From Trujillonella endophytica (GTDB taxonomy: Bacteria > Actinomycetota > Actinomycetes > Mycobacteriales > Geodermatophilaceae): a stretch of 64,000 bases of DNA. Under the pieces are notes generated by a model. It made no database searches, had not been told where the DNA came from, and was given only the letters and a program-made list of their open reading frames with translations. This document shows positions 1-64,000 of the stretch, in pieces (position 1 is the stretch's first letter; each line of letters begins with the position of its first letter). The translations under genes were made by a program, and so were the position numbers. The stretch spans positions 1-64,000 of the forward strand of contig NZ_FOEE01000004.1 of assembly GCF_900110555.1 (NCBI RefSeq). The letters are read 5' to 3'.

Positions 1-2
1 GC

Positions 3-254
3 GCGCCGGCGCACGGTGGGCCGGCGCAGCTACCGCTGCAGACCGACGCCACCGTGCACCGACTCACCGTCATCCCGCACGGCACCGTGACCCTCGGCCG
101 GCACCTGATCCGCCTGGGCGCCGCCTACGGCGGCGCCCAGGTCACCGCCCTGGTCAACGGCCCCCAGGTCAGCTTCCACGCCCTCAGCGGCGACCTGATC
201 GGCCAACTGACCCTGAACCCGGCCAAGCGTTACGCCACACTCTGCGCGGCCTAA
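3..254 (+). CDS. C-terminal fragment of an IS481/IS3-like transposase (5' end outside window)
   Basis: The reading frame is open from the left edge, so the gene begins outside the window. The visible 83 residues end in a segment (GTVTLGRHLIRLGAAYGGAQ, then VTALVNG, then a run ending LTLNPAKRYATL) that resembles the small beta-rich tail after the DDE integrase core of IS481-type transposases; there the usual ending is close to LTLDPTRDYQ. The catalytic DDE residues would be upstream, so activity cannot be judged. An internal ATG at 54 is probably not the start, because the frame continues upstream without a stop. The downstream neighbour is a minus-strand lipase. It could also be a generic integrase-core protein; the family call rests on the tail alone. 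Confidence 0.5.
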   Translation, partial: APAHGGPAQLPLQTDATVHRLTVIPHGTVTLGRHLIRLGAAYGGAQVTALVNGPQVSFHALSGDLIGQLTLNPAKRYATLCAA

Positions 255-340
255 CCGAAGTGCGACACATGTCCTCAGACATCACTGCGACAGAGGTCCG
301 GAGACACGACATGCAGGAAACCTGCACCGTGGCACTCCAC

Positions 341-1192
341 CTAGCCGTGCCAGGCCTCGCGGACCCGGTCGACGACGGCCGCGGCCTGGGCCCGGCCGGC
401 CTCCGCGGACGGACGGCGGGCCGCGGGGTCCAGCACGTTCCGCCCGATCGCCCGGCGGCCGGCCTCGTCCGGGCTCACCACGGCGACCCGCGCGACCAGG
501 CCGGTCACCTGCGCGTCGACGCTGGCCAGCGGGCCGATGCCGCGGGCGATGGGCGCCAGGACGACGACCCGCTCGTACCCCTCCGCCAGGTCCGCGTTGG
601 CCGCCGACCGCATGCCGCCGTCGACGTACCGCCGGCCGTCGATCGTGACCGGCGGGTACACCCCCGGCACGGCGCAACTGGCCGCGACCGCCGGCACCAG
701 CGGCACGCCGGAGTCGCGGTCCAGCCGGGAGAACTCCCCCGACCGCGCGTCGACCGCGGTGACGACGAACCGCCGGTCGGGCCACTCGCTGCTCACCAGC
801 CGCGAGCCGATCACCGCCAGCCGCTCCTCCTCGGTCGGCGTCAGGCCCGCGTCCGCGGCGGCCATGGCCAGCGCGCCGACCCGGCGGCGGAACTCCTCGT
901 CGCGGCCCCGGCTGCGCAGCATCGCCCACGCGTAGCGGGCCAGCCCGGCCCGGCTCATCCGCGCGACCCGCTCCGACGACGGCGGCTCCAGTTGCCGCGC
1001 GTACAGCTCGTCGAGGCCGGCCCCGCTGGTCACCTGCGCGCCCACCACCGACCCGGCGGACGTGCCCACCACGAGGTCCGCCCCGGTGAGGTCGACCCCG
1101 GCCTCGGCCAGCCCGGCGAGCACGCCGATCTCCCAGGCGATCCCCGTGATGCCCCCACCGCCGAGCACCAGGGCCCGCTCCGTTCCGCTCAT
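341..1192 (-). CDS. Patatin-like phospholipase family protein
   Basis: The predicted product (283 aa) is a serine lipid acyl hydrolase of the patatin family, which cleaves acyl groups from phospholipids or glycerolipids with a Ser-Asp dyad. Visible motifs are the glycine-rich oxyanion loop GGGGITG (about residues 11-17), the nucleophile elbow GTSAG (Ser about 45) and the catalytic Asp in VDGGMRS. I chose the ATG at 1192 because it sits directly before the oxyanion-loop strand; the upstream extension is Arg/Pro-rich antisense-like sequence. It is divergent from the acyl-CoA ligase at 1276, with about 83 bp between them. The pairing of a lipase with a fatty-acid activating enzyme suggests recycling of released acyl chains, which is inference. 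No signal peptide is seen, so the protein is likely cytoplasmic. Confidence 0.88.
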   Translation of the reverse strand: MSGTERALVLGGGGITGIAWEIGVLAGLAEAGVDLTGADLVVGTSAGSVVGAQVTSGAGLDELYARQLEPPSSERVARMSRAGLARYAWAMLRSRGRDEEFRRRVGALAMAAADAGLTPTEEERLAVIGSRLVSSEWPDRRFVVTAVDARSGEFSRLDRDSGVPLVPAVAASCAVPGVYPPVTIDGRRYVDGGMRSAANADLAEGYERVVVLAPIARGIGPLASVDAQVTGLVARVAVVSPDEAGRRAIGRNVLDPAARRPSAEAGRAQAAAVVDRVREAWHG

Positions 1193-1275
1193 CCGCAGAT
1201 GGTGACCGGAGGAACCCGTCTCGACACCGCATGTGACCTGCGCCACGCTGAAGACCTCCCCGAGGAAGGACCCGC

Positions 1276-3003
1276 ATGGCCGCACCGACGTCCACCGCCG
1301 CCGCCTGGCCCCCCGGCCTGCCCCGCTCGCTGGACTACCCCGCGGTCCCGGTCGGCTCCGTGCTGCGGGCGGCCGTGCGCCGGTGGGGCGAGCGGACGGC
1401 GTTCCTCCAGGACGACGTCCCGCAGACCTTCGCCGAGCTGGGGCGCCGGGCGCACGCCGTGGCGAACTGGCTGGCCGGACAGGGGATCGGTCGCGGCGAC
1501 GTCGTGGCCGTCCACGCACCCAACTGCCGGCAGTACCCGGCGGTCTACTACGGGATCCTGCTGGCCGGCGCCACCTTCTCGCCGGCCAACCCGCTGCTGC
1601 CCGCACACGAGCTGGCCGCGCAGCTCACCGACTCCGGCGCCCGGGTCCTGGTCACCTGGGACCAGGTGCTGCCCCTGGTCCGCGGCGCCCTGGCCGGGAC
1701 CCCGGTGGAGACCGTCGTCGTGACCGGCCCCGCGCACGTCGCGGACCTCGCCGCCCGGGCCGTCACCGAGCCCGGCGACGTCGACCTCGCCGACGTCCTC
1801 GCCGCCGACCCGGCCGACCGGCACCACGACGCGGGCGTCGACCCGGCGGCCGATCTGGCCCACCTGGCCTACACCGGGGGCACCACCGGGGTGAGCAAGG
1901 GCGTGGAGGTGACCCACCGGAGCGTGGTGACCAACGTGCTGCAGTCGACGTGCTGGGTGACCGGGTCGGTGCCCGCCCTCGACGACGCCGGGGACGTGAC
2001 GGTGCGCCGGGTGCTCGGCGCCGAGGAGTACCCGGTCCGGCTGGGCGAGGGCCGGATCATCGCCCTCGCGCCGTGGTTCCACGCGATGGGCGTCATCGGC
2101 TACCTCAACGGCCTGGTCCTCGCCGGCACCACCGCGGTCGTGCACATGCGCTTCGACCCGGCGCGCTACCTGGCCGACGCCGTCAGGCATCGCGTGACCT
2201 CCCTCGGCGGCGCCCCGCCGGTGTTCGCCGCGCTGCTGCAGGTGCCCGGCATCGAGACCGCCGACCTGTCCGCCGTCCGCGGCGTCTCCAGCGGCGCCGC
2301 GCCGCTGCCGGTGTCGCTCATCGAGCGGCTGCGGACCCTGCTCCCCGGCGCGATCATCGGCGAGGGCTACGGGCTGACCGAGGTGACGATGATCGCGACG
2401 GCCAACCCGGCGTTCCGGTCGGGCACCCGCAGGGCCGGCACCGTCGGCGTGCCGGTGTTCGACACCGAGATCAGCATCCGGCCACTCGGCGGCGGCGACC
2501 CGGTGCCGGCCGGGGAACGCGGCGAGGTGTGCATCCGCGGGCCGCAGGTGATGCGCGGCTACTGGCGCCGCCCGCAGGCCACTGCCGAGGCGATCGACGC
2601 CGACGGCTGGTTCCACACCGGCGACGTGGGGGTGCTCGACGCCGACGGCTACCTGTCGATCGTCGACCGCACCAAGGACATGCTGCTCTACAAGGGCTAC
2701 AACGTGTTCCCCCGCGAGCTGGAGGAGCACCTGTTCGCGGTGCCCGGGGTGGCCGGGGCCGCCGTGGTCGGCCGGCCCGATCCCGACGCCGGCGAGCTGC
2801 CCGTCGCCTACGTCGTCCGCCGGGACGACGACGACGGTGCCGCGCTCACCCGCGACTCGGTGATGGCCGCGGTCAACGAGCACGTGACGCCGTACAAGCG
2901 GCTGCGCGACGTCGTGTTCATCGACGCAATCCCGGTGTCGGCGGCCGGCAAGGTCCTCAAGCGCGAGCTCGCCGCGCGGGAGCGCGCGCCCGCCCCGGCC
3001 TGA
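1276..3003 (+). CDS. AMP-binding acyl-CoA ligase (FadD-like)
   Basis: This 575-aa member of the adenylate-forming (ANL) superfamily should activate a carboxylic acid, probably a fatty or aryl acid, to an acyl-adenylate and then to an acyl-CoA. The phosphate-binding loop YTGGTTGVSK is at about 199-208. The A5 core GYGLTE is followed by the A7/A8 region GWFHTGDVG...IVDRTKD, and the catalytic-lysine motif PVSAAGKVLKREL lies near the C-terminus. Length is normal for the family. A Shine-Dalgarno-like AGGAAGGA lies 5-12 bases before the ATG. Substrate cannot be read from sequence; the neighbouring patatin lipase and nearby acyl-CoA enzymes suggest a fatty-acid-like substrate. A hairpin just after the stop (3015-3045) probably terminates the transcript. 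Confidence 0.92.
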   Translation: MAAPTSTAAAWPPGLPRSLDYPAVPVGSVLRAAVRRWGERTAFLQDDVPQTFAELGRRAHAVANWLAGQGIGRGDVVAVHAPNCRQYPAVYYGILLAGATFSPANPLLPAHELAAQLTDSGARVLVTWDQVLPLVRGALAGTPVETVVVTGPAHVADLAARAVTEPGDVDLADVLAADPADRHHDAGVDPAADLAHLAYTGGTTGVSKGVEVTHRSVVTNVLQSTCWVTGSVPALDDAGDVTVRRVLGAEEYPVRLGEGRIIALAPWFHAMGVIGYLNGLVLAGTTAVVHMRFDPARYLADAVRHRVTSLGGAPPVFAALLQVPGIETADLSAVRGVSSGAAPLPVSLIERLRTLLPGAIIGEGYGLTEVTMIATANPAFRSGTRRAGTVGVPVFDTEISIRPLGGGDPVPAGERGEVCIRGPQVMRGYWRRPQATAEAIDADGWFHTGDVGVLDADGYLSIVDRTKDMLLYKGYNVFPRELEEHLFAVPGVAGAAVVGRPDPDAGELPVAYVVRRDDDDGAALTRDSVMAAVNEHVTPYKRLRDVVFIDAIPVSAAGKVLKRELAARERAPAPA

Positions 3004-3014
3004 CCGCGGCCGCT

Positions 3015-3045
3015 CGTCCGGGGGGTGACTCCTCTCCCCCGGACG
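3015..3045 (+). terminator. Hairpin terminator after the acyl-CoA ligase
   Basis: CGTCCGGGGG (3015-3024) and CCCCCGGACG (3036-3045) form a perfect 10-bp stem with an 11-base loop, 12 bases after the ligase stop codon. There is no T-run, as is common for actinobacterial terminators. Confidence 0.55.
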
Positions 3046-3092
3046 GGTGCGGCGCGGCGCCGGCGAGCTCGCCGCTCACTATCGTCCGCGGG

Positions 3093-4124
3093 GTGAGAGG
3101 CCACGCAGGAGACGCCGACGACCCGCACACCGGGGTCGTGCTGGCGCACGTCGAGGAGCCACCGCTGCGCCAGGTGTGGCGACGGGTGCTCCTCGCCCTC
3201 GCCGTTCTGGTCGTCGTCGTCCTCATCGTCTGGCTGGACGGGGACTCCTACCGGGACGGCGACGAGCGTGGCCTCACGCTGCTCGACTCCTTCTACTACG
3301 CCACCGTCACCCTCTCGACCACCGGCTACGGCGACATCACGCCGGTGACCGAGGCCGCGCGCCTGGTCAACATCATCGTGATCACGCCCCTGCGGATCAT
3401 GTTCCTGATCGTTCTCATCGGAACCACGCTCGAAGCGCTCACCGCGCGCTCGCGCGAGGAGTTCCGCATTCGCCGGTGGAGGTCCTCGGTGCGCCAGCAC
3501 GTCATCGTCTGCGGTTACGGCACCAAGGGCCGCAGCGCCATCCGCGCGCTGCGCGCCAACGGCACGCCGGCCGAGCAGATCGTCGTCGTCGACACCGACG
3601 AGCGGCTGGTGGAGGAGGCGACGACGACCGGCCTCACCGGCATCGTCGGCGACGCGGGCCGCCGCGAGGTGCTCAAGCGCGCGGCGGTGGAGAAGGCCCG
3701 TGCCGTCATCGTCGCGGCCAACCGGGACGACGCCGCCGTGCTCATCACGCTCACCGTGCGCCAGCTCAACCCGACCGTGCCGCTGACCACCAGCGTGCGC
3801 GAGGAGGAGAACGCCAACCTGCTGCGCCAGTCCGGCGCCACGACGGTCATCACGACCTCGGCGACCTCGGGTCGGCTGCTCGGCCTGTCGACCGACCACC
3901 CGCGCGTGGTCAACGTCGTCGAGGACCTGGTCACCGGCGGCCAGGGCCTGGACCTGCACCAGCGCAACGTGAAGTCCGGCGAGGTGGGGCTGGGCCCGCG
4001 CCAGCTGACCGACATCGTGCTGTCGGTGACCCGCGGCGGGCGCACCCTGCGCTTCGACGACCCGCTGATCGGCACGCTGCAGCCCGAGGACGAGCTCGTG
4101 GTCGTCCGCGCCCATCTGACCTAG
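3093..4124 (+). CDS. Two-TM potassium channel with TrkA (RCK) regulatory domains
   Basis: The product (343 aa) is a Kch/MthK-like potassium channel. Order of parts: a short acidic N-terminus, TM1 (about 31-47), a pore helix, the K+ selectivity filter TTGYGD (76-81), TM2 (about 92-112), then a Rossmann TrkA-N domain beginning VIVCGYGTKGRSAI (about 137-150) and a TrkA-C domain to the end. Four subunits would form a membrane pore gated by ligand binding to the RCK domains. The GTG at 3093 is the only sensible start before the filter. The 3' end overlaps the convergent cyclase gene by 4 bases. Function as a K+ channel is well supported; the gating ligand is unknown. Confidence 0.92.
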   Translation: MRGHAGDADDPHTGVVLAHVEEPPLRQVWRRVLLALAVLVVVVLIVWLDGDSYRDGDERGLTLLDSFYYATVTLSTTGYGDITPVTEAARLVNIIVITPLRIMFLIVLIGTTLEALTARSREEFRIRRWRSSVRQHVIVCGYGTKGRSAIRALRANGTPAEQIVVVDTDERLVEEATTTGLTGIVGDAGRREVLKRAAVEKARAVIVAANRDDAAVLITLTVRQLNPTVPLTTSVREEENANLLRQSGATTVITTSATSGRLLGLSTDHPRVVNVVEDLVTGGQGLDLHQRNVKSGEVGLGPRQLTDIVLSVTRGGRTLRFDDPLIGTLQPEDELVVVRAHLT

Positions 4125-5635
4125 GAGCGCACCCAGGTCCGGGTCGGCTCGCCGCGGCCGCGGAGCTCCACCTCGACGTCGGGCCGCCAGTGCGCGCGCT
4201 CGTCGCCGGCCGCCCGCACCGTCGCCTCGCTGGCCACCGCCCGGCCGGCGTGCTCCTTGGCCAGCTCGGTGAGCCGGGCGGCCTCGTTCACCGGATCGCC
4301 GATCACCGTGTACTCCAGCCGGCTCGCCGCGCCCACCTGGCCGGCCCAGACCGGCCCGCAGGCCACCCCGACCCCGACGTCGACCTCGCCCGCCGCGGCG
4401 ACGGCGTCGCAGATCCGCCGGGCCGCCCGCAGCGCCGCGCCGGCCGGGTCGGGGTGCTCGGTGGGGGCTCCGAAGACGCACAGCGCGGCGTCGCCGGCGA
4501 ACTTGTCCACCAGCCCGCCCTCGGCCTCGATGGCGTCGACGACGACGGCGAAGAACCGGTTGAGCAGGCCGACCATCTCCTCGGGGCCGGTGCGGCGCAC
4601 CAGCGAGGTGGAGCCGGCGATGTCGACGAACAGCGCCGCGACCGTGCGCAGCTCCCCGCCGAGCGAGACGCCCTCGGCCAGGGCCCGCTGGGCGACCGTC
4701 GGCCCGACGTGCCGGCCGAACAGGTCCCGCAGCCGCTCCCGCTCGGCCAGGCCCGCGGCCATCGAGTTGATGCCCTCCTGCAGCAGGCCGATCTCGCCGG
4801 CGTCGTCCACCCCGACGCGCACGTCGTGGTCCCCCTCGCCGACGCGCTGCACGGCCCGGCGCAGCTCGCGCAGCGGAGCGCCGACCGCGCGGGCGGTGAG
4901 CAGGGTGGCCAGCGCGCCGACCAGCAGCGCGACGACGACGAGGAAGACGACGGCGCCGGCGCCGGGGCCGTCGGGGTTGGTCGGGTCGAGGAACAGCAGC
5001 ACCACGCCCACGAGGGGCACGCCGCTGGTGACCCCCCAGGTCAGCAGCAGCCGCGGCCCGACACCGAGGGCCAGCCGGCCGGTCGGCGGGTACGCGGCCA
5101 GCGCCCGGGCCGTGACCGCCCGCGCGGCACGGGCGACGAGCAGGTAGGTGACACCGGCGGTCACCACCCCGCCGAGCAGGGTGGCGATGGCGACGCGGAC
5201 GCCGATCCGGGCGTCGGGATAGGCGAGCGCCGCGACCGTGCCGAGCAGCGCGGCGCCGATCACCCACACGGTGACGGCGACGAGGGCGGCGTCGACGGGG
5301 AGGCGGAGGGCCCGGGCGGCCTCGTCCCGGGTCGGATCACCCCCGGCGAGCAGCCAGGTGGTGGTGCCGCGCTGGTGGCGCAGCCCGGCCCAGGTGCCGG
5401 CCGGGAAGGCGACGACGAGGTAGCCGAGCGCGGCCAGCAGGACGGGGGTGCGGCCGGACGCGACGTCCTCGCCGACGCCCAGCAGGAGCAGGGCCACGGT
5501 GCCGACCCCGACCAGGTTGGCGAGGTTCACCAGCCCGACGATCAGCGGAACGGCGCTGCGGCCGCTCGGCGCCCACGCCAGCACGGCGTCGGCCCGCTGC
5601 ACGGCACCGGCGGCCGGCCCGCCCTCGCTCGGCAC
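4121..5635 (-). CDS. Membrane class III adenylate/guanylate cyclase with HAMP domain
   Basis: This 504-aa protein should make cyclic AMP (less likely cGMP) from the NTP. The N-terminal half (about 27-250) holds several hydrophobic membrane segments, a HAMP linker follows (about 245-300), and a class III catalytic domain occupies about 310-504. Catalytic features are present: both metal-binding aspartates (ALFVDIAGST, D338; FAGDAALCVFG, D382), the purine-selecting Lys in DKFAGD (K378) and the EYTVIGDPVNEAARL block. The K...D pair fits ATP as substrate. The start is a GTG at 5635; internal starts cannot be excluded. It is convergent with the potassium channel, so the pairing is positional rather than operonic. 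Related mycobacterial membrane cyclases share this plan. Confidence 0.92.
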   Translation of the reverse strand: MPSEGGPAAGAVQRADAVLAWAPSGRSAVPLIVGLVNLANLVGVGTVALLLLGVGEDVASGRTPVLLAALGYLVVAFPAGTWAGLRHQRGTTTWLLAGGDPTRDEAARALRLPVDAALVAVTVWVIGAALLGTVAALAYPDARIGVRVAIATLLGGVVTAGVTYLLVARAARAVTARALAAYPPTGRLALGVGPRLLLTWGVTSGVPLVGVVLLFLDPTNPDGPGAGAVVFLVVVALLVGALATLLTARAVGAPLRELRRAVQRVGEGDHDVRVGVDDAGEIGLLQEGINSMAAGLAERERLRDLFGRHVGPTVAQRALAEGVSLGGELRTVAALFVDIAGSTSLVRRTGPEEMVGLLNRFFAVVVDAIEAEGGLVDKFAGDAALCVFGAPTEHPDPAGAALRAARRICDAVAAAGEVDVGVGVACGPVWAGQVGAASRLEYTVIGDPVNEAARLTELAKEHAGRAVASEATVRAAGDERAHWRPDVEVELRGRGEPTRTWVRS

Positions 5636-5747
5636 GGCGCGCGTCAGCGCGCGGGCGCGGAGGCGGGCGGCAGTGTCACCCCGTCATGATCGCGGAGCGC
5701 GGAGCTCGGCGCGCCCCCGGTGCCCCGTCCGGGTCGGGTCGGGGTGC

Positions 5748-5921
5748 TCACGCGGCGAGCTCGGCCTCCCAGTCGGCCAGCAGCCCCGCGGTGAGCGCGC
5801 AGTCGGTCGCGGTGGTCAGCCAGCCGGCGACCAGCAGCAGCGGCCACGGCTGCTCGGAGTCCAGCGACGCCGTCGCCGCCATGGTGCCCGCCTGTGCCAC
5901 TGCCCTGCATGCCGTGTCCAT
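5748..5921 (-). CDS. Small hypothetical protein (57 aa)
   Basis: I do not recognise this product. The frame starts at an ATG at 5921 preceded on the minus strand by a strong Shine-Dalgarno-like run (GAGGGGAG about 5 bases upstream), which is the main reason to call it a gene. The protein begins MDTACRAVAQAGTMAATAS and has one moderately hydrophobic middle segment (PWPLLLVAGWLTTAT) followed by an acidic end (ADWEAELAA). A single amphipathic or membrane-associated helix is possible. It lies alone between the cyclase and the HxlR gene, in the same direction as both. Confidence 0.5.
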   Translation of the reverse strand: MDTACRAVAQAGTMAATASLDSEQPWPLLLVAGWLTTATDCALTAGLLADWEAELAA

Positions 5922-6240
5922 GACCGGCTCCCCTCGGTTGGTACCCAGGGGATCGGCAGGCAAGGGCCCGCCCTCCAGCCGCGACACACGACCCACCCCT
6001 TTCGAGGGGCCCGCGGGACGCGACGACGTCCGCCGTTCACACCGGTCGTCCCGCGCGCTCGTTGCGGGTGTCGTTCGTGCCTTGTGGGTCCTGCAGCACC
6101 GCCACGGCGCGAGGAACACCCGCAGTGCGCCGCCCGGAGCCACTGCCCGCCGAGCCACTGCCCGACCAGCGACCAGCACCAGCGCCCGGCCGGCGGCCGG
6201 TGCAGCCGGTGAACCACCTCGCGCGGCGGCCGCCGCGGGC
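5922..6240. other. Intergenic region without a recognised gene
   Basis: About 320 bases between the small protein gene and the end of the HxlR gene. It contains GC-rich inverted sequence near 6222-6240 that could terminate the HxlR transcript, and two close copies of GCCACTGCCCG (6139-6168). It should include the promoter of the 57-aa gene. No open frame here looks coding. Confidence 0.4.
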
Positions 6241-6918
6241 TCAGGCGGAGGCGGCGACCGCCTGCCGCACGTAGGGCGCGACCGGGCTCAGCCGCAGCGA
6301 CCGCGGCAGCGCGCGGACCAGCGCCGTGTCGCCGCTGACGACCACGCGGCGGTCGCGCACCGCGGCGCCGTACTCCATCCGCCCGTCCCACACCTGGTAG
6401 AGGGCGTCGAGGTCGGCGTCGATCGTCACGTCGACGTCGAACCCCGGGTCCACGAAGCACAGCGACACGTCGGCGGTCTGCACGACCAGCCAGAACCGGC
6501 GCCGCGTGCCGGACCGGAAGCGCACGTGCAGCACGGTCCGCTCGCGCTGCCCGAACGCCGAGGCGTCGACGCCGCCGCGCATCCACCACAGGAGCACCGT
6601 GGCGTCGAGCTCGTCGGCGCGCGGCTCGCCGAACGCCCAGCGGGCGCCCCACTCGGCGAGCCCGAAGACGATGGGCCGGAGGTCCTGGCACGCCTGGGTG
6701 GGCAGGTAGCGGTCGTCGACGTGGTCGACCAGGCCCGCGCGTTCCAGGTGGTCCAGCCGCTTGGAGAGCAGCCCGCGGGAGAGCCGGGGCAGGCCGCGGG
6801 CCAGCTCGTTGAACCGCTCCGCGCCGACGAGCAGGTCCCGCACGATGAGCAGGGTCCAGCGATCGCCGAGCAGCTCCAGGGACCGGGTGATCGGGCAGTA
6901 CTGCCCATAGCGCGCCAT
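6241..6918 (-). CDS. HxlR-family winged-helix regulator with C-terminal SCP2-like domain
   Basis: The 225-aa product has an N-terminal HxlR winged helix-turn-helix (about 1-100). Its pattern is typical: YCPITRSLELLGDRWTLLIV with a conserved Cys near residue 8, then FNELARGLPRLSRGLLSKRL as the recognition region and a beta-wing. The C-terminal half (about 115-225) resembles the sterol-carrier-like lobe often fused to actinobacterial HxlR proteins, which may bind a lipid or acyl effector. It is divergent from the acyl-CoA dehydrogenase at 6990, with 71 bp between the starts that hold two palindromes. It probably represses or activates that gene and itself; this is inference from position. Confidence 0.88.
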   Translation of the reverse strand: MARYGQYCPITRSLELLGDRWTLLIVRDLLVGAERFNELARGLPRLSRGLLSKRLDHLERAGLVDHVDDRYLPTQACQDLRPIVFGLAEWGARWAFGEPRADELDATVLLWWMRGGVDASAFGQRERTVLHVRFRSGTRRRFWLVVQTADVSLCFVDPGFDVDVTIDADLDALYQVWDGRMEYGAAVRDRRVVVSGDTALVRALPRSLRLSPVAPYVRQAVAASA

Positions 6919-6937
6919 GCCCCGGGATGGTCGCAGC

Positions 6938-6959
6938 GGTTCAGAACCAGCACTAGTGC
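6938..6959. promoter_or_regulatory. Tandem palindromes between HxlR regulator and acyl-CoA dehydrogenase
   Basis: Two perfect palindromes, GGTTCAGAACC (6938-6948, central A) and GCACTAGTGC (6950-6959), lie side by side in the 71-bp divergent intergenic region. Dimeric winged-helix regulators bind such sites, so these are candidate operators for the adjacent HxlR protein. Confidence 0.4.
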
Positions 6960-6989
6960 CGTCGGTCCGCCGCCGCGACGGTCGTCGGC

Positions 6990-8132
6990 ATGACGACCAC
7001 TCTCACCCCCCTGCCCACCGACGAGTCCCTGACCGCGCTGGCCGCCGAGATCGGCCGCACCGCCACGGCCACCGAGGCCGAGCACGACCGCGACGCCACC
7101 TTCGTCACCGAGGCCTACGCCGCGATGGCGAGCACGGGCTACCTCGCCATGGCCGTGCCGCCCGAGCTCGGCGGCGCCGGCGCCACCCTCCGCCAGGTCG
7201 TGCTCGCCCAGCACGAGCTGGCCCGCTGGTCCGGCGCTGCCGCGCTGTCGTCGGCCATGCACCTCTACCTGACCCTGCTGCAGCGCTGGCGGTACGGCCG
7301 CGGCTTCGCCGACGCCGAGGCCGCGCTGCGCAAGGTCGCCGCCGACGGCATCGTGCTGGCCACCAGCGGCGGCAACGACTGGGTCTCCCCCACCACGACC
7401 GCGGTGCCCGCCGACGGCGGCTTCCGGTTCACCGGCCGCAAGTCCTTCGTCTCCCAGGCACCGGCCGCGACGGTGATGTCGACGTCGGCCACCCTCGGCG
7501 AGCCCGGTCCCGACGCCGAGGTGCTGCACGCGAGCGTGCCGATGAGCAGCCCCGGCGTGACGATCGTCGAGACCTGGAACACCCTGGGCATGCGCGGCAC
7601 CGCCAGCCACGACGTCGTGTTCGACGATGTGTTCGTGCCCGCCGAGAAGGTCACCGGCCGACGGCCCTACGGCGTGCTGGCCGGCCCGCTGCTGCTCGCC
7701 GCCCAGTACTTCGCGCCGGTGGTCTCCGCCGTCTACCTGGGTGTCGCGCAGGGTGCCTGCGACGAGGCGGCGCGGTCGCTGGCGTCCAAGGCCGAGCCGG
7801 CGCCGTCCGCCGTCCGCCTGCTGGGGGAGATGACCGCCCGGCTGCGGGTCGCCCGGTGGGCCGTGCTCGCCGCGGTCGAGGAGACCGGCGGTGACTTCGG
7901 GCCGGACCCGGCCGTGCTCGAGGCGCTGATGACCGCCAAGCGGCACGCGGTGCTCGAGGCGGTGGCGGTCACGGACCTGGCGCTGCAGGTGGCCGGCGGG
8001 CCCGCCTTCTCCCGGGGATCGAAGCTGGAGCGGGCCTACCGCGACGTGCGCGGCGGACCGTTCCACCCGCTCACCCCGGAGGCGACCCTCGAGACGGTCG
8101 GCGCGGCGGCCCTCGCGGCCCGCCGCGGCTGA
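6990..8132 (+). CDS. Acyl-CoA dehydrogenase family protein
   Basis: The 380-aa product follows the acyl-CoA dehydrogenase plan: an alpha-helical N-domain (about 10-120) with AVPPELGGAGATLRQ, a beta-barrel middle domain with WVSPTTTAVP...GRKSFVSQAPAATVMS and NTLGMRGTASHDVVFDDVFVP, and a helical C-domain. It should be an FAD enzyme that oxidises an acyl-CoA at the alpha-beta bond, or a related flavin hydroxylase of the same fold. The catalytic Glu of classical enzymes is not evident at a fixed position, so substrate and exact reaction are open. It is divergent from the HxlR regulator and followed by three 24-bp tandem repeats. Confidence 0.85.
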   Translation: MTTTLTPLPTDESLTALAAEIGRTATATEAEHDRDATFVTEAYAAMASTGYLAMAVPPELGGAGATLRQVVLAQHELARWSGAAALSSAMHLYLTLLQRWRYGRGFADAEAALRKVAADGIVLATSGGNDWVSPTTTAVPADGGFRFTGRKSFVSQAPAATVMSTSATLGEPGPDAEVLHASVPMSSPGVTIVETWNTLGMRGTASHDVVFDDVFVPAEKVTGRRPYGVLAGPLLLAAQYFAPVVSAVYLGVAQGACDEAARSLASKAEPAPSAVRLLGEMTARLRVARWAVLAAVEETGGDFGPDPAVLEALMTAKRHAVLEAVAVTDLALQVAGGPAFSRGSKLERAYRDVRGGPFHPLTPEATLETVGAAALAARRG

Positions 8133-8138
8133 CCGCCC

Positions 8139-8210
8139 GCCCCGGAGCAACTCCGCGCTTCCGCCCCGGGGCAATTCCGCGCTTCTGCCCCGGAGCAATT
8201 CCGCGCTTCT
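8139..8210. repeat. Three tandem copies of a 24-bp unit
   Basis: Copies at 8139-8162, 8163-8186 and 8187-8210 differ at only a few bases; the shared core is GCAATTCCGCGCTTC preceded by GCCCCGGRG. They fill the space between two convergent genes and contain the palindrome GCCCCGGGGC in the middle copy. Confidence 0.85.
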
Positions 8211-8233
8211 GCACGGATGGGCGGGCGGTCGGG

Positions 8234-8929
8234 TCAGCGCAGGTGCTCGCCGAAGAAGGCGAGGATGCGCTGCCAGGCGTCCTCGGCCTCCGGCCGCGAG
8301 TAGGCCAGCCCCGCCGTCCGCTCCACGAACCGCAGCGGGGCCGGCGTCCCCCAGTCGTTCATGAACGAGTGGCCGACCCCCGGGTACTCCTTGACGTCGG
8401 AGGCCACGCCGCCGGAGGCCAGCCGCTCCTCGAGCTCGGCCGCCGCCCCCTTCAGCATCCGGTCCTTCGCGCCGTAGCTGGCGACCGTCGGGCAGGCGCG
8501 GGAGAGCTCCTCCTTGTTCGGCGGCCAGATGCCGTAGTTCGGGGCCGCCGCGTCGAAGGTGCCGCTCGGCGCGGTCAGCAGGGCGAAGCCGCCGCCCATG
8601 CAGAACCCGACCGAGCCGACCTTTCCGGTGCAGCGCGCGTCGGCGCGCAGGTGCGCGGCGGCGGCGAGGACGTCGTCCACCGCTGGGCCGCGCCCGTCCT
8701 GCAGCGACTTGAGCGTGGAGACCACGCACCGGAGCCGGTTGCCCCGGCGGAACAGCGCCGGAGCGATGGCGAGGTACCCGTTGGCGGCGAAGCGGTCGGT
8801 GATCCGCCGGACGTCGGCGCCGAGGCCGAAGGCGTCGTGCACGATCACGACCCCCGGCCACGGGCCCGGGCCCTCCGGCTCGGCGGAGTACCCGGGCAGC
8901 GGTCCGGCGGGCGCGTCGAACGTCGTCAT
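8234..8929 (-). CDS. Dienelactone hydrolase family protein
   Basis: The 231-aa product is an alpha/beta hydrolase of the dienelactone hydrolase family, whose model members open the lactone ring in chlorocatechol degradation with a Cys-Asp-His triad. All three are visible: the Cys nucleophile in GFCMGGG, Asp in YGAKDRM and His in GVGHSFMN. The start strand GVVIVHDAFGL contains the oxyanion region. Length is normal. The ATG at 8929 was chosen because it opens directly into the domain (MTTFDAPAGPLPGYSAEPEG). It lies 56 bp downstream of the CoA-transferase gene on the same strand and may share its transcript. The substrate is unknown; many such proteins are general esterases. Confidence 0.88.
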   Translation of the reverse strand: MTTFDAPAGPLPGYSAEPEGPGPWPGVVIVHDAFGLGADVRRITDRFAANGYLAIAPALFRRGNRLRCVVSTLKSLQDGRGPAVDDVLAAAAHLRADARCTGKVGSVGFCMGGGFALLTAPSGTFDAAAPNYGIWPPNKEELSRACPTVASYGAKDRMLKGAAAELEERLASGGVASDVKEYPGVGHSFMNDWGTPAPLRFVERTAGLAYSRPEAEDAWQRILAFFGEHLR

Positions 8930-8985
8930 CGGCACACCGGCATCCTGGCCGACCCGCAGGTCGGCCGCGCGGCGGGCCGGGTCGC

Positions 8986-10221
8986 TCAGGCGGCCGGGAC
9001 GGGCAGCCGGACGGTGCCCTCCCCCGCGAGCCGGCCGATCTCGGCGGCCGAGAGGCCCAGCACCTCGGCCAGCGCCCACTCGGTGTCCGCGCCGAAGTCC
9101 GGCGCGGGCGCCGGCGGCACGTAGCGGGAGTCCCAGCGCAGCGGGGAGGTGCCGGTCAGCATCGGGCCGATGCCCTGCTGGTCGACCTCGATGAGCACGT
9201 CGGTCTCCTCGCCGCGCCGGAAGGCGGCCACGACCTCCGACGGCGAGCGGAACTCCCCCACCATCACGCGGGTCTCGGCCGCGGCGGCGAGCACCTGCTC
9301 GCCGGTGTGCCGGGCGAACCACGGCGCGAGCACCGCCTCGATGAGCGCCCGGTTCTCGAAGCGGACCCCCTCGACGTCGAAGTCCGCGCCGTGCACGCCC
9401 GACAGCGCCTCGAAGACCGCGGCCGTGCCGGTCATGCCCACCAGGTCTCGCCACTGCTGGCGGGTGATGGCGACGGCGATGACCCGGCGGCCGTCGGCGC
9501 AGGCGAAGTCCACGCCGAACGCGCCGTACATGTGGTTGCCCAGGCGCGGGCGGTCCTGACCGCGCTCGGTGACCTCGGCCAGCCAGCCCAGGCTCGCCAC
9601 GTGCGCGGCGGCGACGTCGGCCAGCGCCAGGTCGATCCGCGAGCCGCGGCCGTCGACCCGCCGCCGGTGCAGCCCGGCGAGGAGGCCGGAGACGGCGAGC
9701 AGTCCGGTGGCGATGTCCCACGCCGGGAGCACGTGGTTGACGGGGCGGTCGACGTCGGCCGGGCGGGTGAGCATGGGGACGCCGTAGCGCGGGTTGACCG
9801 CGTAGTCCATGGCGGGGCGGCCGTCGGCGTAGCCCTGGATGTGCACGTGCACCAGGTCGGGGCGGCGGGCGCTCAGCGCGTCGTAGGAGAAGAACCGGCG
9901 GCCGATCGTGTTGTCCACGAACAACCCGGCGCCCTCGCCCGGGGCGGTGATCAGCGCGGCGGCGAGCTCCTGGCCGGCCGGGGAGCGGAAGTCCACGGCC
10001 ACCGACCGCACGCCCTTGTTCAGCCCGGCCCAGAACAGGCTGCGGCCGTTGCGGGCCAGCGGCCAGCGGCCCATGTCGGCGGGCCCGCCGGCCGGGTCCA
10101 GCCGGATCACGTCCGCGCCCATCTGGGCCAGGGTCAGCCCGGCGAGCGGCCCCGCGACGAAGCTGGTCGACGTCACGACGCGCAGCCCCTGCAGGGGGCC
10201 CGCGCCCGTCTCCTCGGTCAT
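8986..10221 (-). CDS. CaiB/BaiF family CoA-transferase
   Basis: The 411-aa product is a family III CoA-transferase, which moves CoA between carboxylic acids through an Asp-bound anhydride. The N-terminal signature GLRVVTSTSFVAGPLAGLTLAQMGADVIRLD (in two blocks, about 12-42) is typical, as is the RIDLALADVAAAHVA region where the catalytic Asp lies. The final third closes the interlocked-dimer fold. It is the last but one gene of a minus-strand run: CitE-like lyase, MaoC-like hydratase, this transferase, then dienelactone hydrolase. CaiB-type transferase plus MaoC hydratase plus CitE lyase is the enzyme set used for mesaconate-type C5 acids, so a mesaconate, citramalate or itaconate CoA-transferase is a reasonable inference. 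Confidence 0.88.
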   Translation of the reverse strand: MTEETGAGPLQGLRVVTSTSFVAGPLAGLTLAQMGADVIRLDPAGGPADMGRWPLARNGRSLFWAGLNKGVRSVAVDFRSPAGQELAAALITAPGEGAGLFVDNTIGRRFFSYDALSARRPDLVHVHIQGYADGRPAMDYAVNPRYGVPMLTRPADVDRPVNHVLPAWDIATGLLAVSGLLAGLHRRRVDGRGSRIDLALADVAAAHVASLGWLAEVTERGQDRPRLGNHMYGAFGVDFACADGRRVIAVAITRQQWRDLVGMTGTAAVFEALSGVHGADFDVEGVRFENRALIEAVLAPWFARHTGEQVLAAAAETRVMVGEFRSPSEVVAAFRRGEETDVLIEVDQQGIGPMLTGTSPLRWDSRYVPPAPAPDFGADTEWALAEVLGLSAAEIGRLAGEGTVRLPVPAA

Positions 10222-10287
10222 GTCGATCTCCTCCGTGGCCCCGCCGCGCGGGCGGTCGCCGTTCCCGGCCCCCGTGCGGGGGCCGGC

Positions 10288-11277
10288 TCACATCAGGACG
10301 CTGAGCCGCCAGTCCAGGACCGGCCGCGGCTCGCCGGCCGGGTCGTCGGCGTCGGCGTCGGCGGTGACGACCGACCGCAGCCCGACGACGGACGGGCCGC
10401 CGTCCAGCGGGCGGACGTCCTCGACGGTCACCACGCTGCGCAGGGTGTCGCCCTCGTGCACCGGGCCTGTGTGGTCGCAGCCCGCCCAGCCCAGGAACAG
10501 GGCGACCCCGGGCAGCGCCCGCGTCAGCTGCGCGGCGGCGAGGCCGATCGTGTGGCCGCCGTAGACCAGGCGGCGCCCGCCCGCGGCGCGCGCGTCGTGG
10601 TGCACCTGCGCGACGTTGAGCGTCAGCCGGGCCAGCTCCGGGGCGCTGGACACGACGTCGCCGCCGACGACGTCGACCTGCGTCCCCACCTCGGGCACCG
10701 GGGGCCGCGGCGCCAGCGGCCGCAGGTCCAGCCCGGCCAGCGCCGCGGTGACGTCGACCGGGTCGGCGCCGATCGCGGCGAGGTCGTCGGCGTGCCCGGT
10801 GTCGGCACCCTCGGGCGACAGCGGGAGCATCGCGCAGCGGTGGAAGTCGAGGACCGCGTCACCGCGCTGGTCGCGGGTGGTGATGTGCAGGGCGGCCAGC
10901 CCCGTCCGCGGGCGACCCTCACGGGTGGCGTTCTGCTTGAGCCCCACCACCTCGGTGCGGGTGTACAGGGTGTCGCCGAGGGCGGGGAACCGCCGGAAGA
11001 CCAGGCCCCGGTAGAAGAGGTTGGCCCGGACGAAGTGGGTGACCACGGTCGACTGCCCGATCGCGACGTCCCAGACGTGGGCCGGGTGGGCCAGCGCCCC
11101 GCGGCCGGTGACCGCCGAGGCGAGCTCGGCGTCCGTGGCCAGCGGCAGCCGGTCGCCGAGCACCGCCTGGTGGACGGCGGCGGCGCCGGCGGTCAGCGTG
11201 ACGCCGGGCGCGGTGTCGAACACCTGGCCGTGGCGCAACTCGTCGAAGTAGGGCCCGCGGGCCTCCACCCGGCTCAC
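10288..11277 (-). CDS. MaoC-like double-hotdog acyl-CoA hydratase (mesaconyl-CoA hydratase-like)
   Basis: This 329-aa protein has two hotdog-fold halves. The first begins GPYFDELRHGQVFDTAPGVTLT, and the second carries the MaoC-type segment LVYGGHTIGLAAAQLTRALPG. Size and layout match FAS1-like dehydratases such as mesaconyl-C4-CoA hydratase. It should add water to, or remove water from, an unsaturated acyl-CoA. The start is a GTG at 11277 that overlaps the stop of the upstream CitE-like gene (GTGA), which points to translational coupling and a shared pathway. The substrate is inferred from the neighbours (CoA-transferase and lyase), not from active-site residues. Confidence 0.82.
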   Translation of the reverse strand: MSRVEARGPYFDELRHGQVFDTAPGVTLTAGAAAVHQAVLGDRLPLATDAELASAVTGRGALAHPAHVWDVAIGQSTVVTHFVRANLFYRGLVFRRFPALGDTLYTRTEVVGLKQNATREGRPRTGLAALHITTRDQRGDAVLDFHRCAMLPLSPEGADTGHADDLAAIGADPVDVTAALAGLDLRPLAPRPPVPEVGTQVDVVGGDVVSSAPELARLTLNVAQVHHDARAAGGRRLVYGGHTIGLAAAQLTRALPGVALFLGWAGCDHTGPVHEGDTLRSVVTVEDVRPLDGGPSVVGLRSVVTADADADDPAGEPRPVLDWRLSVLM

Positions 11278-12170
11278 AGCGCCGCGCCCCTGCCGGCGCG
11301 GGCGAGGACCGACCGCGCCCGGACGGCGAGCGCCTCGTCGAGCATCTGCCCGTCGAGGGACACCGCGCCCGCGCCCGCGGCCGTCGCCTCGTCCATGGCG
11401 GCGAGGACCCGGCGGGCCCACTCCAGCTGCTCGGCCGAGGGGGTGAAGATGCGCGTGGCGTCGGCGACCTGGGCGGGGTGGATGACCCAGGTGCCGTCGA
11501 AGCCGTGCCGGCGCGCGCGGTCGCGGTCGGCGAGGAACGTCTCGTCGGCGGCGACCGACAGCCAGGGCCCGTCGATCAGCTGCCGCCGGCCGGCCCGCGC
11601 GGCGGCCACGACCGCGCTGCGGACCGGGTCCCAGGCGGCCGGGTCGCCGTCGGGGTCGCGGCCGAGGTCGGCGGCCAGGTCGGCATAGCCGACGACCAGC
11701 GCGCGGAGCAGGTCGCTGGCCGCGACGACGGCGTCCAGGGAACGCAGCGCGGCCGCCGACTCGACGAGCGCATCCAGCCGGATCACCGGCGCCGGGGAGC
11801 CGGCAGCTGCCCGCTCGGCCCGCGCGCCCCGGACCAGCCGGTCGACGACGTGCAGTTCGACCGCCGAGTCGACCTTCGGCACGACCAGGGTCACCGGTGC
11901 CTGCGCCGCCGCGACCACGTCGAGCACGTCGCGGTGGCACCAGGCCGAGCCGACCTGGTTCACCCGGACCGCGAGCGATCCGGCCCGGCCCGCGGCCGCG
12001 ACGACCTCGCGGACCCGGGCGCGAGCGGCGCCCTTCGCCGCGGGGGCGACGGCGTCCTCGAGGTCGAGGACCACCTCGTCGACGTCCGCGGCGAGGGCCT
12101 TGTCGACCTTGCGCTGGTCCGAGGCCGGCACCACGAGGCAGACCCGGGGTGCCGGGGGCGCGGCGGTCAT
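11274..12170 (-). CDS. CitE-like CoA ester lyase (HpcH/HpaI aldolase family)
   Basis: The 298-aa product belongs to the CitE branch of the HpcH/HpaI TIM-barrel aldolases, which cleave or form beta-hydroxyacyl-CoA thioesters (citryl-, malyl-, citramalyl-CoA). Diagnostic parts are VVLDLEDAVAP (about residues 33-43), the Glu in RLDALVESAAAL and the Asp in VVGYADLAADLG, which with the first motif bind Mg2+. The conserved C-terminal GFDGTWVIHPAQV is also present. It is first in the coupled set with the MaoC-like gene (GTGA overlap). A citramalyl-CoA lyase producing acetyl-CoA and pyruvate would complete a mesaconate/itaconate route; malyl-CoA lyase is the alternative. Confidence 0.87.
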   Translation of the reverse strand: MTAAPPAPRVCLVVPASDQRKVDKALAADVDEVVLDLEDAVAPAAKGAARARVREVVAAAGRAGSLAVRVNQVGSAWCHRDVLDVVAAAQAPVTLVVPKVDSAVELHVVDRLVRGARAERAAAGSPAPVIRLDALVESAAALRSLDAVVAASDLLRALVVGYADLAADLGRDPDGDPAAWDPVRSAVVAAARAGRRQLIDGPWLSVAADETFLADRDRARRHGFDGTWVIHPAQVADATRIFTPSAEQLEWARRVLAAMDEATAAGAGAVSLDGQMLDEALAVRARSVLARAGRGAAL

Positions 12171-12224
12171 CGGGGCCCTGCCGTCTCGGGGAACCGCATC
12201 CGCCCACTCCTCGCGCTCGCCGGG

Positions 12225-12240
12225 CCCGCCGCGCGGCGGG
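12225..12240 (-). terminator. GC-rich perfect palindrome, possible terminator of the DUF4386 gene
   Basis: CCCGCCGCGCGGCGGG is a perfect 16-base palindrome in the 114-bp space downstream of the DUF4386 gene and upstream of the CitE-like gene. No U-tract follows it. Confidence 0.3.
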
Positions 12241-12284
12241 TGACCCGATCCTCCCCGACCGGCGGGGAGCGTTCGCGCGACGGG

Positions 12285-12965
12285 TCAGACCGTCGCGGGT
12301 ACCGGGGCCGCCGGCGCCGTCACCGGCCGCCGTGCCGGGCGGATCCCGCGGGTGATCAGGTGGACGGCCAGGCACACCTCCCAGGCGAGGATCGGGACGA
12401 CGAGCAGCCCGCCCACGCCCGAGATCCCGTCGGAGAGACCGAGCAGCTCCCCCGCGTTGGCCGCGGCCACCAGCGGCCCGCCGACCAGGCCCAGCACGGG
12501 GATGAACCGCGGCACCTGCCCCGAGCGGTACAGCAGCCAGGCGAGCACGAGCGTGTTGCCGCCGGCGCAGACGAGGCCGGGCCCCACCAGGAACGTCGCG
12601 TCGTGCACCGCGAGCAGGCCGTCGCGCACCCCGCCCGGGCCGGGGGTCGCCGTCGCGGCGAGGACGGCGACCACGCCCACCAGGACCACCCCGGCCTCCA
12701 GCGTGCGCAGCGCGACGTAGCCGAGCGCGAGCCCCTCGTGCTCCCCGCGCACGAGCGGGTACAGCACCACGGCCGTGCCGACGACGCCGAGCGCCAGGAC
12801 CACCTCCAGCAGCGCGGCCACGAGCACGGCGCTCTCGCCCCCGGCGCCCGGGACCGCTCCGGGCTCGAGCACCGACGCGTAGACCAGCGCGGCCGGGATC
12901 GAGGTCGCGTGCGTGACCAGGAACAGCACACCGGCCGTGCGGGCCGCTCGCCTCGTGGGGTCCAT
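12285..12965 (-). CDS. DUF4386 domain integral membrane protein
   Basis: This 226-aa protein is mostly hydrophobic, with about six predicted membrane spans. The N-terminus RRAARTAGVLFLVTHATSIP and the segment LALGYVALRTLEAGVVLVGV match the DUF4386 family, whose function is unknown. It is divergent from a TetR-family regulator whose palindromic sites lie in the shared promoter, so it is likely the regulator's target. Such pairs often answer to a small toxic or lipophilic ligand, but nothing here names it. Confidence 0.82.
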   Translation of the reverse strand: MDPTRRAARTAGVLFLVTHATSIPAALVYASVLEPGAVPGAGGESAVLVAALLEVVLALGVVGTAVVLYPLVRGEHEGLALGYVALRTLEAGVVLVGVVAVLAATATPGPGGVRDGLLAVHDATFLVGPGLVCAGGNTLVLAWLLYRSGQVPRFIPVLGLVGGPLVAAANAGELLGLSDGISGVGGLLVVPILAWEVCLAVHLITRGIRPARRPVTAPAAPVPATV

Positions 12966-12983
12966 GGGGCCTCCTCATTCGGA

Positions 12984-13034
12984 GGTGTACGGCGTACACC
13001 AATGGGGGAGGACGCTAGGTGTACGGTGTACGCC
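12984..13034. promoter_or_regulatory. Two TetR-type operators in the divergent promoter
   Basis: Site 1 (12984-13000) is the perfect palindrome GGTGTACG-G-CGTACACC. Site 2 (13018-13034), GGTGTACGGTGTACGCC, is the same sequence with two mismatches in the right arm. Their centres are 34 bp apart, about three helical turns. They lie between the DUF4386 gene and the tetR gene, so the TetR protein probably controls both. Confidence 0.75.
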
Positions 13035-13062
13035 TGTCAACCGGCACCACGAGAGGACGCCG

Positions 13063-13791
13063 ATGCCCCCCGCCGCGCCCCCGCGCCGCGAGCGCCTGGA
13101 CCGCGACCGCGTCCTGCGCGCGGCCGTCGCCCTCGCCGACGAGGCCGGCCTCGCCGCGGTGAGCATGCGTGGCCTGGCGCAGCACCTGGGCGTCGTCCCG
13201 ATGGCGCTGTACAAGCACGTGGCCGACAAGGACGAGCTGATCGGCGGGATGGTCGACGTCGTCCTCGGCGGGATCGAGCCGCCGGACCCGGCGCTGGGCT
13301 GGAAGGACGCCGTCCGCGAGCGGGTCCTCGCGGCCCGGCGGGCCGTACTGCGGCACCCCTGGGCGCGGCGGGCCATCGAGGCGAGCACGCGCCGGACGCC
13401 GGTCGTGCTCGGCCACATGGACGCCGTCGCGGGCGGGCTACGGGCCGGCGGCCTCTCCCCCGACCTGACCCACCACGTGATGCACGCGCTCGGCAACCGC
13501 ATCTGGGGGTTCAGCCCGGAGCTGTTCGAGGAGCCGGCGCCCGCGCACCCGCCGACGCCGGAGGAGCAGGAGGCGATGGCACGGGAGTTCGCGCAGCGCT
13601 TTCCGCACGTGCTGGAGATCGCCGTGGCCGCGACCGAGGGCGATCTCGGCCGGGTCGGCGGCGGCTGCGACGAGCAGTTCGAGTTCGAGTTCGCCCTCGA
13701 CCTGCTCCTGGACGGCGCCGAGCGGCTGCACCGGGCGGGCTGGACCTCCGCGGCCCGCCGGCCCGTTGCCCGGTCGTCGCAGCGGCCCTAG
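13063..13791 (+). CDS. TetR-family transcriptional regulator
   Basis: The 242-aa product starts with a TetR N-terminal helix-turn-helix (about 13-60: RDRVLRAAVALADEAGLAAVSMRGLAQHLGV split by the turn, then ALYKHVADKDEL). The C-terminal domain is of the TetR_C_1 kind found near tetracycline-repressor relatives. I chose the ATG at 13063, which follows GAGAGGA by about 6 bases; an upstream frame exists but crosses the operators. It should bind the two GTGTAC-type palindromes just upstream, repressing itself and the divergent DUF4386 gene. The ligand is unknown. Confidence 0.9.
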   Translation: MPPAAPPRRERLDRDRVLRAAVALADEAGLAAVSMRGLAQHLGVVPMALYKHVADKDELIGGMVDVVLGGIEPPDPALGWKDAVRERVLAARRAVLRHPWARRAIEASTRRTPVVLGHMDAVAGGLRAGGLSPDLTHHVMHALGNRIWGFSPELFEEPAPAHPPTPEEQEAMAREFAQRFPHVLEIAVAATEGDLGRVGGGCDEQFEFEFALDLLLDGAERLHRAGWTSAARRPVARSSQRP

Positions 13792-13880
13792 GCCGCGAGC
13801 CGCCGCCGGCCGGGTCCCGGCCGAGGGTCTCCCGGCGCTGCGGCACGGCAGCGACCGGATGCCCGCGGGATGCTGTCCGG

Positions 13881-14648
13881 ATGGCCGCCACCCGTACCAC
13901 CCCGTCGCGCGGCTGGCTCGTCACCGAGCCGGCCCGGGCGGGGCTGGACGCCTCCGCACTGCTGGCCACGTTCCCGCTGCTGGCCGCGGCCCCGCGGGGC
14001 GACGGCCACCCCGTGCTGGTGCTGCCCGGCCTGCTGACCGGTGATCCCGCCACGCTGGTGATGCGGGGTGTCCTGCGTTCGCTCGGCCACTCCGTGTCCG
14101 GGTGGAGCCTCGGCACCAACCGGGGACCCACGCACCACGTCGTCGGCCGGCTGCGCGACCAGCTCGACCGGCTGCACCGCGAGTCCGGCCGGCGGGTGAG
14201 CCTGGTCGGATGGAGCCTCGGCGGTCTGTACGCGCAGGAGCTGGCGCGCGCCGCCCCCGGCAAGGTCCGCGGGATCGTCACGCTCGGGACGCCCGTGGCG
14301 CGGAGGGCACCGTGGGTCCGTCGCGTGTCGAGGCTCGCCGACGCCGCGCCCCTGCCGGCCCCGGCGGGAGCGCTCCCCCGCGCCTGGGCCGAGCGGGGAC
14401 CCCTCCGCGTCCCGGCGACGTCGGTGTACACGCGCGCCGACGGGATCGTGCACTGGTCGGCGTGCCGGCACGTGCTGCGCGCCCGGCGGGAGAACGTGGA
14501 GGTGCGGGGCAGCCACCTGGGCCTCGGCGTCAACCCGGCGGTGCTCTGGCTGGTCGCCGACCGGCTCGGCACGCCCGAGGACGCCTGGCACCCGTTCCGG
14601 CCGCCGCTGGCGCTGCGCCCGTTCTTCCCGGCCCCCCGCGGCACCTAG
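13881..14648 (+). CDS. Alpha/beta hydrolase (lipase-like)
   Basis: The 255-aa product has the features of a serine lipase or esterase: the strand VLVLPGLLTGD, the nucleophile elbow GWSLGG (Ser near residue 113) and a late His in VRGSHLGLGVNP. The form resembles actinobacterial triacylglycerol lipase-like or PGAP1-like hydrolases that contain GWSLGG. No signal peptide is clear, although residues 25-35 are hydrophobic. Its end overlaps the convergent HSL-type hydrolase gene by 4 bases. Substrate not determinable. Confidence 0.82.
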   Translation: MAATRTTPSRGWLVTEPARAGLDASALLATFPLLAAAPRGDGHPVLVLPGLLTGDPATLVMRGVLRSLGHSVSGWSLGTNRGPTHHVVGRLRDQLDRLHRESGRRVSLVGWSLGGLYAQELARAAPGKVRGIVTLGTPVARRAPWVRRVSRLADAAPLPAPAGALPRAWAERGPLRVPATSVYTRADGIVHWSACRHVLRARRENVEVRGSHLGLGVNPAVLWLVADRLGTPEDAWHPFRPPLALRPFFPAPRGT

Positions 14649-15649
14649 CCGGCGAGCACCTCGCCGCGGCGGGTCGGGTGGCCGTCGTCGGCCCGGGCGG
14701 TGGGCTCCAGCGCGGCGTGCAGCTCGGCGCAGAGCTCGCCGAGCGCCTGCGGGGCGCTGCGGCACAGCTTCGGGAACGCGAGGAAGCCGTGCGGCATGCC
14801 GACGTAGGTCGTCGTCCGCACCGGGACGCCGGCCGCCTCCAGCACCGCGGCGTAGCGGAGGCCGTCGTCGCGGATGGGGTCGTGCTCGGCGACCTGGACC
14901 AGCGCCGGGGGCAGGCCGGCGTGATCGGCCGCCAGCAGCGGGGAGACGTAGGGGTCGCGCGGGTCCTGGCTGCCCAGGTAGTGGTCGCGGAAGGCCAGGA
15001 TCTCGGCCTCGTCGAGGATCGGCGCGTGCGCGTTCTCCCGGATCGACGGGCTGCCCAGGGTGAGGTCGGTGGCGGGGTAGATCAGCGCCTGCAGCGCGAT
15101 GCGGGGGCCGGAGCGGTCGCGGGCCATGAGCGCGACGACGGCCGACAGGTTGCCGCCGGCGCTGTCGCCCATGACGGCCAGCCGCTCGCCGTCTGCCCCG
15201 AACTCCGCGGCGCGGGCCGCGAGGTCGACCAGGGCCCGGTAGCAGTCCTCCGGAGCGGCCGGCCAGCGATGGGTGGGGGCGAGCCGGTAGTCGACCGACA
15301 CGACGACGGCGCCGACGGACCGCGCGACGTTGCTGCACAGCCAGTCGGCGGTGTCGAGGGCGCCGAGCACCCAGCCGCCGCCGTGGAAGTTCACGACCAG
15401 CGGCAGCGGTCCCTCCGCCGCCTCCGGCCGGTAGACGCGGACGGGCAGCGGGCCGGTCTCCCCCGCCGCCGTTGCGTCGGTGAGCCGGACACCGCCCGCG
15501 ACGGCACCGAGCATCAGGTCCAGCACCGGGTTGTGGCCGACGACCGTCTGCTGGGCCTTCCGGATCTTCTCGTCGTCCATCGTGGCGATCGAGTTGGCCG
15601 ACCGGAGCAGCCGCCCCAGGATCCGCACCCGCAGGTCCAGCCGTGCCAT
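14645..15649 (-). CDS. Alpha/beta hydrolase fold-3 (hormone-sensitive-lipase-like esterase)
   Basis: The 334-aa product is an HSL-family carboxylesterase. The oxyanion motif HGGGW is followed by the SVDYRLAP signature, the nucleophile GDSAGG, the Asp in EHDPIRDDG and the His in GMPHGF, all in the expected order. It should hydrolyse short-chain esters in the cytoplasm. The ATG at 15649 gives MARLDLRVRILGR, a normal amphipathic cap for the family. The neighbouring minus-strand gene is another alpha/beta hydrolase 60 bp upstream, so the two may be co-transcribed. Confidence 0.92.
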   Translation of the reverse strand: MARLDLRVRILGRLLRSANSIATMDDEKIRKAQQTVVGHNPVLDLMLGAVAGGVRLTDATAAGETGPLPVRVYRPEAAEGPLPLVVNFHGGGWVLGALDTADWLCSNVARSVGAVVVSVDYRLAPTHRWPAAPEDCYRALVDLAARAAEFGADGERLAVMGDSAGGNLSAVVALMARDRSGPRIALQALIYPATDLTLGSPSIRENAHAPILDEAEILAFRDHYLGSQDPRDPYVSPLLAADHAGLPPALVQVAEHDPIRDDGLRYAAVLEAAGVPVRTTTYVGMPHGFLAFPKLCRSAPQALGELCAELHAALEPTARADDGHPTRRGEVLAG

Positions 15650-15708
15650 GTCCGGTTCCTCTCGTCGACGACGCGTGGCCGCACCGTAGCGACTCCCGCG
15701 CGTTCCGG

Positions 15709-16581
15709 TCAGGCCGCGTCGACCGCGTCGACGTGCTCGCCGATCGCCCGGACGAGCGACGGCAGCACCGCCGCGCTCAGTGCATGGCCCATGCCCGGCA
15801 CCGGGACCAGGCGGGCGCCGCCGATCACCGCGGCGAGGTGCCGGGCGTGCGGCGGCGGGTTGACCGGGTCCTCGGGCGCCTCGACCACGAGCGTCGGCAC
15901 GGTCACCCGCGCCAGCTCCGCGCCCCGCGCGAGCCCCGACTGCTCGGCCAGCGCGTGCGCCGTCGAGGACACCGCCGTCCCGCTGTGCGCGATCACCCGC
16001 TCCTCCAGCGCGCGGAACTCCGCGGCGTCGAACGGCACCCCGTCGCCGTTGAGGATGCGCCAGTGCTCGACCCGCCAGTCCAGCTCGGCGGCCTCGTCGC
16101 GCGGCTCGCCCATCGTCTGCCACAGCGCGAGCAACCGGGGGTCGGGGCCGGGCAGGTCGGCGTCGCCCGTGCCGTCGGCGTCGGCGAGCCCCGCGCCCAG
16201 GGCCGAGGTCGCGAACACCGTGGCGCTGAGCAGCCGGTCGGGGTGGTCGAGCAGCAGCAGCTGCACGAGGGTGCCGCCCATCGACATGCCGACGACGTGC
16301 GCCCGCGCGATGCCCAGCCCGTCGAGCAGCCGGACGGCGTCGGTGGCCAGGTCGCGGAGCGCGTAGGGGCGGACGTCGAAGGCGCGGGTCGACCGCCCGG
16401 TGTCGCGGTGGTCGTAGCGGATCACCCGGTGCCGCTCGCCCAGGGCGTCGACGAGCTCGTCGGGCCAGGTGATCCCGCTGGCGTTGGCGCCCATGACCAA
16501 GAGCACCGGCGTCCCGTCGGGAGCGCCGCGCTCCTCGACCCAGAGCTCGGTGCCGGCGTCGACGCGGACCATGCGCTGCAC
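15709..16581 (-). CDS. Alpha/beta hydrolase
   Basis: The 290-aa product is a classical alpha/beta hydrolase: LLVMGANASGITWPDELVDAL (split about the oxyanion turn), YDHRDTGRST, the nucleophile elbow GMSMGG, Asp in VEAPEDPVNPP and His in GMGHAL. RYDHRDTGRS is common in aclacinomycin methylesterase (RdmC)-like and epoxide-hydrolase-like proteins. It may hydrolyse an ester or act on a polyketide-like substrate, but this cannot be read from the sequence. It lies between the HSL esterase and the FAD monooxygenase on the same strand with small gaps. Confidence 0.88.
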   Translation of the reverse strand: MQRMVRVDAGTELWVEERGAPDGTPVLLVMGANASGITWPDELVDALGERHRVIRYDHRDTGRSTRAFDVRPYALRDLATDAVRLLDGLGIARAHVVGMSMGGTLVQLLLLDHPDRLLSATVFATSALGAGLADADGTGDADLPGPDPRLLALWQTMGEPRDEAAELDWRVEHWRILNGDGVPFDAAEFRALEERVIAHSGTAVSSTAHALAEQSGLARGAELARVTVPTLVVEAPEDPVNPPPHARHLAAVIGGARLVPVPGMGHALSAAVLPSLVRAIGEHVDAVDAA

Positions 16582-16635
16582 CGGCCCACCCTGGCACCGG
16601 CGCCCCCGCCGCGTCGACGCGGTATGCCGGCCGGG

Positions 16636-18201
16636 TCAGGCCGGCACGGCGGCGAGCTCTCCGGCGGGCAGCCGTCCCGTCGCCAGGTCCACCGCGGCGC
16701 GGAGCGCGGCCGCGGGATCCTCGACGTCGGCGGGCGCCTGCCACGCCACGAACCCGTCCGGGCGGACGAGCACCGCCCCGTCCGCGCCCACGGCGTACCG
16801 GCGGGCCAGCGAGCCGTCGGGGTCGGGCACGTCCGGGCCGAACCGGAGCACCGCCAGGGGCGGACCGCCGGCCGACCGCTCGGCCGCCGCGCGCCAGGCG
16901 CCGCCCTCCGGCCCGGTGAGCAGCGTCAGACGCCCGTCGAACAGGTCCAGCGTGGAGACCCTCCGGCCGGTCACGTCGAGCCAGGCGTGCGGGGCCAGGC
17001 GGCCGGGCGCCGCGTGCCCGCCGACCGTCGCCGGGGGCTCCACGTGCTCGGTGGGCGCGATCGCGGACGACACGTACGTGGTGCCGAAGTCCTCGAGCCC
17101 CGACGCCTCGTGGGGGTCCTCGCGCGGCTGGAGAGAGCGCAGCGCGTTCGCCCGGCCCACCGGCAGGCGCTCCTGCTCGTAGGTGTCCAGCAGCGCCTCA
17201 TCGGCCCAGCCGCGCAGCACCCAGGCCAGCTTCCAGGCCAGGTTGTGCGCCGCCGCGATGCCGGTGTTCATGCCGGTGGCCCTCCGGGGGGTCGTCCGGG
17301 TGGCCGCATCGCCGACGAGGAACGCCGGGCCGCTGCGGAACCGGGTCGCGAGCTCGGCGCCGAAGGTCCACGCGAACGTGCCCTGCACCTGGACCGGCAG
17401 CTCCGGGAGGCCGGCCGAGGCGCGGAAGCGGGCGACCAGCTGCTCGCGGGTGAGCTCCTCCGGTTCGCCGTCGCCGGGCTCCCAGCCGTAGCCCCACCGG
17501 TGCCGGCCCGAGGCGACGACGAGCCCCTCGGCCCCGGGTGCCGTCACCCACTGCAGGGCGAACGGCGGGTTCGGCAGGACCGCGTCCAGGTCGGCGGCGA
17601 ACAGCGCCGTCAGCTGCCGGCCCTCCGAGCCCAGGGGCTCCAGGCCGATGCCGAGGGCGCTGCGCACGGTGCTGCGGGGCCCGTCGGCGCCGACCAGGTA
17701 CCGCGCCCGGACCTCGTACTCCCGGCCCCCGGCCGGGTGCAGCCTCGCCCGCACCCCGTCGCCGTCGACCACCACGCCGGCGAGCGCGGTGCGGAAGCGC
17801 ACCTGGCCGCCGCTGTGGACCAGGTGGTCCAGCAGGATCGGCTCGAGGTGGTCCTGCGGGACGAAGGCGAACGCCTCCGGGCTCATGGTCGCCACGTACT
17901 GCGCCGCGGGCGCGCCCAGCGACTCGACCGCGACGACGGGGGCGCTCAGCGTCCGTGAGATGCCGAGCTCCAGGCGGACGTGCTGGCCGGCCGCGGCCAC
18001 CCGGTCCGCCAGCCCCCACGACCGCAGGATCTCCTGGGTGCGCGGCCGGACACCGGCGGCGCGGGGAAAGATCGACAGGCCGGGGTGCCGCTCGACGAGC
18101 AGCACCCGGACGCCGGCCCGGGCCAGCCCGATGGCGGTGGTGAGTCCTGCCGGTCCTGCGCCCACGACCAGCACGTCGTGGGTCTCGCGGTGGATGCGCA
18201 T
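16636..18201 (-). CDS. FAD-dependent aromatic-type monooxygenase
   Basis: The 521-aa product is a class A flavoprotein hydroxylase. It has the N-terminal dinucleotide fold VVGAGPAGLTTAIGLARAG (about 11-29), the DG motif LVGADGPRSTVR and the FAD-ribityl motif FLVGDAATRTTP, followed by GMNTGIAAAHNLAWKLAWVL. The family usually has His where this protein has Thr in GDAA(T)R. A thioredoxin-like C-terminal domain follows, as in phenol and polyketide hydroxylases. It should use NAD(P)H and O2 to hydroxylate an aromatic or polyketide substrate. The ATG at 18201 has GAGGAG upstream. The large LuxR regulator 93 bp upstream on the same strand may control it. Confidence 0.9.
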   Translation of the reverse strand: MRIHRETHDVLVVGAGPAGLTTAIGLARAGVRVLLVERHPGLSIFPRAAGVRPRTQEILRSWGLADRVAAAGQHVRLELGISRTLSAPVVAVESLGAPAAQYVATMSPEAFAFVPQDHLEPILLDHLVHSGGQVRFRTALAGVVVDGDGVRARLHPAGGREYEVRARYLVGADGPRSTVRSALGIGLEPLGSEGRQLTALFAADLDAVLPNPPFALQWVTAPGAEGLVVASGRHRWGYGWEPGDGEPEELTREQLVARFRASAGLPELPVQVQGTFAWTFGAELATRFRSGPAFLVGDAATRTTPRRATGMNTGIAAAHNLAWKLAWVLRGWADEALLDTYEQERLPVGRANALRSLQPREDPHEASGLEDFGTTYVSSAIAPTEHVEPPATVGGHAAPGRLAPHAWLDVTGRRVSTLDLFDGRLTLLTGPEGGAWRAAAERSAGGPPLAVLRFGPDVPDPDGSLARRYAVGADGAVLVRPDGFVAWQAPADVEDPAAALRAAVDLATGRLPAGELAAVPA

Positions 18202-18293
18202 CAGAGGTGCTCCTCGTCGGATCGGTGTGCTCCCACGGTCGCGGCCCCGGCCGCCCGGCGGATCCGTAGCGACCACCCGGTTGACGGCGCGGG

Positions 18294-21065
18294 CTACCGA
18301 GTCAGCGCCGCGACCCGTTCCCGGAGCCGCCCGCGGTCGGGGACGCCGAGCTTGGCCAGCAGGTTCGCCACGTGCGTCTCCACCGTGCGCGGGGACAGGT
18401 GCAGCCGCGCGGCGACCTGCGCGTTGGTCGCACCGGTGGAGACCAGCGCCAGGACGTCCATCTCCCGGCTGGTGACGCCGGCGGCGCGGAGGGCGCCCGG
18501 CACCGGGCTGTCCCCGCGCCCGCGGCGGGTGGGGGCCCCGGCGCGGGCGAGCAGGGCGCGGCACGTGCGGGCGGGCTGCTGATCCCCGGCGCGCTCGTGC
18601 TCCGCGAGGTCGGCGCGCAGCAGCGGCACCGGGTCTCCCCACCCGTCGGTGACCGCCGCGTCGAGCACCACGAGGTGGAGCAGCCGGTGCAGCCAGGACA
18701 GGCCGGCGAGGTCGGCGTCGCCCCGGGCGAGCAGGTCGGCGGCCTCCCCGGCCCGGCCCTGCCGGCCGGCGGCGATGGCGTCGGCGTAGTGCAGCGCCCC
18801 GCGGTTGGCCGGGCGCAGCGCCGCCGGCAGCCCGCGCAGGACCTCGCGCGCCGCCTCCCCCCGGTCGTCGACCGCCGTCCGCAGCAGCGCCCACAGGCCG
18901 AACTGGTGCAGCGGCGCGGCGGCCCGGTGCCCGACCACGACGGTCAGCCCGGCGTCGAGCGTCGCGTTCGCGGCGGCGAGGTCGTGCGCCAGCAGCGGCG
19001 GCAGGGCCCGGACGGCGGCCTCCAGCGGGCCCGCGTCCGGCCACGCCGCCGACCGCGGCAGCTGCGCCAGGGCGGCCTCCGTCCCGGCCGGGTCGCCGGC
19101 CGCGGCCCGGGCGAGCGCGACGCCGAACGCGCTCGCGGCGTGCACCTCCGGCAGGTTGAGACGTGCGGCGCGGGCGAGGAGGGCGCGGGCGCGCTCCTCC
19201 ACCGCCCGGGGGCCCCGGGTCACCGCGACGGCGTCGAAGAGGATCACCTCGGCAGCGCCGGCCTGGCCGAGCAGCCCCGCGGCCAGCGCCAGCTCCCGCG
19301 CCCGGGGCAGGGCCTCGGAGGTCTCGTCCACCAGGAGCTCCGCCGTCCCCAGCCCGATCAGCCCCGTGACCTGCTGGGGCACCAGCCGGTGCTCGGCGGC
19401 GACCTGCACGGCCCGGGAGAAGGCGGCCCGCGCCTGCCCCGGGTCCGACAGCCGCGCCACCCGGCCGACGACGTCGAGTGCCTCGCAGAGCACCGCCGGG
19501 CCGCCGGAGCGCTCCGCGCGGGCCAGGGCGGTGGCGGCCAGCGCGCCGGCGCGGTCGACGTCGCCGGCACCGAAGGCGGCGTCGGCCACCAGCACCGCGG
19601 AGCGCGCGTCGTCCGGTCGCCCGGAGCGCTCGACGTACGCCTCGGCCTCCTGCCACCGGCGGGCGGTCACCGCGGCACGGGCCAGCTGCAGGCACAGCTC
19701 CGCGTGCAGGTCCCCGGCCGCGGAGGGCAGGGCGGCGACCCCGGCCTCCAGCGCCTCGCCGACGCGGCCGGCCGCCGTGAGCAGGGGCACCCGCTCGACC
19801 GCGACCGCCGCCGGGTCGGCGCCCACCCCGGTCGCCCGGTCGAGCAGTTGGCCCGCGTGCCGCAGCGCGCCCGTCGTCCGGTCGCGGCGGGCGAGCCGGA
19901 GGAAGAGCCCGGCGGCCCGCTCCCGCTCACCGCCCGCGGCGAGCAGGCCGGCGGCGCGGGCGGCGTCCTCCTCCCGGCCCCGGGCCAGCAGCGCCTCGCC
20001 CGCCCGCCGGGCCAGGGCTGCCCGCTCCGGGGGGACCAGGTCCGCCACCACCGCCTCGCGCAGCAGCGCGTGCCGCCAGCGCAGCCGCCCGGCGTCCTCG
20101 CGCAGCAGCGACGCCCCTACGGCGGCCCGGGCGGCGGCCAGCACCACGGCCTCCGGCTGCCCGACCGCGGCCGGCAGCACCGCCCAGTCCGGCTCGGTCC
20201 CCGCGACGGCGGCGACGCGCAGGCACTGCTGCGCGACCGGCTCCAGGAGGGCGAGCCGCCGGCGGGCCAGCGCGGCGACGGTCCGCGGCACCGGCGGCGG
20301 CGCCCCGGCGGCGGGGGGCGACCGCAGCACCTCGACCAGGAGTTCCTCGGCCAGCAGCGGCAGCCCGTCGGCCCGGGCGACCAGAGCCGCCAGCACGTCG
20401 TCGTCCAGGGGCTCGCGGGTCCGCGCGCGGACGAGCGTCGCGAGCTCGGCCGGGGCCAGGCGGGTCAGGGGCGTCGCCCGCACGCCCGGACCGGCCGCCA
20501 GGCGGTCCAGCGCGTCGGCGTTCGGCTCGTCGTCGCGGGCAGCCGCGGCCACGAGCACGCGCGAGTCGCCCAGCCGGCCGGCCAGGTAGCCGAGCAGCGC
20601 CAGCGTGTCCGCATCGGCCCAGTGCAGGTCGTCCAGCACCAGCAGGCACGGCCCGTCGACGAGGGCGCGCAGCAGGTGGACGACGGCCTCGCCCAGGACC
20701 AGCGCGGGGTCGACGCCGGGCTCCGGGGCCTCGCCTCCCCCCGTCGTCCACCCGGGCAGCAGCCGCCCCAGCGCGGCCCGGTACGGGGGGCGGACGGCGG
20801 CCCGATCGAGGTCCTCCGCGCCGCCGCGCAGCAGCGCCTCGGCCAGCGGCCGGTAGGCCCCTCCCGACTCCGCGGCGCGGCCCTCCAGGACGCGCATCCC
20901 GCGCTCCTGCGCCAGCCGGGCTACCTCGCCGAGCAGCCGGGACTTCCCCACCCCGGCCTCGCCGAGGAACAGCAGCAGCCCGCCGCTGCCCGCCACGGCC
21001 CGGGCAACCGTGGCGTGCACGACGGCCAGGGCCTCGGTCCGCCCGATCAGGGTCGTCGTCTGCAC
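18294..21065 (-). CDS. LAL-type LuxR transcriptional regulator with AAA ATPase domain
   Basis: The 923-aa product is a large ATP-binding LuxR regulator. It has a Walker A (GEAGVGKS, about 35-42) and Walker B (LLVLDDLHWAD, about 142-152) in the N-terminal AAA_16 module, and a long TPR-like Ala/Leu/Arg-rich middle. The C-terminal LuxR helix-turn-helix (TSREMDVLALVSTGATNAQV, then HLSPRTVETHVANLLAKLGV) occupies about the last 65 residues. Such proteins activate catabolic or secondary-metabolite genes when bound to ATP and an inducer. Immediately downstream on the same strand is the FAD monooxygenase, a likely target. Confidence 0.92.
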   Translation of the reverse strand: MQTTTLIGRTEALAVVHATVARAVAGSGGLLLFLGEAGVGKSRLLGEVARLAQERGMRVLEGRAAESGGAYRPLAEALLRGGAEDLDRAAVRPPYRAALGRLLPGWTTGGGEAPEPGVDPALVLGEAVVHLLRALVDGPCLLVLDDLHWADADTLALLGYLAGRLGDSRVLVAAAARDDEPNADALDRLAAGPGVRATPLTRLAPAELATLVRARTREPLDDDVLAALVARADGLPLLAEELLVEVLRSPPAAGAPPPVPRTVAALARRRLALLEPVAQQCLRVAAVAGTEPDWAVLPAAVGQPEAVVLAAARAAVGASLLREDAGRLRWRHALLREAVVADLVPPERAALARRAGEALLARGREEDAARAAGLLAAGGERERAAGLFLRLARRDRTTGALRHAGQLLDRATGVGADPAAVAVERVPLLTAAGRVGEALEAGVAALPSAAGDLHAELCLQLARAAVTARRWQEAEAYVERSGRPDDARSAVLVADAAFGAGDVDRAGALAATALARAERSGGPAVLCEALDVVGRVARLSDPGQARAAFSRAVQVAAEHRLVPQQVTGLIGLGTAELLVDETSEALPRARELALAAGLLGQAGAAEVILFDAVAVTRGPRAVEERARALLARAARLNLPEVHAASAFGVALARAAAGDPAGTEAALAQLPRSAAWPDAGPLEAAVRALPPLLAHDLAAANATLDAGLTVVVGHRAAAPLHQFGLWALLRTAVDDRGEAAREVLRGLPAALRPANRGALHYADAIAAGRQGRAGEAADLLARGDADLAGLSWLHRLLHLVVLDAAVTDGWGDPVPLLRADLAEHERAGDQQPARTCRALLARAGAPTRRGRGDSPVPGALRAAGVTSREMDVLALVSTGATNAQVAARLHLSPRTVETHVANLLAKLGVPDRGRLRERVAALTR

Positions 21066-21183
21066 GCCGCCGTCCTACCGCCGCACCGGCGCCGTGTCAC
21101 CGCCTGCCGGCCCGCCTCGCCGGCCGCGACCCTGTCCTGCCGTCGAGATGCAGGCCCTGGGCAGCGGCTTTACCCTCCGGCGA

Positions 21184-21768
21184 ATGACCTCCACCCCCTT
21201 ACCGGCCGGCGACGGAGTCGCCGGGCCCCGGCCGCTCGCCAGGCGGGCGACGCTCGTCGTGATCCTGGCGATGGGCCTGTCCCTGGCCCTCACCCCGCTC
21301 GCCCAGTCCGCCCGGGCCGACGCCGTCCCCGCTCCCGTCGCCGCGGCCGCCCCTGCGGCGGCAGCAGCCCCGGCCCCGGCGGCCGCTCCGGCCCCGGCGG
21401 CCGCCCCCGTCGCGCCGGAAGCGCTCGCCGCCACCGCCGTCCCGACGGCGCAGGCGCTCGTGCCCGTCGTCGGTCCGCTGCTGAACGGTCTGGCGCCGCT
21501 GATCCGCGCGCTGGCACCGCTGGTCAACCCGCTCGTGCTGAGCCTGGCGCCGTTGACGTACTACCTCGCGCCGTACCTGGCCCAGACCTTCGCCGCGCTC
21601 GCCCCGCTGGTCCGGGCGGCGGCCCCGCTGCTCGCCGTGCTCGCCCCGCTCGCCGCGGCGGGCTCGCCCCTGCTGCCGCCGCTGCTCGTCACGCTCTCGC
21701 CGCTGCTGCCGGCCCTGTTCGTCACGGCCCTGCCGGTCCTGATCGCGTCCTACTTCCTGTTCGCCTGA
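21184..21768 (+). CDS. Secreted or membrane Ala/Pro/Leu-rich protein with APL repeats
   Basis: I do not recognise this 194-aa protein. Residues about 20-48 form a signal peptide or membrane anchor (ARRATLVVILAMGLSLAL...ARADA). An Ala-Pro linker follows (AAAPAPAAAP-like, about 50-75). The remainder is a hydrophobic region in which LAPL-type units recur every 7-11 residues (LAPLI, LAPLV, LAPLT, LAPYL, LAPLV, AAPLL, LAPLA, then SPLL twice), ending with a very hydrophobic tail (LPVLIASYFLFA). The regular prolines break a simple transmembrane reading, so it may form a membrane-inserted or self-associating repeat structure. A strong terminator follows. The ATG at 21184 was chosen because it opens directly before the signal sequence. 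Confidence 0.7.
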   Translation: MTSTPLPAGDGVAGPRPLARRATLVVILAMGLSLALTPLAQSARADAVPAPVAAAAPAAAAAPAPAAAPAPAAAPVAPEALAATAVPTAQALVPVVGPLLNGLAPLIRALAPLVNPLVLSLAPLTYYLAPYLAQTFAALAPLVRAAAPLLAVLAPLAAAGSPLLPPLLVTLSPLLPALFVTALPVLIASYFLFA

Positions 21769-21789
21769 TCGTCCCGTCCCAGGACGGCG

Positions 21790-21822
21790 AAGAGCCCCGG
21801 CACCAACGGTGCCGGGGCTCTT
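21790..21822. terminator. Strong bidirectional hairpin terminator
   Basis: AAGAGCCCCGGCACC (21790-21804) and GGTGCCGGGGCTCTT (21808-21822) are perfect complements with a 3-base loop. A-tracts and T-tracts at the stem ends let it work for both the plus-strand APL-repeat gene and the minus-strand tmRNA. Confidence 0.9.
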
Positions 21823-21866
21823 CCACAGGGGTGAGCCGGCGTGCCTCGGGCACGGCGGTTCTGTGG

Positions 21867-22242
21867 TGGTGGAGGTGGCGGGAATCGAACCCGCGTCCTA
21901 CGACGCATCACCAGGGCTTCTCCGAGCGCAGTCTGCGTTGCCTCTGCTCGGCCCCGTCGATCATGCAGACGAGTCGACGTGACGGGCCCAGTCGCTGTTT
22001 GTTGTCCCACACGCACCCGCGACCGGTGCGTGCGGTGAGTCATCTAGCTGATGCCAGGATCCGGGCCGATGACGGACCCGGGCTGACAGACTCGCCTAGC
22101 TGCCGTCAGGCAGCGAGAGCGAAGTCGCGCTGATTGGAATCGGCGCTTGTGTGTTGTGCAACGCGTGGTTAACGAGCTCATCGTTGCCTTCCTCGGCTCG
22201 CTTCCCCTGGTCACCCGACCGCAGTCGAGACCATTCACCCCC
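21867..22242 (-). ncRNA. ssrA: Transfer-messenger RNA (tmRNA)
   Basis: The gene reads on the minus strand from GGGGGTGA (5' end at 22242) to CACCTCCACCA (3' end at 21867). The two ends pair as a 7-bp acceptor stem with one G-U, followed by the discriminator A and an encoded CCA. The T-arm GGTTCGATTCCC is intact next to the 3' end. The tag reading frame is at 22144-22106 and encodes ADSNQRDFALAA followed by TGA, starting with GCC as the resume codon; the ending ALAA is the protease degron. The length, 376 nt, is normal for one-piece actinobacterial tmRNA. With SmpB (28731-29207) it rescues stalled ribosomes. Confidence 0.97.
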
Positions 22243-22309
22243 TGTGTAGTTGTGCTCTCAGGGTAACGGCCGCGTCCAGCCGGGTGTTCCCTCGGGCTCC
22301 CCCCCACGG

Positions 22310-22368
22310 TGATCATCGGCAGGTGGCTGCCCGCCACGCCGGAGGGGGCAGCCAACCGCCGATGATCA
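22310..22368. terminator. Long imperfect hairpin between corA and ssrA
   Basis: TGATCATCGGC...TGGCTGCCC (22310-22332) pairs with GGGCAGCCA...GCCGATGATCA (22346-22368): 23 positions with two mismatches and a 13-base loop. It lies 30 bp after the corA stop and probably ends the corA transcript before the ssrA promoter. Confidence 0.65.
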
Positions 22369-22397
22369 ACGGGGGAAGCGGTGGGCAGCCGGCCCCC

Positions 22398-23540
22398 TCA
22401 GATCCAGCCTCGCCGCGTGAAGATCGCGTACAGCGTGACGCTGACCCCCAGCATCAGCACCAGCGCGAACGGATACCCGAAGCTCCAGTGCAGCTCCGGG
22501 ATGTCGTCGAAGTTCATCCCGTACACGGTGCCGACCAGCGTCGGGGCGAACAGGATGGCCGCCCACGCCGAGATCTTCTTGACCTCCTCGCCCTGGGCGA
22601 TCGAGGCCTCGGTGAGCTCCCGGATCTCCTCGTTCTGCCGCTGGGCGACCAGGGTCGCGTTGACGGTGAGGATGTCGCGCAGCTGCAGCCGGAAGCCCTC
22701 CACCCGCTCGATCACCTGCGTCACGTGGTCGGCCACGTCCCGCAGGTAGCTGCGCAGCTCCTCGTCGACTCCGTACTTGTCGAACCCCGCGGTGATCGCG
22801 GCGAGGATGTCGGTCAGCGGGGCCGCGGCGCGCTGGAACTCCAGGACCTCCTGCGACAGCTCGTAGATGCGCCGGGAGACGCCGGGGTCGCCGCGGAAGA
22901 CCTCGGTCTCGATCTCGTCGATGTCGTTGGCCAGGCCCGCGACGACCGGGGAGTACCCGTCGACGACGGCGTCCAGGATCGCGTACAGCACCGCCTCGGG
23001 CCCCTTGGCCAGCAGCGCCGGCTCGCTCTCCAGCCGCCGGCGCACCCGGGAGAGGTCGGGTGACTCGCTGTGCCGGACGGTGATCGCGAAGCCGCTGCCC
23101 AGGAACAGGTGCAGCTCGCCGAACTCCACCTCCTCGGCCGCGTCCAGGTAGCGGGCGGCCTTGAGGACGACGAACAGCGTGTCGCCGTAGCGCTCGAACT
23201 TGGGCCGCTGGTGGGCCTTGATGGCGTCCTCGACGGCGAGCTCGGGCAGGCCGTACTGCTCGGCGAGCTCCCCCAGCTCGGCGGCCTCGGGCCGGTAGAG
23301 GCCCAGCCACACCATCCGGTCGTCGTAGCCCTCGGTCAGCCACTCGTGGCTGTCGGCCGCGGTGTCCGGGGTCGCCACCCGCCGGCCGCTCGCGTAGACG
23401 GCGTTGTCCACCATCGGCGAGGGCCGGTCGCCGGCGAGCTGCTCGGGCTCGGCGGGGACGGCGGGGCGGCGCACTCCGTCCGGGCGGGGACGGCGCAGGG
23501 TGGTGAGGGCGGTGAGGGGCGCGAGACGGCGCTCGACCAT
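22398..23540 (-). CDS. corA: CorA-family magnesium/cobalt transporter
   Basis: The 380-aa product has the CorA plan: an acidic, alpha/beta cytoplasmic N-domain, a long stalk helix (about 200-310) and two C-terminal transmembrane segments. The first ends in the diagnostic YGMNF motif (GMN near residue 330), and the tail is short and basic (FTRRGWI). It forms a pentameric Mg2+ channel in the inner membrane. The ATG at 23540 gives a 40-residue Pro/Arg-rich lead. The ATG at residue 43 (MVDNAVYASG) is a credible alternative start and would match the usual family length better. Confidence 0.93.
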   Translation of the reverse strand: MVERRLAPLTALTTLRRPRPDGVRRPAVPAEPEQLAGDRPSPMVDNAVYASGRRVATPDTAADSHEWLTEGYDDRMVWLGLYRPEAAELGELAEQYGLPELAVEDAIKAHQRPKFERYGDTLFVVLKAARYLDAAEEVEFGELHLFLGSGFAITVRHSESPDLSRVRRRLESEPALLAKGPEAVLYAILDAVVDGYSPVVAGLANDIDEIETEVFRGDPGVSRRIYELSQEVLEFQRAAAPLTDILAAITAGFDKYGVDEELRSYLRDVADHVTQVIERVEGFRLQLRDILTVNATLVAQRQNEEIRELTEASIAQGEEVKKISAWAAILFAPTLVGTVYGMNFDDIPELHWSFGYPFALVLMLGVSVTLYAIFTRRGWI

Positions 23541-23797
23541 GGCGGAACTCCCGGGACGCGGGGCTGGGGGACGCAGCAGCGGTCCTCCCGCGCGGCCGCG
23601 GGAAAGCGCGGCGTCAGCAGGCCGGGAGGACCTCGGGACTGGGACTCGGCGGCTCGCTGCGCATGCGTCCTCCTCCCGGGTCGGTGGCCGGCGTCGTGCG
23701 GGCCGTCGTCCATCGTGACACGCGACCCGCCCGCCGGGCCCGCTCCGGGACGGAGATCACCCGTCGTTCCCCCGGTGTTCCCCTGCCGGAGGGCCGG

Positions 23798-25417
23798 TCA
23801 GCGCAGCACGAGCGAGATCAGCCCCGGCAGCAGGATCACGATCAGCAGGGCGCCGAGCACGTCGAAGCTGATGCCCGACCGGATCATCTTGGTGATCGGC
23901 ACGACGCCGGAGCCGTAGACGATCGCGTTCTGCGGCGTCGACACCGGCAGCATGAACCCGAACGAGGCGGCGAACGTCGCGGCGAGCGCCGGCACGAACG
24001 GGTCGATGCCGGCGGCCACCGCGACCGGGATGATGATCGGCACCACCACGGCCGCCGAGGCGGTGTTGCTCGTCGTCTCCGAGATGATGATCGCCAGGAT
24101 CACGGCGAAGATCGTGATCGCGAACGTGCTGGTCAGGCCCAGCCAGTCGGCCGAGCTGGTGCCGATGGTCTCGGCCAGGCCGGTGTCGGCCAGCAGCGAG
24201 CCGAAGATGATGCCGGTGCCGAAGAGCAGGATCGTGCCCCAGTCGATCTTCGCGACGTCGGACCAGTTGAGCGTGAATTCCCGCGACCCCCAGTCCGTAG
24301 GGAGCAGGAACAGCAGCGAGGCGCCGAGGACGGCGACGACGCCCTCGTCGAGCCGGTCGCTGATGGTCGTGTAGATCTCGGACTCGGTGCCGGCGACCAG
24401 CGCGACGACGCCCGGGAAGATCCACAGCAGCACCGTGATGGTGAAGGCGATCACGGTGTTGCGCTCGGCCCGGGAGAACGGGCCGATCTGCGCGCGCTCG
24501 GCCTCGATGTACTCGGCGACGCCCTCGATCCGCCGGATCTCCGGCTTGTTGAGCAGCAGCAGCACGATCGTCAGCGCGACGAACATCAGCGCGCAGATCG
24601 GCAGCGCCATGAGCATCCACTCGAGGAAGCCGATCTTCTCCCCGGTCGCCTCCTCGATGAGCCCGCGCCCGATCAGGTTGGGGGGCGTGCCGACCGGCGT
24701 GATCAGACCGCCGACGCTCGCGCCGTAGGCGAGCATGAGCATCAGGGCGGTGCCGACCCGCAGCCGCAGCGGGTCGAAGTCGGGCTTCACCAGCTCCTTG
24801 TCCTGCAGGAGCTTGGCGATCACGGTGAGGATGCCGAGCGCGGTCGGCAGCAGCATCGCGACGGTGGCGGTGTTGGAGACGAACGCCGAGAGCAGGCAGG
24901 TGATCAGCCCGAACGCGATGACCACCCGGGCGGTCGAGGTGCCGACCCACCTCAGCGACAGGATGAACATCGCGAACCGGCGGGCGACGCCGTGCTTGAG
25001 CATGGCCGCGGCGAGGATGAACGCGCCGATGAAGGTGAACACCGTGGTCGAGCCGAACGGCGACAGGGCGTCGTCGGCCGGCACCACGCCGAGGACGACG
25101 ATGGCCGCGACGCCGATCAGGCCGCCGATCGGGATCGGCACCGGCTCGGTGACCCACAGGACGATGACCCCGAGCAGCACGGCCCCCAGCAGTTGCTGGT
25201 CGTTCGGGATGTCCAGGGGCAGCAGGGCGAACACCACGCTGACGACCGGGGCGAGGAACAGGCCGACGGTGCGCCGGCCCTTCTCGAACCGCTCCTCGGC
25301 CGGGCTGAGCTGCTGCTCGCCGAGGCTGCGGTAGGTCGCGCTCCCCCGGAAGGCTGCGTCGACGTCGGTTCGCTGCACGCTGCCGGGCCTGTTCTCGGTC
25401 GCCGTCACGGTCCCCAC
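23798..25417 (-). CDS. SLC13/DASS family sodium-coupled anion transporter
   Basis: The 539-aa product is an integral membrane protein with about 11-12 hydrophobic segments of the divalent anion:sodium symporter (DASS) family. Recognisable blocks are VTEPVPIPIGGLIGV near the N-terminus, SVGGLITPVGTPPNLIGRGL (the SNT-like anion and Na+ site of the first repeat) and ATFAASFGFMLPVSTPQNAI (the second repeat, with TPQN). The transported ion is probably a dicarboxylate such as succinate or malate, or sulfate. The start is a GTG at 25417; a second GTG three codons later is possible. Confidence 0.9.
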   Translation of the reverse strand: MGTVTATENRPGSVQRTDVDAAFRGSATYRSLGEQQLSPAEERFEKGRRTVGLFLAPVVSVVFALLPLDIPNDQQLLGAVLLGVIVLWVTEPVPIPIGGLIGVAAIVVLGVVPADDALSPFGSTTVFTFIGAFILAAAMLKHGVARRFAMFILSLRWVGTSTARVVIAFGLITCLLSAFVSNTATVAMLLPTALGILTVIAKLLQDKELVKPDFDPLRLRVGTALMLMLAYGASVGGLITPVGTPPNLIGRGLIEEATGEKIGFLEWMLMALPICALMFVALTIVLLLLNKPEIRRIEGVAEYIEAERAQIGPFSRAERNTVIAFTITVLLWIFPGVVALVAGTESEIYTTISDRLDEGVVAVLGASLLFLLPTDWGSREFTLNWSDVAKIDWGTILLFGTGIIFGSLLADTGLAETIGTSSADWLGLTSTFAITIFAVILAIIISETTSNTASAAVVVPIIIPVAVAAGIDPFVPALAATFAASFGFMLPVSTPQNAIVYGSGVVPITKMIRSGISFDVLGALLIVILLPGLISLVLR

Positions 25418-25466
25418 CTCCGCGGCGAGTGTGACCCAGAACGCGCGGGTTCTCAGCTCGAGACGA

Positions 25467-26363
25467 TCACCGGCGGGACGCGAAGACGCCGTCCGGATAG
25501 GCGCCCCCGCCGGCGAGGCGGGCCGACAGCGGCTTCCCCAGCTCGACGACCCGCGCCGTCCCCTCGGGGCCCAGGTGCGTCCACGGCTCCAGCGCCAGGA
25601 CGACGGTCTCGGCCTCGAGCTCCGCCCGCAGCGCCAGCCCGGCGTCGGTGAGCTCGCCGTCGACGACCAGCCCGCGCTCGGCCAGGCGCTCCGCCCCGGC
25701 CGCCCACTCCTCGTCGGTCCAGCCGCGCAGCGCCTGCGCGAAGGCCGGGGTGAAGGCGCGACCGGTGGCCACGTGGCTCTGCAGCGCCTCCAGACCCGAC
25801 AGCCCGTGCCGGACGAGGACGGCGACGTGCCCGTCCCCGCGGTGCTCGCGCAGCAGGGTGGCGCCGTGCCAGACCTGGAGCAGGGGCTCCTCGGGCCAGG
25901 GCTGGTCGGCGTGCCCGGCGTAGAGCGGGCGGCCCTCGGGTGTCAGCGCGCTGCACGCCTCGCGCAGCAGGCCGGCGAGCTCCTCGATCTCCGGGCCGGT
26001 CGCGGCCTCGCCGAGCAGCCGGGTGAGCGAGGCGCGGGCGGCGGCGAGCCGGGCGCCCACGACCTGCTCGGGGGCGGCCAGCGTCCAGGCGCGCGGGATG
26101 TGCCGGGCGACGATCGCCGGCGAGAAGTTGGAGAAGGTCGCCGTCACCACGCCGGGGCCGACGGCCCCCATCGGCGCCGACCGCGCCGCGAAGTAGCACA
26201 TCCGGCCGGGTCGGATGCCGACCGCGGTGAGGTGCTCCTCCTGCTCCGGGGCGAAGTACAGGTGGTTGTGCAGCGGCTCGACGGCCCCGTGCGCCCGGTT
26301 GGCCAGCCTCGGGTCGACGGCGGGGACGGCGAGCTCGGGGGCGGGGCGATCAGCGGCGACCAT
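25467..26363 (-). CDS. SCO6745-family protein (winged-helix-like, unknown function)
   Basis: The 298-aa product matches a widespread actinobacterial family typified by Streptomyces SCO6745. It has the N-terminal LHNHLYFAPEQEEHL, FSNFSPAIVARHIPRAW, the central HGATLLREHRGDGHVAVLV and a C-terminal MarR-like winged helix (RLAERGLVVDGELTDAGLALR). Some relatives are SalK-like proteins, but the function is not established. The C-terminal DNA-binding-like fold may be structural only. It stands between the SLC13 transporter and the VOC gene on the same strand. Confidence 0.75.
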   Translation of the reverse strand: MVAADRPAPELAVPAVDPRLANRAHGAVEPLHNHLYFAPEQEEHLTAVGIRPGRMCYFAARSAPMGAVGPGVVTATFSNFSPAIVARHIPRAWTLAAPEQVVGARLAAARASLTRLLGEAATGPEIEELAGLLREACSALTPEGRPLYAGHADQPWPEEPLLQVWHGATLLREHRGDGHVAVLVRHGLSGLEALQSHVATGRAFTPAFAQALRGWTDEEWAAGAERLAERGLVVDGELTDAGLALRAELEAETVVLALEPWTHLGPEGTARVVELGKPLSARLAGGGAYPDGVFASRR

Positions 26364-26417
26364 GCGCGCGACCCTACTGACGGCGACACCGCGGAGCCCG
26401 TCGCGCGCGGCAGGCCC

Positions 26418-26798
26418 TCAGCCGAACGAGACGAACAGGCAGAACGGGTGGCCGGCGGGGTCGGCGTAGACCGCGACCGCCTCGTCCGCGTCGCTGTGCC
26501 CGCCCAGCCGCCGCGCGCCGATCGACTCCGCGTGCTCGCAGGCGGCGGTCAGGTCGTCGACCTCGAAGTCCAGGTGCAGCTGCATCTGCTGCGCCCCGGG
26601 CTCCTGCGGCCAGACCGGGGGCACGTGGTCGCGCTCGAGCTGGAAGGACAGCCCCGCGCTGCCCTCGGGCCGCAGCGTCGCCCACTCGTCGGTGTCGTCG
26701 CGGATCGGCCAGCCCAGCAGCCGCTGGCAGAAGCGGGCCAGGCCGCGCGGGTCGGGGGTGCCGAGCACGGCGGCGGTGAGGCGGACGGTCGGGGTCAC
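26418..26798 (-). CDS. VOC (glyoxalase/bleomycin-resistance) family protein
   Basis: The 126-aa product is a vicinal-oxygen-chelate fold protein: two beta-alpha-beta-beta-beta units, with LGTPDPRGLARFCQRLLGW in the first and LHLDFEVDDLTAACEHAESIGA opening the second, ending AVYADPAGHPFCLF. The pattern is that of the glyoxalase-like_6 group. Function could be isomerase, dioxygenase-like or antibiotic-binding; the ligands are incomplete for a confident metal site. The GTG start at 26798 overlaps the stop of the upstream amidohydrolase (GTGA), so it is translated in series with it. Confidence 0.88.
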   Translation of the reverse strand: MTPTVRLTAAVLGTPDPRGLARFCQRLLGWPIRDDTDEWATLRPEGSAGLSFQLERDHVPPVWPQEPGAQQMQLHLDFEVDDLTAACEHAESIGARRLGGHSDADEAVAVYADPAGHPFCLFVSFG

Positions 26799-27688
26799 GC
26801 CCCGATCGTGAACAAGCGGGCGCCGTTGTGCCACAGGACGGCGCGAAGCCACTCCTCCCCCAGGCCCAGCCGGTGCAGCGCCGCCAGCTGGTGGGAGTAG
26901 GGGTAGGGGATGGCCGGGAAGTCGCTGCCCAGCAGCACCTTGTCGCGCAGCGCCGCCAGCCGCGGCAGCTCGGCCGGGTCGAAGGGCATGAGCCGCTCGG
27001 TGAAGTCGGTGGCGAACATCGTGGTGTCCAGGTGCACCCGCTCGAAGCGCTCGGCCAGGTCGAGGAACTCCCGGTACTCGGGCATGCCGAGGTGGGCGAT
27101 GACCAGCTGCAGCCGTGGGTGCCGGTCCAACAGCCCCGCCATCGGCTGCGGCCCGGTGTGCGCCCCGGCCAGCGGGCCCGAGCCGCAGTGGATGACCACC
27201 GGCGTCCCGGTCTCGGCCAGCCGGCCCCACACCGGCTCGAGCAGCGGGTCGCGCGGGTCGAACCCGCCGACCTGCACGTGCACCTTGAACACCTGCACGC
27301 CGCGGTCGAGCGCCTCGGCGACGTAGGCCGGCGCCTCCGGCTCGGGGAAGAAGGTGGCCGAGCGCAGCACCTGCGGGCGGGCGTCGGCGAACTCGGCCGA
27401 CCAGTCGTTGAGCCAGGCCGCCATGCCCGGCTTGTGCGGGTAGGGCAGCGTGGAGAAGGCGCGGACGCCGAGCCGGTCCAGCACCGCGAGCCGCTCGTCC
27501 ACCGACCCGGCGTAGGTGATCGGCCACGGCGCGCCGTAGTACGCCTCGGCCCGACCGAAGTAGGCCCAGACCTTGGCCTGCACGCGCTCGGGCAGGAAGT
27601 GCACGTGCACGTCGACCAGCCCGGGCAGCCCGAGCTCTCGCCAGTACCGCGGGACGTCGGCGTCGTCCGCCGGGGGCTGCACGGTCAC
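26795..27688 (-). CDS. Amidohydrolase_2 family metal-dependent hydrolase
   Basis: The 297-aa product is a TIM-barrel amidohydrolase. Metal ligands are visible in order: HVH in LVDVHVHFLPE, His in VVIHCGSGP, His in VIAHLGMPEY and Asp in LLGSDFPAIPYPY. Members of this branch are hydrolases or decarboxylases, such as aminocarboxymuconate-semialdehyde decarboxylase relatives. The GTG start at 27688 overlaps the stop of the upstream oxidoreductase (GTGA), and its own stop overlaps the VOC gene start. The three genes form one tightly coupled operon of unknown purpose. Confidence 0.85.
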   Translation of the reverse strand: MTVQPPADDADVPRYWRELGLPGLVDVHVHFLPERVQAKVWAYFGRAEAYYGAPWPITYAGSVDERLAVLDRLGVRAFSTLPYPHKPGMAAWLNDWSAEFADARPQVLRSATFFPEPEAPAYVAEALDRGVQVFKVHVQVGGFDPRDPLLEPVWGRLAETGTPVVIHCGSGPLAGAHTGPQPMAGLLDRHPRLQLVIAHLGMPEYREFLDLAERFERVHLDTTMFATDFTERLMPFDPAELPRLAALRDKVLLGSDFPAIPYPYSHQLAALHRLGLGEEWLRAVLWHNGARLFTIGA

Positions 27689-28608
27689 CGCACCGTGACG
27701 ACGACCTTGCCGCGCACGTGGCCCTCGGCGACGAGCCGCTGGGCCTCGGCGGCCTGGTCCAGACCGAACGCCTTCGCGATCGGCACCCGGAGCTGACCGT
27801 CGTCGACCAGGCGGCCCAGCTCCTCCAGGTCGTGCCGCTCGGGCCGGACGAACACGTACCGCCCACCCAGGTCGCGCACCCCGGGGTCGACGACGCTCGC
27901 CAGCCGCCCGCCCTCGCGGAGCTGGCGCGGGGCGTCGGCCAGCGCGTCGCCGCCGATGAGGTCCAGGACGGCGTCGACCGGTGCGGACAGCTGCCCGCTG
28001 ATCGGGCCGGCCGAGTAGTCGAGGCACTCGGCCACGCCGGCCTCGCGGAGGAAGCCGTGGTTGCGCGGGCTCGCGGTGCCGATCACGTGCGCGCCCAGCG
28101 CGACGGCGATCTGGACGGCGCTGAAGCCGACCCCGCCCGCGGCGCGGTGCACCAGCACGCGGTCACCCTCGCCGACCTCGAGCGCCTCGGTGAGGGCCTG
28201 GTAGGCGGTCAGCCCCGCCAGCGGCAGCGCCCCGGCCTCGGCGAACGACAGCGACGCCGGCTTGTGCGCCAGGCAGCGCTGCGGCGCGGGCACGAACTCC
28301 GCGTAGGTGCCCCACTGGACGTCGTCGCGGCGGACGTAGCCGAACACCTCGTCGCCCGGCGCGAAGTCGACCACCGCGGGCCCGGCCGCCTCGACGACGC
28401 CGGCGACGTCCCAGCCCGGGATGATCGGGAAGCGGTGCGGGAAGAACGTCCGCAGCCCGCCGGCCCGGATGCCCATGTCGACCGGGTTGACGCCGGCGGC
28501 GTGCACCCGGACCAGCACGGTGTCCGGGCCCACCGGCGGATCGGGCAGGTCGTCGCGCAGCTGCAGGACGTCGAGGTCCCCGAACCGGTCGTACGCCACT
28601 CCACGCAT
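27685..28608 (-). CDS. NADP-dependent oxidoreductase (MDR, quinone-reductase type)
   Basis: The 307-aa product is a zinc-independent medium-chain dehydrogenase/reductase. GroES-like N-domain features (VRVHAAGVNPVDMGIRAG, IIPGWDVAGVVEAAGP) come before the nucleotide-binding fold with AAGGVGFSAVQIAVALGAHVIG. No catalytic Zn ligands are seen, which fits the NADPH:quinone reductase group. The ATG at 28608 gives MRGVAYDRFGDLDVL, the normal family start. A longer Pro-rich lead from 28707 is possible but less like the family. It is the first gene of the coupled three-gene set. Confidence 0.9.
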   Translation of the reverse strand: MRGVAYDRFGDLDVLQLRDDLPDPPVGPDTVLVRVHAAGVNPVDMGIRAGGLRTFFPHRFPIIPGWDVAGVVEAAGPAVVDFAPGDEVFGYVRRDDVQWGTYAEFVPAPQRCLAHKPASLSFAEAGALPLAGLTAYQALTEALEVGEGDRVLVHRAAGGVGFSAVQIAVALGAHVIGTASPRNHGFLREAGVAECLDYSAGPISGQLSAPVDAVLDLIGGDALADAPRQLREGGRLASVVDPGVRDLGGRYVFVRPERHDLEELGRLVDDGQLRVPIAKAFGLDQAAEAQRLVAEGHVRGKVVVTVR

Positions 28609-28730
28609 GGTGATCACCGTAGGCGGGCCGGCTGCCACCGGCTCGGGAGGCCGTGGCCCGCCCGGCCGCCGCGGTGCGGTCGCCGGTGCCTCGTTGCGCC
28701 GCGGCACCGGCGACCACTACGCGGACGCGG

Positions 28731-29207
28731 TCAGCGGCGGCCCTTCACGTAGCGGCCGAACGCCTTCTGGATCTCCCGGCGGGAGTCCCGCTCCGCGAGG
28801 TCGTGGCGCTTGTCGTAGCTCTTCTTGCCCTTGGCGAGCGCGAGGGTGGCCTTGACCTTGCCGTCCTTGAAGTACAGGTCGAGCGGGACGAGCGTGAGCC
28901 CGCCCTCCTTGGTCTTGCCGATCAGCTTGTCGATCTCCGAGCGGTGCATGAGCACCTTGCGCTTGCGGCGCGGGGCGTGGTTGGTCCAGGTGCCCTGGGT
29001 GTACTCGGGGATGTGCACGTGCTGCAGCCAGATCTCGCCGTCGTCGATGCTGGCGAAGCCGTCGACGAGCGACGCCCGGCCGGCGCGCAGGCTCTTCACC
29101 TCGGTGCCGGTCAGCACCAGCCCGACCTCGAACGTGTCGAGGATCGAGTAGTCGTGCCGCGCCTTCTTGTTCTGGGCGATGTACTTCTGGCCCTTCTCCC
29201 GCGGCAT
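28731..29207 (-). CDS. smpB: SsrA-binding protein SmpB
   Basis: The 158-aa product binds tmRNA and delivers it to stalled ribosomes. The conserved N-terminus ([20 protein letters not shown], then [12 protein letters not shown]), the central [17 protein letters not shown], and the C-terminal helix ([20 protein letters not shown] in part, then [11 protein letters not shown]) are all present; length is normal. It lies downstream of ftsE-ftsX on the same strand, the usual actinobacterial order, although an extra gene intervenes. Its RNA partner ssrA is 6.5 kb away in the same window. Confidence 0.98.
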
Positions 29208-29216
29208 CCCACCAGG

Positions 29217-30206
29217 TTACCGGCGCAGCTGGACGGCGGTGGGGGCCTGCACCGGGAGGAACGCCGCCTCGCGCACGCGGCGGGCGGTGCCGCTGCCCGT
29301 GCGGTAGCCGCCGCCCCCAGCGAGGACGACCTCCAGCCGGACGGCGTCCCCGGCGACCTGCACCGCCGCGAGGCGCCCGGCGGCCGGTCCCGCGGGGGCC
29401 ACCACCCCGCCGCCCGCCCGGCCGGCGGTGGCCCGGGCGACCTCGTCGCGGCGGCCGGCGAGGGCGGCGTGGTCGACGTCCAGGCCGGTGCCGGGCAGGT
29501 GGGCCGCGGCGGAGTCCAGCGCGGCATCGGCGACGCCGAGCGCGAGCGCGGTCTGCAGGAGCAGCATCGGCGGGCCGCACCGCGCCAGGAAGCCGGCGAG
29601 GTCGTCGGAGAGCACCAGCCCGGCAGGGACGGCGACCCCGTCGAGCACCAGCCCGCCGGTGCCGGTGCCGTTGAGGCCGAGCAGCGCGTAGGGCGGCGTC
29701 GCCGTCACCCCGGCGTCGGTCCGGCGGAAGGCGACGACGACGCGGCCGCCGGCCACGGTGCGGGCGGGAGCCACGACGAGCGCGTCGTCGAACAGGTTCG
29801 AGGCCCAGCCGACGGTGCCGGTCAGCCGCCACCCGCCGCCCTCGGGCTCCGCCAGCAGCGGCAGCGGCGGACCACCGGCCAGGTCGGCGATCGCCGGCGC
29901 GAGGGCGGTGGCACCGGTCGTATCCCCGGCCCGGAGCGCGGCGACCGCTCCGGCCGCGCCCGGGGCCGGGCAGCAGCCGAGGTACTCGAGCACCATCCGC
30001 TGCGACCACAGCGCGAACCCGGCGGCCAGCGACCGGGCCGCCACCGCCCGGACCAGCGCCACCGCGTCGCCGAGCGGCTCGCCCGCCGGGCCCAGCAGCC
30101 CGGCGGCGCCGAGCTCGCGGAGCACGGGCCGCACGTCGGCCGCCCCGGTGTCCAGGTCCTCGGCGAGGTCCCGGACGAGGGCCAGGGGCGCCGCCGTCGT
30201 CGTCAC
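29217..30206 (-). CDS. Acyl-CoA dehydrogenase-like protein
   Basis: The 329-aa product resembles acyl-CoA dehydrogenases over the middle and C-domains (GWRLTGTVGWASNLFDDALVV, then VVAFRRTDAGVTATPPY). It is shorter than the roughly 380 residues of the family, and its N-terminal helical domain is compact. It is Ala/Gly-rich, and no clear catalytic Glu is visible. The GTG start at 30206 was chosen because it precedes TTTAAPLALVRDLAEDL. It sits between ftsX and smpB, so it probably shares their transcript. Function unknown; it may bind flavin without being a classical dehydrogenase. Confidence 0.7.
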   Translation of the reverse strand: MTTTAAPLALVRDLAEDLDTGAADVRPVLRELGAAGLLGPAGEPLGDAVALVRAVAARSLAAGFALWSQRMVLEYLGCCPAPGAAGAVAALRAGDTTGATALAPAIADLAGGPPLPLLAEPEGGGWRLTGTVGWASNLFDDALVVAPARTVAGGRVVVAFRRTDAGVTATPPYALLGLNGTGTGGLVLDGVAVPAGLVLSDDLAGFLARCGPPMLLLQTALALGVADAALDSAAAHLPGTGLDVDHAALAGRRDEVARATAGRAGGGVVAPAGPAAGRLAAVQVAGDAVRLEVVLAGGGGYRTGSGTARRVREAAFLPVQAPTAVQLRR

Positions 30207-30238
30207 GCCCTGGATCCTCCCGGCAGGGCGGGGCCCCG

Positions 30239-31132
30239 CTACAGGCGGACGTACAGGCGCAGCGTCACGTAGGCCGCGGTCGCGGCCAGGCCCACCCCGG
30301 CGGCCGCGATGATCGGGCTGATGAAGGCGATCTCCGCCCAGTCGACCGGCGGGATGATCCCGGCCTTGATGGGCCCGGCCAGCGCCTTGTCGACGAACAG
30401 CAGCTTGGTGAGCACGAGGCCACCGATGGCGAGCAGCGCACCGATCAGCCCGGCCAGCGCGGCCTCGAGGATGAACGGCAGCTGGGTGTACCAGCGGGAG
30501 GCGCCGACCAGCCGCATGATGTTGGTCTCGTTGCGCCGGTTGAACGCGGCCAGCTGGATCGTGTTGGAGATCAGCAGCAGGGCGGCCAGCGCCTGGACCA
30601 CGGCGACGGCGATGGTCGCGTTCCGGGCGCCGTTGAGCAGGCTGAACAGCCGGTCGAGGAAGTCGCCCTCGTCGCGCACCTGGTCGACGCCGTCCACCCC
30701 GTCGGGGAACTCGGCGGCGATGACGTCGTAGCGCTCGGGGTTGACCAGCTCGACGCGGAAGCTCTCCGGCAGCGCGTCCGGCGGGGTGTTCTGCACGAGG
30801 TCGGGCTGCTGGCTGAACTGCTCCTGGAAGCGCTCGTACGCCTGCTCCTTGGACTCGTACAGGAAGGCCTTCACCTCGCCCTCGTCCTGCAACTGCACGA
30901 GCTGGCCCTCGACCGAGGCGCGCTGCTCCTCGGTCACGCCGTCGGCGAGGAAGATGGAGACCTGGACCTTGTCGTAGTAGATCTCCTTCATGTCGGAGAT
31001 CATTCCGGCGATCAGCAGGCCGGTGCCCATGAGGCCGAGCGAGATGGCCGTGGTCAGGATCATCGCGACCGTCATGGTGACGTTGCGACGGAGCCCGGTG
31101 GCGACCTCGGAGAGCACGAAGTTGACGCGCAT
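30239..31132 (-). CDS. ftsX: Cell division protein FtsX
   Basis: The 297-aa product is the membrane partner of FtsE. It has a cytoplasmic N-terminus (MRVNFVLSEVATGLRRN), TM1, a large extracellular domain (about 55-170, VSIFLADGVTEEQRASVEGQ), then three more TM segments with the NIMRLVGASRWYTQLPF loop characteristic of FtsX. In actinobacteria FtsEX activates a peptidoglycan hydrolase of the RipC type during division. It starts 41 bp downstream of the ftsE stop, in the same operon. Confidence 0.97.
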   Translation of the reverse strand: MRVNFVLSEVATGLRRNVTMTVAMILTTAISLGLMGTGLLIAGMISDMKEIYYDKVQVSIFLADGVTEEQRASVEGQLVQLQDEGEVKAFLYESKEQAYERFQEQFSQQPDLVQNTPPDALPESFRVELVNPERYDVIAAEFPDGVDGVDQVRDEGDFLDRLFSLLNGARNATIAVAVVQALAALLLISNTIQLAAFNRRNETNIMRLVGASRWYTQLPFILEAALAGLIGALLAIGGLVLTKLLFVDKALAGPIKAGIIPPVDWAEIAFISPIIAAAGVGLAATAAYVTLRLYVRL

Positions 31133-31173
31133 GGAATTCCTGTCGTGAGATCAGACGGCGGACGGCGGACGGC

Positions 31174-31863
31174 TCAGCGGCCGACCCCGTAGACACCGCG
31201 CGACTGGTCGCGGGTGATGACGCCTCCGTTGAGTTCGATCACGCGCCGGCGCATCGAGTCGACGATGTGGTAGTCGTGCGTCGCCATGATCACCGTGGTG
31301 CCGGTGCGGTTGATCCGCTCCAGCAGCAGCATGATCCCCTCGCTGGTCTCCGGGTCCAGGTTGCCGGTCGGCTCGTCGGCGAGGAGCACCAGGGGGCGGT
31401 TGACGAACGCGCGGGCGATCGCGACCCGCTGCTGCTCGCCACCGGAGAGCTCGCCGGGCAGCCGGCCGGCCTTGCCCTCGAGCCCGACCATCTCGAGCAC
31501 CTCGGGGACCACGCGCTTGATCGTGCGCTGCGGCTTGTTGATCACCTCGAGCGCGAAGGCGACGTTCTGCTCCACGGTGCGGTTGCGCAGCAGGCGGAAG
31601 TCCTGGAAGACGCAGCCCATCGTGCGGCGCAGCTTCGGGACGGCCCACTTGCTCATCGTGTGGAGCGTCTTGCCGTTGACGACGACGGTGCCCGTGGTCG
31701 GGTCGTCCTCCTTGAGCAGCAGCCGCAGGAAGGTCGACTTGCCCGAGCCGGACGAACCGATGAGGAAGACGAACTCTCCCTTGTCGATCTCCGTGGACAC
31801 GTCATCGAGGGCCGGCCGGGCGCTCGCCGGGTACAGCTTGGTGACGTGTTGCAATTCGATCAC
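31174..31863 (-). CDS. ftsE: Cell division ATP-binding protein FtsE
   Basis: The 229-aa product is the ATPase of the FtsEX complex. Walker A GSSGSGKS (about 36-43), the Q-loop VFQDFRLL, the ABC signature LSGGEQQR (about 139) and Walker [15 protein letters not shown] are all intact, with the switch His in MATHDYH. I chose the GTG at 31863, which gives the standard N-terminus [12 protein letters not shown]; the frame continues upstream but is not FtsE-like. It is downstream of prfB, as is usual in actinobacteria. Confidence 0.97.
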
Positions 31864-32038
31864 GAGGGGCCACGGTACCGGTCCGGACCCCGCGCACCGG
31901 CCGTTCGGGCGGCAACGCTCCGAGCGTTCTCGCGGACCGTGACGGGTGCGGCGAGGACTCCCAGGACGCCGGTCACGCACCGTCGCCGTCCTCGCGCCTT
32001 TGTGAGGCTCACGACACGGGGCATCGTGACCGGCTGCC

Positions 32039-33151
32039 CTACTGGGCGGCGACGGTCTCCTGCTGCTTGCGCCACCGGATGCCGGCGTCGATGAAGGTGT
32101 CGATGTCGCCGTCGAGCACGTTGCCGGGGTTGCCGCTCTCCACCTCGGTCCGGAGGTCCTTGACCATCTGGTACGGGTGCAGCACGTAGGAGCGCATCTG
32201 GTTGCCCCAGCTGCTCCCCTCCCCCTTGAGCGCGTCCATCTCCGCCCGCTGCTCCTGCTGGCGGACGACGAGCAGCCGGGCCTGGAGCACCCGCAGCGCG
32301 GCGGCGCGGTTCTGGATCTGGGACTTCTCGTTCTGGCAGGACACCACGATGCCGGTCGGGATGTGCGTCATCCGGACGGCGGAGTCGGTGGTGTTGACGC
32401 TCTGCCCGCCCGGCCCGGAGGAGCGGAAGACGTCGACCCGGATCTCGTTCTCGGGGATGTCGACGTGGTCGGTCTGCTCGACGACGGGCAGCACCTCGAC
32501 CCCCGCGAAGGAGGTCTGCCGGCGGCCCTGGTTGTCGAACGGCGAGATGCGCACCAGGCGGTGGGTGCCCTGCTCGACCGACAGGGTGCCGTAGGCGTAG
32601 GGGTGCTTGACGGCGAAGGTGGCCGACTTGATGCCGGCCTCCTCCGCGTAGGAGACGTCGTAGACCTCGGTCGGGTACTTGTGCCGCTCGGCCCAGCGCA
32701 GGTACATCCGCATCAGCATCTCGGCGAAGTCGGCCGCGTCCACGCCACCGGCCTCCGAGCGGATGGTCACCAGTGCCTCGCGGGCGTCGTACTCCCCCGA
32801 CAGCAGCGTGCGGACCTCGAGCTCCGCGATCGCCGTCCGGATGCTGACCAGCTCGCGCTCGGTCTCGGCGATGGTGCCCTCGTCGCCCTCCTCCGCGGCC
32901 ATCTCGCGCATGAGGCCGACGTCGTCGAGCCGGCCGCGCAGCTCCTCGACCCGGCGCAGGTCGCCCTGGAGGTAGGACAGCTTCGAGGTGAGCGCCTGGG
33001 CGGCCTCGACGTCGTTCCACAGGTCCGGAGCGGCCGCCTGCTGCTCGAGCTCGGCGATCTCGCGCCGCAGCTTGTCGACGTCGAGCACGGCCTCGATCGA
33101 CTTCAGGGTCGTGTCGAGCTCGTCCAGGACGACGGAGAAGTCAGCAGCCAC
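32039..33151 (-). CDS. prfB: Peptide chain release factor 2
   Basis: The 370-aa product recognises UGA and UAA stops. The stop-reading SPF tripeptide is in [13 protein letters not shown] and the peptidyl-hydrolysis GGQ is in [17 protein letters not shown]. The N-terminal helical domain is complete. There is no in-frame UGA near codon 25, so the autoregulatory frameshift of many bacteria is absent, as expected in actinobacteria. The GTG at 33151 fits the family start; an ATG at 33187 would add 12 residues. It heads the prfB-ftsE-ftsX-smpB run. Confidence 0.96.
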
Positions 33152-33241
33152 GTCTGTCGAGGGTAGTGCGCGCCCGCCAGTCGGCACCGGTCGTGCCGCA
33201 GCGACGGCCGGACGCCCCGGCTCGGCCGCCGGGACCGGTGG

Positions 33242-34975
33242 TCAGGCGCCGACGCCGGCAGCGACGGCGGATCGGTGCTCGGGCCGGGCCGCCATCCACG
33301 CGAACAGCTCGTCGGCGGGCATCGGGCGGGCGAGGTGGTAGCCCTGCGCGAAGGTGCAGCCGAGCTCGACGGCGAGGTCGAACTGCTCGGCCGTCTCCAC
33401 GCCCTCGGCCAGCGTGCGCATGCCGCAGGCGGCGCCCATCGCGACGACGGCGGCGATGGCGGCGGCGGACCGGCGGCGGCGCCCCGGCGCGAAGCCGACC
33501 AGCCCCCGGTCGATCTTGATGATGCCCGCGGGCATGGAGACGATCTGGCTGAGCGAGGAGAACCCGCTGCCGAAGTCGTCGAGGGAGACCTCCACCCCGG
33601 CGCGGCGCAGTTCCCGGAACTGGGCCGCGGCCGCCTCGGAGTCCTCGGCGACGGCGGTCTCGGTCAGCTCGATCACCAGCTGCGAGGGCGGCAGCCCCGC
33701 GTCGGCCAGCGCGCCGAGGACGTCGGTGACCAGCGTTCCGGTGGCGAAGTGGCCGGCGTGCACGTTGACGCCGGTGACCAGCGACAGGCCGCGCCGCTGC
33801 CATTCGACGGTCTGCTCGGCGGCGGCGCGCAGCACCCAGCGCGTCAGCGGCAGCATCAGGTCGTGCTGCTCGGCGGTGGGGAGGAACTCCCCCGGCCCGA
33901 GCAGCCCGCGGGTCGGGTGCTGCCAGCGCACGAGCGTCTCGACGCCGGTGCACGCCCGGGTGGGCACGTACATGATCGGCTGGTAGTGCAGCACGAGCTG
34001 CCCCGCGGGGATGGCCTCGCGCAGTTCCGCGGCCAGGCCGGCGCGCTGGGCGGCGGCGGCGAGCAGGTCGGGGGTGAAGCGGCGGAGGCGGTCGTGGCCG
34101 CCGGTCTTGGCGGCGTGCAGGGCGAGGCCGGCGTCGCGGACGAGGTCCGCCGACCCGGCACCCGTGGCGCCGCCGGTGGTGACGAGGCCGATGCACGCGC
34201 TCAGCCGCACGGTCCGCCCGCACGGGGTGAACGGCCGGGCGAGCTCCGTCCGGCAGCGCTCCGCGAGCGCCTCGAGGCCGTCGGCGCCGGTGTCCGGGCA
34301 GAGCAGGACGAACTCGTCGCCGCCGAGCCGCGCGACGCTGTCGCCTCCCCGGGCCAGCGCGCGCAGGCGCCCGGCGACCTCCCGCAGCAGGGCGTCGCCG
34401 GCCTCTTGGCCGAGGGTGTCGTTGACCTCGGCGAAGCCGTCGAGGTCCAGCACGAGCAGCGAGACCGGCCCGCGGTTCGTCCGGCGCAGCTCGCCGTCCA
34501 GCAGGTCGTGCAGGTAGGCGCGGTTCGGCAGCTCGGTCAGCCGGTCGTGGCGGGACAGCCAGTCGGTCTCGCGGCTGGCCTGCACCTCGGCGGTGACGTC
34601 GACGTGGGTGACGATGATCCGGTCGGCGACGTCGAGCCGGGTCGCCGTCAGCCGGTACCAGCGGCAGCAGCCGGGCGAGGAGATCGTGTAGTCGTAGCGG
34701 ACCTCGTCGAGGTCGCCGCGGAGGAGGGCGTCGAGGCGGTCGGCGAAGGCGAGGGCCTCCGGCGTCCGGGCCAGCCGGCGCGTCAGCCCCACGTAGTCGG
34801 TGGTCCGGTGGACCTCGGCCAGCCGGTCGTCGGCCAGCGCCGCCACCTTGGCGTGCCAGCCGCCGTTGGCGTGCCGGATCCGGCCGTCGGTGCCGAGCAG
34901 GAGGGCCGGCGAGGAGAGCGCGTCGAGGACGGCGGAGACCGCCGCGTCCTGCGGGGCGCTGTCGGACTCCGGCAC
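33242..34975 (-). CDS. PAS-GGDEF-EAL cyclic-di-GMP enzyme
   Basis: The 577-aa product has a PAS-like sensor (about 10-130), a diguanylate cyclase domain (about 135-300) and an EAL phosphodiesterase domain (about 310-560). The cyclase has an intact GGDEF (218-222) with an RxxD inhibitory site exactly five residues before it. In the EAL domain the signature is ETL (346-348), but the metal-binding Asn, Glu, DDFGSG, Lys and EGVET positions are kept, so activity is plausible. The start is the GTG at 34975, placed 5 bases after AGGGAGG; another GTG lies two codons upstream. It should make or degrade c-di-GMP in response to its PAS input. No membrane segment is seen. Confidence 0.93.
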   Translation of the reverse strand: MPESDSAPQDAAVSAVLDALSSPALLLGTDGRIRHANGGWHAKVAALADDRLAEVHRTTDYVGLTRRLARTPEALAFADRLDALLRGDLDEVRYDYTISSPGCCRWYRLTATRLDVADRIIVTHVDVTAEVQASRETDWLSRHDRLTELPNRAYLHDLLDGELRRTNRGPVSLLVLDLDGFAEVNDTLGQEAGDALLREVAGRLRALARGGDSVARLGGDEFVLLCPDTGADGLEALAERCRTELARPFTPCGRTVRLSACIGLVTTGGATGAGSADLVRDAGLALHAAKTGGHDRLRRFTPDLLAAAAQRAGLAAELREAIPAGQLVLHYQPIMYVPTRACTGVETLVRWQHPTRGLLGPGEFLPTAEQHDLMLPLTRWVLRAAAEQTVEWQRRGLSLVTGVNVHAGHFATGTLVTDVLGALADAGLPPSQLVIELTETAVAEDSEAAAAQFRELRRAGVEVSLDDFGSGFSSLSQIVSMPAGIIKIDRGLVGFAPGRRRRSAAAIAAVVAMGAACGMRTLAEGVETAEQFDLAVELGCTFAQGYHLARPMPADELFAWMAARPEHRSAVAAGVGA

Positions 34976-35048
34976 GTGCACCTCCCTGGCCGCCGGGGCC
35001 TCTGGTCGGCCCGGTCCTCCCCCTTTTCGGCACAGGTTCGTCCGACCT

Positions 35049-35405
35049 TCAGCCCGTCCCACCCGGAGGAGTGGCCTCCGTCTCATACCGGATCCACGCC
35101 AGGTACCCCGGATGCCCGCCGCGCAGCGGCAGCGCGATCACGCACGGGACGTCGTAGGGGTGCACCGCGGTGACGTGCTCGACGATCGCCGGCACCAGCG
35201 CCCGGCGGGTGTGCAGCCCGACGCGAGCCTCCGGTTCGTCGTGCACCTCGCCGTCCCAGCGGTAGATCGAGCGGACGGCGGGCAGCAGGTGCCCGCAGGC
35301 CGCCACCCGCTGCTCCACCAGGTCACGGGTGAGGCCGGCGAGCCACTCCGGATCAGGGGCGGTGACCACCACCTCGCAGCACTCCTCGTCCACGTGTTCC
35401 TCCAT
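35049..35405 (-). CDS. cutA: Divalent-cation tolerance protein CutA
   Basis: The 118-aa product matches CutA1, a small trimeric cytoplasmic protein linked to copper tolerance. Family landmarks are the first strand CCEVVVTAPD, VEQRVAACGHLLPAVRSIYRW with the WDGEV turn, the central RVGLHTRR and VTAVHPYDVPCVIALP. Length is normal. The ATG at 35405 begins MEEHVDEE just before the first strand. Its biochemical role is not settled even in model species. Confidence 0.93.
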   Translation of the reverse strand: MEEHVDEECCEVVVTAPDPEWLAGLTRDLVEQRVAACGHLLPAVRSIYRWDGEVHDEPEARVGLHTRRALVPAIVEHVTAVHPYDVPCVIALPLRGGHPGYLAWIRYETEATPPGGTG

Positions 35406-35539
35406 GGCGTCATCGTGGCGGGCCGGGGACGCGGCACTGCAGACCGCGCTGCGCGGCATCGTCCAGGCCGAGGTGACGCGCGGGGGCTGACTCGCGCCCC
35501 GGCCGCCGGGAGCGGGCGACCGGCCGGACGGCCACACGG

Positions 35540-35965
35540 TCAGCCGAGCCGCTCGGCCATCCAGGCGGGGATCGCGGACGGCGGCCGGGGGAAGCGGCGG
35601 AGCTCCTCCGCGATCGCCTCCCGGGGCAGCGGCTCCCCACCCGGCTCGTGCGTGCGGTTGAACCGCGGCTCGAGCTGCCCGCTGGCCCGGTCCAGCACCA
35701 CGTCGAGCTCCAGCCAGGTGCCGAGCTGCGGGTTCCACAGCAGCTGCTTGAGCTCCTCGACACCGTCGCGGGCCGCCCCCGGCACCGGCACGTTGACGGC
35801 GTTGCCGGCAGCGGTCTCGGCGTGGAAGCCGTCGCGGCGCACCGCGCCGACGGCGGTGGCGCGGTAGCGGATCCGGGCGGTCCCCGGAGGCGCCGCGGCG
35901 ACCAGGGCGGCACCGATGTCGCGCAGCACGTCGCCGGGGTCGCGGCCGCTGCTCCCGCCCGTCAC
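35540..35965 (-). CDS. Hypothetical protein (141 aa)
   Basis: I do not recognise a family. The protein is soluble, with an alpha-helical start (DVLRDIGAALVAAAP), a beta-rich centre with WNPQLGTWLELDVVLD and RFNRTHEPGG, and a helical C-terminus ending SAIPAWMAERLG. The layout recalls small immunity or SUKH/YezG-like proteins, but the resemblance is too weak to name. It is divergent from another protein of unknown function at 36049, with 83 bp between the starts, so the two are probably co-regulated. Confidence 0.72.
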   Translation of the reverse strand: MTGGSSGRDPGDVLRDIGAALVAAAPPGTARIRYRATAVGAVRRDGFHAETAAGNAVNVPVPGAARDGVEELKQLLWNPQLGTWLELDVVLDRASGQLEPRFNRTHEPGGEPLPREAIAEELRRFPRPPSAIPAWMAERLG

Positions 35966-36048
35966 CTCGCCAGCCTCCCGCGGGGGCCGCCGGCACCACT
36001 ACCCTCCGGCACCGTCCGCCGCCCGGGACCCGCGCCGAGGAGCCCACG

Positions 36049-37308
36049 ATGACCGCTCCGATCCCGCCCGTCGCCGCGCGCATGGCCGGCCGCGCCTCCT
36101 TCGTGCCCGCGGACCGCCAGGACGCCCGGCGTGGCGCCCCGGCCGTCGACCTGACCGGGTACGCGGCGTCCCGGGGGCTGCAGTACCTGGGCAGCCAGAA
36201 CCCCAGCGGCTACTTCGCCGCGCTGCCGCTGGAGCCGGAGCTGCAGTTCAACGTCGTCCGCGGCGACGTCGGCGATCGCGACGTCTGCCTGTGGCACTGG
36301 CGCTACGCCTGGCCGCTGGACTCCGACGACGAGCCGGCCGGCGACCACACCTTCTGGTTCGTGACGGTGGCCCCGCCGATGCGCCGGCTGTGGAGCGCGC
36401 CGCGCCGGTTCCTCTCCTCGACCGAGGCCGACCACCTGTTCATCGGGGTGCCGTGCACGGGCGCGGCCGCGCTGGTGCCCGAGGCCGCGCTCCTCCCCCG
36501 GTTCCGGATCACCAACCGTTCGCCCGGCCTCTGGCCGTCGTCCGCGGAGATCCCGCTGGCCCCCGTCGGGCTGCCGGGGCTGACGCTGATCGCCGAGTCG
36601 GAGCTGCCCGAGGGCCTGGTCGAGCGGCTGGTCGCCGGGCCGATGGCCGCCGTCCTGCGGGCCGGCGCGGACCTGCCCTTCTTCGAGCTGGGGTACCGCT
36701 TCGGCACGGTGCGGCTGGTCCGCAACAGCTACCTCGGCGACGCGACGGAGCTGGACCGGCTGCTGCACGCGACCCGGGACGCCGCCGACGCGCTGGCCGC
36801 CGCGTGCCGGCCCCTGCACCGCCCGCAGGCGTTCGGCGAGCCGCTGCCGGCGCCGCCGCCCGCCGGCCCCGGGTCGCCGCGGATCCCGCCTGCGCTGCTC
36901 GCGGCGGTACAGGCGGAGGCCGCCGGCCGCGGGCTGGCGGCGGAGGACCCGCGCGCCTACGCCGCGGCGTTCCCGACCAATCCGGTGCCGGGCACGGCGT
37001 GGGCCGTGCTGCGCGGCGCCCTGCCGGGCCTCCCGCCGACGGCGCGGCTGGCGCTGCACACCGAGGCGCGGGTCGTCGAGCGCAACAGCGGGCGGACGGC
37101 GCTGCTGCTGCCCGCGGGGAATGCCGCACCGACGCCGCGGGGCGGGATCCCGGTCGACTCGCCGTCGGATCCGATGCGCTACGCCGTGCGGGACGGCGTG
37201 TTCGCCGTGTGGATCCTGCGCTGGCGGCCGCTGGACCTCGGGGACGTGCCCACCCTGCTGTGGCGCGGCGGCGCCCTGGCCCGCGAGGTCGGCGCGCTGC
37301 GCTCCTGA
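36049..37308 (+). CDS. Hypothetical protein (419 aa)
   Basis: I do not recognise this protein. It is soluble and without signal peptide. The first half (about 25-200) is beta-rich with many aromatic residues (VCLWHWRYAWPLD, HTFWFVTVAPPM). The middle is helical (LLHATRDAADALAAAC) with a proline-rich hinge (LPAPPPAGPG), and the last third has VPGTAWAVLRGALPG and a final beta section ending LRWRPLDLGDVPTLLW. It may bind a macromolecule, but no catalytic motif is visible. A divergent unknown gene (35540-35965) and a downstream Ser/Thr kinase flank it. Confidence 0.75.
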   Translation: MTAPIPPVAARMAGRASFVPADRQDARRGAPAVDLTGYAASRGLQYLGSQNPSGYFAALPLEPELQFNVVRGDVGDRDVCLWHWRYAWPLDSDDEPAGDHTFWFVTVAPPMRRLWSAPRRFLSSTEADHLFIGVPCTGAAALVPEAALLPRFRITNRSPGLWPSSAEIPLAPVGLPGLTLIAESELPEGLVERLVAGPMAAVLRAGADLPFFELGYRFGTVRLVRNSYLGDATELDRLLHATRDAADALAAACRPLHRPQAFGEPLPAPPPAGPGSPRIPPALLAAVQAEAAGRGLAAEDPRAYAAAFPTNPVPGTAWAVLRGALPGLPPTARLALHTEARVVERNSGRTALLLPAGNAAPTPRGGIPVDSPSDPMRYAVRDGVFAVWILRWRPLDLGDVPTLLWRGGALAREVGALRS

Positions 37309-37371
37309 CGGCCCCTCCGTCCCGACCGCTGTGGGACCCTCGGGCCACGGCGGCGAGACCCGGGGGGCGGG

Positions 37372-39114
37372 GTGCAGGGAGTGACCTTCGGTCCCTACCG
37401 GCTCCTCGGGCCGCTGGGCCGCGGCGGCATGGGCGAGGTGCACCGGGCCTGGGACACCGAGCACCAGCGGGTGGTCGCGCTCAAGCTGCTCGCCCCGCAC
37501 CTGGCCGCCGACTCCGCGTACCGCGCCCGGTTCCAGCGCGAGGCGCGGCTGACCGCCCGGCTCCGCGGACCGCACGTCGTCCCCATCCACCGCTACGGCG
37601 AGATCGACGGCCGGCTGTTCCTGGACATGCGGCTGGTCGAGGGCGAGGACCTGGCGAGCCGGCTGCACCGCTGGGGCCCGCTGCCCGTGCCGACGGCGCT
37701 GTCGATCATCGGGCAGCTGGCCGAGGCCCTGGACGCCGCGCACGCCGACGGCCTGGTGCACCGCGACGTGAAGCCCTCCAACGTGCTGCTCACCGGCCGG
37801 CCCGACGACCCGTTCGTCTACCTCGTCGACTTCGGCATCGCGCGGTCGTCGACCGACGGCGCCGCGATCACCCAGACCGGCACGGCGATCGGCTCCTACG
37901 AGTACATGGCGCCGGAGCGGTTCGTGACCGGGCACGACGTCGACCCGCGGGTGGACGTGTACGCGCTGGCCTGCGTGCTCTACGAGTGCCTGACCGGGAT
38001 GCGCGCGTACCCGAGCACCGGCCTGCCCGCCGCCTACCACGCACACCTGCACACCGAGCCTCCGCCGCTGTGGGCCCGCCGGTCGGACGTGCCGGCCGCG
38101 CTCGACGGCGTGCTGCGGCGGGCCCTGGCCACGGACCCGGCCCGGCGCACCCCGACGGCGGGCCAGCTGGCGGCCGAGGCGCGGCGCGCGGTCGCCGCTC
38201 CCGCCGCGCCGGTGGCCCGGCCGGCGACGCAGCGACCGGCTCCCGTTCCGCCCCCCGGTGCCCGCGCCGCTGCGCCGTCGCCGGTTCCGCCGTCCCTCCC
38301 GCCGTCCCTCCCGCCGTCCCTCCCGCCGTCCCTCCCGCCGTCCCTCCCGTCGCCCGCCGCCCCACCGCCCCGCTCGCCCACGCCGCTGCTGCAACCGGCG
38401 CCGCGGATGCCGGCGCAGCCGGCGCCCGTACCGCACCGGCCGGCGCCGTACGCCCCGGCCGCCGCGGCCGGGCCGGCGTACGGCGGCCCGGCCGCGCACC
38501 GCGGGCCGCACGGCCCGATGCCGCCCCGCCCCGCCCCGCACCATCCGGCGCCCTACGGCCCCGCACCCGCCCCCCACCGGCCGCCGCCCGCGCCCGCGCC
38601 CGCGCGGCGGCGCCCGGTGCTCGCCCTCCTGCTGGCCGCGGCGTTCGTCGCGCTGGTCGCGGTCATGGACCGCGCGGACGCCGAGTACCCGGTAGGCATC
38701 GCGGTGGGCTTCGGGCTGTCCGCGCTCGCGAGCGAGGTGCTGCTCGGGCTGACGCTCGGTGTGCGGGACGCCCTCGACCGCACCGGCGGGCTGCCGTGGG
38801 TGGCCGCCGCGGTGACGGTCGGCACGCTGGTGCTGGCCGAGCAGGCGCCGGGCGGGATGCTGGCCGCCCCGGCGGCGTTCGCGGGCGCGCAGGTCGCCGA
38901 CCTCGTCGTCTGGCGGCTGGTGCGGCCCGGTCTGGGCTGGCGGGCCGCGCTGGTGGCCTCGAACCTCGTCGGCGCCGTCGCCTTCACGACCGTGCAGGTC
39001 GCCGCCGGCGCGACCGGGGAGATGGGCGGTCTCTTCCTGGCGACCGCCGCCACCACGGCGCTGACCTGGCTGGCCGTCGAGGTGCTGCGGCCGCTGGTCC
39101 CCCGCCGCCGGTAA
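37372..39114 (+). CDS. Serine/threonine protein kinase with proline-rich linker and C-terminal membrane region
   Basis: The 580-aa product has a complete Hanks-type kinase domain (about 7-270): the glycine loop GPLGRGGMGEV, the ATP-anchoring Lys (ALKLL, K38), HRDVKPSN (130-137), DFGIA (153-157) and APE (180-182). A long Pro/Ala-rich linker follows (about 280-410) with five tandem PSLP units and many APYGPAP-like segments. The C-terminal third has about four membrane segments. Linker plus TM end places the kinase domain in the cytoplasm, tethered to the membrane. The start could also be the GTG three codons later (37381). Confidence 0.92.
   Translation: MQGVTFGPYRLLGPLGRGGMGEVHRAWDTEHQRVVALKLLAPHLAADSAYRARFQREARLTARLRGPHVVPIHRYGEIDGRLFLDMRLVEGEDLASRLHRWGPLPVPTALSIIGQLAEALDAAHADGLVHRDVKPSNVLLTGRPDDPFVYLVDFGIARSSTDGAAITQTGTAIGSYEYMAPERFVTGHDVDPRVDVYALACVLYECLTGMRAYPSTGLPAAYHAHLHTEPPPLWARRSDVPAALDGVLRRALATDPARRTPTAGQLAAEARRAVAAPAAPVARPATQRPAPVPPPGARAAAPSPVPPSLPPSLPPSLPPSLPPSLPSPAAPPPRSPTPLLQPAPRMPAQPAPVPHRPAPYAPAAAAGPAYGGPAAHRGPHGPMPPRPAPHHPAPYGPAPAPHRPPPAPAPARRRPVLALLLAAAFVALVAVMDRADAEYPVGIAVGFGLSALASEVLLGLTLGVRDALDRTGGLPWVAAAVTVGTLVLAEQAPGGMLAAPAAFAGAQVADLVVWRLVRPGLGWRAALVASNLVGAVAFTTVQVAAGATGEMGGLFLATAATTALTWLAVEVLRPLVPRRR
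38290..38349 (+). repeat. Five tandem 12-bp units inside the kinase gene
   Basis: CCGTCCCTCCCG is repeated five times without change and encodes Pro-Ser-Leu-Pro each time. The unit length is a multiple of three, so copy-number change would keep the frame. Confidence 0.92.
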
Positions 39115-39275
39115 CGGCCTCCGCGCTGGTCACGCCCGGCGTGTCGCGATCGGGGCGGCGCAGATCTGCCTACTGGACGTCGTCACATCCGTCACATCCA
39201 CCACTCAAGCCACACCCGTTGCGCGCCGATGTTCGGAGTGCGGGCACGTGCCCGCCCGACTTCCGGAGCAGCCCG

Positions 39276-40196
39276 ATGCCCACCCGCCGCGCCCTGCGCG
39301 TTCCCGTGCTCCTCCTGGCCGGCGGCGCGGCGCTGGGCGCGTGCGCGACCGGCGGCTCCGGTTCCCCCGCGGCATCGGACCTGTCGCCGGACTGGAAGGC
39401 ACTGGCCTACGACGCGGCCGGCTGCCCCTCGCGCGCCGCCTGGGTGGCCGACGGGCTGCCCCCCGCGAGCTGGGACGACGCGACCGTGAGCACCACGCAG
39501 GCCGACGTCACCGGTGACGGGGTCGCCGAGGTGCTCGTCGTGGCCGGCTGCGCCAGCGCCGCCTCGGAGCCCGGCGAGAGCGTCGTCGTCTTCGGCCTCG
39601 CGCAGGGCCGGCCGACCGCCCTCGGGGTGCTCGGCGAGGGCATCCCCTTCCAGGGCGCGACCGTGGCCGCCGACGGCGGCTCGCTCACCGTCTCCGGCCC
39701 GACGCCCGCGGACGAGGACCCCACCTGCTGCCCCACGCACTGGTCGTCGGTCGGCTACGAGTGGACCGGTGCCGGGTTCTCCGTCACCGGGCAGGTCACC
39801 GTGCGCGGCTCCGGGCCCGCCGGCAGCGACCTCCCCGACGGCGAGCACGTCGGCGTCCTGCGCGCCGCGAGCGACGACGTCGTCCACGTCGACCTCGTCG
39901 AGTGGTTCGAGGGCGCCGACGCGGCCGCCGCCTGCGTCGCCGACGGCGTGACCGACAACGGCTGGGAGCAGTGCGGCACCTACTACGTGCGCGACGCCGA
40001 CGACCGGGTCACCGTGCTGCCCGTCCGGCCCGGCGCGCCGGCGTCCTACGTCGACGCCTGGACGGCGGAGGAGGTCGAGGTGTCCTCGGTCGGCGCGCTG
40101 GCCGGCACCTCCGCCGTCGTCGACGGCTCCACCTACGTGCGGCTCACCGTCGTCGGAGGCTCGGTCACCGAGGTCGCCGGGGTGTACGTCCCCTGA
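39276..40196 (+). CDS. Secreted lipoprotein of unknown function
   Basis: The 306-aa product starts with a lipoprotein signal (MPTRRALRVPVLLLAGGAAL, lipobox LGAC) and then a Gly/Ser-rich stretch. The mature part contains VTGDGVAEVLVVAGC, which resembles a short FG-GAP/VCBS calcium-loop repeat (D-x-D-G), and several Cys residues that could pair (CPSRA, CCPTHW, AACVADG, WEQCGT). It should be anchored to the outer face of the cytoplasmic membrane. GGAG lies about 8 bases before the ATG. No enzyme motif is seen. A 161-bp gap separates it from the kinase gene. Confidence 0.82.
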   Translation: MPTRRALRVPVLLLAGGAALGACATGGSGSPAASDLSPDWKALAYDAAGCPSRAAWVADGLPPASWDDATVSTTQADVTGDGVAEVLVVAGCASAASEPGESVVVFGLAQGRPTALGVLGEGIPFQGATVAADGGSLTVSGPTPADEDPTCCPTHWSSVGYEWTGAGFSVTGQVTVRGSGPAGSDLPDGEHVGVLRAASDDVVHVDLVEWFEGADAAAACVADGVTDNGWEQCGTYYVRDADDRVTVLPVRPGAPASYVDAWTAEEVEVSSVGALAGTSAVVDGSTYVRLTVVGGSVTEVAGVYVP

Positions 40197-40226
40197 TCGG
40201 CGTCGCCGCCGCGGAGGCCTGACCGG

Positions 40227-40445
40227 CTACTCGTCCGGCGCCGGCGGAGGATCACCCGCGGCGGGATCGACCGCGTGCCGCCGTCGCCACCACGAGCCGA
40301 GCTCGGCGCTCGCGGCGGCGCCCACCGCGACGACGACGAGGCGGAAGTCGCCGAAGACCGACCAGGAGACGGCCGCCGCGAACAGCGCGACCACGGCCAC
40401 GGGCACGACCGAACCCCGCGACCACCCGCTCCGCTCTCGCTGCAC
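40227..40445 (-). CDS. Small membrane protein (72 aa)
   Basis: I do not recognise this family. The frame starts at a GTG at 40445 preceded by GAGGGG on the minus strand. It encodes a basic N-terminus (QRERSGWSRG), two hydrophobic segments (VVPVAVVALFAAAVSW and LVVVAVGAAASAELG) and a charged C-terminus (RRRHAVDPAAGDPPPAPDE). Two short transmembrane helices with both ends inside the cell is the likely layout. The frame runs upstream, so a longer protein is possible. Confidence 0.5.
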   Translation of the reverse strand: MQRERSGWSRGSVVPVAVVALFAAAVSWSVFGDFRLVVVAVGAAASAELGSWWRRRHAVDPAAGDPPPAPDE

Positions 40446-40779
40446 GAGCCCCTCGTCCTCTCGGTCGCCCGGACGGCGGCCCACCTCAGCGTGGCAGCCC
40501 GCGGCCCACCGGCGCACCCGTCCCGACGGCGAGGATCCGGACCACCGGCACGGTGCGCCGGGCAGATGCCACCGGCACCGGCCGGCCGGCGCAAGCCGGC
40601 ACGCCCGGAGCCGGGACCGGTGGGTCGACCGGGAGCGGTGGTGCGCGCGCGGCCGGGAGCCGTCCGGGAAAATCGCCGGCCGGGTGGGAATGGGACGTCC
40701 GGCCGGATCGCTGTACGGGGTACCCCCGCGTGGCCGACGGCCCGGGGGATCCCCCCTGCGACGCGAGGAGTCCTTGCGC
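40446..40779. other. Divergent intergenic region
   Basis: About 330 bases between the small membrane protein (minus) and the DUF4230 gene (plus). It should hold both promoters. GAGGAG at 40765-40770 is the ribosome binding site of the DUF4230 gene. No gene or strong inverted repeat was seen. Confidence 0.4.
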
Positions 40780-41427
40780 ATGCCCAAGCTGCCCTCAACC
40801 GTGGTCAGGACCGGCGTCGGCGTGGGCGTCGTCGCCCTCGGGTTCGTCGTCGTCGGTCAGCTCGCCGACTGGGGCAACCCCTTCGACTCCGAGCGGGTCG
40901 ACCGCACGACGACGCCGCTGCTGGTCTCCCTCGCCGACCTCGACGAGTACCACGCCGCGACCGGCAGCTTCCAGGTCGTCGTCGACATCGAGAGCGACAC
41001 CCCGTGGGTGCCCTCGGTGATCAGCGGCGAGCGGGTGCAGTTCCTCGCCACCGGCTCGGTCGACGCCTACGTGGACTTCTCGGGCCTCGACGCGCAGGCC
41101 GTGGAGCTCTCCGCGGACGGCGACGCGGCGACCATCACGCTGCCCGCCCCACAGCTGGGCGAGGCGAGCATCGACCCCGACGAGAGCCGGGTGCTCGACC
41201 GCGACCGGGGCCTCGTCGACCGCGTCGGCGACGCCCTGGGCGACGGCGGGGACGGCGAGAGCGAGCTGTACTCCCTGGCCGAGGAGGAGCTGGAGTCCGC
41301 CGCCGACGACAGCGACCTGCTCGAGCGCGCCGAGGACGGCACCCGCGACATGCTCACCGCGCTGGCGGAGTCGCTCGGCGTCGAGGACGTCACCGTCGAG
41401 TTCGTGGACCCCGCCGCCGGCAGCTGA
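40780..41427 (+). CDS. DUF4230 domain protein, membrane anchored
   Basis: The 215-aa product has one N-terminal membrane segment (TGVGVGVVALGFVVVGQLA, about 10-28) and an outside domain that matches DUF4230: PLLVSLADLDEYHAATGSFQVVVDIE, then VQFLATGSVDAYVDFSGL and ITLPAPQLGEASIDPDES. An acidic helical tail follows. DUF4230 proteins are widespread in actinobacteria and their role is unknown. GAGGAG sits about 10 bases before the ATG. A strong terminator follows the gene. Confidence 0.85.
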   Translation: MPKLPSTVVRTGVGVGVVALGFVVVGQLADWGNPFDSERVDRTTTPLLVSLADLDEYHAATGSFQVVVDIESDTPWVPSVISGERVQFLATGSVDAYVDFSGLDAQAVELSADGDAATITLPAPQLGEASIDPDESRVLDRDRGLVDRVGDALGDGGDGESELYSLAEEELESAADDSDLLERAEDGTRDMLTALAESLGVEDVTVEFVDPAAGS

Positions 41428-41459
41428 CCCCGCTCCGCCCCTCCTCCCGGCACGCGCAC

Positions 41460-41507
41460 TGTGCGCCGGGGGACCGTTCCGCGCCCGGAGCGGTCCCCCG
41501 GCGCACA
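41460..41507 (+). terminator. Very strong hairpin terminator
   Basis: TGTGCGCCGGGGGACCG (41460-41476) and its exact complement (41491-41507) form a 17-bp stem that extends by five more pairs (one G-U) to a 4-base loop. It lies 33 bp after the DUF4230 stop and before the lipoprotein gene at 41600. Confidence 0.88.
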
Positions 41508-41599
41508 TCGCTTGCTGCCCGACCCCGTTCCGCCGGCCCCGCCGACGTGTGAGGGTGTCCGGCGGCGGCCCACCGGGGTGCCCGGCGAGCGGAGGTCAC

Positions 41600-42826
41600 G
41601 TGCGGATCCGGAACACGACGACGGCGACGCTGGCCGCCCTGCTGATCGCGGTCGGCGGCTGCTCGGCGGACGACGGGGGCGGCGGGGACGCCGACCACAC
41701 CGGCCATGCCTCCGGGACGTCGGAGACGCCGTCGTCCGCCTCCGAGCCGGCCCCGTCGACGACCGCGGAGCCCACCCCCGCGATCCCCGACCAGCTCCCC
41801 GGGATGCCGCCGGTGCTGGACGCGGCCAACGTGTACTCCGAGACCGGCGCCGACGATCTGAGCCCCGCGGCCGCCGCGGCCCGGCCGATGGTCTACGTGC
41901 CGCACAACAGCGGCGAGGTGTGGGAGATCGACCCCGCCACCCTCCAGGTGGTGCACCGCTTCCCGGCCGGCACGGAAGTGCAGCACGTCGTCCCCTCGTG
42001 GGACATGCGGACGCTGTACGCGACCGACGACATCGGCAACACCATCACCCCGATCGACCCGGTGACCGGCGCGAACGGGCCGCGGATCCCGGTCGACGAC
42101 CCGTACAACATGTACTTCACGCCCGACGGCGCGTACGCCATCTCCGTCGCCGAGGCGCTGCGGTCGCTGGTGTTCTACGACCCGCACACCTGGGCCGAGG
42201 TGGGCCGGCTGCGGATCCCCGAGTGCGCCGGCATCGACCACGCCGACTTCACAGCGGACGGGCGGACGGCGGTGTTCAGCTGCGAGTTCGCCGGCCGGGT
42301 GGTCGTGCTCGACGTCCCCTCGCGCACCGTCGTCCGGATCATCGACATGCCGGTGCGCAACACCGACATGGGCCCGCAGGACGTGAAGCTCTCCCCCGAC
42401 GGCAGCCGCTTCTACGTGGCCGACTCCGACCAGGGCTCGCTGTGGGTGCTCGACGGCGCGGCCACGCAGGTGATCGGCGAGATCCCGACCGCGCACGGCA
42501 CCCACGGCATCTACCTCAGCCGCGACGCCACGCAGATGTACGTGACCAACCGGCACAGCGGCACGATCTCGGTGCTCGAACCCGACACCGGCGCCCTGAT
42601 CACCACCTGGACCATCCCCGGCTCGGCCAGCCCGGACATGGGCGGCGTCACCGCCGACGGCAGCCAGCTGTGGCTGTCGGGCCGGTACGACGACGAGGTC
42701 TACGTGCTCTCCACCGCCGACGGGTCGCTCCTCGCGCGGATCCCGGTGGCCGACAGCCCGCACGGCCTCTGCGTCTGGCCGCAGCCGGGCCGCTACTCGC
42801 TGGGGCACACCGGCGTCACCCGCTGA
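41600..42826 (+). CDS. YncE-like beta-propeller lipoprotein
   Basis: The 408-aa product is exported as a lipoprotein (RIRNTTTATLAALLIAVGGC, lipobox VGGC), then has a Ser/Thr/Pro/Glu-rich spacer (about 25-60) and a seven-bladed propeller built of YVTN-type repeats. Examples are MVYVPHNSGEVWEIDPATLQ, TLYATDDIGNTITPIDPVTG, FYVADSDQGSLWVLDG and MYVTNRHSGTISVLEPDTG. Such proteins often bind or sense ligands at the cell surface. GGAGG stands about 5 bases before the GTG start at 41600. The frame continues upstream but lacks a signal there. Confidence 0.88.
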   Translation: MRIRNTTTATLAALLIAVGGCSADDGGGGDADHTGHASGTSETPSSASEPAPSTTAEPTPAIPDQLPGMPPVLDAANVYSETGADDLSPAAAAARPMVYVPHNSGEVWEIDPATLQVVHRFPAGTEVQHVVPSWDMRTLYATDDIGNTITPIDPVTGANGPRIPVDDPYNMYFTPDGAYAISVAEALRSLVFYDPHTWAEVGRLRIPECAGIDHADFTADGRTAVFSCEFAGRVVVLDVPSRTVVRIIDMPVRNTDMGPQDVKLSPDGSRFYVADSDQGSLWVLDGAATQVIGEIPTAHGTHGIYLSRDATQMYVTNRHSGTISVLEPDTGALITTWTIPGSASPDMGGVTADGSQLWLSGRYDDEVYVLSTADGSLLARIPVADSPHGLCVWPQPGRYSLGHTGVTR

Positions 42827-42836
42827 CCCGGACGCC

Positions 42837-44054
42837 TCAGCCGCCGGCGGCCGCGAAGGCGCCCCGCAGGGCCCCGTAGGACGGCTTCAGCGACCCGTCC
42901 CAGCGCACGACGCCGAAGCGGCACTGGGTGACGTAGGCCGAGGAGCACTCGTCGCGCAGGCCGTACCAGTAGAGATTGCCGGCCCACGGGAGCGCGTTCC
43001 ACGTGGCCACCTCCAGGGCGGCGAGGTCCGCCTGCTCGGCCTCCGACACGCCGAACAGATGGGTGGGGGCGCCCACCTCGGTGGCCCAGATCTTCTTGCC
43101 GCCGTCGCCGTTGGCGACCATCACCGACCGCAACGAGGTCCTGGTCTCGCCCATCTGCGACCAGCCGGAGTCGGGGTGGACGGCGAGGATCTGCTCGGCG
43201 GTGGCGGACCGCCAGAAGCGGTACGGGTGGTGGGAGAACGCGTCGAAGCTCCCCCCGGCCCCGGCGGAGTACATCTGCTGCAGGAACTCGACCGGGTTGA
43301 TCATCCGGCCGGCGGCCGTCGTCCCCGAGGCGGTCGCGCCGGCGATCACGGTCAGCGTGGGGTCGACGCGCTCGACGGCCCGGTGCGCGGCGGTGACCAG
43401 TGCGGCGTAGCGGCGGCCGTCGGGGTTCTTCCAGTACGTCGCGAGGTTCGGCTCGTTCCAGATCTCGACGCCCGCGAGCGGCACGTAGCGCAGGGACGGG
43501 TTCTCCGCCCAGAACCGGCCGCCCTGCCCGTAGCGCTCGGCCAGGACGGAGACGAACCGCGCGTACTCGGCGACGTCCGCCGGGCCGCACTTGGAGAAGC
43601 GGAGGTCGTAGGGGCAACTCGACGCCCATCGGGGCGAGTAGGCGACCGTCATCAGCATGCTGATCCCCCGGCCGGCGGTGAGCCGCATGCGCTCGTCGGT
43701 GAACGCCCAGAGGTAGCGCCCCTCGACGCCCTCCACGTCGGCCCAGCCCACGGTCTCGCGCACCGTGCCCGCGCCGGCATCGGCCGCCTGCTGGACGTAC
43801 GCGGCCCGGCGGCCCGCGGACTGCCCGGCGCTGTGCAGGTTGAAGCCCATCGTGGTGTGCAACCCCGCGGCGGCGGTGGCGACGCGGGCCTCGTCGCCGG
43901 GCCGCCCGTCCACCTCCGGCGCACCCGCCGCGGACAGCCCGTGCGCGACGAGGACGCACGCGGCCAGGGCCACCCAGAGGGCGGCCGACCACCGGGCTCC
44001 TCGCCGGATCTCTCGCGAGCCCGGACGACGACGGGTTGTGGAGCGCAGGTGCAC
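42837..44054 (-). CDS. Secreted glycoside hydrolase (clan GH-A, GH5/GH39-like)
   Basis: The 405-aa product carries an N-terminal signal (ARWSAALWVALAACVLVAHG) and a TIM-barrel hydrolase domain. The acid/base is in GVEIWNEPN and the nucleophile in KKIWATEVGAP, the two clan GH-A glutamates on strands 4 and 7. Other landmarks are MGFNLHSAG near the start and FDAFSHHPYRFW. It should cleave a beta-linked polysaccharide outside the cell; the sugar is unknown. I prefer the GTG at 44054, which follows AGGAAG by about 4 bases; the frame is open to 44129. It is convergent with the YncE-like gene, 10 bp apart. Confidence 0.85.
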   Translation of the reverse strand: MHLRSTTRRRPGSREIRRGARWSAALWVALAACVLVAHGLSAAGAPEVDGRPGDEARVATAAAGLHTTMGFNLHSAGQSAGRRAAYVQQAADAGAGTVRETVGWADVEGVEGRYLWAFTDERMRLTAGRGISMLMTVAYSPRWASSCPYDLRFSKCGPADVAEYARFVSVLAERYGQGGRFWAENPSLRYVPLAGVEIWNEPNLATYWKNPDGRRYAALVTAAHRAVERVDPTLTVIAGATASGTTAAGRMINPVEFLQQMYSAGAGGSFDAFSHHPYRFWRSATAEQILAVHPDSGWSQMGETRTSLRSVMVANGDGGKKIWATEVGAPTHLFGVSEAEQADLAALEVATWNALPWAGNLYWYGLRDECSSAYVTQCRFGVVRWDGSLKPSYGALRGAFAAAGG

Positions 44055-44305
44055 GTTCTTCCTCACCAGGGGGATCAGGACGCCGGACGCGGACGTTCGA
44101 CGGCGTCGACGGGGTCGGACTCGGACCACGACCCCCGTGGCTCACCACTCTACGGCGCCGCGCCACTACTTTCAGCAACTTTTCGGGTGGATCAGCCCCA
44201 GGCGTCACTCCGGGCACAGCGGCCGCACGCGCTCGGCGGCGGTCGCGGGCCCCCTCAGGCCGCTAGCCTCGTCCGACACTCCGCGGGACGAGGAGGTGCC
44301 GCAGG

Positions 44306-45097
44306 ATGCCGAGCGTCGAGGACAACCGCGACCGTTGGGCGAACTACGACTGGTCCGACAAGGGCGACGAGTGGTCGGGCGGCTTCGGCAGCACTGAGGC
44401 GCTGTGGTCCTGGCTCCTGCAACCGCGGGTGAGCCCGTTCCTGCCGTCCGCGCACACGCTGGAGATCGCGCCGGGCTTCGGCCGGGCGACCCAGTTCCTC
44501 GTGCCCGCCAGCGAGAAGCTCACCGTGGTCGACCTCGTGCCGGCGTGCATCGCCGCCTGCCAGGAGCGGTTCGCCGAGCACGACCACATCGACTACCACG
44601 TCAACGACGGCAGGTCCCTCGACATGATCGAGGACGGCTCGATCGACTTCGTGTTCAGCTGGGACTCCCTGATCCACGCCGAGGACGACGTCGTCGAGTC
44701 CTACGTGACCCAGCTCGGGCGCAAGCTCCGGCCCGGCGGCGCCGGCGTGCTGCACCACTCCAACGTCGACGAGTACCGCGACCCGGAGAGCGGCGAGCTC
44801 ACCATCGGCAACGAGCACTGGCGCGCGCCCACCATGTCGGCGGCCAAGTTCCGCCGGTACGCGAGGGCGGCCGGGCTGCGCTGCGTGGTGCAGGAACTGA
44901 TTCCGTGGGGCGGCCCGGACTTCTCCGACTGCCTGTCGGTGTTCCGCCGCGAGGTGCGCCGCCCGCTGCGCCGGCGCATCGAGCGCCGGCTGCGGGACGA
45001 CACCACGGTCGTGCGCAACAGCAGGTTCTTCGAGCAGGTCCAGCAGCGACGGGCCACCGAGATCCGCGAGCTGACCGAGATCTACCGGCGCTGCTGA
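44306..45097 (+). CDS. SAM-dependent methyltransferase (class I)
   Basis: The 263-aa product has a Rossmann methyltransferase domain: motif I TLEIAPGFGRAT (about residues 51-62), the acidic end of strand 2 in LTVVDLVPA, motif IV SIDFVFSWDSLIHAEDD and LRPGGAGVLHHS. The C-terminal basic part (RREVRRPLRRRIERR) is unusual and may bind nucleic acid or a membrane. Substrate unknown; this type often modifies sugars or lipids near envelope genes. A strong GAGGAGG lies about 7 bases before the ATG. It is divergent from the glycoside hydrolase with 251 bp between the starts. Confidence 0.88.
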   Translation: MPSVEDNRDRWANYDWSDKGDEWSGGFGSTEALWSWLLQPRVSPFLPSAHTLEIAPGFGRATQFLVPASEKLTVVDLVPACIAACQERFAEHDHIDYHVNDGRSLDMIEDGSIDFVFSWDSLIHAEDDVVESYVTQLGRKLRPGGAGVLHHSNVDEYRDPESGELTIGNEHWRAPTMSAAKFRRYARAAGLRCVVQELIPWGGPDFSDCLSVFRREVRRPLRRRIERRLRDDTTVVRNSRFFEQVQQRRATEIRELTEIYRRC

Positions 45098-45106
45098 CGC
45101 GGCCCA

Positions 45107-45179
45107 CCGGTGTACCCGGGTGGCCCGTTCCCGGCTCGGGAACGGGCCGCGGGGGTACGACGGTCGGCCCGCTCAGGCC
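45107..45179. repeat. 73-bp hairpin repeat, copy 1
   Basis: Begins CCGGTGTACCCGGG and contains a perfect 12-bp hairpin (GGCCCGTTCCCG, loop GCT, CGGGAACGGGCC), flanked by GTACCC...GGGTAC. It differs from copy 2 (45991-46063) at two bases. It follows the methyltransferase stop by 10 bp and could act as its terminator. Confidence 0.93.
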
Positions 45180-45330
45180 CGCAGCGGACACCCCCGCGGA
45201 CGCGGACCGTGACCACGGCAGCGGTCTTGCGCCCATCGCGCCACGGCCGTGACAGGCACCCTGCGTCGAGCGTGGTTCGCGACACCGACCCCGGTAGCTT
45301 CCGGCGACCGATCTTCACGGGGAGCTGACG

Positions 45331-45942
45331 ATGAGACACGCACTGACCGGCGCCGGGTGTGCCGCGGTGATGCTGCTGACCGCCTGTGGCGGGGGCGACG
45401 GCGACTCCGCCGCCTTCTCCACGTCGCAGAACAACAGTTCGGAGGAGTGCATCGGCTACGGGTGCAGCCCCGAGCAGGACGCCGAGTTGAACGAGGCAGA
45501 TGCTGCGGCCAACGACGAGGAGGCCGCCACCCCTACGCCACAGACGGCAGCCGTGGGCGAGGTAGTGGCCTTCGACGGCGGCATCACGGTCGGCACGATC
45601 ACGGTCAACGGCTTGCGGCGCGTCAGCGAGCCCGAGACCTCCTACTCATCTGCAGTGCCGACTCATGGGTCCTGGCTCGTCGTCGACGTCACCGTCCAGG
45701 TGGCGTCGCGCACGGAGCCGGGGGCCGCTCTCATCTCGGCCTACGACTTCACCGTGCAGGACGACGGCGGAGTCATCTACGACTCGGACACGAGCGTGCT
45801 GGAGTCGACGCTCTCCGCGGAGCTGGTCCCGGGCCGCCAGGTGCGCGGCGAGGTCGCCTTCGATGCCCCCGCGGGCGCGCTCCTGCTCGACTGGTCCCCG
45901 GGATTCGACGGACCGCTGGTCACCTTCTCGATCAACGGCTGA
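45331..45942 (+). CDS. DUF4352-like lipoprotein
   Basis: The 203-aa product is a predicted lipoprotein (RHALTGAGCAAVMLLTAC, lipobox LTAC) with an acidic Asn/Ser-rich spacer (about 22-70) that holds two Cys residues. A beta-sandwich domain similar to DUF4352 follows: GSWLVVDVTVQVASRTEP, AYDFTVQDDGGVIYDSD, then VPGRQVRGEVAFDAPAGALLL. These domains are extracellular and of unknown function. GGGGAG stands about 6 bases before the ATG. The gene is flanked by two direct copies of the 73-bp repeat. Confidence 0.85.
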   Translation: MRHALTGAGCAAVMLLTACGGGDGDSAAFSTSQNNSSEECIGYGCSPEQDAELNEADAAANDEEAATPTPQTAAVGEVVAFDGGITVGTITVNGLRRVSEPETSYSSAVPTHGSWLVVDVTVQVASRTEPGAALISAYDFTVQDDGGVIYDSDTSVLESTLSAELVPGRQVRGEVAFDAPAGALLLDWSPGFDGPLVTFSING

Positions 45943-45990
45943 CGGATCTCGGCAGCCCGACCCGGCCCAGCACGTCGCGGACGACGGACT

Positions 45991-46063
45991 CCGGTGTACC
46001 CGGGTGGCCCGTTCCCGGCTCGGGAACGGGCCACGGGGGTACGACGGTCGGCGCGCTCAGGCC
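45991..46063. repeat. 73-bp hairpin repeat, copy 2
   Basis: Same orientation as copy 1 with 71 of 73 bases identical. It lies between the convergent DUF4352-like gene and the TadE-like gene, and ends exactly one base before the TadE-like stop codon. Confidence 0.93.
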
Positions 46064-46534
46064 TCAGGCGTCGACGTAGCGGTCACGCTCGACGACGAAC
46101 CGGCCGGTGGCGGTGTTGGCTTCGATGAACTCCGGCAGCAGCGGGATCCGCACGGTCACCGTCACGCAGACGGTGAACTCCTCCCCCGGCGCCAGCGTCG
46201 GCGTGTAACTGCCGGCCGCGTCGCACCCCGCCCCCGCCGGGGCGTACGCCAGCCGGACGTCGGTGGCGTCCACCGACTGGTCGGCCACCGCCAGCTCCAC
46301 CGCCCGCTCCGCCCGCGCCTGCCCGGTGGCGAGGTCCGGGGCGGTGCCCAGCGCCCGCCCGGCCTCCCGCGCCGCCGCCGTCGCCGCGAACACCCCGCGC
46401 TGCACCGAGGAGAACCCGGCCACCAGGTAGACCAGCGGCACGAACACCACCAGCGCGATGAACACGAACTCCACCAGCGCCGCCCCGCGCTCCCGGTCCC
46501 CCGCGGAGCCGAGCCGGGAACGCAGCCACCTCAC
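46064..46534 (-). CDS. TadE/TadF-like pilus assembly protein
   Basis: The 156-aa product has the TadE-like signature: a short basic N-terminus ending GDRERGAALVEFVFIALVVF with a Glu at the fifth position after the cleavage-like site, one TM helix, then an extracytoplasmic domain with a Cys pair. It is a minor pseudopilin or pilus-assembly component of a type IVc (Tad) system. Its ATG overlaps the stop of the upstream tadE gene (ATGA). Last gene of the tad run. Confidence 0.85.
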   Translation of the reverse strand: MRWLRSRLGSAGDRERGAALVEFVFIALVVFVPLVYLVAGFSSVQRGVFAATAAAREAGRALGTAPDLATGQARAERAVELAVADQSVDATDVRLAYAPAGAGCDAAGSYTPTLAPGEEFTVCVTVTVRIPLLPEFIEANTATGRFVVERDRYVDA

Positions 46535-46989
46535 GGCCCCTCCCGCACCGCGCGGCCGGTGACGTCGACCGGCAGCAGGTCTCCCAGCCCGGCCAGCAAC
46601 GCCGGCACCGCGCCGCTGCAGCGCACCACCACCAGCGTGAGACCGGTCCCGTCGACCTCCTCCACCGCGCTGCAGCTCAGCCCGGCCGCCGTCCGCTCCG
46701 ACGTCGCCGCCGCCACGATCTCCGCCGTCCGCGGGCCGCCGGCCGAGGCCGGGACGCCCGCGTTCGCCGCGTACCGCGCCCCCTGCTGCGCGCTCGCGGT
46801 GACCACGTTGCGCACGTGCACGTAGACCGCGACCTGCAGCACCGCCAGCAGCAGCACCACGATCAGCACCGAGACCAGCACGAACTCCACGACGGCGCTG
46901 CCCCGCTCGCCGTCGCCGTTCTCCGGCCCCTCTGCAGGGTCCAGCCGCGAGCTCGCGAGGGCCGGGGTACGACGGGGTCCCTCACCCAC
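46531..46989 (-). CDS. TadE-like minor pilin
   Basis: The 152-aa product carries the prepilin-like segment GERGSAVVEFVLVSVLIVVL (about 27-46) with the conserved Glu, one TM helix and VHVRNVVTASAQQGARYAA, a TadE hallmark. A Cys pair occurs near the end. The start is a GTG at 46989, overlapping the upstream pilin-like gene by 8 bases; a later start in the same frame would shorten the charged lead. Confidence 0.87.
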   Translation of the reverse strand: MGEGPRRTPALASSRLDPAEGPENGDGERGSAVVEFVLVSVLIVVLLLAVLQVAVYVHVRNVVTASAQQGARYAANAGVPASAGGPRTAEIVAAATSERTAAGLSCSAVEEVDGTGLTLVVVRCSGAVPALLAGLGDLLPVDVTGRAVREGP

Positions 46990-47188
46990 CGGTGGTGACG
47001 GAGTCCAGCGCGTTCTGCACCGCGGTCACGATCGCCTCGCGGAACGGGATGAGGATCGCCAGCACCAGCGCCGCCGTCATCACGGTGATCATCACCCAGC
47101 CGGGGACGTCACCCCGTTCGGGGTCGTCCCCGCGCAGTCGCACGGACAGTGCCGCCCAGGCGGCCAGGAACAGGGTCACGAGACGCAC
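46982..47188 (-). CDS. Small Flp-like pilin subunit
   Basis: The 68-aa product has a hydrophobic N-terminal segment, then DDPERGDVPGWVMITVMTAALVLAILI (in two pieces around the ERGDVPGW motif) and a short tail (AVQNALDSVTTGG). Actinobacterial tad loci commonly contain a gene of this exact plan, thought to be the main pilin or a pilin-like subunit. It lies between tadC and the tadE-like genes. Confidence 0.75.
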   Translation of the reverse strand: MRLVTLFLAAWAALSVRLRGDDPERGDVPGWVMITVMTAALVLAILIPFREAIVTAVQNALDSVTTGG

Positions 47189-47216
47189 GCGCGTCCTCCT
47201 CGGTCGGTCGCGACGC

Positions 47217-48149
47217 TCATGACGCCAGCGAGACGATGCTGATCAGGCCCGGGAACAGGGCGAACAGGACGGTGACCGGCAGCACCAGGAAGACGACCGG
47301 AACCATCATGGCGATCTCCTTGCGGCCGCCGGCCTCCAGCAGCCGGCGCTTGCCCGCCTCGCGGACGTCGGCCGCCTGCGCGCGGAGCACCTCGGCCAGC
47401 GGGGTGCCGCGCTCGATCGCGACCAGCAAGCCGTCGACGAACCGCGCCAGCGGGTCCAGCGACGTGCGGTCGGCGACCTCCTGCAGCGCCTCGGTCAGCG
47501 GCGTCCCGGACCGCGCGCGGCCCAGCGCACCGCCGAGCTCGCGGGCCAGCTCGCCGCCGGACAGCCGGGTCACGCGGTCGATCGCCGCGGCCGGGCCCTC
47601 CCCCGCCGTCACCGCGAGCGCGAGCAGCTCGGCGACCACCGGGAACTCGGCCAGCAGCAGCTCCTCGCGCCGGCGGACCTGCTGGGTCAGCCACCAGTCC
47701 CGGCCGAGCAGCCCCCCGACGAGCCCGGCGACACACAGCAGCAGCGCCGAGAGGACGTTCAGCTCGCCGGCGGCCAGCGTCCCGACCGACGCGACGCCCG
47801 CGGCGCCGAGCAGGCCCAGCCCGCCCCACACGACCTGCTCGACGCGGAAGTCCTCGACGGTCGCGTCCGACGCCAGCGCGTCGAGCCGGCGGCGGACCGC
47901 GGCCCGCCCGCCCACGACCCGGTCCAGCAGCCGGGCGCCGTCGGTGATCGTCGGTCCGGCCAACCGGCGGGCCGCCCCGAAGAGTCCCGGCTCGGTGGCC
48001 GTCCCCAGCAGGCGCGACGGCGGGGGCGCGTCGTGCAGGTAGGGCGCGAGCCGGTCGACCAGCCGCACCGACCGGAACGGCGGGGCGTAGGTGACGGCCA
48101 GCAGGACCCCGGTCGCCGCGGTCAGGCCCAGGAGCATCCCGAGGATCAC
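47217..48149 (-). CDS. tadC: TadC-like type II/IV secretion system F-domain protein
   Basis: The 310-aa product has a T2SSF domain: TM segments at the N-terminus and at about 105-155, a cytoplasmic helical core with LLAEFPVVAELLALAVTAGEG and SGTPLTEALQEVADRT, and a C-terminal TM pair (MVPVVFLVLPVTVLFALFPG). It is a platform protein of the Tad pilus. The GTG start at 48149 overlaps the tadB stop (GTGA), so the two are translationally coupled. Confidence 0.9.
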   Translation of the reverse strand: MILGMLLGLTAATGVLLAVTYAPPFRSVRLVDRLAPYLHDAPPPSRLLGTATEPGLFGAARRLAGPTITDGARLLDRVVGGRAAVRRRLDALASDATVEDFRVEQVVWGGLGLLGAAGVASVGTLAAGELNVLSALLLCVAGLVGGLLGRDWWLTQQVRRREELLLAEFPVVAELLALAVTAGEGPAAAIDRVTRLSGGELARELGGALGRARSGTPLTEALQEVADRTSLDPLARFVDGLLVAIERGTPLAEVLRAQAADVREAGKRRLLEAGGRKEIAMMVPVVFLVLPVTVLFALFPGLISIVSLAS

Positions 48150-49003
48150 TGGAGCACCCGCACGTCCTGCGGCAGCCGCCCGATCCGCAGCATAAGCCGG
48201 TAGGCCAGCAGGCACACGCCGCCGCCGCCGAGCAGCAGCGCCGTCCCGGCCGCGGAGTCGTACGCGGCCAGCGTGGTCGACTGGGTCGCCAGCAGCAGGA
48301 GCACCACCCACGGCGCGGCCACCGCCAGCCGCGCGGCCTGCACCACCCAGCCCTGCCGGGTCTCCAGCTCCGCCCGCGCGCGGGCGTCCTCGCGCAGGAA
48401 GGTGGCCAGCGTCCGCAGCACCCGGCCGAGGTCGCTGCCGCCCACCTCCCGGGCCACCCGCAGCGTCTCCACGATGCGGTCGCCGACCGGATCGGCGAGG
48501 TCGTCCTTGAGCCGGTCCAGGCACTCCCCGAACCGGCCGCTGCTGCGGTACTCGGCGCCGAACCGGGCGAACGGCGGGCGCACCACCTCCGGACCGCGGA
48601 CGGCGAGCGCGGCCAGCGCCTCCGGCAGCGACAGCCCGGCCCGGACGGCGGAGGCGAGGTTGTCGACCACCTCCGGCCAGACCTCCCGCAGGTCGGCCCG
48701 GCGGCGCAGGGCGAGCCGGCGCACCTGCACCGCCGGCAGCGCGAACCCGAAGACGGCGAAGGCGAGGCTGACCGTGACCGTGCCGGTGGTCAGCAGGACG
48801 ACGACGAGCGTCAGCAGGCCGAGCCCCAGCTGCAGGGCCAGCAGCTGGGCGGAGTTGATGCCGGACAGCCCCGCCGCGGCCAGCTGCTCCTGCCGCCGCC
48901 CGGTGCGGCGCGGGCCCGGCGCCCGCCGCGGTGCCCGCGGGCCGCTGCGCCAGACGAGCAGCAGCCCGACGCCGAGCAGCAGCCCGGGCAGAGCGCCCGT
49001 CAC
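48146..49003 (-). CDS. tadB: TadB-like type II secretion system F-domain protein
   Basis: The 285-aa product has the TadB plan: N-terminal TM segments, then VWPEVVDNLASAVRAGLSLPEAL and EVGGSDLGRVLRTLATFLRED of the T2SSF domain, and a hydrophobic C-terminus. The GTG start at 49003 overlaps the tadA stop by GTGA, making a coupled tadA-tadB-tadC set. It should form the inner-membrane platform with TadC. Confidence 0.9.
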   Translation of the reverse strand: MTGALPGLLLGVGLLLVWRSGPRAPRRAPGPRRTGRRQEQLAAAGLSGINSAQLLALQLGLGLLTLVVVLLTTGTVTVSLAFAVFGFALPAVQVRRLALRRRADLREVWPEVVDNLASAVRAGLSLPEALAALAVRGPEVVRPPFARFGAEYRSSGRFGECLDRLKDDLADPVGDRIVETLRVAREVGGSDLGRVLRTLATFLREDARARAELETRQGWVVQAARLAVAAPWVVLLLLATQSTTLAAYDSAAGTALLLGGGGVCLLAYRLMLRIGRLPQDVRVLQ

Positions 49004-49773
49004 CGGTCCCACCGGCCGGAGTCGTCGAGCAGCGCGGGGAGGTCGATGCCCAGCGCGGCGAAGCGCTCGGCGTGCGGCGGGTGGCCGCCGGCCCGCACCA
49101 GCCGCCCGTCCCGGGAGGTGAAGACGTCGGCCAGCTCGACGACGCCGTCCTCCACCCGGCCCGGCACAGCCACGATTTCGCGCACCCGCCGCTGGCCCGA
49201 CGCGTCCGTGCCCACGTGCACGACCAGGTCGACGCTCGTGGCCACCGTGGGGACGACGAACGCGTGCCCGATGTTCTCGCCGGCCAGCAGCGGCAGCGTG
49301 CACATCTTCGCGATGGCCTCGCGCGCCCCGTTGGCGTGCAGGGTGCACATGCCGGGAAGACCGCTGTTCAGCGCGATCAGCAGGTCCAGGCACTCCTCCT
49401 GCCGGACCTCGCCGACGACGATCCGCGAAGGACGCATCCGCAGCGCCTCCTTGACCAGCCGGCGCAGCGGGATCTCGCCGGCGCCCTCGAGGTTGGGCTG
49501 GCGGGTCTGCATCGAGACGACGTCGGGCAGCGGGACGCGGAGCTCGAACACCTCTTCCGCCGTGATCACCCGCTCCCGGGCGGGGATCGCCGCGCAGAGG
49601 CAGTTCAGCAGCGTCGTCTTGCCGGCCTGGGTGCCGCCGGAGACCAGCACGTTCAGCCCCGCCGCGACCGCCGCCTCCAGGAAGCGGGCCGCGTGCGCGG
49701 TCAGCGTGCCGAGCGCGACCAGCTCGTCCAGGGAGTGCGCCTGCAGCACGAACTTGCGGATGTTCACGGCCAT
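49000..49773 (-). CDS. tadA: TadA/CpaF pilus ATPase, 5'-truncated by the mobile element
   Basis: What remains (257 aa from the first ATG) is the catalytic C-terminal part of the Tad secretion ATPase: MAVNIRKFVLQAHSLDELV, Walker A GGTQAGKTTLL (about 46-56), the Asp-box, Walker B RPSRIVVGEVRQEE and the His-box TLHANGAREAI. Family members are about 400-480 residues, so the N-terminal domain is missing. Homology continues in frame upstream of the ATG (ERVIPDITRRH at 49774-49806) and stops near 49825, where the integrase stop codon lies in the same frame. The gene therefore looks disrupted by insertion. Its product may be non-functional for lack of the N-domain. Confidence 0.88.
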   Translation of the reverse strand: MAVNIRKFVLQAHSLDELVALGTLTAHAARFLEAAVAAGLNVLVSGGTQAGKTTLLNCLCAAIPARERVITAEEVFELRVPLPDVVSMQTRQPNLEGAGEIPLRRLVKEALRMRPSRIVVGEVRQEECLDLLIALNSGLPGMCTLHANGAREAIAKMCTLPLLAGENIGHAFVVPTVATSVDLVVHVGTDASGQRRVREIVAVPGRVEDGVVELADVFTSRDGRLVRAGGHPPHAERFAALGIDLPALLDDSGRWDR

Positions 49774-49830
49774 GTGCCGCCGGGTGATGTCGGGGATGAC
49801 ACGCTCCAGGCGCGTTTGTCCAGCTCAAGG
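49774..49830. other. Element-chromosome junction (putative attL) within tadA
   Basis: Reading the minus strand, tadA-type coding sequence (TRLERVIPDITRRH) begins right after the integrase stop TGA (49827-49825) in the same frame. The crossover should lie between about 49800 and 49830. The other junction, carrying the missing 5' part of tadA, is outside the window, so the core sequence cannot be fixed. Confidence 0.65.
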
Positions 49831-50934
49831 GCGGTGTGCAAGCCCCTCAGTCCGCACGGAGTCCGCAGGACGGGCAAACGCAACCTCGATCGCGGCCCGC
49901 GTCCGCGTCTCGGCGTCCGGCCACAGGTGGCTATAGGTGCGCAGCGTCTCGGTTTCATCGGCGTGGCCGAGGACGTGGGCCACCGTCTTGACCGACTCGC
50001 CATAGCGGATGAGCGCCGACGCGGTGAAATGCCGCAGGTCGTGGAAGCGTGCGGCGGGCAGGCCGGCGCGCCGGCGCAGTGGTTGCCACACCGCGCCGTT
50101 GAACGTGTTGGGCCAGACCGGCCCACCGGTCCGCGACCGGAACACCAGGTCGTTGGGGCCGGCGGGGAACGCCGCGAGGTGCTCGGCCAACGCCGTTGAA
50201 ACCACGTCGGCCAACGGAACCGTGCGGATGCTCCGGCGGGTCTTGGGTGGGCCTAGCTTCGGCGGCGCACCGGGAACGAGCGTCAGCTGCTCTACGACGT
50301 CGAGTTCCCGCTCGAGGAACCGCACCCGGCCGACCTTCAAACCAAGTGCCTCACCGAGCCGCAGCCCGCAGCCGGCTCCCAGCACGACGAGGGCCCGGTA
50401 GCGATCCGGTGCCGCGGCCACGAGGGCCTCGACTTGCTCGACGGTCAGCGGGACGACCCGCTCCCGATGCGGCCGCGGCGGCAGCGTCTCGCGGCACGGT
50501 GACTTAACGAGGAAACCGTCCTCCACCGCGTCGGTGAATACGCTCGCCAGCAGCGCCATTACCTGACGGCTGGTCGTCGGCGACAGCTTGTCCTCAATGC
50601 CCCGGCGAAAGCCGAGCACCTGCGTACGGGTGACCGCCGAGAGGCCCCTGTCCCCGAACGCCGGCAGCAGGTGGTTGCGCAGGTAGGAGTCGTACGTGCG
50701 GCGAGACGTGTCGCGAAGCGGTTGCGCAGGCAGCCAGGTGCTGACGTAGACCCGGAAAGTGCAGCGGCCTCGCATCGGATCGACCCAGTCGCCACGCACC
50801 AGCGCTGCGGTCTGCTCGTCGAGCCAGCGTTGGGCGTCCACCTTCCGTTTGAAGTGACGGGCGTGCTCCTTGCCGGACGCGTCGCGGAAGCGCGGCCTGT
50901 ACGTGCCGTCGGGTCGACGGGCGATGCTGGCCAT
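49825..50934 (-). CDS. int: Tyrosine site-specific integrase
   Basis: The 369-aa product has an N-terminal AP2-like arm-binding part (SIARRPDGTYRPRFRDASG), a SAM-like core-binding domain (about 60-160) and a catalytic domain with the full set: Arg in GCGLRLGEAL, Lys in PPKTRRSIR, HxxR in HDLRH, the second His in LGHAD and Tyr in TYSHLWP. It should integrate and excise the element. The ATG at 50934 was chosen because GAGG lies about 8 bases upstream and the protein begins as phage integrases do; the frame is open further upstream but not integrase-like. Its stop touches the tadA remnant. Confidence 0.94.
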   Translation of the reverse strand: MASIARRPDGTYRPRFRDASGKEHARHFKRKVDAQRWLDEQTAALVRGDWVDPMRGRCTFRVYVSTWLPAQPLRDTSRRTYDSYLRNHLLPAFGDRGLSAVTRTQVLGFRRGIEDKLSPTTSRQVMALLASVFTDAVEDGFLVKSPCRETLPPRPHRERVVPLTVEQVEALVAAAPDRYRALVVLGAGCGLRLGEALGLKVGRVRFLERELDVVEQLTLVPGAPPKLGPPKTRRSIRTVPLADVVSTALAEHLAAFPAGPNDLVFRSRTGGPVWPNTFNGAVWQPLRRRAGLPAARFHDLRHFTASALIRYGESVKTVAHVLGHADETETLRTYSHLWPDAETRTRAAIEVAFARPADSVRTEGLAHRP

Positions 50935-51538
50935 TCGGCTCACCTCGAGAGGACGGAGGAGGCCGGAAGTGGCGCTGCCTCGGTCCTGCGGGAGTAGCAC
51001 CTCTAGACCGCTTATGCGCCCGACCGTTGTGATCCGTGGACAACGAAGGGCCTGTGGACAACGGGCGCCCCAGGTGTTCCTCCAGTACTCCCGCCTAGGT
51101 CCTGGAGAAGTACTGGCGAACTGGTGGCCGGTGCCCGCCTTCGCTGATCGGAACAGAAGAACCCGGTTACACGCTGTGGTTGAGCGCGGATCCCGCGCTG
51201 TCTGCCCGACCGTCGGCCGCGTCGAGCGATCCGCACCCGATTCCAGCCAACTTGGCTCTACATCTCCTAATGACCTGGCCAACTGCCGCTCGCCGGTCCT
51301 GGGACCGGCCGAACGCGACGCAACCGGTCCTTGCCGCCGTCAGCTCCCTGCGGCAACGGCGACGGCTCAAGGCCGGACGAGGGTGGAGAAGGCGGCTTCT
51401 AATCAGTCGCGCGGGCCCATCCTCTGGCGCGCCGGCGCCGAGCCTCACGGGCCAGGCCACGCCAGGCCAGACAGCACCGCTTCGCGCGAGCGACCACGCG
51501 GAACCCCCCCATCAAGGCTCCCACGCCCCGACGCTAAG
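50935..51538. other. Intergenic region upstream of the integrase
   Basis: About 600 bases with no convincing gene. It contains two boxes that read TTGTCCACA/G on the minus strand (51053-51061 and 51035-51043, 18 bp apart) and an inverted repeat CCAGTACT...AGTACTGG (51082-51089 and 51109-51116). These could be arm-type integrase sites, a promoter or DnaA-box-like sequences. A small excisionase was looked for and not found. Confidence 0.4.
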
Positions 51539-54340
51539 TCAGGATCCGCCCGCCTGAAGGCTGACAGTCGTCTTCTCATACTGCTCAAAGAGGAGTCGCT
51601 GACGGTCTCGCTCAGCCTCGAGGTGCCCATTCGCCCCGAAGGCCGCACACACCAAAGCGTCGAGCTTCTGATGGGCCTCAGTCAGCTCAAGCCTCATCCT
51701 CAACGGGTCGTACTGCATGCCAAGGGGTGTGGTCGGGTTCTCCTCCCGAACCCTAAGAACCTCTTGCCCAGCCAAGACGATTTCGGCACGAAGATCGGAT
51801 TCCATGGTGGGAACCGGCAACGTATTCCAAACGATCGTGTTCGTGAAGCTTGGGTCAGACTTCATGCGCCCCCCGACCGTCTTCTGCCAGGTCATGAACA
51901 TGGACGACGAGATCATCGCGAAGAGGAAGCCATCTGGATCTGGTGACGTGAACAGCTTGATCGAGGCGATCACATCTGATGACAGTCGCGCCACCGTTGC
52001 GTGAGTTCGGCCCTCCGCGAATGTCTGCGGGATGCCCAGATAGTCTGTGCTCGGTTGACGGCGCTCCTCGAAAAGGTGCGGAGTAGCAACCCCCCTCCTC
52101 GTCATCAACTTCGGGCTAGCGGCTCGGCGTTGCCGAATCTCGTTGAGACGTCCCCGAATCAGTGCGCTTCTTTCCAACTCGGCGAGGTCGGCACCGACGA
52201 ACCATAGGCACCATCGTTGCAGCCCATTAATCAACTCGTCGCCGCCTCGGTAGCGCCGAAGGTAACGAACTGCGATGGAATCGTCGGCAACTTCGTCATA
52301 CTGATCTGGCTCGACCGTTAAGAATCCCCAGTCAACCGCCTTCGATCCAGCCTGGACCTCCGGCAACTGTGGAGCACTGGGGCGCATCCTCTTTCGCACG
52401 AGGACATTCGGACCGTCAACAAGGTACGCATTTATGCGGTCCACCCGCCGACCTAATGGATCAACCAGTGCGCCACCGATATAGTCAAAGAGTAGCGCCG
52501 CAGTCCCGCGCTCTCGATCAAATCCTACGATTACACAATGGACAGCTGCGCCGCCGGAGGATTCCGACGTCCATGGAAAAGTGCGATGAGCGAACCGCAC
52601 ACGCCAACCGTTCGCAAGGATTGCTCCCCACAGCGTTGGTACGGCCTGACCTTGCGCGATCGAGTTGGTGGACACGAACGCCCACCTCGACCTCGCTTCG
52701 CCGTAGTAGTCGATCGCCTTCGCGTACCAGCCGGATACATAGTCGAGAAATCCGTCGTACTGCACACCCCAAACAAGCCGGAGATCGTCCGTCTGTCCAG
52801 CGCTTCGTTCCTTCGGCCCCAAGAATGGAGGATTTCCGGCCATAATCACATCTGGCCCCGCAGGGACAACCTCTGACCAATCCATGCGCAGTGCATTTCC
52901 AACAACGATTTTCGCGGATCGCTGAATCGGCAGCCGCTCGGGCGCAACGCCAAAACGCTCCCTCATCTTCAGGTCGCACTGCCGGTCCATGAGGAACATC
53001 GCTGTCTCCGCGATGCGGGCAGGCCACTCGTCGAGCTCGATGCCAGAGAAGTGATCAAGCGTCACCTTAAGCAGATGGGTCCAATCCGCGCCAAGAGCGG
53101 TCGCACCCTCGCCCTGCTGGAGATTAGCAAGGCCGTCCATGACGCGAAGTTCCAGCTCCCGTAGTTCCCGGTAGGCGACGATGATGAAGTTGCCGCACCC
53201 GCAAGCCGGATCCAGGTACCGAATCTCGCCAAGCCTTTTCCACAGCGCATTGAGGGCGTTGATCCGCTTCTGGGGGGTCTCTCGTGTAAGCGCAGCATCG
53301 GCCTCTGCGCGAAGTTCGTCTAGAAAGAGAGGGTTGAGCGTCTTGAGGATGTTCACCTCCGACGTGTAGTGCTCCCCCAGCTCTCGCCGGGTCTGTGCAT
53401 CACGCACGGACTGAAACATCGAGCCAAAGATGGCCGGGCTGATCGTTGACCAGTCGACGGCGGATGCAGCCAGCACCGCCTCACGGAAGTCGCTGCCCAG
53501 ACTCGGGAGCCTAATCGGCTCCTCGAAGATCCCACCGTTCACGTAAGGGAGCGCTAGAAGTTCCGCAGCGAGTCCATTGCGGTCGACTGGCGCGGTGTCC
53601 AGAACCCGAAAGAGCTCGTTGAGGCGTTCGCCGATGTCTGAACCGTCACGCGCTGTGTGATCCTTAACGAAATCTTGGAACAGGCCAGGCAATGGCTCGC
53701 CGTCTGGCGCCTTCCACATCTCCGTATCGTCACCAAACAGTAGGAAGAGGACACGCGCAAGGGTCACGGAGATCTCGTGGTCACGCTTCTTGGTGTCGAA
53801 ATCAGCTGCATAGCTCCGTTCGACCGCAGAATACATCTGCGCCATCAACCGCGACGCGCGCTTGCTCTCGCTCTTGGTCTCTACGTCGAACGCAGCTCGT
53901 ACCCGTGACAGGACTTCATTTACATCGATGACGACATCGCTCGGCAGTCGGATCGCATTGAGCTTTGCCACGAATTGCGGATCGGCTTGCCCGACTAGGT
54001 GGACGTGCCTAGCAGGACGTGAGATGACGCCGTTTCCCTTACTCGTACGCGACGGCCAGCGCCAGACCTGTTTGCCAGTGCCATGGAAGATCACGAGTCG
54101 GTTAGTGGACACCTTAGCAATTGCCTGGTCGATCTTTGCCTCGCCGACCGCCCCCGGAAGAGCAGCAACTTCCCAAACGCGAACCCCCTTGTAAGAGGAC
54201 ACGTTGGTCGCGCTGACGTGATACCCGTCCTCAAGCTCAACCTGGATCGGCGCGTGGTCAGGGCTGTGCCAAAACAAGTCGAGTCGGAAGAGGTCGCCGA
54301 ACCTTCCGCCATCCGCCTTCGTGAGCAGTGGCTCGGTCAT
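51539..54340 (-). CDS. MmeI/Eco57I-like adenine-specific DNA methyltransferase
   Basis: The 933-aa product should methylate adenine (N6) in a DNA target. An N-terminal domain (about 1-140) without a visible PD-(D/E)XK nuclease site is followed by a helical spacer (about 150-345, ERSYAADFDTKKRDHEIS). Next is the methyltransferase domain with motif I DPACGCGNF (377-385) and motif IV NPPF (503-506), and then a probable target-recognition and C-terminal helical region. The domain order is that of MmeI-type enzymes. The ATG at 54340 overlaps the stop of the upstream helicase (ATGA). GC is visibly lower than in the chromosome genes. The cutting activity probably comes from the partner helicase protein. 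Confidence 0.9.
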   Translation of the reverse strand: MTEPLLTKADGGRFGDLFRLDLFWHSPDHAPIQVELEDGYHVSATNVSSYKGVRVWEVAALPGAVGEAKIDQAIAKVSTNRLVIFHGTGKQVWRWPSRTSKGNGVISRPARHVHLVGQADPQFVAKLNAIRLPSDVVIDVNEVLSRVRAAFDVETKSESKRASRLMAQMYSAVERSYAADFDTKKRDHEISVTLARVLFLLFGDDTEMWKAPDGEPLPGLFQDFVKDHTARDGSDIGERLNELFRVLDTAPVDRNGLAAELLALPYVNGGIFEEPIRLPSLGSDFREAVLAASAVDWSTISPAIFGSMFQSVRDAQTRRELGEHYTSEVNILKTLNPLFLDELRAEADAALTRETPQKRINALNALWKRLGEIRYLDPACGCGNFIIVAYRELRELELRVMDGLANLQQGEGATALGADWTHLLKVTLDHFSGIELDEWPARIAETAMFLMDRQCDLKMRERFGVAPERLPIQRSAKIVVGNALRMDWSEVVPAGPDVIMAGNPPFLGPKERSAGQTDDLRLVWGVQYDGFLDYVSGWYAKAIDYYGEARSRWAFVSTNSIAQGQAVPTLWGAILANGWRVRFAHRTFPWTSESSGGAAVHCVIVGFDRERGTAALLFDYIGGALVDPLGRRVDRINAYLVDGPNVLVRKRMRPSAPQLPEVQAGSKAVDWGFLTVEPDQYDEVADDSIAVRYLRRYRGGDELINGLQRWCLWFVGADLAELERSALIRGRLNEIRQRRAASPKLMTRRGVATPHLFEERRQPSTDYLGIPQTFAEGRTHATVARLSSDVIASIKLFTSPDPDGFLFAMISSSMFMTWQKTVGGRMKSDPSFTNTIVWNTLPVPTMESDLRAEIVLAGQEVLRVREENPTTPLGMQYDPLRMRLELTEAHQKLDALVCAAFGANGHLEAERDRQRLLFEQYEKTTVSLQAGGS

Positions 54341-57300
54341 CGCGCGGTCACACCGATCGAGCAAACAATTTTAATCTCTTCTTTCTCGGCCGACCCGATT
54401 ACGAGGCGTTCCTCCCCGTGAACTTGCTTCACAAGATCCGCGAGGTCCTGGTCGGAGTACTTGCTTCGTCGGGCTTGACGAAGACGAACGTTGGCGTACT
54501 CGGTCAGCGGCCTGTCCATCATGGCGCTTACTGCGTCGCTTGCGTCGGCGCCATAGATCGTTCCCCCGAGACGTTCCACAGCCCACTTGCGCACCCCGCG
54601 AAGCGCGCCGGCGGCGACCATCTCGTTGCCAAGCTTCCCCTTCACCAGGAGCGCCTCCCGGTCGAAGTGATCCCGCCGCAGCGGCGCCGTTGGGGTCGTT
54701 TCGTCGGCGCGGAAGACGTGGAGGGCTTCAAGTGGCGTCAGGAGGCGCTCGACAGAGCTGCTGCCATCTGCACTGTCGAACGACGCGGCGAATGCGTCGA
54801 TGCCGGTTGACGTTCGGGCGTAGGTAGTCACGCCCGTCTTGACCTCGTTGCCGTATGGGCCTCGGCTGCTATGCATAAGGTCCTGCATTTTCATGACCTT
54901 GGCTGCGAGATGCGGATTTTGGTCCTTAATGTTCGACCATACGAGCCAAGCTTCGCTCACTGCGTCAGCTTCACCCTCGTCCTGGACAAGCTCGTCCTCT
55001 GACGGGATAGCGCCCTTATATAGATCGTCGAGCAGATTTACTTCCTTCTCGTCACCGAAGAACCGCTCGTCGGAGCCGAAGGCAGCAGCGTTGTCACCGA
55101 GCCTCTGCCTGATCCGCTGCCGAAGGAGGATGGCCTGCTCAACCTTCTCGTGCGTGATCATGTATATGAAAACTCTGTCGGACTTCTGGCCCACCCGGTC
55201 GACGCGGCCCGCGCGTTGGATGATGCGGATAATCGCCCAGGGCAGGTCATAGTTGACCACGATGTGAGAGTCCTGAAGGTTCTGACCTTCCGAGAGGACG
55301 TCGGTCGCCACTAAGACGTCGATGGGATCCATTACCGGCATCTCTTCGGTCTCTTCGCCGGGTAGCCGGTTGCTTTCCGGAGAGAATCGGCGGGCGATAG
55401 CCGCCGGGTCATCCGAGTCCCCGTAAGCCAAGCCGACATGCTGTACGCCGGCATCCTTCAAAGCCTTCGCAACGTACTCAGCGGTGTCGGCGTACTCAGT
55501 AAAAACGAGCACCTTCTCGCCGGGGTGGTCGTCTCGGAGCATATCTACGAGGGCATTCGCCTTGGTGTCCTTGACCGGATCCCAAGCTCCGAAGCGGTCG
55601 AGAAGTTGAGTGATGATTGCGTTGTCGCGCAGCAGATCCTTGCGCAAGCTAGATTTGAAGATGCCAGTCTGCAACCACTTTGTGGAGGCGGGTAGTCGAC
55701 GATGTAGTTCGCGATAGCGCGACGCCAGACTGCCACCCATTTCCTCGTGCTCTTCGAGGTCCGAGTCCGAGACTGTGAACTGATGGTCGCTGAAACTTCC
55801 GAGCGGAACGGCCAGAGCGTTGTCGATGGCGTAAACAAAGAGCTCGTTTCGGGCTCGTTGGCGTTGAAGGCTCAGTATGAAGGAGTGTCCCGACGAGGAG
55901 AGACGCTTGAACAAACCGATGCGCACAAAGCCGCTAACGTTGCCTCGCCCGGACCGGATATCGGCGATGATTTTGGCGTCCTCGATGGTGTGCGGAGCCT
56001 TCGGGTTGTCATACTCGGCAAGCCGATAGCGCGGGAGAACGAGGTCCCTGATCGCGTCGAGCGTGTCGTCGCTCTCCATAAACTGCGCTGGGTCGTCGTC
56101 GGCGAAGTCGAGGCTTAGCGGCTTGGGGACACGAATGGGAAAATGAAACCTTTGACCGTTCGCGAACTCCAGGTACTCGCGTACTTCAACCCCGCCGCCA
56201 GGCAGGGAGACCATCTCCTTCTTGGCTGTCCTTTTGATGAACGAGCGCGTGCGGCGAACGAGGTGATCGCTCATTAGGCGCTTCCAGTCCTCGGCCTCTT
56301 CCGAGCGACGGAAGGCAGCGAGCGTGGTGATCTTTCCGTCGACCTTATCTACCAGGGCCTTATCCTTCGTCATGGCTGCAGTCGGCTGGATGCCGAGATC
56401 CTCGTCGTCGTCAATGTAGAGTCCGACTTGATTCGCAACGTCGGCGAACGCGAGGTTATACGGAGTCGCCGTCAGAAGCAGGACCTTCGAACCGTTGCGG
56501 CGAATGTAGTCCTGGATCGCCTCATAGGCCCTCGTTGAACTATTGCGCAGATTGTGCGACTCGTCGCAAATGACCAAATGGAACCGCTTCAGCTCGGGCA
56601 ATCTTCTGTCCGCCACTGAATACGGGATGACTCTGGAACCGCGGAGGTCATACCTTTCCAGGTGCTCGTTCCACATACGCTCGAGGTTCTTCGGACACAA
56701 CACGAGGGTCGTGTAGTCTTCCGCCGCCTCCAGCATCAGTGCAGTCGCGATTGCCGTAAGGGTCTTGCCCAGTCCAACGACGTCGCCGAGCATCGTCCCG
56801 CCTCGTCGGACGATGCGGCGCGCGAGCGTGCGGACGGCAGTCTCCTGATAGTCGAGAAGCAGGTTCTCGATTGAAGGTGGCAGAACGTAGCCGAGACCTT
56901 CTCGCGCATCCTCGGACATTGCGTGGCAAACCTTAAGGTAGACCTCGTACGGCGTCGGCTGCGTTTCGGACGCCCACGACTCCGCTATAAGGTCGATGAT
57001 TTCTGACGAGATCCGAAGTGAAAAGGGATCGTCCCACCGATCAGTGAACCAGGCGGCAAGTTTACCCGCTGCGTCTTTCTCGACGACGTCGATGTTCAAC
57101 TCAAGATTCTTGAATAGGCCGGCATTCGTCAAGTTGGATGAGCCAACATAGGCGCGGCGTTCTGCAAAGGCATTGCCCGGTGCGTGAAAGATGTAGGTCT
57201 TACCATGCAGCGGCGCGGTCGTGAACACCTTCACCTCGACAGCCCCAGACTCCAGTTGCCCCTTTAGTTGCTGGAGGGTTGTCTGTTCTCCTTCGGACGG

Positions 57301-57657
57301 CAGGCCGCGCATCAACTGCGTCCGGAGGTGCTTGACAAGTTGATCCTTGGCGGCGAGGGCCTTGCCCATGTCGTTGAGGTCCGAGCCATAGGGAGGCGGC
57401 TGAACTGCATCCTGCAGCGCAGCGAGCATGAGCGCCGAGTCCGCTGGCATCACCATCCCGATGAGCACCCGCGCCACGGCGGGTTCGGTTGATTGCCTGT
57501 CGGCGACCTTGTTGTTCACTATGTCGGAGAAGCTGGCCCAGCCTCGGAGATCGAAGTACCCAGTGGCAATATCACAAGAGTCGAAGTTGGCGAGGGCTGT
57601 CTTGAGTGCAGGGCCGATGGATGACTCAGTCGTTAGGTTGTCGAAGATGTCCGGCAT
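54337..57657 (-). CDS. PLD-nuclease/SNF2-helicase fusion protein
   Basis: The 1106-aa product joins an N-terminal phospholipase-D-type nuclease domain (about 1-215; HGK at 151-153 and GSSN at 172-175) to an SF2/SNF2 ATPase. The ATPase has motif I VGLGKT (294-299), motif II DESH (365-368), motif III TATPY (396-400) and the C-lobe QRAGRVDRVGQ (814-824). The C-terminal 250 residues are unassigned. It should translocate on DNA and cut through the PLD domain, which has a single HxK half-site and so probably works as a dimer. GGAGGA stands 5 bases before the ATG. It is followed by the methyltransferase with a 4-base overlap, a restriction-modification-like arrangement. Confidence 0.9.
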   Translation of the reverse strand: MPDIFDNLTTESSIGPALKTALANFDSCDIATGYFDLRGWASFSDIVNNKVADRQSTEPAVARVLIGMVMPADSALMLAALQDAVQPPPYGSDLNDMGKALAAKDQLVKHLRTQLMRGLPSEGEQTTLQQLKGQLESGAVEVKVFTTAPLHGKTYIFHAPGNAFAERRAYVGSSNLTNAGLFKNLELNIDVVEKDAAGKLAAWFTDRWDDPFSLRISSEIIDLIAESWASETQPTPYEVYLKVCHAMSEDAREGLGYVLPPSIENLLLDYQETAVRTLARRIVRRGGTMLGDVVGLGKTLTAIATALMLEAAEDYTTLVLCPKNLERMWNEHLERYDLRGSRVIPYSVADRRLPELKRFHLVICDESHNLRNSSTRAYEAIQDYIRRNGSKVLLLTATPYNLAFADVANQVGLYIDDDEDLGIQPTAAMTKDKALVDKVDGKITTLAAFRRSEEAEDWKRLMSDHLVRRTRSFIKRTAKKEMVSLPGGGVEVREYLEFANGQRFHFPIRVPKPLSLDFADDDPAQFMESDDTLDAIRDLVLPRYRLAEYDNPKAPHTIEDAKIIADIRSGRGNVSGFVRIGLFKRLSSSGHSFILSLQRQRARNELFVYAIDNALAVPLGSFSDHQFTVSDSDLEEHEEMGGSLASRYRELHRRLPASTKWLQTGIFKSSLRKDLLRDNAIITQLLDRFGAWDPVKDTKANALVDMLRDDHPGEKVLVFTEYADTAEYVAKALKDAGVQHVGLAYGDSDDPAAIARRFSPESNRLPGEETEEMPVMDPIDVLVATDVLSEGQNLQDSHIVVNYDLPWAIIRIIQRAGRVDRVGQKSDRVFIYMITHEKVEQAILLRQRIRQRLGDNAAAFGSDERFFGDEKEVNLLDDLYKGAIPSEDELVQDEGEADAVSEAWLVWSNIKDQNPHLAAKVMKMQDLMHSSRGPYGNEVKTGVTTYARTSTGIDAFAASFDSADGSSSVERLLTPLEALHVFRADETTPTAPLRRDHFDREALLVKGKLGNEMVAAGALRGVRKWAVERLGGTIYGADASDAVSAMMDRPLTEYANVRLRQARRSKYSDQDLADLVKQVHGEERLVIGSAEKEEIKIVCSIGVTAR

Positions 57658-57669
57658 AAGTCCTCCATC

Positions 57670-57694
57670 GGGTCAGCTTCGCGGCGGCTGACCC
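57670..57694 (-). terminator. Hairpin between relaxase and helicase genes
   Basis: GGGTCAGC (57670-57677) pairs with GCTGACCC (57687-57694), loop 9. It lies just upstream of the helicase ribosome binding site and downstream of the relaxase, so it may be a terminator for the relaxase or an operator for the helicase. Confidence 0.45.
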
Positions 57695-57808
57695 TACTTG
57701 GGGACCCAGAGGTCCTCGGCGCAACGCGCGTCAGCGTCACCGCCCAGCTTGATGGATTGACCTCAACCGGCGGCATCCGGCTCATGGGGCCTGACGGGCC
57801 ACGTACGG

Positions 57809-60613
57809 TCATCGCCCGATGCCTAGCGCAGCAACGCGCGGGACCATCGATGGCCCGCGGCGCTCTGTGTCGGGCCGGCGGACGCCTGGAGCCGGGGCGG
57901 GTGGCCGGGCACGCGTCGCCGGGGGCTGGTCGAGCGGTCGGATGGGGGCGTAGCGGTCGGCTTCCCGGGCGGCGAGTCCGGCGGCGTGGCGGGAGCCGAG
58001 GTCGGCGCGGTCGCGGCTGAAGGCGGCGATCCACTGCTCGCGAGCCTCGTCAGGGTCGGCGGCGATGAGGTGGGCGGTGTTGGCGGTGCGGCCGCGGGTC
58101 ATGCCGACGTAGGCCGCGGCGGCGCCGGTGTGGTGGCCGAGGACCAGATGCGCTGCGGTGACGGTGTCGCCCTGGACGCCGTGCACGGTGCTGGCGTAGG
58201 CAAGCTCGACGTAGTCGGTGACGTAGTCGGCGGGCAGCACGCGGACGTCGGGACCGGTCGAGGTGACTTCACCGCCTGGCCCGTCACCTCCACGAGTGCA
58301 GGGCGTGACGAGTAGCCCGCCGCACTCGTCGACCGCGGTGACCGTCCAGGTGTCGCGGTTGGCCACGTCTAGGCCGCGGTCGTTGCGGCGGGTGGCGATC
58401 CGGTCGCCGGCTCCGATCCGCTGCCCACTCCGGGTGGTCACCACATCGGCGTCGTCTACCCGGCCGGCGGTGACCAGCCGGGCCTGGACGGTGGCGCTCA
58501 AGGCGTCGACCTGCTCAAGGGTGTCGGCCACCAGCGCGACCTCGGCGGTCGGACCGTCGGCGGCCACCTCGGCGAGGGCACCGCACAGCGCCTTGAAGTC
58601 GAGGTGCAGTCGGATCTGGTTGCGGGCCAGGAGGGCGTCGAACACCGCGCCCGAATCGTGGCCGCGGCGCATCGCCAGGGTCAGCTGGGCGTACTCGTCG
58701 TCGGGGACAGTCGCGCCGGCGGCGTCCGTACGGGTGAACCGGTGCACCGACTCGAGGTTCAGGGACGCGCCGGGGTCGACCCTGTCGGTGGCCGCGGCGG
58801 CGAGGTCGAGCACGCCGCCCCGGCCGACCGCGGCCAGCTGGTGGCGGTCGCCGAGCAGCGCCACGCGCGCCTGGCACTCGTCGGCGATGTGGAGCAGCGC
58901 GCGGGCGGTGTCCTGGTTCAGCATGCCGGCCTCGTCGATGACCAACAGATCGCCCGGCCGCAACCAGGTCACTCCTGGGCCGGTGTAGTCGTGGCCGGTG
59001 CGCGGGTCGAGCTGCCCGTCGGTGAGTCGGGTCCAGTCACCGGATTCGGTCCAGCGCCAGCCGTACTGATAGGCCAACCAGGCTGCCGACCCGGTGGGCG
59101 CGCCGGTCTCGGTGCGGGCGACCTTGGCCGCCTTCATCGTCGGGGTGACCACGGCCAGCCCGCGCCCTTCGCACTCGAGGAGGTAGCGGGTGGCGGCCAG
59201 GGTGGTGGTCTTGCCGGCCCCTGCCGCGCCCTCCATGACCACGAGCTGCCGGCCGCCGGCCAGCAGCTCGATCGCGGCGGCCTGGCCGTCATCAAGCCCG
59301 GCGACCGCCCACGCGGGCAGACGCTCCTGCCGTGGCTCCGGCAGGGCCGGTTGACCGGCGCGGGCGGCGAACCGGGCGGCCAGATCGGCTTCCACGTCGA
59401 GCACCGGGCGGGAGGTCCAGGCCCGAATGTGCTCCGGAACGCCCTCGCGCTCGAGCAGCGGCACGCACCGGCTCAGGGCGCGGGCGGTGAGGTCCTCGGC
59501 CAGCTCGAGGCGCACCGCCGCCTCGGCGACGATGCCGTCGGCGGCGAGCATCTGCTCGACCTCGCCGCGGATGTCGGCGGCGTTCCACGCTGACCGGGCG
59601 GCCGCCAGCCGGGTCAGCACCCGGTCGGCGGCGGCGTTGCGGTCCAGCGCCCCGACTGGCGTCGGCGTGAAGGCCACCGGGTGGGCCGGGTCGCGGTAGC
59701 CCAGGACGGTGAGCTCCTCCCGCCAGCGGTCCTCCAGTACCTCGCCCGGGCGGGGGTGGACCTTGTCGGGGCGGCCGTCGGCCCAGGCGCGCGCCTCCCA
59801 CGCCCGCCGCAACGCCGGCCCGGCGTGTTCGCCGGGATGCGTCTGGGTCCATTCGCGTTCGTAGCGGGCGATGTTCGTGGCGATCTGCGCTGCCCGGGCA
59901 CTCATCGGACCGACGAAAGGAGCGAGCTGCAGTAGTTCTCCGGTGGCGTCCGGGGTGTAGCCATGGGCGGCCCAGGCGGCCCGCAGTTGTGGGTCGGTGG
60001 CCATCGCGGCGTGCCCGATCCCGTTGATCGCTGCGAGGAAGTCGCGAATGGCGACGGTGTGCAGCCCGCGCCATTTCTCGGCGGCGAAGACGCGGGCGAG
60101 CAGCTGCAGGTGCAGATGCCGGTGCGGGTCCCCGGCCCGGGAGGTGTAGTGCTGAACCGACGCCGCCTCCAGCACCTCCACCGGCACCTGCACCTGCACC
60201 CCGCGTGACCCGACTCGGGTGGTGGCGTGTTCGGACAGCCACGCCAGGATCTGCTCGACCGCGCAGTCCTGCGCGGCGTCGTAGGCGGCGGCGATGTCCG
60301 GATGCAGCGCCGCGGCCAGCGACCACGACTTCGGACCGTTGACCACCACCTCGACGAACCGCACCGCCCGGTCGTCCGTACGCAGTCGGCCCCGCGGCTC
60401 ACCGGTGGCCGGATCCAAGCCGGCCACCCATCCCTCGTAGTCTTCCCCGGACAGCGGAGCCAACTCACGAACCCGCCCGGCACCGGCGGCGTAGCGACGG
60501 GCGATGCCGGCCCCCTTGGCCAGGTAGTAGTCATCCGCCCGACCGCGGTCAGCCCCTATGTAGTGGCGCGCAGCGGCCGGCCCCCCGGCGTAGACCTTCA
60601 TTCCGCCGCGCAT
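57809..60613 (-). CDS. MobF-family (TrwC-like) conjugative relaxase-helicase
   Basis: The 934-aa product has an N-terminal TrwC relaxase domain (about 1-290), with the three-His metal site in DPHRHLHLQ (H164, H166, H168), Tyr residues near 29-30 (DDYYLAKG) for the covalent nick and a conserved NGPKSWSLAAALHPD block. An SF1B helicase follows: Walker A EGAAGAGKTTT (461-471), LLVIDEAGML, and the C-terminal VHGVQGDTV and AYVGMTRGR motifs. It nicks at oriT and unwinds DNA for transfer. GC is as high as in the chromosome, unlike the next two genes. The second ATG (60601, MKVYAGG) is an alternative start. A relaxase near an integrase marks the region as transferable. Confidence 0.92.
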   Translation of the reverse strand: MRGGMKVYAGGPAAARHYIGADRGRADDYYLAKGAGIARRYAAGAGRVRELAPLSGEDYEGWVAGLDPATGEPRGRLRTDDRAVRFVEVVVNGPKSWSLAAALHPDIAAAYDAAQDCAVEQILAWLSEHATTRVGSRGVQVQVPVEVLEAASVQHYTSRAGDPHRHLHLQLLARVFAAEKWRGLHTVAIRDFLAAINGIGHAAMATDPQLRAAWAAHGYTPDATGELLQLAPFVGPMSARAAQIATNIARYEREWTQTHPGEHAGPALRRAWEARAWADGRPDKVHPRPGEVLEDRWREELTVLGYRDPAHPVAFTPTPVGALDRNAAADRVLTRLAAARSAWNAADIRGEVEQMLAADGIVAEAAVRLELAEDLTARALSRCVPLLEREGVPEHIRAWTSRPVLDVEADLAARFAARAGQPALPEPRQERLPAWAVAGLDDGQAAAIELLAGGRQLVVMEGAAGAGKTTTLAATRYLLECEGRGLAVVTPTMKAAKVARTETGAPTGSAAWLAYQYGWRWTESGDWTRLTDGQLDPRTGHDYTGPGVTWLRPGDLLVIDEAGMLNQDTARALLHIADECQARVALLGDRHQLAAVGRGGVLDLAAAATDRVDPGASLNLESVHRFTRTDAAGATVPDDEYAQLTLAMRRGHDSGAVFDALLARNQIRLHLDFKALCGALAEVAADGPTAEVALVADTLEQVDALSATVQARLVTAGRVDDADVVTTRSGQRIGAGDRIATRRNDRGLDVANRDTWTVTAVDECGGLLVTPCTRGGDGPGGEVTSTGPDVRVLPADYVTDYVELAYASTVHGVQGDTVTAAHLVLGHHTGAAAAYVGMTRGRTANTAHLIAADPDEAREQWIAAFSRDRADLGSRHAAGLAAREADRYAPIRPLDQPPATRARPPAPAPGVRRPDTERRGPSMVPRVAALGIGR

Positions 60614-60993
60614 TTATCAACGCCGTCCAATAATGACCAACACATGACCCCCAGAGATGCCGAAGGGCCCCGCGAAGCGGGGCCCGAGCTACCTCCATTG
60701 GTAGCATGCGTGCCGTTCTTAAGTCCATTCAGCGACACTTCTGACAATCGCTGACTGTTGTTGCGGCCTCAAATCGTCTTGGCAGGACTCCGTTCAGAGG
60801 TCGGAGCGGCGGGGTGCGGTCCGTGTGCCCTCGGGTCGTTCAGGTGGATGCCGGCCCTGCCCGTCGCCGCGCGGTCGCCGGATGGAGTTAAGGACACGCG
60901 TCGAGGACACCGGCGATGACCCTCCGCTCCGGGGCGGGCGAGGCCTGCGACGGCCCGAAGGCACGGAGTGCGAGGTGTCTCTGAAGGCGGCCT
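60614..60993. other. Divergent intergenic region with two hairpins
   Basis: About 380 bases between the relaxase (minus) and the DUF3644 gene (plus). It contains GGGCCCCGC-GAA-GCGGGGCCC (60665-60685) and GCTACC...GGTAGC (60689-60704). Such hairpins upstream of a relaxase could form part of oriT. No gene was found. Confidence 0.45.
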
Positions 60994-61001
60994 ATGGGAC
61001 A
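60975..61001 (+). repeat. GTGTC...GGGACA repeat, copy A
   Basis: GTGTCTCTGAAGG then TATGGGACA, a degenerate copy of the motif found also at 62431, 62785 and 63213. The predicted start ATG of the DUF3644 gene lies inside it. Confidence 0.55.
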
Positions 61002-62136
61002 GGATGCCTCGGTGAAGCGAGACGCCCAGGTTCTGCACAGCAAGGCGATCGCCTCGATGCGGGTAGCCACAGCGGCGTTCAACTCACCGGATGACGTCGG
61101 CCGGGTGACCCAGGTGCTCCTGTCCCTTCAGCACTCGTTCGAGATGCTGCTCAAGGCCGCGCTGGTGCAGAACCGCGTCCGGGTCTTCGACAAGGAGTCG
61201 GGCCGGTCCATCGGGATGGACAAGTGCATCAACCAGGCGCAGAACGACACCGTCATTAAGCTGACCGACGACGAGGCGGGCACTCTCCGCACCATCGATG
61301 CGATGCGAGACGACGAGCAGCACTGGTTCGCCGAGGTGTCGGAGCAGATCCTCTACCTGCACGCTCGTGCCGGGATCACCCTCTTCGACGAGCTGCTGGA
61401 CCGGGTGTTCGGGCAGCGGCTGGCCACCTACCTGCCCCTTCGGGTCCTGCCCCTGTCGACAGACCCTCCGCGCGACCTCCACCTCCTCCTCGACGAGGAG
61501 TACAGCGCCATCGCCGACCTCCTGAAGCCGAAGCGCCGGATGACCGAGCCCGCGAAGGCAAGGATCCGCACCCTGCTTGCAATGGAGGCTCACGAGGAGC
61601 CGGACACCCGCGTCTCCGACAAGGACGTCGCCCGAGTCGTCAAGGGCATCCGGGCGGGCAAGACCCGAGCCGAGGTCTTCCCCCGCCTGGAGAACTTGGC
61701 CACGGACGTGACCGGCGAGGGGCCGAACGTCACGGTGCACTTCAACAAGAAGGGCGAGGGCGCTGCCGTGCACTTCGTCCCCGAGGACGCCGACGTCGAG
61801 TCGGCCGCGATCCGCGAGGTCGATCTCAACGCTCGCTTCTCCCGCACGAAGGCCGAGCTCGCCGACGCGCTCGGGGTGAAGCAGCACATCGCGACCGCGC
61901 TCAGGGACCACCTCGCCGTCGACCAGGATCCCCGTTGCTACCGGGACATCACGTACAACAACTCCGTTCTCCGCAAGTACTCGGATCGGGCCTTCGCCCC
62001 CATGCGCGAGTTCATCAAGGCCGGTAAGGCCGAGGCGGTGAGGGCGGCGCACAGTCCGAACAAGGGCATGCGCCACGAGCGCTGCTCGATCGAGGGCTGC
62101 AAGGCCGGAGCGGACCCCACCCCGCCGCTGGGGTGA
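60994..62136 (+). CDS. DUF3644 protein with HEPN-like RX4H motif
   Basis: The 380-aa product matches DUF3644 in its N-terminal helical part (VTQVLLSLQHSFEMLLKAAL). A second helical part holds RDDEQHWF (about 110-117), which has the RX4H spacing of catalytic HEPN ribonucleases. A helical middle (PKRRMTEPAKARIRTLLAME), a beta-rich section (NVTVHFNKKGEGAAVHFVP) and a winged-helix-like end (TKAELADALGVKQHIATAL) follow, closing with HERCSIEGC. If the motif is active it would cut RNA, as HEPN toxins and Abi-type defence proteins do. A start at GTG 61012 is possible. It lies alone, divergent from the relaxase. Confidence 0.78.
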   Translation: MGQDASVKRDAQVLHSKAIASMRVATAAFNSPDDVGRVTQVLLSLQHSFEMLLKAALVQNRVRVFDKESGRSIGMDKCINQAQNDTVIKLTDDEAGTLRTIDAMRDDEQHWFAEVSEQILYLHARAGITLFDELLDRVFGQRLATYLPLRVLPLSTDPPRDLHLLLDEEYSAIADLLKPKRRMTEPAKARIRTLLAMEAHEEPDTRVSDKDVARVVKGIRAGKTRAEVFPRLENLATDVTGEGPNVTVHFNKKGEGAAVHFVPEDADVESAAIREVDLNARFSRTKAELADALGVKQHIATALRDHLAVDQDPRCYRDITYNNSVLRKYSDRAFAPMREFIKAGKAEAVRAAHSPNKGMRHERCSIEGCKAGADPTPPLG

Positions 62137-62488
62137 CTCAGCGGCAGCGCCCCCTGGACTGGCGTGCCCGGTCTTGAGGCACCAGTCCAGGCAGCGGCTT
62201 CCCGCCACCACACTGCCGGGCCTGGAGTGTCGTCAGCTCGCTGCGGCCGCGGCGGCGACGAACACCCGGCCCGGCTCGTTCAGCAGAACTAGCCCGTCAT
62301 GATTGGTACGGGTGGATTGCTATGTGGACATCGGCCTGACCTGCTGTTGCAGCATCTTCGAGCCCGCCGGCCGTGTCACCAAGCGTGACTCGAAGGTGTC
62401 CCGAAGGCCGCCCTTCGAGCACCGCGCGAGGTGTCCTCAAGCGGCCCACTATGGGACAGGACGATGGACTCTCGCCGCAGCGTGCCGC
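62137..62488. other. Intergenic region
   Basis: About 350 bases after the DUF3644 gene. It holds a palindromic CTCGAAGG...CCTTCGAG pair (62391-62420) and one copy of the GTGTC...GGGACA motif (62431-62460). No open frame with coding bias was seen. Confidence 0.4.
62431..62460 (+). repeat. GTGTC...GGGACA repeat, copy B
   Basis: GTGTCCTCAA then GCGGCCCACTATGGGACA. Best match to copy D at 63213, same orientation. Confidence 0.7.
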
Positions 62489-62764
62489 CTATGGCCTTGA
62501 CCGTCGGCCCTCCTCCTGGAGCCACTGCATCACCGTGTGGCGGGCCTCGAGCAGTCCTAGTCCGGTGCGTTCACGCAGCAGTTTGATCGCCCGTATCCGG
62601 TCACGATCTGCACCGCCTGCCGCAACGGACATCACTTCGGCGCGTGCCTGCTCCGCCGGGACCCGTGGACGATTGGCCGCCCGCGTCTTCTCAATGCGCT
62701 TGGACCAGAAGGTCAGCAAGACGCACGCCAGGACAGCGATCGCTGCAACGACGGTCAGTGTCAC
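62489..62764 (-). CDS. Small membrane protein with ribosomal L7/L12-like C-terminus
   Basis: The 91-aa product has one N-terminal membrane segment (TLTVVAAIAVLACVLLTFW), a basic/acidic linker and a C-terminal piece RIRAIKLLRERTGLGLLEAR. That piece matches the helix-loop-helix of the L7/L12 C-terminal domain (IKxVRExTGLGLKEAK). The rest of that domain is missing. Proteins of this plan are common in actinobacteria and have no known role. It is flanked by copies B and C of the short repeat. Confidence 0.75.
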   Translation of the reverse strand: MTLTVVAAIAVLACVLLTFWSKRIEKTRAANRPRVPAEQARAEVMSVAAGGADRDRIRAIKLLRERTGLGLLEARHTVMQWLQEEGRRSRP

Positions 62765-62784
62765 GTCGCCAGCATCGTCGATGC

Positions 62785-62810
62785 GTCACGACGAGGCCCA
62801 CTATGGGACG
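62785..62810 (+). repeat. GTGTC...GGGACA repeat, copy C (partial)
   Basis: CGTCACGACGA then GGCCCACTATGGGAC. The right half is exact, the left half diverged. It lies 21 bp upstream of the L7/L12-like gene start. Confidence 0.6.
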
Positions 62811-62845
62811 CGGCCGCGATCTAGCGATGTGCCTGGTCTCAGCGC

Positions 62846-63046
62846 TTGGCTCGCTTGAATGTGGGTGAATCCAGTACCGACATGTATCGGTGGCTCTATC
62901 GTCCTCACGTGCACGCGCGGTGGGCGGAGGCAGCAGCCCGCGCCGTGCTGTTGGGACTCACTGCGGCGATCTTCCGCCGTATGGGTCAGCGGGCTTACCG
63001 GGCGGCGTTCCGCGCTGAGCCCCGGGTCGCTTCGTTGTCAGCTTGA
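62846..63046 (+). CDS. Possible small hypothetical protein (66 aa)
   Basis: The frame encodes a basic, partly helical peptide (DMYRWLYRPHVHARWAEAAA, AVLLGLTAAIFRRMGQRAYR) with moderate G/C preference in third positions from about codon 13. There is no strong ribosome binding site, and an overlapping frame of similar length exists. It may start at the internal ATG near 62882. I cannot tell a gene from chance here. Confidence 0.25.
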   Translation: MARLNVGESSTDMYRWLYRPHVHARWAEAAARAVLLGLTAAIFRRMGQRAYRAAFRAEPRVASLSA

Positions 63047-63515
63047 CCGACACCATTCTCAGCTGGCGTCGGACCAGTCGTCGGCGACGCGAGAGACGTG
63101 ACCGCGTCACCGTCCGCGACGGCGAGTCGTCGGCGCCTGGCGTAACCCCATCTGCTGGGACGCGTTAGCTGCTGGACTGCACACCGCGCGCTGCGCTGCT
63201 CGCCCGCAGGTCGTGTCTCCAAGCGGCCCACTACGGGACACCGGGGGGCTACCGTGAGCGGACAACTCCCGCTACTTGATTCACAAGTGGCTGAGCGCCT
63301 CTAGCGGACCCAGGGCGTGGCAGGCGGTCCGCGCAATAGTTTTCCGGAACGGAGTGGGGACGCTCATTCGTACGGTCCTGAGCGTCATTCTAGAGGGGGC
63401 CACGACTCCGGGACGCCGACCGACCGAGACGCGGGTACGGGACGCCGGTACGGGACGCGGGTCTGGGACTGGATGATCTTCACTGCAGCGGGCTGCGCTG
63501 GCCTAGCATGCCCCC
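63047..63515. other. Intergenic region
   Basis: About 470 bases with one clear copy of the short repeat (63213-63242) and no convincing gene. It should include the promoter of the inositol-monophosphatase-like gene. Confidence 0.4.
63213..63242 (+). repeat. GTGTC...GGGACA repeat, copy D
   Basis: GTGTCTCCAA then GCGGCCCACTACGGGACA. The ends GTGTC and GGGACAC are inverted to each other. Same orientation as copies A-C. Confidence 0.7.
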
Positions 63516-64000
63516 ATGGACTCTTGGGCGACGGGGCGCAATATCAAAGAGCATGCGACAAACTTGTGCGTTGAATTGTCCACAACCCTTGCTGCTAATG
63601 CAGCAAAAATCATCGAGTTCGACATTCAAGCCTTCAATCGAGCCCCAGGCCGACAACACCACGCGGGTCAACCACCCCGCCGGGTCGATCTTGCTAATGC
63701 CGAGTTGGCAGAACGATGGCTTAGTCAATCAGACGTGCAGGCGCGCATGCCCGATGGTGTTCGCATGGAAACAGAGGAGAATCCGGCCCGACCCTTCGGC
63801 TCTGACTTTCGGTCCCTATTTCTACGCGTTGACGAATTGGATGGCACCTCTAATGCCGCCGCCACCGCGCAGAACTGGAGCACAGTCGCACTCGCATTTG
63901 TTTGGGATCAGACGTACGCGAAGCACGTCCTGGCGGGTGGAGCTATCGCCCTGCCGGACGGGCACGCTGTCAGCTTTACTGACCGGACTCGACACCGCGC
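63516..64000 (+). CDS. Inositol-monophosphatase-like protein (3' end outside window)
   Basis: An ATG at 63516 opens a frame of 161 codons that runs off the window. It reads MDSWATGRNIKEHATNLCVE..., then RRVDLANAELAERWLSQSDV, an acidic METEENPARP and FLRVDELDGTSNAAAT. The last segment fits the metal-binding signature DxxDGTxN of inositol monophosphatases and fructose-bisphosphatases, preceded by a Glu-rich loop as in that fold. The N-terminal helix is unusual for the family. Codon use is less GC-biased than in the chromosome genes, in line with horizontal gain. The call rests on one motif and its setting. Confidence 0.5.
   Translation, partial: MDSWATGRNIKEHATNLCVELSTTLAANAAKIIEFDIQAFNRAPGRQHHAGQPPRRVDLANAELAERWLSQSDVQARMPDGVRMETEENPARPFGSDFRSLFLRVDELDGTSNAAATAQNWSTVALAFVWDQTYAKHVLAGGAIALPDGHAVSFTDRTRHR

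What the first reader, a model, noticed from the sequence alone, without database searches (positions are those of the whole stretch)
51539..57657. Two-gene restriction-like module: PLD-SNF2 helicase coupled to an MmeI-like methyltransferase
A 1106-aa protein joins a PLD-type nuclease domain (HGK 151-153, GSSN 172-175) to an SF2 motor. It is coupled by an ATGA overlap to a 933-aa adenine methyltransferase with MmeI/Eco57I-type domain order but no visible nuclease motif in its own N-domain. The obvious split is that the methyltransferase marks self and holds the target recognition, while the helicase protein translocates and cuts. None of the hallmark partners of DISARM (drmB), BREX (pglZ, brxC) or type I systems (separate HsdS) are beside it. 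It may be a compact two-component defence system that does not fit a named class.
Basis: partly seen in the sequence, partly recalled or inferred. Interest (0 to 1): 0.8.

Follow-up and report, generated by a model that had tools for sequence, protein, structure and literature searches.

The report
Two-gene ATP-driven restriction-modification system
Two overlapping genes on a mobile element look like a compact DNA-restriction system in which a DNA-marking enzyme has lost its own cutting domain and is paired, across many bacterial phyla, with a separate ATP-driven DNA motor that carries the cutter.

Summary
In detail: an 1106-aa PLD-SNF2 protein overlaps (ATGA) a 933-aa MmeI-type adenine methyltransferase. 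Of 72 helicase loci with room on the contig, from many phyla, 70 have the methyltransferase beside the helicase; no third gene is conserved at most loci. Stand-alone relatives of the methyltransferase carry an intact MmeI-type nuclease motif and have no helicase. The paired enzymes carry a different N-domain without that motif, shared by partners of two different methyltransferase types. Target-recognition domains diverge independently of the helicase: in one pair of loci the helicases are 97% identical but the recognition domains only 51%, with different base-contact residues. So recognition lies in the methyltransferase, the PLD-SNF2 protein is a specificity-free motor-nuclease, and the N-domain is probably its dock. 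Membership fails for DISARM, BREX, DUF499/Hma, CglI and MmeI. PADLOC labels the methyltransferase alone 'Type IIG'. The Synechocystis pSYSX relative is probably M.Ssp6803IV (GA-m6A-GGC). Verdict: a new, widespread variant of ATP-dependent restriction-modification; mechanism inferred.

The parts
54337..57657 (-). PLD-SNF2 protein (1106 aa): putative restriction subunit, motor plus nuclease
   Evidence: ORF and Pfam domains; full-length homologues at 36-83% identity in many phyla; conserved active-site residues
56953..57657 (-). N-terminal PLD nuclease domain (residues 1-235), single HxK...GSSN...E half-site
   Evidence: PLDc_2 and RE_NgoFVII hits; H151, K153, GSSN172-175, E186 invariant in 30 homologues
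57199..57207 (-). HGK codons 151-153 of the PLD site
57133..57144 (-). GSSN codons 172-175 of the PLD site
55078..56952 (-). SWI2/SNF2-type SF2 motor (residues about 236-860)
   Evidence: SNF2-rel_dom and Helicase_C; model 259-898 aligns to SNF2 motors, best Z 20.5, 391 residues, 3.4 A
54337..55077 (-). C-terminal alpha/beta region of the helicase protein (residues 861-1106), role unknown, possible docking or coupling part
   Evidence: AF2 secondary structure only
54337..54340 (-). ATGA stop/start overlap coupling translation
   Evidence: 4-base overlaps also in L021-L026, L030, L031, L045, L047, L068, L096
51539..54340 (-). MmeI-family gamma-class adenine methyltransferase (933 aa): modification and specificity subunit
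   Evidence: model residues 154-928 match MmeI 5hr4, Z 42.5, 742 residues, 38% identity
53885..54340 (-). N-domain (residues 1-152) without nuclease motif; marker of helicase-coupled methyltransferases, putative dock
   Evidence: no D...ExK; HMM finds it in 54 large-type partner methyltransferases but in 0 of 9 stand-alone MmeI-type enzymes; identity co-varies with the helicase, r=0.95
53441..53884 (-). MmeI_hel helical spacer (residues about 153-300)
52481..53440 (-). gamma-class N6-adenine methyltransferase catalytic domain (residues about 301-620)
   Evidence: motif I LDPACGCGNF and motif IV GNPPF
51806..52417 (-). MmeI_TRD target-recognition domain (residues 642-845); contact residues K744/E758/E759, A664/K667, Q772/I794, K795/S831, K827/D829
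   Evidence: read with the code in PMC4833311
57809..60613 (-). context: MobF/TrwC relaxase of the carrier element (not part of the restriction module)
49825..51282 (-). context: tyrosine integrase of the carrier element, inserted in tadA (not part of the restriction module)

Best explanation
A two-gene, ATP-dependent restriction-modification system. The MmeI-family methyltransferase reads a short asymmetric site and methylates one adenine. Its TRD is the only sequence-specific part of the system; the contact residues predict roughly 5'-CCNNAG-3' with the A methylated. Its original N-terminal nuclease has been replaced by a motif-less N-domain that probably docks the PLD-SNF2 protein. At unmethylated sites the docked protein is switched on, hydrolyses ATP, moves along or remodels double-stranded DNA, and cuts through a PLD site that needs two protomers. 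Because only one strand of each site can be methylated, cutting probably needs two unmethylated sites or two converging complexes, so newly replicated self DNA is spared. Shown here by comparison: pairing, loss of the nuclease motif, the shared N-domain, free variation of the TRD, conserved catalytic residues. Inferred: docking, translocation, the two-site rule, cleavage, and phage or plasmid defence.
For: Pair conserved in 70 of 72 loci with room, the only two gene families conserved in most loci. On plasmids all 11 MmeI-type records carrying this N-domain have the helicase; none of the 29 listed records lacking it has a full-length one. Nine stand-alone proteins read carry ID-x(9-10)-E[AQM]K, the MmeI D70...E80-K82 site (PMC4833311); 14 of 15 paired proteins have no match to the search pattern, and the single match lies elsewhere, at residue 20. 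The N-domain HMM detects 54 partners of the larger Eco57I type (E 1e-47 to 0.0015) and no stand-alone MmeI-type enzyme, although those score 845-1017 bits in the body. Identity correlation with the helicase: N-domain 0.95, spacer 0.92, catalytic 0.90, TRD 0.48, C-domain 0.42. L005/L031 helicases 97% identical, TRDs 51%, contact residues different. Catalytic residues of both proteins conserved. The Synechocystis pSYSX relative scores 2662 bits with PADLOC model PDLC03628; pSYSX encodes M.Ssp6803IV, which methylates GA-m6A-GGC (PMC6604393, PMC7296061). A PLD nuclease fused to an SF2 motor cuts and translocates in SauUSI (PMC7913695).
Against: No activity was measured. Docking of the N-domain on the helicase is inferred from co-variation and co-occurrence, which shared ancestry also produces. 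The helicase model is moderate (pLDDT 73.5) and the PLD dimer was not modelled. Two loci (L061, L094) have the helicase without the methyltransferase nearby. More distant PLD-helicases (L007, L008) lie near other methyltransferases.
Confidence: 0.77

Rival explanations
1. A DISARM- or ARMADA-like fragment: the pair is the helicase/methyltransferase half of a larger system (drmD+drmMI, or BrxHII-like+PglX-like) and needs further subunits encoded elsewhere.
For: Partial profile hits of the helicase include DrmD, BrxHI/HII and HmaA. ARMADA also uses a BrxHII-like helicase plus PglX-like methyltransferase pair (PMC12458937).
Against: No third gene is found near the pair in more than 17 of 80 loci. 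No PglZ or DUF499 anywhere in the 99.6% complete genome, and the only MZB (YprA/DUF1998-type) match is on another contig. DrmD score far below cut-off.
Confidence: 0.12
2. A methylation-dependent (type IV-like) or abortive system: the PLD-SNF2 protein senses modified or replicating DNA, and the methyltransferase marks targets or regulates rather than protects self.
For: SauUSI has the same PLD+SF2 order and cuts methylated DNA (PMC7913695); an abortive helicase/nuclease is known (Sather et al. 2023, cited in PMC12839542).
Against: No Pfam domain for modified-base recognition in the helicase protein. The tight pairing and shared N-domain point to a common complex. A helicase that cuts at m6A sites made by its own partner would attack the host.
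Confidence: 0.07
3. A stand-alone Type IIG/IIL enzyme with an unrelated helicase neighbour carried along on mobile DNA.
For: PADLOC labels the methyltransferase REase_MTase_IIG at E 2e-254; the body matches MmeI with Z 42.5.
Against: The PADLOC match starts at residue 154; the nuclease motif is absent; the helicase accompanies the N-domain in 11 of 11 plasmid records and the methyltransferase accompanies the helicase in 70 of 72 genomic loci.
Confidence: 0.04

Closest known systems
MmeI and the Type IIL/IIG family
   Same: Methyltransferase body, spacer, TRD and C-domain: Pfam MmeI_hel/Mtase/TRD/C, 5hr4 Z 42.5; contact residues largely follow the MmeI code
   Different: MmeI cuts with its own N-terminal PD-(D/E)XK domain and needs no helicase; here that domain is replaced and a PLD-SNF2 partner is present
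Synechocystis M.Ssp6803IV locus on pSYSX
   Same: Same helicase (36% identity, full length) and same N-domain on the methyltransferase; the modification GA-m6A-GGC is published (PMC7296061)
   Different: Methyltransferase body is the larger Eco57I type and two small genes lie between; assignment of the locus to M.Ssp6803IV is by elimination; I found no report linking the helicase to restriction
SauUSI (Type IV, PLD-SF2)
   Same: N-terminal PLD nuclease fused to an SF2 motor, dimer through the nuclease, ATP-driven translocation (PMC7913695)
   Different: SauUSI has its own TRD and cuts methylated DNA; here recognition appears to sit in a methyltransferase partner
CglI / NgoAVII
   Same: PLD nuclease plus SF2 ATPase in an ATP-dependent restriction enzyme; CglI acts at an asymmetric site (PMC4267653, PMC5737866)
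   Different: There nuclease and ATPase are separate proteins, the R protein carries a B3-type TRD, and the methyltransferase is separate
Type-2 BREX-related (DUF499/Hma) systems
   Same: HKD + Swi2/Snf2 helicase with an N6-methyltransferase (PMC12839542)
   Different: They are defined by the DUF499 ATPase, absent from this genome
DISARM class 1 and ARMADA
   Same: SNF2-type helicase plus adenine methyltransferase pair
   Different: They add YprA-type helicases and further genes (PMC12458937); none conserved here
PADLOC profile C3a139 'HKD+Snf2'
   Same: Best PADLOC hit of this helicase group (E 1.9e-34 for the window, 2.9e-53 for Synechocystis)
   Different: A distant, partly covering match; which system PADLOC attaches it to could not be looked up here

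Membership tests
MmeI / Type IIL-IIG restriction enzymes | MmeI-type methyltransferase, TRD and C-terminal domains | tested here: met
   Pfam hits over cut-off; 5hr4 alignment
MmeI / Type IIL-IIG restriction enzymes | N-terminal PD-(D/E)XK nuclease in the same chain | tested here: not met
   D...ExK absent in the window protein but present in 9 stand-alone relatives
DISARM | DrmD-family helicase | tested here: not met
   NF038317 124 bits against cut-off 610; NF038318 84 against 950
DISARM | drmB (DUF1998/MZB) in the locus | tested here: not met
   Only MZB match in the genome is on another contig
BREX | PglZ in the system | tested here: not met
   No PF08665 match in the whole genome, controls positive
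DUF499-centred BREX-related / Hma | DUF499 AAA+ ATPase | tested here: not met
   No PF04465 match in the whole genome, control positive
SauUSI-type Type IV enzymes | C-terminal SRA-like TRD in the PLD-SF2 protein | tested here: inconclusive
   No Pfam match after the motor; C-terminal region 861-1106 not folded or searched alone
CglI / NgoAVII | Separate nuclease (PLD+B3) and ATPase proteins | tested here: not met
   PLD and motor are one 1106-aa chain; no B3 domain match
Type I R-M | Separate HsdS specificity subunit | tested here: not met
   TRD is inside the methyltransferase; no further gene conserved at most loci
Type III R-M | beta-class Mod methyltransferase and Res with PD-(D/E)XK nuclease | tested here: not met
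   gamma-class MmeI_Mtase and PLD nuclease instead
ATP-dependent restriction-modification (general kind) | ATP-dependent cleavage of unmodified DNA | not testable with these tools
   needs biochemistry
Anti-phage defence system | Reduces phage plating | not testable with these tools
   needs a plating assay

The most novel reading that the evidence does not exclude
A distinct, widespread class of ATP-dependent restriction-modification: a cutter-less gamma-methyltransferase (MmeI- or Eco57I-like) uses a dedicated docking N-domain to recruit a specificity-free PLD-SNF2 translocase-nuclease, methylates one strand only, and cuts when two complexes at unmethylated sites meet. Database tools currently call its methyltransferase a single-gene Type IIG enzyme and miss its restriction half.
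Probability: 0.55. Interest if true: 0.72.

Novelty: new variant of a known kind. Interest (0 to 1): 0.62.

Why it matters
It would show a clean evolutionary trade: a self-contained cut-and-mark enzyme gives up its nuclease domain and borrows an ATP-driven cutter, probably through a docking domain. That makes the N-domain a testable recruitment handle, would explain some 'Type IIG' methyltransferases that do not cut, and gives a minimal two-protein setting for the question of how one-strand-methylating systems avoid cutting newly replicated DNA. Because the same motor-nuclease sits behind many recognition domains, its specificity should be changeable by swapping only the methyltransferase TRD.

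Tried and rejected
Named systems by profile: PADLOC, Pfam and NCBIfam gave only partial or below-cut-off system hits for the helicase, so no named system was assigned. DUF499, PglZ and MZB searches of the whole genome gave no BREX-related, BREX or DISARM partner for the pair. Phage records hold no full-length helicase, so a phage origin was not pursued; five full-length relatives sit on IMG/VR contigs. The structure comparison of the whole models said nothing about residues 1-153 of the methyltransferase or about the PLD part and C-terminus of the helicase; absence there is not evidence. The N-domain alone found nothing significant in PDB sequences. Its helix/strand order (H, three E, H, E, E) would suit a degenerate PD-(D/E)XK fold, but I could not test that. 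A long exact att repeat was not found; only an imperfect match at the two tadA halves. Literature searches found no description of this two-gene pair; the library is open-access only. The primary paper on the Synechocystis methyltransferases (Hagemann 2018) was not held. Positions 3 and 4 of the predicted site could not be read from the published code.
Full report
Observation. The two ORFs, their ATGA overlap, the HGK and GSSN motifs and the MmeI-like domain order are all present at the stated coordinates. The helicase protein has PLDc_2/RE_NgoFVII (about residues 128-208), SNF2 and Helicase_C domains; the methyltransferase has MmeI_hel, MmeI_Mtase, MmeI_TRD and MmeI_C, and nothing matches its first 150 residues. 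PLD residues (H151, K153, GSSN172-175, E186) and the core SF2 residues are invariant in 30 homologues; the methyltransferase motifs LDPACGCGNF and GNPPF are intact.

Pairing. A scan of one genome per species with a six-member helicase alignment gave at least 558 relatives; the best 80 (35-83% identity) come from Actinomycetota, Cyanobacteria, Chloroflexi, Bacteroidota, Verrucomicrobia, Acidobacteria, Poribacteria and others. A methyltransferase is adjacent or close by in 70; of the 10 without, 8 are cut by the contig end, leaving 70 of 72. It is usually downstream, often with a 4-base overlap, and upstream in six. All-against-all clustering of neighbours shows only two families conserved in most loci, the helicase (79 loci) and the methyltransferase (67); the next, a DprA/Smf-like gene, is in 17. 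The 60 searched relatives of the host species lack a full-length copy, and full-length copies occur on 20 plasmid records, so the module is mobile.

Natural experiment on the cutter. MmeI-type methyltransferases on plasmids split in two. Records matching the window protein from its first residues (11) all carry the helicase. Records matching only from about residue 60-160 (29 listed) include none with a full-length helicase, and ten inspected neighbourhoods lacked it. Nine of those proteins, read from their N-ends, carry ID-x(9-10)-E[AQM]K, matching MmeI's D70...E80-K82 nuclease site, whose mutation abolishes cleavage (PMC4833311). In the 15 paired proteins that site is absent: 14 have no match to the pattern and one has a match elsewhere, at residue 20. 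The records are not phylogenetically independent, so I give counts and no p-value.

The N-domain follows the helicase. An HMM of residues 1-152 from 15 paired MmeI-type enzymes finds the N-domain in 54 partner methyltransferases of the larger Eco57I-type, in distant phyla (Synechocystis E 2e-19), whose bodies barely match, and in none of the nine stand-alone MmeI-type enzymes, whose bodies score 845-1017 bits. Across pairs of loci its identity follows helicase identity (r 0.95), as do spacer (0.92) and catalytic domain (0.90), whereas the TRD (0.48) and C-domain (0.42) do so much less. I read this as a docking platform; shared ancestry alone could produce the correlation, but does not explain the sharing across two methyltransferase types and the absence from stand-alone ones.

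Specificity sits in the methyltransferase. Helicases of L005 and L031 are 97% identical but their TRDs are 51% identical with different base-contact residues (AGQ/YK/KD/KS/KD against KDE/KQ/RD/AR/KD). The paired enzymes mostly use combinations known from the MmeI code (E-R or K-D at 806/808; R-D, K-D or E-N at 751/773; PMC4833311). For the window, K at the 723 position with E at 738 suggests C at position 1, K at 645 suggests C at 2, K-D at 806/808 specifies G at 6, and the A at 5 is the methylated base: roughly CCNNAG. Positions 3 and 4 are unread.

Structure. The methyltransferase model (pLDDT 83.8) aligns over residues 154-928 with MmeI 5hr4 (Z 42.5, 742 residues, 5.0 A). The helicase model (pLDDT 73.5) aligns at 259-898 with SNF2 motors (best Z 20.5, 391 residues, 3.4 A). 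Neither result tests the N-domain, the PLD part or the helicase C-terminus.

Mechanism. SauUSI shows that a PLD nuclease fused to an SF2 motor forms a nuclease-held dimer, translocates with ATP and shreds DNA (PMC7913695); CglI shows ATP-dependent PLD cutting at an asymmetric site through one-dimensional communication (PMC5737866). Transfer of this to the window is inference. The Synechocystis pSYSX relative matches a PADLOC Type IIG model end to end at 2662 bits; pSYSX encodes M.Ssp6803IV and V (PMC6604393), V is the type I system, and IV makes GA-m6A-GGC (PMC7296061), so the relative is probably IV. A single methylated adenine in an asymmetric site leaves one daughter site unmodified after replication, which argues for a two-site or convergence rule as in Type III and Type ISP enzymes (established knowledge of those families; not tested here).

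Known or new. Membership fails for DISARM, BREX, DUF499/Hma, CglI, Type I, Type III and MmeI on at least one defining feature and is unsettled for SauUSI. The kind, ATP-dependent restriction-modification, is known; this arrangement was not found described in the searchable open-access literature. Carrier: a roughly 18-kb element with tyrosine integrase and MobF relaxase, inserted in tadA, whose halves lie at 49000-49773 and at contig position 68036-68596.

Noticed in passing
window 49000-49773 and L182:4036-4596 (contig C17 68036-68596): tadA is split into two halves by an integrative element of about 18 kb that carries the integrase, the restriction pair and the relaxase; the junctions share only an imperfect repeat around ATCCC..GACAT.
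   Followed up: partly
window 60994-62136 (+): A 380-aa DUF3644 protein on the same element matches PADLOC candidate defence family PDC-S19 at E 1.2e-151.
   Followed up: no
window 62443, 62795, 63225: Three near-identical GGCCCACTATGGGAC sites in 0.8 kb (two exact, one with one mismatch), and a related GGCGGCCTATGGGAC at 60986 and, on the other strand, at L182:2555; possible regulator or replication sites of the element.
   Followed up: partly
L067:18422-19261 and 16 other helicase loci: A DprA/Smf-like (DNA_processg_A) gene recurs near the pair in 17 of 80 loci.
   Followed up: no
L071:15836-16846: An MTaX1+HNH protein lies just after the pair; its family recurs in three loci, a possible accessory nuclease.
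   Followed up: no
L007, L008: More distant PLD-SNF2 helicases (about 28% identity) on Deinococcus and Nostoc plasmids lie near other N6-methyltransferases with extra genes between, suggesting sister systems.
   Followed up: no
L037, L038, L039, L048: Partner methyltransferases read as two overlapping or adjacent ORFs, which may be real splits or sequencing frameshifts.
   Followed up: no
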